Shown here: piece after piece, positions 1 through 14,434 of the stretch
How positions within the stretch are numbered: position 1 is the stretch's first letter
Layout: each line of letters starts with the position of its first letter
Source of the DNA: a bacterium
Lineage (GTDB): Bacteria > ARS69
Length of the DNA: 14,434 nt
Assembly: GCA_025774865.1 (NCBI GenBank)
Contig: JALGZO010000473.1
Coordinates: 1 to 14,434, forward strand
Direction: 5' to 3'
Notes under the pieces: model-generated
Told to the model about the DNA's origin: nothing
What the model saw: only the letters and a program-made list of their open reading frames with translations
Databases searched by the model: none
Position numbers and translations under genes: made by a program

Positions 1-1
1 C

Positions 2-79
2 GACGCCGTCTACGGAAGCGGCAGCGCCTCGTTCTACATTTCCACGTTCAGTGGTCCGGTGCGAATCAAGAAGCGCTAG
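2..79 (+). CDS. C-terminal tail of a protein truncated by the window edge (possibly DUF4097/adhesin-like)
   Basis: The first 25 codons are open and end in TAG at 77-79. The tail reads as a short beta-type segment, SASFYISTFSGPVRIKKR, then stop. Third positions are about 80% G/C, as in the other genes here, so it looks like a real coding end. The pattern of alternating polar and hydrophobic residues with 'SGPVRIKK' recalls the last strands of DUF4097-type beta-helical proteins, but 25 residues cannot settle that. The gene converges on the immunophilin gene, with only 37 bp between the two stop codons and no clear terminator hairpin. Confidence 0.45.
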   Translation, partial: DAVYGSGSASFYISTFSGPVRIKKR

Positions 80-116
80 TTTTCCGTCTCGAAAGTCCTG
101 CTTCCTCTTGCGTTCG

Positions 117-1223
117 TCACTCGACGATGTCGAGCAACTCCACGTCGAACACCAGGGTCGCGTTCGCCGGAATCCGGCCGCCGGCGCCCCGCGCGCCGTA
201 ACCGAGCTCCGACGGGATGATCAGAATGCGCTTCTCACCGACCTTCATGTCGAGGAACGCGATGTCCCATCCCTTGATCACCTGTCCGACCCCGATCGCC
301 GTCTGGAACGGCTTTCCACGGTCGACGCTCGAATCGAACTTCGAGCCGTCCAGAAGATAGCCCGTGTAGTGGGCGGAAATGGTTTGCCCGACCGACGGCT
401 TCTCTCCTTCACCCCCCTGGCGGACGATGTACTCGAGACCCTCGGATGTCTTGACGGCTTCAGCCAGGTCGAACCCCAGCTTTTCGGCGATCTCCACTTT
501 TTGAGCTCCTTCCCTCTCGGCCTTCTCGCGCTTCATGCGGTCGATGAGATCCGATTCCTTGGCGTACTCTGTCTTCCAGTCGAAGGCGTTCGCCGCCTCC
601 CCGGTCGCTACGATTCGGACTTCTTCGAGAATGATGTCGACCAGCGGGATGGAAGCCGGGGCGCCGGGCCGCGACGCTCCCTTCATCTCGACCTTCGCCA
701 TCGCGTCCACGACGTCTTGACCATAGACACATTGGCCGAACACGGAGTGCTTGTCGTCCAGCCAGGGCGTCGCCTTGTGCGTGATGTAGAACTGGCTGCC
801 GTTCGTCGCGGGGCCGGAGTTCGCCATCGACAGGACGCCGGGCTTGTCGTGCCTGAGATCCGGATGAAACTCGTCGCTGAACGAGTATCCCGGGCCACCG
901 CGCCCGTTTCCGAGAGGGCAGCCGCCCTGGATCATGAAGTCCGGAATGCAACGGTGAAACTTGAGTCCGTTGTAGAAGGGCGTCTTGGTCATGTCTCCCG
1001 TCTTCGGATCCCGCCACTCCTTCTCGCCGGTCGCCAGGCCGACGAAGTTCGCCACGGTGACGGGGGCCTTGTCGTAGTGCAGCCGGCACACGATCGAGCC
1101 CATCGAGGTCTGAAAGACCGCGTAGAGGCCGTCTTCCTTCGTCGCTTCCGCCACGGCAGGCTCCTCGGCGCGGGCTGATCCCACGAAAACGGAGAGAATG
1201 GCGAGTCCTATCAACTGCAACAT
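117..1223 (-). CDS. Exported dual-family peptidyl-prolyl isomerase: cyclophilin domain fused to FKBP domain
   Basis: This 368-residue protein should catalyse cis-trans isomerisation of peptidyl-prolyl bonds outside the cytoplasm. Residues 1-19 form a signal peptide (hydrophobic LIGLAILSVFVG, then ARA/E). Residues 33-205 are a cyclophilin domain with FHR (catalytic Arg91), F96-MIQGG, a MANSGPATNGSQFYIT block at 133-148, Trp154 (equivalent to human CypA W121) and H159. Residues about 215-260 are a charged, probably helical linker. Residues 262-367 are an FKBP domain with HYTG (Tyr286), F296-D297, V315-I316-K-G-W319, Y342 and F359. The active-site residues of both families are present, so both domains look active. 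The start ATG follows GAGGAAGACAG, an acceptable ribosome binding site. It lies 97 bp downstream of selD on the same strand. Single-domain enzymes of both families are common, but fusions are rare and known as dual-family immunophilins (CFBP/FCBP). Family assignment is very secure. Confidence 0.95.
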   Translation of the reverse strand: MLQLIGLAILSVFVGSARAEEPAVAEATKEDGLYAVFQTSMGSIVCRLHYDKAPVTVANFVGLATGEKEWRDPKTGDMTKTPFYNGLKFHRCIPDFMIQGGCPLGNGRGGPGYSFSDEFHPDLRHDKPGVLSMANSGPATNGSQFYITHKATPWLDDKHSVFGQCVYGQDVVDAMAKVEMKGASRPGAPASIPLVDIILEEVRIVATGEAANAFDWKTEYAKESDLIDRMKREKAEREGAQKVEIAEKLGFDLAEAVKTSEGLEYIVRQGGEGEKPSVGQTISAHYTGYLLDGSKFDSSVDRGKPFQTAIGVGQVIKGWDIAFLDMKVGEKRILIIPSELGYGARGAGGRIPANATLVFDVELLDIVE

Positions 1224-1294
1224 CTGTCTTCCTCGGGTTGGGGCGGCTCGTCGCTTCGGGTGGGCCGGAACGCGGTCCCGGCGTGAGGTCGGAC

Positions 1295-1300
1295 ATTCTA
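1295..1300 (-). promoter_or_regulatory. Candidate -10 element for the immunophilin gene
   Basis: On the minus strand the 97-bp gap between selD and the immunophilin contains TAGAAT (5 of 6 matches to TATAAT), about 70 bp before the start codon. The hexamer 17 bp upstream, TAGCAA, is a poor -35. The element may allow separate expression, but read-through from selD is equally possible. Confidence 0.2.
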
Positions 1301-1320
1301 CGGGGCGAAAGCGTGGTTTG

Positions 1321-2364
1321 CTATGGTTCGATTCGGATTCCCGGCGAATCGGTGATTCCCCCGATGACTGCGGCCGCCGGGCTTCCCGCTTCTCGAAGCC
1401 GCGCGACGATGCCGTCTGCGCGTTCAGGCGGGATCGCGACCAGGAGACCCCCCGACGTCTGCGCGTCGGCGAGGATCAACCGGTCCGCTTCCGAAACACC
1501 ACTGGCCACCGTGAGGATCCCGGCGACGCCGGCGAGGTTCTTCCGTGTCCCGCCCGGCGCGACGTCCTCCTCGGCGAGCTCCCGCGCCCCCCCGAGCACC
1601 GGCACGTCCGAGACGGTGAGCTGGGCTCCGAGCGAGTGATCTCGAAGCATCTCCGAGAGGTGGCCGAGGAGGCCGAATCCGGTGACGTCGGTCATCGACC
1701 GGGCGCCGAACTCGACCGCGATCCGGCTCGCGTCGCGATTCAGCGTGGTCATCACGGCGATGGCCTCGGCCAGGTCGTCCGCGGCGATTCGCTCTTGCTT
1801 GAGCGCCGTCGTGAGGATTCCCGTTCCGAGCGGCTTCGTGAGCACGAGACGGTCGCCCGGCTCGGCGCCGCCCTTCTTGAGCACCGCGTCGGGGTGGATG
1901 CTTCCGATCACGGCGAGACCGAACTTCGGCTCCGCGTCGTCGATCGTATGTCCCCCGATTATCGCGACGCCCGCCTCCGACGTCTTCGCCGACGCACCCT
2001 CCAGGATCTCGCCCAGGACGGATAGCGGCAACTGCTCGGACTTGGCCGGAAACGCGACGATGTTCATCGCCGCGAACGGCTCTCCTCCCATGGCGTACAC
2101 GTCGGAGAGCGAGTTCGTGGCCGCGATCTCGCCGTAGCTGCGCGGGTCGTCGACGATCGGCGTGAAGAAATCCACCGTCATGATGACGGCCAGATCGTCT
2201 CGGAGACGGTATACGCCGGCGTCGTCCGGGACGGAGGTTCCGACGAGGACGTCTGGGTCGGTGAAGGGCTTGAGCCGGCGCAGAACCTGCACCTCGAGAT
2301 CCTTCGCGCAGATCTTCGAGGCTCAACCAGCCGTGTGCGAGAACGAGGTCAACTTGACCGTCAC
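1321..2364 (-). CDS. selD: Selenide, water dikinase SelD, itself a selenoprotein (in-frame UGA at codon 14)
   Basis: SelD makes selenophosphate from selenide and ATP, the selenium donor for selenocysteine tRNA and 2-selenouridine. The gene is 348 codons including the TAG stop. It starts at GTG 2364-2362 after AAAGGAG with a 7-nt spacer. Codon 14 (2325-2323) is TGA. The residues around it, LTSFSHTAG-U-ASK, align with the E. coli SelD N-terminus LTQYSHGAGCGCK, so the UGA sits exactly on catalytic Cys17 and is followed by the conserved lysine (Lys17 here, Lys20 in E. coli). Downstream are the expected motifs: VPDDAGVY (D47, D48), DFF (D65), NSLSDVYAMGG (84-94), GGHT (137-140) and MTDVTGFGLLGHL. 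A call that begins at the internal GTG at 2292 would lose the active site. The gene overlaps the upstream hypothetical gene by 4 bases. Sec-containing SelD is known in several bacterial groups. Family certain; Sec decoding very likely. Confidence 0.93.
2277..2325 (-). promoter_or_regulatory. selD: Candidate bacterial SECIS hairpins downstream of the selD UGA
   Basis: Immediately after the UGA (2325-2323) the mRNA can form a strong hairpin. Its arms are 2321-2317 with 2296-2292 (5 bp) and 2315-2311 with 2301-2297 (5 bp), separated by one bulged A at 2316. The loop is 9 nt (UGCGCGAAG) with G as second base. A second, partly overlapping hairpin pairs 2293-2287 with 2283-2277 (7 bp, one G-U) around the loop GUU, and its core GCAGGUUCUGC closely resembles the fdhF SECIS core of E. 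coli (GCAGGUCUGC). From memory of published bacterial SECIS models, an apical G lies roughly 16-37 nt after UGA: the first loop starts slightly early (about 13 nt) and the second at about 36 nt. The two share bases 2292-2293, so only one full form exists at a time. Which one SelB binds is not decided by the sequence. Confidence 0.6.
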
Positions 2365-3305
2365 GACGCCGCTCCTTTCTCGGGGATGTTCTCGGGGATG
2401 AAGGTCAACGCGTCGGCACGCCGTGCTGCTGACCCGGGGGCCGGGGCGTCCGGGAGGTCGCGCATCAAGGTCGACGGATCGGGGAGCGCGGGAATGGTGA
2501 CGGCTCCCTCGGCGCCCCCGCGGACGCGGAGCGCTGCGCGCGGAAGGATGGCGTCGCCTCTCACCGGGCTCTCGAAGACGAGCTCCGCGGTTCCCGCGGG
2601 AGCCTTGCAGAATCCGGTTCGTTCGCGGAAGCCGGGCCGGAGCACGAATTCCCACGGGCGCAGCCCCGCCGAGGTCCGGATCCCGAGAATCTCCACCGGC
2701 TCCTTCCCGCGGTTGAACAGCTCCAGGCCGTCCTCGTTCCAGTGTGCCTCGAGGTCCGCTCCCGACGTGCGTCCGGGACAGAGTGGCAGCGACGCTTCGG
2801 CGGGCATCGCGACGTCCGCGAGGGCGAGAAACTCCGCGTCGTAGGCGAGGAGCAGCCCCGACGCGTGGAGCGTTCGATTCTCTTCGCGAATCTCCACGAT
2901 GACCTGGCGACCGAGATAGCGTCGCAAGAGCGGCTCGGCCGAGATCGGATCGCGGCCGAGAAGCTCGCGTGTCCATCGCGCGATCCGCTCTCCCCAGGGG
3001 GGGTGAGCCGCCCGCCAGATCTGGTCCTCGCGCCGGACGCGTACCTCGTCGGTCCACAAGGTCTCGGGCCGGAGGAGGCTGCCGACCTGCTTCACCTCGC
3101 CGCGCTCCAGGATCCGGCTCGACTCGACATGACCGTCCAGCGCGCGGGGCTCGTCGTACTCGATTTCGAGCCCGCCGGCCACGACGAGGGCCGTTCCGGA
3201 AATCCAGTCGCTGTCTTCCAGCCTGACCTGAACGCGATCGCCTTCGAACAATCGCAGCGGTGACGTCGACCACTCGCCGCGCGGGAATGCGGGACCCAGC
3301 CTCAT
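2361..3305 (-). CDS. Hypothetical protein translationally coupled to selD
   Basis: I do not recognise this 314-residue protein. It has no signal peptide or membrane segment and looks cytoplasmic. Two segments resemble small SH3/Sm-like beta-barrels: residues 17-75 (LFEGDRVQVRL ... SGTALVVAGGLEIEYDEP) and 128-170 (LGRQVIVEIREE ... SGLLLAYDAEFLALADV). Between them is a Trp-rich helical stretch (IWRAAHPPWGERIARWTREL, 96-115). Residues 183-270 look like a beta-sandwich, followed by a Pro/Ala-rich tail. The start ATG at 3305 has GGGAGGG just upstream; in-frame codons further upstream lie in non-coding-like sequence and overlap the promoter. Its TGA overlaps the selD GTG start (GTGA), so the two proteins are probably made together. 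That coupling is the only hint at function, and it could mean a role in selenium use or be accidental. Only two cysteines (176, 233) are present. Confidence 0.8.
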   Translation of the reverse strand: MRLGPAFPRGEWSTSPLRLFEGDRVQVRLEDSDWISGTALVVAGGLEIEYDEPRALDGHVESSRILERGEVKQVGSLLRPETLWTDEVRVRREDQIWRAAHPPWGERIARWTRELLGRDPISAEPLLRRYLGRQVIVEIREENRTLHASGLLLAYDAEFLALADVAMPAEASLPLCPGRTSGADLEAHWNEDGLELFNRGKEPVEILGIRTSAGLRPWEFVLRPGFRERTGFCKAPAGTAELVFESPVRGDAILPRAALRVRGGAEGAVTIPALPDPSTLMRDLPDAPAPGSAARRADALTFIPENIPEKGAAS

Positions 3306-3351
3306 CACACCCTCCCCGTGCCGCTCCGGTTCGCCCAGAGCATCGCCGCGG

Positions 3352-3380
3352 ATCTTGCTATCGGGGCGCCCGGCTGTCAA
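3352..3380 (-). promoter_or_regulatory. Candidate sigma-70-type promoter for the hypothetical-selD operon
   Basis: On the minus strand TTGACA (3380-3375) is a perfect -35. After exactly 17 bp comes CAAGAT (3357-3352), a weak -10 with 3 of 6 matches. Transcription would begin near 3345, leaving a leader of about 40 nt before the ATG at 3305. The perfect -35 and ideal spacing in the divergent intergenic region make it the best promoter candidate I see for this operon. Confidence 0.45.
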
Positions 3381-3469
3381 CGAGGCCGGGAGGGTCACTC
3401 CCCCGAACCCCGGGTATGCTGTTATGGTCGGTGCTCGCCTCATCTTCACCCCGGTCCCGTCGAGGAACC

Positions 3470-5140
3470 GTGAACCACCGCGCCCTGGCTGCGTCACTCT
3501 TGCTCGCGGGTGCGCTCTTCGGGGGAGCGTGCTCGACCGTACCGTCCTCGGGTGATGCGGTGACGCGACCGCCGGTCTTCGACCCCGTGCTGTTCGCACG
3601 CGAAGCCGTCACCGCAGGCGAGCTCGATCTTCGAGTCGACGGGCGCGAAGTGGTGACCGCAATCGGGGGAGTCCGGGTGCTCCGGGTTCGCTTCTCCTTC
3701 GCTTCGTATCGCGGTTTTCTGGAAGACGAGGTCGTCCGACGCTCGACCGGTGTCGTGAACTTCCCGGTGGGTCCTTCCGGCCACGCCCGGGTGGCGCGGT
3801 CCGGCCCCGTGCTGCTCTCCGAGTTCCCGCCCGGTTCGTCCCGTTCGGGATTCTCCGTCCACACCCAGTATGGGGAGCGACCGGCCACCGAGCTCGGGCT
3901 CATCGGCGCGGTCGTCGACGTGCGCGGGCCGTTCATTCGTGAGCTTCGTGAGTTCGCCAATCCCGACGATCCGACGAGCACGACCTTCCGAGACGAAGAG
4001 CAGTTCGGGTACGCGATGTTGCGCTCGTTTCAGGAGACGGGCGACCTCCGGCTTCTCTGGGAGTATCGCGTCGCCGAGACGTGGCTTCGCGCCATCCAGG
4101 CGGTCGACGATTTGGCCGCCGAGGAGATCGGGCGCCGCCTCAACCGGTTTCTGCTGGTGGGAGAAGGATACGGCGCGCTCGGCGCGGCCCAGGCTGCGGC
4201 GGTGGACGACCGTGTCGACGGACTCGTCTTCTGCGGATGGCCGCTCGACTGGACCGACCTGCACTTCACCCGTTGGCGCCGGTGGGAGCGGGAGGCTCGC
4301 TATCAGCCGTTGGGCGCGATCCAACCGTCGCCGTATCGGGACTCCCGGGAAGTGATGTCGTTCCTGTTCTCGACGTTCTCGAATCCTGATCCAGGTTGCC
4401 CCTCATGTGCCGGAGCCGGCGACGTTTGGCGCAGCCAGTTCAACTACCTCGATCTGGTCCGCGACGAGAGACTACGCGGGGTTCGGACGCTCGTCCTCGT
4501 GGGTGACTCCGATCCTCGGTTTCCGATCGATCTGGAAGCGCGCGCGTCCGTCGCTCCCGAGGCCGTGGCGGCGCTTCCCGCGTATCCCGGCGGTCCGGCG
4601 CCCCCCGAAGAGTACGCGCGCGGCCCGTTCGCGCGGCGTCTGGAGCGTTTCCCGTTCCACGACCTCCGCTACCTCGAGCGATCCGCCTCGACGATCTCGA
4701 ATCGGGAAGCGATCGAGGCGACGATCGCGTGGGTACAGCACGTGAGCGGACATCGTGACGTTCCGCGCGTGCGCATCTCGGAGTCCATCGAGGACGGGAA
4801 CGTCCGCCTCGATATCGTCGTGCGCGAGGGAAATGCGGCGCCGCACGGCGTGGAAGTGCACCTCACGGAGATCGAGGGGGCACACGACTTCGATTTCAAG
4901 CACAGTCTGCACCGATCACGGGCCGAACCGATGGTCTGGCGTCGCTTCGACGCCATCTACGCCGGCCACGACGCGGCCTTCCGCGGGCGCTGGAAGGCGC
5001 TCTTCCCGGTGAGCCCGTCGAGGAACCGCGCGTACTATGTCGTTGTGAGGGATCAGGCCGGCGGGCTCGAATCGGCACACTCGCTCCCGATTCGGCCCCT
5101 GTGGAATCTCGGCGATCCCGCCTTCGGTCCAGCCCGCTGA
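3470..5140 (+). CDS. Secreted or lipid-anchored alpha/beta-hydrolase-like protein with a degenerate nucleophile elbow
   Basis: This is a 556-residue protein. The chosen start is GTG 3470, giving a signal peptide (HRALAASLLLAGALFGGA then Cys21) with GAGGA just upstream. An ATG at 3416 is in frame but has no ribosome site. Cys21 could carry a lipid, though Gly at -3 is atypical for a lipobox. Residues 30-200 are a beta-rich N-terminal part. Residues 220-425 look like the core of an alpha/beta hydrolase: strand-turn-helix RFLLVGEGYGALGAAQAAAV (226-245), then VDGLVFCGWPLD, then VRTLVLVGDSDPRFP with a plausible acid (D346 or D348), and a late His (H397). The elbow reads G-E-G-Y-G, so the nucleophile position is Gly233 instead of Ser. 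The layout recalls the PhoPQ-activated pathogenicity-related (PqaA) and peptidase-like families. Residues 430-556 form a C-terminal beta domain. Possibly a binding rather than catalytic protein. The fold call is an inference. Confidence 0.75.
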   Translation: MNHRALAASLLLAGALFGGACSTVPSSGDAVTRPPVFDPVLFAREAVTAGELDLRVDGREVVTAIGGVRVLRVRFSFASYRGFLEDEVVRRSTGVVNFPVGPSGHARVARSGPVLLSEFPPGSSRSGFSVHTQYGERPATELGLIGAVVDVRGPFIRELREFANPDDPTSTTFRDEEQFGYAMLRSFQETGDLRLLWEYRVAETWLRAIQAVDDLAAEEIGRRLNRFLLVGEGYGALGAAQAAAVDDRVDGLVFCGWPLDWTDLHFTRWRRWEREARYQPLGAIQPSPYRDSREVMSFLFSTFSNPDPGCPSCAGAGDVWRSQFNYLDLVRDERLRGVRTLVLVGDSDPRFPIDLEARASVAPEAVAALPAYPGGPAPPEEYARGPFARRLERFPFHDLRYLERSASTISNREAIEATIAWVQHVSGHRDVPRVRISESIEDGNVRLDIVVREGNAAPHGVEVHLTEIEGAHDFDFKHSLHRSRAEPMVWRRFDAIYAGHDAAFRGRWKALFPVSPSRNRAYYVVVRDQAGGLESAHSLPIRPLWNLGDPAFGPAR

Positions 5141-5276
5141 ACCACGGTCGTGTCGTCCTGTACGGGCCGTTCGCGGTGGCGTGTCAATGTCGGCAAGAAT
5201 CTCCAGCCGTTTCCCATTCCAGTCGCGCCAGCTCCCGAAAGAACGTGCAAACGCCGCACGAGCACGCGGTTTGTCC

Positions 5277-5306
5277 TTGAGAACTCTGCTAGCGACTCGT
5301 TAATCT
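5277..5306 (+). promoter_or_regulatory. Weak promoter candidate upstream of the TPR gene
   Basis: TTGAGA (5277-5282, 5 of 6 matches to the -35 consensus) is followed after 18 bp by TAATCT (5301-5306), a poor -10. This is a locally A/T-richer patch in the 231-bp gap between the hydrolase-like gene and the TPR gene. Start of transcription would be near 5313, about 60 nt before the chosen ATG. Confidence 0.25.
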
Positions 5307-5371
5307 TGGGTCAAGAGACCGTGACCGATTCTGTCGGCCGCCCCCGTCATACCGCTCGCCCTGTGAGTGTC

Positions 5372-7219
5372 ATGAAACCGAGAGTCGGGATCGTACAGTT
5401 TCACGCCGTGTGCGCGGAGGGGAACGAGCATCCTCTTGGATGCGGGATCACCTACGAGATTGCTCGACGACTGACGACCATCGGCGGCGTCGACGCGAAC
5501 GCGATTCTCCTCGGGAACGGCGGCGCGATCAAGAGCCCGGAAGTCTCGGCGGAAGTGCCCCTGTCCGTCGAGAAAGCGACCGGCCTCTCCGTCCCGAACC
5601 TCGGCGCTCAGTACGAGTCCGACTTCATCGTTCTCGGCAACGCACGGATCGCCGACGGGCTGCTCCTGCACTACCGCGTGTTCGAGGTCGAATCGGGTCG
5701 CCAGATTCGAGAAGGCCGGGTGTCCGGTCTGCGAACCTCGGTATTCCGGCTCCTCGACGAGGTAGCCCAGGATGCACGTCAGGCGATCGGTTACCTCGGT
5801 GACGACGAGGACGAACAGGATCTGAATCCGGTCTTCGATCGCGTGAACTTCGAGGCGTTCGTGGAGTATTGCCTCGGCCGCGAGGAGGACCGGGCGACGA
5901 ACGCGATGGATCATCTGGTGCGCGCCCTCCGTCTCGAGCCCGGTTTCCGGATGGCGCTCGTGGAGTACCTGTCGTTCTGTTACCAGATCGACGATCTCTC
6001 CGGCTCTCTGAGCGCGCTCGACACCTACCTCGTGCTGCATCCGGAAGATCAGGAGATCCTGATCGCGGCGGCGAACTTGTGCCTGGCTTTTCACAGTGTC
6101 GACGACGGCGTTCGCTACGCGCACCGCGCCCTGATGCAGCGCCCCCACGACGTCGAACCGCGCGTGATCATGGCGCGTTTTCTCTTCGCGAAGGAGATGG
6201 CGGCCGAGGCGCGCATCCATCTCGATGCCGCTTTGCAGTCCTCCGACGAATCGCCGGAGGCGTCGTACTGTCTCGGCCGGTACTTTCTCGATCTCGGCGA
6301 CTACTACCGGTCTCGCGACTACTTCGAGAGGTGTCTCGGCGCCGACCCGGGCTTCTACCTGGCGCTTCGCGATCTCCAGTGCTGCTACTACGAGCTCGGT
6401 GATTTCTCCCTGGGCATCGACGCGTGCGAACGGCTCCTCGAGGCGGACCCTTCCGACGCGGGCAGTCACTACAATCTCGGCCTCATCTATCAGCGACTTG
6501 GTCGACTGCACCTCGCGATGAAATTCTTCCAGGAGTCGGTTCGCCAGGATCCTACGTTTTACAAGGCGCTCTACATGGTCGCGGAACGTCACTACTCGCA
6601 GGGCGAGTACGACGAGGCGCTGAAGCGCTTCGAGGAAGCCCACCGGGCCTCTAGCGAGTCCTCCGATGCGCTCGGCCGCATGGGTGACTGTCACCATCAG
6701 CTTGGTCGAGTTCGCGAGGCGTTCCGTTACTACACGTGGGCGCGACGCGAGGATCCGCTCTTCGAGAGTGCACGCTACGTTCTGATCGAAGGCGCGGCCC
6801 TCGCGAAGGACGGCGACCTGGAGGCCGCCCGTCGGCTGATCCTCAAGGCGACGGATCTCGACGAGGGGCTCACGGAAGCCTGGAACGAGCTGGGGTGGGT
6901 GCTTCTCCGCCTCGGCCGTGCCGAAGAGGCGGTGAACGTCGTTCGCCGAGCCCTGGAGCTCGAGCCCGACGATCCTGCCCTCGTCGCGAACCTGCTCTCG
7001 TGCTGCCGCCGGCTCCCGCTCGGCGTCCGGCTCTCGGGCTGGGCCCGCGACCTCGCCCGGAAGACCCGAGACCGCCTCCGCAGCCTCGAGGAGCGGGGAA
7101 TCGCTCCCCCGGAGTCGGCCCGGCGCCGGAGGGTAACTGCATCGGAGGATGCGGCGGTCTGCCGCAGCGTTCCGATCGTCCCTCGTGTTCCCGGGAGTGC
7201 CGATGGCGCCGACGCGTGA
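5372..7219 (+). CDS. TPR-repeat protein with an N-terminal TolB/FlgO-like domain
   Basis: This is a 615-residue protein without a signal peptide or membrane segment. Residues 1-140 resemble the small alpha/beta domain of the TolB-N/FlgO type: VGIVQF at the start, GITYEIARRLTTI, then ESDFIVLGNARIADGLLLHYRVFEVESGRQI split over two strands, and a helix with FRLLDEVAQDARQAIG. Residues about 157-545 are roughly eleven tetratricopeptide repeats, with clear units such as SHYNLGLIYQRLGRLHLAMK and AWNELGWVLLRLGRAEEAVN. The last 65 residues are basic and probably disordered. In other bacteria this pairing often follows a Ser/Thr kinase, cyclase or winged-helix domain; here it stands alone, suggesting a protein-interaction platform. 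The reading frame is open back to 5150, but the ATG at 5372 fits the first strand of the domain. It has no good ribosome site; GTG 5363 is an alternative. Its end overlaps the ETF-QO start by 17 bp. Confidence 0.85.
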   Translation: MKPRVGIVQFHAVCAEGNEHPLGCGITYEIARRLTTIGGVDANAILLGNGGAIKSPEVSAEVPLSVEKATGLSVPNLGAQYESDFIVLGNARIADGLLLHYRVFEVESGRQIREGRVSGLRTSVFRLLDEVAQDARQAIGYLGDDEDEQDLNPVFDRVNFEAFVEYCLGREEDRATNAMDHLVRALRLEPGFRMALVEYLSFCYQIDDLSGSLSALDTYLVLHPEDQEILIAAANLCLAFHSVDDGVRYAHRALMQRPHDVEPRVIMARFLFAKEMAAEARIHLDAALQSSDESPEASYCLGRYFLDLGDYYRSRDYFERCLGADPGFYLALRDLQCCYYELGDFSLGIDACERLLEADPSDAGSHYNLGLIYQRLGRLHLAMKFFQESVRQDPTFYKALYMVAERHYSQGEYDEALKRFEEAHRASSESSDALGRMGDCHHQLGRVREAFRYYTWARREDPLFESARYVLIEGAALAKDGDLEAARRLILKATDLDEGLTEAWNELGWVLLRLGRAEEAVNVVRRALELEPDDPALVANLLSCCRRLPLGVRLSGWARDLARKTRDRLRSLEERGIAPPESARRRRVTASEDAAVCRSVPIVPRVPGSADGADA

Positions 7220-8888
7220 GGTCATGCCCGTCGACGTTCTGTTCGTCGGCGCGGGGCCGGCGAGCCTCGCCGGCGCCTACCATCTTCTATCCCTCGTCGA
7301 GCAGCACAACGAACGGGTCTCGGGCGGTGCCGGGGCGATCCCCGATCTCGAGGTCGCGATCGTCGAGAAGGGGAAGACGCTCGGAGCCCACGCGATCTCG
7401 GGCGCGGTCATGGACCCTCGGGGGCTGGCCGAGCTCATGCCGGATTTCCTCGAGCAGGGATTCCCCTTCGAGTCCGAGGTGACGAGCGACGACGTCGTCT
7501 TCCTGACCGAGAAGGGGAGCTTCCGGTTGCCGCTGACCCCACCGCCGCTCGACAACCACGGCAACTACATTCTGAGCATCTCCAAGCTCGTGCGGTGGCT
7601 CGGCGAGAAGGTCGAAGCGAAGGGCGCGTTCATCATCCCGGAATTCGCGGCGCGCGAGCCGCTGTTCGAGGGAGATCGTCTCCAGGGTGTCCGGACGTCG
7701 GACAAGGGAGTCGACAAGCACGGGGAACGGAAGGGGAACTATCAGCCGGGCGCGGACATCACGGCGCGCGTCACCGTCCTCGGCGAGGGGCCGCGCGGGT
7801 CACTGACGAAATCACTGACCGCGAAGTACGGGCTCGATCGGGGCAAGATTCCGCAGGTGTACGCTACCGGCGTCAAGGAGACGTGGAAGCTGGCGCCCGG
7901 GAAGTTCCCCACCGGGCATGTCGTGCACACGATGGGTTGGCCTCTGGACACCGGCACGCTCGGAGGCGGCTTCGCGTACGGCGGTCAGGACCAGGTTCTC
8001 TCGCTGGGTTTCGTCACGAGCCTCGACTACTGGCATCCGGAGACCGATCCGCATGCCGAGCTCCAGCGGTTCAAGGCGCATCCGAAGGTGGCGTCGTGGC
8101 TGGAGGGCGGGGAGGTGATCTCTTACGGCGCGAAGACGATTCCGGAAGGCGGCTGGTTCGCGCGCCCCACGCCGTATTTCGAGGGAGGTCTTCTGATCGG
8201 AGACTCCGGCGGGCTCCTCAATTCGATGCGGCTCAAGGGAATCCACCTCGGCATCAAGTCGGGTATGCTCGCGGCGGAGACGATCTTCGAGGGGCTCGTG
8301 AAGGACGATCTCTCCGCCGGTCAGCTCGCGACGTTCGAGGAACGCGTGCAGGCCTCCTGGATCAAGGACGAGATGTGGAGAGTGCGGAACTTCCATCAGG
8401 CCATGGCGAAGAACCTCTACACCGGAATGCTCCGGACCGGGTTCCAGATTCTCACGGGTGGGAGGGACCTCTTCGGGAACCGTCTGGGGGGCGAGGCCGG
8501 TCACGAGCGAATGAAGAAGCGGTCCGAGCTTTCCGATGAGCGCGCCCGGCCGCGCGCCAACACCGACAACGAGAAGATCTTCGACAAGCTGACGAGCGTC
8601 TTCCAGTCGGGCGCGATGCACGAAGAAGATCAGCCCTGCCACTTGCAGGTGGCCGACCTGGACATTTGCCGAACCCGGTGCGTCGAGGAGTACGGTAACC
8701 CCTGCCAGTACTTCTGCCCGGCGCAGGTCTACGAGATGGTCGACGGTGAGGCGCCGGGGCAAAAGGAGCTCCGCATCAACGCCTCCAACTGCGTGCACTG
8801 CAAGACCTGCGACGTCATGGATCCCTACCAGATCATCACGTGGGTCACGCCCGAGGGCGGCGGGGGCCCCGCGTACAAGGATCTCTAG
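7203..8888 (+). CDS. Electron transfer flavoprotein:ubiquinone oxidoreductase (ETF-QO)
   Basis: ETF-QO takes electrons from reduced ETF, produced by acyl-CoA and amino-acid dehydrogenases, and passes them through FAD and a [4Fe-4S] cluster to membrane quinone. The 561 residues open with the FAD-binding motif VLFVGAGPASLAGAYHL (G16, G18, S21) and continue with the family's EKGKTLGAHAISGAVMDP block. The middle holds VHTMGWPLD and GGFAYGGQ, and then LIGDSGGLLNSMRLKGIHLGIKSG is split over the second FAD contact and the quinone region. The C-terminus has C505, C530, C533 and C536, with the same 25/3/3 spacing as cluster ligands C561, C586, C589 and C592 of the human enzyme. Start ATG 7203 follows GGGAG with a 5-nt spacer; ATG 7224 is a second option. 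No etfA or etfB lies in the window. The 17-bp overlap with the TPR gene suggests co-transcription. Confidence 0.96.
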   Translation: MAPTREVMPVDVLFVGAGPASLAGAYHLLSLVEQHNERVSGGAGAIPDLEVAIVEKGKTLGAHAISGAVMDPRGLAELMPDFLEQGFPFESEVTSDDVVFLTEKGSFRLPLTPPPLDNHGNYILSISKLVRWLGEKVEAKGAFIIPEFAAREPLFEGDRLQGVRTSDKGVDKHGERKGNYQPGADITARVTVLGEGPRGSLTKSLTAKYGLDRGKIPQVYATGVKETWKLAPGKFPTGHVVHTMGWPLDTGTLGGGFAYGGQDQVLSLGFVTSLDYWHPETDPHAELQRFKAHPKVASWLEGGEVISYGAKTIPEGGWFARPTPYFEGGLLIGDSGGLLNSMRLKGIHLGIKSGMLAAETIFEGLVKDDLSAGQLATFEERVQASWIKDEMWRVRNFHQAMAKNLYTGMLRTGFQILTGGRDLFGNRLGGEAGHERMKKRSELSDERARPRANTDNEKIFDKLTSVFQSGAMHEEDQPCHLQVADLDICRTRCVEEYGNPCQYFCPAQVYEMVDGEAPGQKELRINASNCVHCKTCDVMDPYQIITWVTPEGGGGPAYKDL

Positions 8889-8951
8889 CGGCTCCGACCC
8901 CAGGCCTGGGTTGAGCGCCGGCCGTCACTGCTGTCACGAGGCTTCATTACG

Positions 8952-8984
8952 CGGCCTGGGGGGTCAAGGGTGTCCCTCGCTCCG
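8952..8984 (+). repeat. Copy A of a GC-rich intergenic repeat
   Basis: The segment begins CGGCCTGG, continues GGGGTCAAGGGTG and ends TCCCTCGCTCCG. The same order (CGGCCTG, a G-rich run, GTCG/CCG, then CCCTCG) recurs 80 bp downstream at 9032-9067, and again in inverted orientation at 9156-9122. The match is imperfect but collinear with the other two copies. Confidence 0.45.
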
Positions 8985-9030
8985 GCGCCGCGGGTCCCTC
9001 CCTATCTATCCCGGGGATCTTGCTCGCCGC

Positions 9031-9157
9031 CCGGCCTGGTGGGTCGTGATGTTGCCCCTCGAGCCGCATGGCGCACCGCAGCCACCTTTGACAGTTTGAA
9101 TGTTTGGCGAGGAGCGCAGCTGCGGAGCGAGGGGCAACGTCACGGCCCTCAGGCCGG
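9031..9157. repeat. Large imperfect inverted repeat (copies B and C) with an A/T-rich centre
   Basis: The left arm is 9031-9083 and the right arm 9106-9157. The cores TGATGTTGCCCCTCG (9047-9061) and CGAGGGGCAACGTCA (9128-9142) are complementary at 14 of 15 positions. The outer ends CCGGCCTG and CAGGCCGG pair perfectly, and the inner parts pair patchily. The 22-nt centre (9084-9105) is A/T-rich. Transcribed, the element would fold into a long imperfect hairpin. It has no coding capacity and resembles a REP/MITE-type non-autonomous element or a processed structured RNA. No target-site duplication is obvious. Confidence 0.6.
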
Positions 9158-9292
9158 AGACGGATCTCGAGACCACCGGTCGTCACCGCCGCGACGCTCA
9201 CTCGCCGTGACGGCGCGTCGGCCGACGCGACCCCGCTCTCCGAAATATCCCAATTTGTTGTCCTGCATCAACTTGTACGCCTTCGAGAATGT

Positions 9293-9308
9293 TGGCATCC
9301 CCCATGCT
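9293..9308 (+). promoter_or_regulatory. Candidate sigma-54 (-24/-12) promoter for the small secreted protein gene
   Basis: The sequence TGGCATCCCCCATGCT matches the sigma-54 consensus TGGCACRNNNNTTGCW at 9 of the 12 specified positions. It keeps the essential GG and GC doublets separated by exactly 10 bp. Transcription would start near 9318, about 85 nt before the ATG at 9404. A gene for a sigma-54 enhancer-binding protein lies just beyond, in convergent orientation. No convincing sigma-70 promoter is seen nearer the gene. Confidence 0.45.
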
Positions 9309-9342
9309 CTTGCCCGGGGCAAGTCCGGGACGGTAGCCGGAC
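9309..9342 (+). promoter_or_regulatory. Two consecutive hairpins around the predicted transcription start
   Basis: CTTGCCC (9309-9315) and GGGCAAG (9317-9323) form a near-perfect palindrome. It is followed by GTCCGG (9323-9328) paired with CCGGAC (9337-9342) around an 8-nt loop. If transcription starts near 9318, only the second hairpin is in the RNA and the first would be a DNA dyad. Role unknown: operator, 5' stabiliser or part of a structured leader. Confidence 0.35.
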
Positions 9343-9403
9343 TGACCTCCTGGCCGAGGCCGGGACCACGAAAGTCACTCGAAAACGTCAGGGAGAAAAG
9401 ACC

Positions 9404-9772
9404 ATGAAGCGGATCGCTCTCATCACGGCGCTCACGGCCCTCGCGGCCCCCGCCTCGGCTCTCGCAGAGAACTCGTCCCACTCGACCGTCACGCTCACGG
9501 ACCTGAACTCGATCGCCGTCACGTCCCAGTCCGTCAGCGAGTTCGGACCCTGGCGGGAATTCTTCAGCGGGATGCGCTTCCAGGCCTTCCGCAAGAAGCA
9601 GCACTCCGATGACGGGCAGGGTGGTCCCGGCCTCGATGACGGCCGACGGGACCCCTCGGGCGAGGACAGGGCGAAGAACCGGACCATGCGGCGTCGGCAG
9701 GGAAATCCTGGCGACACCGGCGACGGCCGCGACGGTCGAGATCGCCACAGTGTGGGCGACGGCAAGAGATGA
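9404..9772 (+). CDS. Small secreted protein with a highly charged, disordered tail
   Basis: This is a 122-residue protein not recognised from any family. ATG 9404 is preceded by GGGAG with a 9-nt spacer. Residues 1-21 are a textbook Sec signal peptide (KR, then IALITALTALAAPASALA, cleavage before ENSS). The mature part starts with a Ser/Thr-rich beta-like segment (HSTVTLTDLNSIAVTSQSVSEFGPW, split here as residues 25-49) and then a basic/aromatic patch (WREFFSGMRFQAFRKKQ). From residue 66 onward it is almost entirely Asp, Gly, Arg and Pro, without cysteines, and is probably disordered. A possible sigma-54 promoter lies 96 bp upstream, and the gene converges on a sigma-54 activator 53 bp away. 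It could be a surface, matrix or nucleic-acid-binding peptide. The strong signal peptide and ribosome site support it as a real gene. Confidence 0.7.
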   Translation: MKRIALITALTALAAPASALAENSSHSTVTLTDLNSIAVTSQSVSEFGPWREFFSGMRFQAFRKKQHSDDGQGGPGLDDGRRDPSGEDRAKNRTMRRRQGNPGDTGDGRDGRDRHSVGDGKR

Positions 9773-9804
9773 TCCGCGACCTTCGATCCGAAGCTCGGGA
9801 TGGC

Positions 9805-9824
9805 GGCGCCCCCACCGGGGTGCC
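9805..9824. terminator. GC-rich hairpin between convergent genes, possible bidirectional terminator
   Basis: GGCGCCCC (9805-9812) pairs with GGGGTGCC (9817-9824) over 8 bp (one G-T) around the loop CACC. It sits in the 53-bp space between the stop codons of the small secreted protein and the sigma-54 activator, where a shared terminator is expected. Neither side has a T-tract, so intrinsic termination would be weak. Confidence 0.4.
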
Positions 9825-9825
9825 G

Positions 9826-11436
9826 TCATCCGCTCGTTTCGAGCCCGAGCTTCTTGATCCGCGCATTCAAGGTGGTGCGCGGAATGCCCATGAGTTCCGC
9901 CGCCTCCTTCTTGTTGCCCTCGGTCAGCTGCAGCACAGAACGGATGTAGTCGCGCTCCATGCTTTCGTAAGAAGGCACGACGAGAGCGTCGCCAGTGGGG
10001 AGGGGACCCCGTCCGTCCGTCGGAACTGGGACGAGCGGTTGGCCGGCGCCCGGGCTTGTGGGGAGCCCGGTGCGTCCGGCGCCGCTATGCTTCGCGGACG
10101 GGCCTCCCCCTCCCCCGGCGAGCCCTGATCCCGGGCCGCTCGGTAGGTGCTCGGGGCGGAGCTCGTCCTCTTTCGCGGCGCGAACCAACGCTCCGAAGAT
10201 CACGCTCTCGAGCTCCCGCATGTTTCCTCGCAACTCCATCCGATTCACCGCCTGCAAGAAGCCGGATGACAGGGACGGCGGCGCCCGCCGCGGTCCGCAG
10301 TGCCGTTCGAGAAGGTGGCGGGCGAGGACCGGAATCTCCTCGGGTCGTTCCCGCAGCGGCGGAATCCGGATCGAGTACATCTGGAGTCGGTAGAACAGAT
10401 CGGAGCGGAATCGACCCTCCGCCACGACTCCAGAGAGGTCCACGTTCGTGGCGCTCACGACCCGGGCGCGGGCCGGGATGTCGACCTCACCGCCCACGCG
10501 GCGGAAGCTCCGCTCCTGGAGCACGCGTAGCAGGCTCGCCTGCGTATCGGGCGGCATGTCTCCGATCTCATCGAGGAAGATCGTGCCGTTCCCGGCTCGT
10601 TCGAACGCGCCGCGCGCGGTCGAAACCGCACCGGTGAACGCGCCGCGCTCGTGCCCGAAGAGAGCGCTCGCCATGAGGTCGCGCGGGATAGCCGCGCAGT
10701 TGATCGCTTCGAACGAGCCCTTGCGATGTGGACTCAGGTCGTGGATCGCCCGGGCGACGACTTCCTTGCCGGTTCCGGTTTCTCCCAGGATCAAGACCGG
10801 CAAGTCGAACTCGCCGAGAGCGAGCAGCTCCTCGAAGAGAGCGGCCGTCGTCGGACCCTCACCGCGGTAGGCGTCCAGCGCGGGGTTGGCCTCGCGCAGC
10901 CCCTCGACTCGTTTCTTCGCTCCGCGCGCCCGCGTTCCGGGCGCGCTCGTTCCGGCCGGTGGTCCGAACGCGAGTTCGGCGAGCTTGACGATCTCGGCCG
11001 CGATCGAGAGATCCCGCTCGGAGTAGGTTTCCCCGAAGTGCTTCGGCCCGAGTGCGAACACGCCGCGGAGATGCCCGTCGTGGCTCACTCCGACCATCGC
11101 GTCGATGCGGAGGCGCTTCGCGAAGCGGGCGGCCGGCGCTCCGATTTCCGCCAGCTCGCTCGCGCGCAGCGGAGCGTCCGCCTCGCAGAGCGACTTCTCC
11201 AGCTTCCGGGTCACCGCGAGAGCGTCGTCGCTCTTCTCGGACCGGCCGCGAACGGCTTGAGGAACGAGCCGATCCTCCTCGTTTCTTCGGAGATAGAGAG
11301 CGAACTCCGCGCCGCTCGCTCCCATGAGCGAGAGCAGCGTATAGCGGAGCAGCTCGGTGCGGCGACGCAGTCCGAGAAAGCCTCGCGCCGCATCGTAGAG
11401 AATGGAGAGATCGAGGAGGTCCGTTTCGCGGGTCAT
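9826..11436 (-). CDS. Sigma-54-dependent transcriptional activator (GAF - AAA+ - Fis HTH)
   Basis: This 536-residue enhancer-binding protein remodels the RNA polymerase-sigma-54 closed complex using ATP. Residues about 6-157 are a GAF-type sensor (LLDLSILYDAARGFLGLRRR ... VGVSHDGHLRGVFALG), so it is regulated by a ligand or protein, not by a receiver phosphorylation domain. Residues about 190-432 are the AAA+ domain: Walker A GETGTGKE (218-225), an intact sigma-54-contacting GAFTGA (265-270), Walker B IFLDE (286-290), RSDLFYRL (344-351) and GNMREL in place of the usual GNVREL, with the preceding WP replaced. Residues 435-487 are a Gly/Pro/Ser-rich linker, and 499-532 are a Fis-type helix-turn-helix (EAAELMGIPRTTLNARIKKL). 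ATG 11436 is preferred because GGGGG lies 6 nt upstream; GTG 11439 is in frame but too close. Its start overlaps the STAS stop by one base (TGATG). Family assignment is certain; the regulon is unknown. Confidence 0.95.
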   Translation of the reverse strand: MTRETDLLDLSILYDAARGFLGLRRRTELLRYTLLSLMGASGAEFALYLRRNEEDRLVPQAVRGRSEKSDDALAVTRKLEKSLCEADAPLRASELAEIGAPAARFAKRLRIDAMVGVSHDGHLRGVFALGPKHFGETYSERDLSIAAEIVKLAELAFGPPAGTSAPGTRARGAKKRVEGLREANPALDAYRGEGPTTAALFEELLALGEFDLPVLILGETGTGKEVVARAIHDLSPHRKGSFEAINCAAIPRDLMASALFGHERGAFTGAVSTARGAFERAGNGTIFLDEIGDMPPDTQASLLRVLQERSFRRVGGEVDIPARARVVSATNVDLSGVVAEGRFRSDLFYRLQMYSIRIPPLRERPEEIPVLARHLLERHCGPRRAPPSLSSGFLQAVNRMELRGNMRELESVIFGALVRAAKEDELRPEHLPSGPGSGLAGGGGGPSAKHSGAGRTGLPTSPGAGQPLVPVPTDGRGPLPTGDALVVPSYESMERDYIRSVLQLTEGNKKEAAELMGIPRTTLNARIKKLGLETSG

Positions 11437-11804
11437 CACGAGCCCCCTTGCTCACGCCCCTCCCGAACCGACTCGATCGCGGCTTCGACCGAATCGAACA
11501 CGACCGCGTAGCGCGGTAACTGCACTCGCTCCAGCACGAGCTTCGGTTGCGCGGTGACGTTCGCCAGAGCGACCGGAATGTTCTGCTCCCGGCCGCGGCG
11601 AACGAGGTCGAAGAGCAGGCCCACGCCGGCGCTGTTCGTCGTCTCGACGCCGGTGAAATCCACGATGATGAGTCGCGGCGAGCTCTCCAGCGCGTCGCGT
11701 ACGATTGGGAGGAGAGGTTCCTCGGTGGCGGCGCCGACATCGGTCGGTAGCCCGATCACGCGCACATCGCCCACCTCGGTCAGAGTCACCTGAGAGTCAT
11801 CCAT
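11436..11804 (-). CDS. STAS-domain anti-sigma-factor antagonist (RsbV/SpoIIAA-like)
   Basis: This 122-residue protein is a single STAS domain: VTLTEVGDVRVIGLPTDV, LIIVDFTGVETTNSAGVGLLFDLV (split over two elements) and a C-terminal VFDSVEAAIESV. In RsbV-type proteins a conserved serine is phosphorylated by the partner kinase, releasing the kinase's other target; here Ser58 in the motif N-S-A-G-V-G is retained, so switching by phosphorylation is plausible. The ATG at 11804 follows GGAG with a 9-nt spacer. It overlaps the end of the upstream kinase gene by 8 bases, and its own stop overlaps the activator start by one base. This gives the gene order kinase, antagonist, sigma-54 activator in a single translationally coupled unit. 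Confidence 0.92.
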   Translation of the reverse strand: MDDSQVTLTEVGDVRVIGLPTDVGAATEEPLLPIVRDALESSPRLIIVDFTGVETTNSAGVGLLFDLVRRGREQNIPVALANVTAQPKLVLERVQLPRYAVVFDSVEAAIESVREGREQGGS

Positions 11805-12252
11805 GGGGGGTCTCCGTGATCCGAGGATCGACCGGAACGGCCGGTGCCTCGGCTTCGAACTGCAATCTTACGGTTTGGCCGCCGTCCGCGTGAACGAGGA
11901 AGTGGACGTCGGACGCGAGCGATCGCATCAAGAACACGCCCCATCCGCCGGGCGGGTCCTTCCCTCCGATCTTTCGCTCGAGATCCGGGAGCGGCGGGAT
12001 CCGGTCGAGGCCTTTCCCGCGATCGCGAACCTCCACGAGCAGGTGGCCATCGTCGACCTGCGCGGTCAGCTGAATCGGATCCTCGCGCTTCCCGCCGTGT
12101 CCGTGCACCGCGGCATTCGAGAGGGCTTCGCCAACCGCAGTCTGGACCTCGTAACGGCGGGTCCGGGTGAATCCCAGTGGCTCGCCCAGGTCCGCGACTT
12201 CGCGGGCGAGGTGCAGGATCGCGTCGTCCGTTCCGTTGAGAGTGCGCTGCAT
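11797..12252 (-). CDS. RsbW/SpoIIAB-like anti-sigma factor, HATPase serine kinase
   Basis: This 151-residue protein has the GHKL ATP-binding fold of the anti-sigma kinase family. The N-box is TAVGEALSNAAVHGHG (E42, N46), the G1 box is VRDRGKGLD (D77, G79, G81) and the G2 box is GGWGVFLMRSLASDV (102-116). Such proteins bind either a sigma factor or other target or the STAS antagonist, and phosphorylate the latter. The STAS gene overlaps its 3' end by 8 bases, the classical partner-switch pairing. No sigma-70-family gene and no PP2C phosphatase are in the window, so the target and the input phosphatase are not visible; the co-operonic sigma-54 activator is an attractive candidate target. The ATG at 12252 follows GAGG with a 10-nt spacer. 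The C-terminal 15 residues extend beyond the family core. Confidence 0.93.
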   Translation of the reverse strand: MQRTLNGTDDAILHLAREVADLGEPLGFTRTRRYEVQTAVGEALSNAAVHGHGGKREDPIQLTAQVDDGHLLVEVRDRGKGLDRIPPLPDLERKIGGKDPPGGWGVFLMRSLASDVHFLVHADGGQTVRLQFEAEAPAVPVDPRITETPHG

Positions 12253-12267
12253 GATCCCGACCTCGAG

Positions 12268-12301
12268 GCCACTCTAGTGGCTTCCCACCGGTCCGGGTCA
12301 A
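12268..12301 (-). promoter_or_regulatory. Candidate promoter with overlapping palindrome for the partner-switch operon
   Basis: On the minus strand TTGACC (12301-12296, 5 of 6) is followed after 19 bp by TAGAGT (12276-12271, 4 of 6). The -10 lies inside a dyad GCCACT-CT-AGTGGC (12268-12281), which could be an operator. The dyad ends 16 bp before the kinase ATG, so the leader would be very short. The long spacer makes the promoter uncertain. Confidence 0.3.
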
Positions 12302-12313
12302 GGACTCGTTCTC

Positions 12314-12322
12314 GGGGGGGGG
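12314..12322 (+). repeat. Run of nine G in the divergent promoter region
   Basis: Nine consecutive G residues lie between the partner-switch operon and the large exported protein gene, just outside the possible -35 of the operon. Such tracts can slip in length. Here it would alter spacing upstream of both promoters and would not affect a reading frame. Confidence 0.6.
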
Positions 12323-12354
12323 CGTGGCGGCCGGCTCGATCATTGTGGCATAGT

Positions 12355-12408
12355 GGGACGGCGACCTTGCGTCCCGCTCGGAGGAACTGCGAAGCGAGAG
12401 GCCGTCCC
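12355..12408 (+). promoter_or_regulatory. Structured leader with two mutually exclusive hairpins upstream of the large exported protein gene
   Basis: GGGACG (12355-12360) can pair with CGTCCC (12370-12375) over 6 bp with a 9-nt loop. Alternatively GGGACGGC (12355-12362) can pair with GCCGTCCC (12401-12408) over 8 bp, enclosing 38 nt. Both use the same 5' strand, as in switching leaders. A further short stem, CCGC with GCGG, lies next to the strong ribosome site GGGGAGGTG. No known riboswitch consensus was recognised. Confidence 0.35.
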
Positions 12409-12444
12409 CATCGGCTTCACCGCGTTCGTGCGGGGAGGTGAGCG

Positions 12445-14434
12445 ATGCACGCCCTGCCTCACGCCGTCCTCTTCGGTTTGATTCTGATTCCCTTCATCTT
12501 CACAGGCGCCGCGATCGGCGCGTTTCCCGAGCCTGCGCCGCCCGGGGGGCGCAGCGATTCGCAGATGATCACTTCGGGCCGCTCCGGGATCGAATGGATC
12601 CGCGTCCATCCTCCCGACGAATCTCCGTGCCCGCCTTCCTCCGTGGCGGGATCCCCCGGCCAGACGGTCGAGCACGTGTGGTGTTTCGAGGGGGCCGGCG
12701 GCGACAGCTCGTGGCCGGTGCGCCCCGGCGAGCACTGGGATCACTGGTCGAAGTTCGGATCGCCGGAAGGCAACCCGACGCGATGGCATGTGACGACGCG
12801 TCACGGCGGAACGACCACGGGCACCTACAACGCGTGGGTCGGTTGCGACAGTGTCGGCACGAACCCCGGCTGCCCGGACGTCGACTGGTGGATCTTCAAG
12901 GAAGGCTACGGCGACGAGTGGAACTACCCGCTCGTCTTGGAGTGCTCCGGCCAGGACGCCACGAGCGGCGGCACGATCGAGTTCGACCTGCGGTACGACG
13001 TCGAGCTTCTCTACGATTACGTCTATCTGGAGTACCGGCGGAATGCGAATGGCATGTGGGAAGCGGTTGTGGACTCCGTGGGCGCGCCCGCTGTCTTCAA
13101 CGGGGTCTCCGGGGCGGGGGACTACGGGAGCTCGGTGTGGCTGGAGAGCCGACGGCTCGTTCTGCCGACTCAGAGCGGAAACACGATGCTGCGCTGGCGG
13201 GCCGAGTCCGACGGCGCGTGGTCCGACGCCGACGGTCGCGGCGACACCGACGGGATGGTCGCGATCGACAACATGACCGTCACGTTCGCGGCGGACGGCG
13301 CGGTGGTGTCGGACGATTTCGAGTCCGGCGGCTTCGGTGGCATCGCGGCGACGTCCGGAACGGCCGCTTGGGCGCCCGGCGGCCTCATCGGCCCGGACTA
13401 CGACGGCTGGCACTTCGAGTACGACCCGGTGTACTCGGGTGAGCAGTTGACGTGCGTCTTCACGGACGACTGGATGTGGTCCGCGAAGGAGGGACCGGTC
13501 CCGTCGTGGGCGAACGGCTTCGACTTCCTGCTCGTCTCCCCGGTGATCGACGTGTCGGGATGGTCGGCGGGGGTGGTCGAGTTCGATGCGTACTTCTCCA
13601 ACAACTGGGGAGAGCGCGAGGATTGGTCCCGGGGGGTCGTTCGCGTCCACGACACGAGCCTCGGCTGGTCCCCGTGGGACGGCTTCGACGAAATCATCAT
13701 TCCGCAGGAGGGGTGGTGGAACCACAACGACCAACACATTCTGACCCCGTTCCTCGGGCCGAACGTGGACTCACTCCAGGTCGCCTGGGAGCTGTTCGAC
13801 ACCAGTGAGCCCGGTTCCAATTCCTGGGGCAAGCACGGCGGCGTGAAGTACTACATCGACAACGTGTCGTTCGGCAGCTTCGACGCGACCGAGACCGTGT
13901 TCACCTCGCGAGTGATCGACGTTCTCACCGACACGTTCTCGCGGGTGGACCCCGCACACACGCCGTTCCTGGACAACGCCGAGCAAGGCGACTGGATCGG
14001 TCTCGGCGGATCCCGCGCCTTCGAGAACGCCGACTCGCTCACCGTCCACATCGAAGACCTGGACGGGATGGCCTCCGCGACGGTCGGGCTCTTCTTTCGC
14101 CACGACGACGGCACCGGACCGGCGGTCGCGAACCAGGTCTGGACGGCGTGGGAGTCGAAGGCGATGGACTTGTCCGTCCCCGACCAGTTCAACACCGGCT
14201 GGGGCGACTACCGGATGATCTTCGGCGAAGACTCCGGAATCGCGATCGGCTCGGGCGGCGAGGACGGAACGGGGGCAGCGGACGGCTTTATCTGGAACGC
14301 CGGCACGACCGTCCAGTACTACGTCAAGGTCGTGGACGACGCGGCGAACGAAGCGACGTTCCCGGCGACCGCAGCGGACCCGGCTCCGATCTACTTCGAG
14401 TGGTCCGTCCTTCCCTTCCGGGTCAACACCTTCG
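12445..14434 (+). CDS. Large exported protein with tandem MAM/jelly-roll-like modules, cut by the window end
   Basis: From ATG 12445 the frame stays open to the window end (663 codons, no stop). GGGGAGGTG six bases upstream is a near-ideal ribosome site. Residues 1-26 are a signal peptide (HAVLFGLILIPFIFTGAAIGA). Residues about 75-282 form one beta-rich module with HVWCFEGAGG, WWIFKEGYGDEWNYPLVL and YDYVYLEYR, ending in AIDNMTVTF. A second module (about 288-490) starts with DDFESGGF, has LLVSPVIDVSGW, and ends in YIDNVSFG. Both have the look of MAM/concanavalin-like jelly rolls often attached to immune-inhibitor-A-type (M6) proteases and adhesins, but no HExxH motif is seen so far. Residues 500-663 are an Ig-like region ending in YFEWSVLPFRV. 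Acidic, Trp- and Gly-rich composition fits a surface or secreted protein. A sorting domain, if present, would lie beyond the window. Confidence 0.85.
   Translation, partial: MHALPHAVLFGLILIPFIFTGAAIGAFPEPAPPGGRSDSQMITSGRSGIEWIRVHPPDESPCPPSSVAGSPGQTVEHVWCFEGAGGDSSWPVRPGEHWDHWSKFGSPEGNPTRWHVTTRHGGTTTGTYNAWVGCDSVGTNPGCPDVDWWIFKEGYGDEWNYPLVLECSGQDATSGGTIEFDLRYDVELLYDYVYLEYRRNANGMWEAVVDSVGAPAVFNGVSGAGDYGSSVWLESRRLVLPTQSGNTMLRWRAESDGAWSDADGRGDTDGMVAIDNMTVTFAADGAVVSDDFESGGFGGIAATSGTAAWAPGGLIGPDYDGWHFEYDPVYSGEQLTCVFTDDWMWSAKEGPVPSWANGFDFLLVSPVIDVSGWSAGVVEFDAYFSNNWGEREDWSRGVVRVHDTSLGWSPWDGFDEIIIPQEGWWNHNDQHILTPFLGPNVDSLQVAWELFDTSEPGSNSWGKHGGVKYYIDNVSFGSFDATETVFTSRVIDVLTDTFSRVDPAHTPFLDNAEQGDWIGLGGSRAFENADSLTVHIEDLDGMASATVGLFFRHDDGTGPAVANQVWTAWESKAMDLSVPDQFNTGWGDYRMIFGEDSGIAIGSGGEDGTGAADGFIWNAGTTVQYYVKVVDDAANEATFPATAADPAPIYFEWSVLPFRVNTF

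Follow-up and report, generated by a model that had tools for sequence, protein, structure and literature searches.

A selD reading frame interrupted by TGA

The window, a stretch of 14,434 nucleotides of bacterial DNA, carries on its reverse strand a frame resembling that of selenophosphate synthetase (SelD), which is interrupted near its 5' end by an in-frame TGA. The question raised by this locus is whether the codon ends the gene, is an error, or is read as an amino acid. That SelD can itself be a selenoprotein is long established, and bacterial examples are both common and well documented.

Translation of positions 1321 to 2364 revealed a single internal stop, TGA 2325-2323, flanked by LTSFSHTAG and ASKI. 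When this codon is read as selenocysteine (Sec), the frame encodes a complete SelD of 347 residues. The read-through protein matched the full-length NCBIfam selD model (TIGR00476) over residues 4 to 315 with a score of 375.8 bits, well above the curated cut-off of 125, and it also matched both AIRS Pfam domains. The coordinates and the SelD read-through given in the original prediction were exact, the TIGR00476 match spanning the UGA. That prediction had also proposed a GTG start with a ribosome site and an overlap with the preceding stop. Both are present: AAAGGAG lies upstream, and GTG 2364-2362 overlaps the stop codon of the upstream gene (TGA 2363-2361) in the sequence GTGA. As anticipated there, the mechanical list of open reading frames starts instead at the internal GTG 2292 and yields a 323-amino-acid protein from which the active site is lost. 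The features of the locus are listed in Table 1.

Table 1. Positions of the selD gene, its signals and related genes (window coordinates unless another contig is named)
Feature	Position	Strand	Remarks
selD (selenophosphate synthetase)	1321..2364	-	347 aa with predicted Sec at residue 14; GTG 2364-2362, TAG 1323-1321
In-frame TGA, predicted to be read as selenocysteine	2323..2325	-	Position of E. coli Cys17
Conserved catalytic Lys codon	2314..2316	-	Residue 17, equivalent to E. coli Lys20; invariant in 17 aligned SelDs
Shine-Dalgarno-like AAAGGAG	2372..2378	-	A few nt upstream of the GTG start; read from sequence
First hairpin directly after UGA	2291..2322	-	GCCUCGA-A-GAUCU, loop GCGCGAA, GGAUC-UCGAGGU; largely kept in family
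Best candidate bacterial SECIS hairpin	2277..2293	-	GGUGCAG-GUU-CUGCGCC; 7 bp, loop GUU from 36 nt after UGA, -9.4 kcal/mol
Upstream gene	2361..3305	-	About 314 aa; no Pfam or NCBIfam match; stop overlaps selD start
Downstream gene, cyclophilin and FKBP-type peptidyl-prolyl isomerase	117..1223	-	Adjoins selD in family
SelW-like gene, MKVTIEFCKV-U-NYDPI...	L123:1500-1760 (G000:C314:7915-8130)		Window's own genome; CxxU with in-frame TGA

The protein is homologous to E. coli SelD (3u0o), a Cys form, over residues 2 to 338 (E = 1.3e-73). In the alignment of the two, the UGA at query residue 14 falls on chain residue 17 and a Lys follows at +3, in agreement with the earlier placement of the UGA on Cys17 with Lys three residues on. 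Lys20 and the other invariant residues of the E. coli enzyme are kept, whereas its Cys17 gives way to the UGA codon. Where E. coli has the motif GCGCK, the window protein reads GUASK, with Ser in place of the second Cys (Cys19). The UGA occupies the Cys position of the homologues, and coding sequence is conserved on both of its sides.

The gene of approximately 314 amino acids directly upstream of selD holds that position in each of the four family genomes with a selD, and the cyclophilin-FKBP isomerase gene also adjoins selD in the family. At the remaining SelD loci that were fetched, the upstream protein was not detected. At the far end of the window, a large open frame (12445-14433, forward strand) runs off the window. 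It has no Pfam match and is probably a secreted protein.

Conservation of the TGA codon

One explanation for the interrupted frame is that translation genuinely ends at the TGA, or that the TGA arose from a Cys codon by an error of sequencing or assembly. The locus would then encode either a Cys-SelD of the ordinary kind or a shortened protein from GTG 2292. Standard ORF calling does produce the latter, and TGA is a single base away from TGC or TGT. However, TGA occupies the same SelD codon in three further genomes of the family, whose SelDs are 64 to 67% identical, and in many unrelated phyla. Its recurrence in independent assemblies makes an assembly error for TGC, which the original prediction had named as the finding that would overturn it, very unlikely. 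The codons upstream of the TGA keep the LT..SH.AG of the SelD N-terminus, and a start at 2292 would drop both the catalytic residue and the Lys. Together with the Sec machinery present in the genome (see below), these observations leave the stop or error explanation with very little probability.

In a wider set of 73 distinct aligned SelD sequences, drawn from relatives and from named genomes across many phyla, TGA stood at this codon in 68 and Cys in five. This is not an unbiased frequency, since the set was partly picked by similarity to the query. Sequencing error cannot account for such a recurrence of TGA. Three of the loci with a Cys codon in place of the UGA (L024, L027, and L031) encode SelD within a long open frame of 744 to 748 amino acids. 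Their SelD domain is 44 to 52% identical to the window protein, but the frame is much longer than the stand-alone gene of the window, and they are probably the known oxidoreductase-SelD fusion. Some genomes combine a Cys-SelD in a 744- to 745-amino-acid frame with one or more separate SelDs that contain the in-frame TGA (L027 with G049:C53 and G049:C27; L031 with G034:C89).

A phylum-wide search returned five genomes, the same as the family set, which suggests that the lineage is a small phylum of its own in the genome taxonomy used. This number is too small for analysis of covariation within the family. The closest named records, Gemmatimonadota bacterium DHS20C21 and Gemmatimonadetes bacterium HKST-UBA01, are both metagenome-assembled. 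No SelD match was found in one of the five genomes (G002, 96% complete), although SelA and tRNA-Sec are present there, as is a SelW-like gene that contains TGA. This is probably a gap in the draft.

Selenocysteine machinery and a second candidate selenoprotein

The original prediction held that SelA, SelB, and tRNA-Sec should be encoded elsewhere in the genome, and all three were located. SelA (contig C592, 543 bits) and SelB (contig C584, 340 bits, in a 696-amino-acid frame) both scored over their cut-offs, and a tRNA-Sec with a UCA anticodon was found on contig C40 with 72.7 bits (cut-off, 47). The other high matches to RF01852 that were checked, on C702, C591, and C644, proved to be tRNA-Ser and tRNA-Leu. 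Within the window itself, ARAGORN detected no tRNAs. The assembly is a draft of 785 contigs, 92.65% complete with 8.3% contamination, and the three genes lie on contigs other than that of selD. Contamination is nevertheless unlikely to be their source, since tRNA-Sec was present in all five family genomes (72 to 75 bits), and in the cleanest of these (100% complete, 1% contamination) SelA, Sec-SelD, and tRNA-Sec occur side by side.

A SelW-like gene (Rdx, PF10262) with an in-frame TGA in its CxxU motif was present in the genome of the window and in three family genomes. It likely encodes a second selenoprotein, in which case SelD would not be the only one in the window's genome. For formate dehydrogenase-type molybdenum enzymes, a rough motif search of the retrieved pieces gave no clear Sec site. 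The selenouridine synthase SelU (2-selenouridine synthase, TIGR03167) had no match in any of the five family genomes, and selenophosphate therefore presumably goes to Sec.

Hairpins downstream of the UGA

Two hairpins can be drawn in the coding sequence after the UGA. The first, initially a candidate for the SECIS, has its loop only 13 nt from the UGA, outside the 16 to 37 nt of the published bacterial SECIS model. For this reason, we prefer the second hairpin, at a spacing of 36 nt, although the choice is tentative. Hairpins were scored with a simplified version of the published model that allows only an uninterrupted stem. The second hairpin fits this model but is not by itself significant against synonymous codons: 47% of synonymous draws for the window gene also fit, which makes its own hairpin weak evidence, and 10.6% of positions in the window have such a hairpin. 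The 60-nt folding energy of the window gene was lower than for most synonymous versions, 12 of 500 being as low. In one locus (L020), no hairpin meeting the strict SECIS model was found.

Among the Sec-SelDs as a group, the signal is much stronger. A hairpin fitting the model was found in 50 of 68 genes, whereas 9.3 would be expected if synonymous codons were sampled according to the usage of each gene; the z value of 15.7 is inflated because related sequences are counted as independent. None of the five Cys-SelDs had one. This enrichment, along with the predicted SelA, SelB, and tRNA-Sec and the second gene with a TGA-containing CxxU motif, speaks against non-Sec readthrough of the UGA (suppression with insertion of, for example, Trp or Cys), which is described for SPS-UGA genes of insects such as SPS1-UGA (PMC4561486) and which we consider the least probable explanation of all.

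Hairpin spacings among the Sec-SelDs cluster mainly near 17, 20, or 33 to 36 nt after the UGA. Differing spacings within the first 50 nt were observed in L033, L040, L073, L023, and others. It is conceivable, if somewhat doubtful, that the SECIS hairpin moved along selD in different lineages, that the lineage of the window stacks two of them, and that SelB would tolerate such relocation.

Proposed function and implications

We consider it almost certain that the window gene makes a SelD with Sec at its active site, encoded by the UGA and aided by SelB, tRNA-Sec, and an RNA hairpin. At the sequence level, this is supported by the recoded frame, the conservation of that frame, the genes for SelA, SelB, and tRNA-Sec, and the second likely selenoprotein. 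Decoding of the UGA as Sec, the choice of hairpin by SelB, and the activity of the enzyme are parts of this best explanation and can be pictured as follows. At codon 14, SelB would bring Sec-tRNA-Sec to the UGA, with a hairpin in the approximately 50 nt of coding sequence after it assisting decoding. The Sec would occupy the catalytic position held by Cys17 in the E. coli enzyme and help to convert selenide and ATP to selenophosphate, which SelA would use to make Sec-tRNA-Sec. As SelA makes Sec-tRNA-Sec from selenophosphate, the enzyme would depend on its own product. This circularity, whereby Sec is required for its own synthesis, is well recognized for Sec-SelD enzymes.

The window gene is a new but ordinary member of a well-known selenoprotein family. 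Bacterial SelD containing Sec (SPS/SelD-Sec) is a known system (PMC4561486, PMC13188914), with which the gene shares the fold family, the UGA at the catalytic position, SelA, SelB, and tRNA-Sec in the genome, and a hairpin after the UGA. It differs only in details of its lineage: one extra codon between UGA and hairpin, and the Ser that replaces the second Cys. These findings show that selenocysteine is very probably made by this poorly sampled lineage, whose selD a standard gene caller would truncate. The variation of hairpin position among SelD lineages is the only mildly fresh point and may offer a modest lead on how SelB finds its signal.

Follow-up and report, generated by a model that had tools for sequence, protein, structure and literature searches.

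The established role of partner switches is the release of sigma factors. The locus described here shares with the SpoIIAB–SpoIIAA–SpoIIE and RsbW–RsbV–RsbU switches an N-box GHKL kinase, a STAS protein whose serine aligns to known phosphosites, adjacent and overlapping genes, and SpoIIE-type phosphatases in the genome. Unlike those switches, it has no adjoining sigma gene, its third gene encodes a sigma-54 activator, and no SigB/F/G-type sigma factor scores above the cut-off in the genome.

A second point of comparison is the NifL–NifA system, in which NifL inhibits NifA through a GHKL/DHp–AAA+ contact (PMC12998174). Both loci combine a GHKL-domain protein with a GAF-AAA+-Fis activator; NifL, however, is a large protein of PAS-DHp-GHKL architecture and lacks a STAS partner, whereas the kinase described here is an RsbW-like protein of 151 aa that has one. 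In NorR, the GAF domain represses the AAA+ domain of the same protein (PMC2941729). The SypE–SypA–SypG system of Vibrio fischeri is alike in having one locus for a STAS protein, the serine kinase/phosphatase that acts on it and an activator, SypG (PMC10120452). It differs in that SypG is a two-component response regulator, SypE combines kinase and phosphatase, the downstream target of SypA is unidentified and no GAF activator takes part. A literature search on partner switching with GAFTGA-containing or sigma-54 activators, which covered few subscription papers, brought up no account of a module of this type.

An operon-like unit of kinase, STAS protein and activator

The window, i.e. the whole stretch of DNA that we analysed, is one entire contig of 14,434 bp (G000:C477) from a draft genome that is 92.65% complete; the neighbourhood of the trio therefore stops at the contig ends. 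Three co-directional, overlapping open reading frames lie on the minus strand in the order kinase, STAS protein, activator, with the following features:

12252–11797, minus strand: RsbW/SpoIIAB-like GHKL serine kinase, 151 aa (Pfam HATPase_c_2, 1.6e-22)
11797–11804, minus strand: overlap of the kinase and STAS genes, exactly 8 bp
11804–11436, minus strand: STAS anti-sigma-antagonist-like protein, 122 aa (Pfam STAS, 1.8e-10; alignments to TM1442 and RsfB)
11633–11631, minus strand: codon of Ser58, the predicted phosphorylation site, in the context TNSAG, opposite the MDSAG serine of TM1442 in the alignment
11436–11439, minus strand: overlap of the STAS stop and the activator start, 1 bp with ATG 11436 or 4 bp with GTG 11439
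11436–9826, minus strand: GAF-AAA+-Fis sigma-54 activator, 536 aa from ATG 11436, with GTG 11439 as alternative start (Sigma54_activat, 8.2e-62; HTH_8, 3.7e-10)
11361–10966, minus strand: GAF domain, residues 26–157 (GAF_3 call on a paralog; AlphaFold2 model and Foldseek)
10644–10627, minus strand: intact GAFTGA sigma-54 contact loop, residues 265–270, read from the sequence and kept in two close relatives

By the codon usage of the window all three frames score as coding, although the trio had itself contributed to the training; G+C content is uniform along the contig. The trio is a genuine operon-like unit. Neither a sigma-70-family gene nor a phosphatase gene is present in the window, and a search of it for the −24/−12 sigma-54 promoter pattern returned 10 matches against 13.75 expected, at or below chance. 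Elsewhere on the contig, a homolog of SelD (selenide, water dikinase) at 2365–1321 (minus strand) contains an in-frame TGA at 2325–2323 that, from its context HTAG-U-ASKICAKD, looks like a selenocysteine position. The hairpin directly following this TGA (fold z-score only −1.5) could be a bacterial SECIS element. At 117–1223 (minus strand), Pfam detects cyclophilin-type and FKBP-type peptidyl-prolyl isomerases fused in one protein.

The kinase aligns to the structures of SpoIIAB (1til, 1.3e-5) and RsbW (6m36, 0.0035), and its N-box residues E42 and N46 stand opposite positions 46 and 50 of SpoIIAB; kinase activity is predicted from this similarity. Its score against the NCBIfam model spIIAB (9.1e-12) lies under the equivalog cut-off. 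According to Pfam it is a single domain without PAS, and it does not show the fusion of PAS and DHp to GHKL by which NifL-type proteins are recognized. The predicted phosphorylation site of the STAS protein carries the same number as the phosphosite of SpoIIAA, S58 (PMC11418112). A search across genome contigs with the STAS protein of the window retrieved no relatives; the protein is short and divergent.

The activator combines Walker A (GETGTGKE) and Walker B motifs, an AAA lid also called by Pfam, the GAFTGA loop and a Fis-type helix-turn-helix, the set that defines a sigma-54 activator (bEBP) in a genome that encodes RpoN. It does not reach the NCBIfam nifA equivalog (264.9 bits against a cut-off of 528.85), so that only its architecture is NifA-like. 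Pfam calls no GAF domain on the activator itself. A close paralog in the same genome (L061) is called GAF_3 (1.3e-8), and an AlphaFold2 model of residues 1–165 (pLDDT 80.7) matches solved GAF-containing structures in Foldseek (best 1.6e-5); as modelled, the N-terminus is a GAF domain. The full-length AlphaFold2 model was poor (pLDDT 49.9) and was left out of all structural readings.

The genome encodes one copy of RpoN (6.8e-63), two RpoD, three RpoS-like and one FliA-type sigma factor and many ECF sigma factors; among the candidates scored from this 92.65% complete assembly, none lies above the SigBFG cut-off. Nine SpoIIE-domain matches are found outside the window, the genome encodes seven or more phosphatases of the SpoIIE type, and on contig C145 (L034) a second partner-switch kinase adjoins a phosphatase. 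The first-pass annotation had described an operon of an RsbW-like kinase, a STAS antagonist with a phosphorylatable serine and a GAF-AAA+-Fis sigma-54 activator, joined by 8-bp and 1-bp overlaps, with no sigma-70-family partner present and a phosphatase that would have to be encoded elsewhere. The frames, strands and overlaps agree with this description, apart from the 4-bp overlap that the GTG start would create. The domain matches, the N-box conserved with SpoIIAB and RsbW, the alignment of Ser58, the intact GAFTGA loop and the paralog and model for GAF bear out the assignments, and the window and genome searches bear out the statements on the sigma factor and the phosphatase.

Distribution of the linkage in relatives and other lineages

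Five genomes of the phylum, including that of the window, were compared, all from one family. The other four contain no close counterpart of the kinase or the STAS protein, and the trio is absent from them. One of the four (G002) has an activator 56% identical to that of the window (L060, 7727–9277), without kinase or STAS gene, at the end of a pilMNOPQ operon between pilQ and aroK; these gene names are what we take the sequences to be. At the matching site in the window's genome (L251), pilQ and aroK are direct neighbours with no activator between them. Within this lineage, the activator family has therefore changed place or disappeared. A paralog on contig C490 of the window's genome is cut off by the contig end on its upstream side.

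Of the kinases found in 60 genomes, the one nearest to that of the window (41% identity) comes from G052, Candidatus Tectomicrobia (JACPUC010000016.1), which was again the best match outside the window among 386 genomes, in a search whose query also included the G052 kinase. The G052 genes follow one another on one strand in the order kinase, STAS protein, GAF-AAA+-Fis activator, a further open reading frame and a Cache-HAMP-SpoIIE phosphatase (PP2C). An assembly gap interrupts the cluster of “bacterium Bin_13” (JAJVHT010000203.1): before it, a GAF-AAA+-Fis gene overlaps with the beginning of an open reading frame that runs into the gap, and after it come a phosphatase–kinase fusion and then a STAS gene. 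In G356, from another phylum, the order is activator, kinase, STAS protein, phosphatase. We searched 199 genomes of this phylum with the G356 kinase, obtained matches in 45 genomes and read 30 loci. In 17 of the 30, spanning seven families, an activator gene on the same strand immediately precedes the kinase and STAS genes, and in most of these a phosphatase gene comes next. Kinase identity to G356 falls to ~35% among these 17, so the gene order has been retained over a long divergence. The linked STAS proteins that we examined retain the N-S-x-G site. No published description of activator–kinase–STAS–PP2C clusters with a G[VT]ATGV loop was found in a literature search that covered few subscription papers.

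Some further arrangements were seen in this material. In the clusters of the G356 phylum (L146, L255–L279), activator and kinase are often separated by a short hydrophobic open reading frame (~60–80 aa). GTATGV/GVATGV-type AAA+ domains occur inside very large proteins of ~1800 aa in G105 and G222 (L141, L144), and in G261 (L069, 4455–6497) a 680-aa STAS-GAF-HD-domain protein adjoins a partner-switch kinase.

Control loci were gathered with profiles built for this analysis. A sigma-54-type activator was found in 0 of 40 further partner-switch kinase loci, and a partner-switch gene in 0 of 40 further GAF-activator loci. In the first 30 activator loci read, linkage occurred solely in G052 and G356. 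The comparison of 17/30 with 0/40 gives p ~1.5e-8; as the 17 loci share ancestry and were found with a query kinase whose linkage was known beforehand, the family count is a better measure than the p value. Taking the independently sampled GVATGV activators alone, a Fisher test of 1/7 against 0/62 is not significant (p 0.10). The strong support lies in the conservation across families of the G356 phylum. The survey supports a recurrent linkage of partner-switch genes to GAF-AAA+-Fis activators across lineages that are not related, at a frequency far higher than in the controls.

These clusters resemble the window in that an RsbW-like kinase and a STAS protein, usually with a PP2C phosphatase, are co-directional with a GAF-AAA+-Fis activator. 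They differ from it in activator clade, in the degenerate GAFTGA and, mostly, in gene order: every loop that can be read in their activators is G[VT]ATGV instead of GAFTGA, and of all the clusters seen here, that of the window alone includes a sigma-54 activator with an intact loop. In a tree of AAA+ domains, the G[VT]ATGV activators that could be placed form one clade (SH-aLRT 94), and the activators of the window and G002 and the C490 paralog form another (SH-aLRT 100), which rules out membership of the window activator in the GVATGV clade. The kinase tree groups the window kinase weakly with that of G052 (SH-aLRT 80, from few columns), and for this reason we do not claim common descent of the two trios. 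From the tree, the association of partner switches with activators appears to have arisen more than once. Given the loop and the clade of the other activators, the pairing with an intact sigma-54 activator in the window looks like a separate event.

The first-pass annotation had suggested a possible link from stress-type signalling to sigma-54 and had proposed a survey for conserved adjacency, holding that a trio not conserved in relatives would refute the idea. For near relatives the outcome was the one named as refuting, the trio being missing from all four further genomes of the phylum, while similar linkage does exist in unrelated lineages. The connection to sigma-54 stands in so far as RpoN is present and linkage to NtrC-family proteins recurs; since the other linked activators lack GAFTGA and belong to a separate clade, they back partner-switch control of NtrC-family proteins in general and not of sigma-54 activators specifically. 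Beyond sigma factors, partner switching may have another recurrent kind of output, namely NifA/NtrC-type AAA+-Fis proteins, which would have evolved more than once: an intact sigma-54 activator in the lineage of the window, and a GAFTGA-degenerate, probably sigma-54-independent AAA+ protein in the conserved activator–kinase–STAS–phosphatase cluster of another phylum. We hold this broader reading tentatively, at somewhat short of an even chance.

Candidate modes of control

Operon structure and recurrence suggest that the three proteins are functionally coupled; which of them binds which, the sign of control and the target promoters are what we infer in the following. In the arrangement that we regard as best supported, the RsbW-like kinase and the STAS antagonist would control the co-encoded NifA-like activator from one operon, with the kinase as anti-activator: (i) the kinase would phosphorylate the STAS protein on Ser58 and so be left free; (ii) the free kinase would bind the GAF or AAA+ domain of the activator and block its activity, much as NifL restrains NifA through its GHKL domain; (iii) a SpoIIE-type phosphatase encoded elsewhere would dephosphorylate the STAS protein and thereby supply the signal; (iv) the unphosphorylated STAS protein would capture the kinase, upon which the activator would assemble and sigma-54 promoters would open; and (v) renewed phosphorylation of the STAS protein would reset the switch. 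The first-pass annotation had proposed that the kinase or the STAS protein may bind the GAF domain and gate the ATPase, an interpretation that is plausible and partly supported; the analogy to NifL–NifA (PMC12998174) suggests that the AAA+ domain may be as likely a contact as the GAF domain. We counted in favour of this model the intact motifs, the gene overlaps, RpoN, the phosphatases, the lack of a SigB/F/G-type sigma factor and the recurrence, and against it the absence of the trio from the four genomes of the phylum, the lone activator L060, the degenerate loop and separate clade of the other linked activators, and the lack of a phosphatase in the cluster. On balance, its chances of being right or wrong appear to us about equal.

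The position of the STAS gene between kinase and activator, overlapping both, would also suit an arrangement in which the STAS protein is itself the output. The kinase would then set its phosphorylation state, and the phosphorylated or unphosphorylated form would bind the GAF domain and turn the activator on or off, as with SypE and SypA of Vibrio fischeri. SypA, RbaV and HmpV are reported to serve as downstream outputs that act on unidentified targets (PMC10120452, PMC8256260), and the STAS-GAF-HD protein of G261 next to a partner-switch kinase fits such a role. The sequence does not separate this arrangement from the one with the kinase as anti-activator, but the GHKL precedent of NifL–NifA favours the kinase, and we consider the STAS protein a rather unlikely output.

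Both arrangements place the target within the operon. In most loci no activator is found near the kinase–STAS pair, so that the targets of such pairs are often unlinked; the pair in the window could control a sigma-70-family factor elsewhere, for instance one of the RpoS-like proteins, while the co-transcribed activator acts independently or regulates the operon. The RpoS-like, FliA-type and ECF sigma factors of the genome offer candidates, and L060 shows that the activator family occurs without the pair. This explanation is unlikely in our judgement, given that no SigB/F/G-type factor exceeds the cut-off in a largely complete genome, that activator linkage recurs above the control rate and that the window contains no −24/−12 signal to back self-regulation. 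A recent accident of gene shuffling without regulatory meaning would agree with the conservation of the trio in none of the four other genomes, with the mobility or loss of the activator family at the pilQ–aroK site and with the fact that activators and kinase–STAS pairs are both common genes. The overlaps on both sides of the STAS gene, the association in 0 of the 80 control loci and the recurrence in several other lineages make this very improbable.

The clusters of the G356 phylum raise the question of what role AAA+-Fis proteins without GAFTGA play under partner-switch control. For the several STAS systems whose outputs await identification, the recurrent genetic link makes AAA+ enhancer-binding proteins a concrete candidate. 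If kinase and STAS protein do control the activator of the window, signalling by serine kinases and phosphatases would be connected to sigma-54 transcription.
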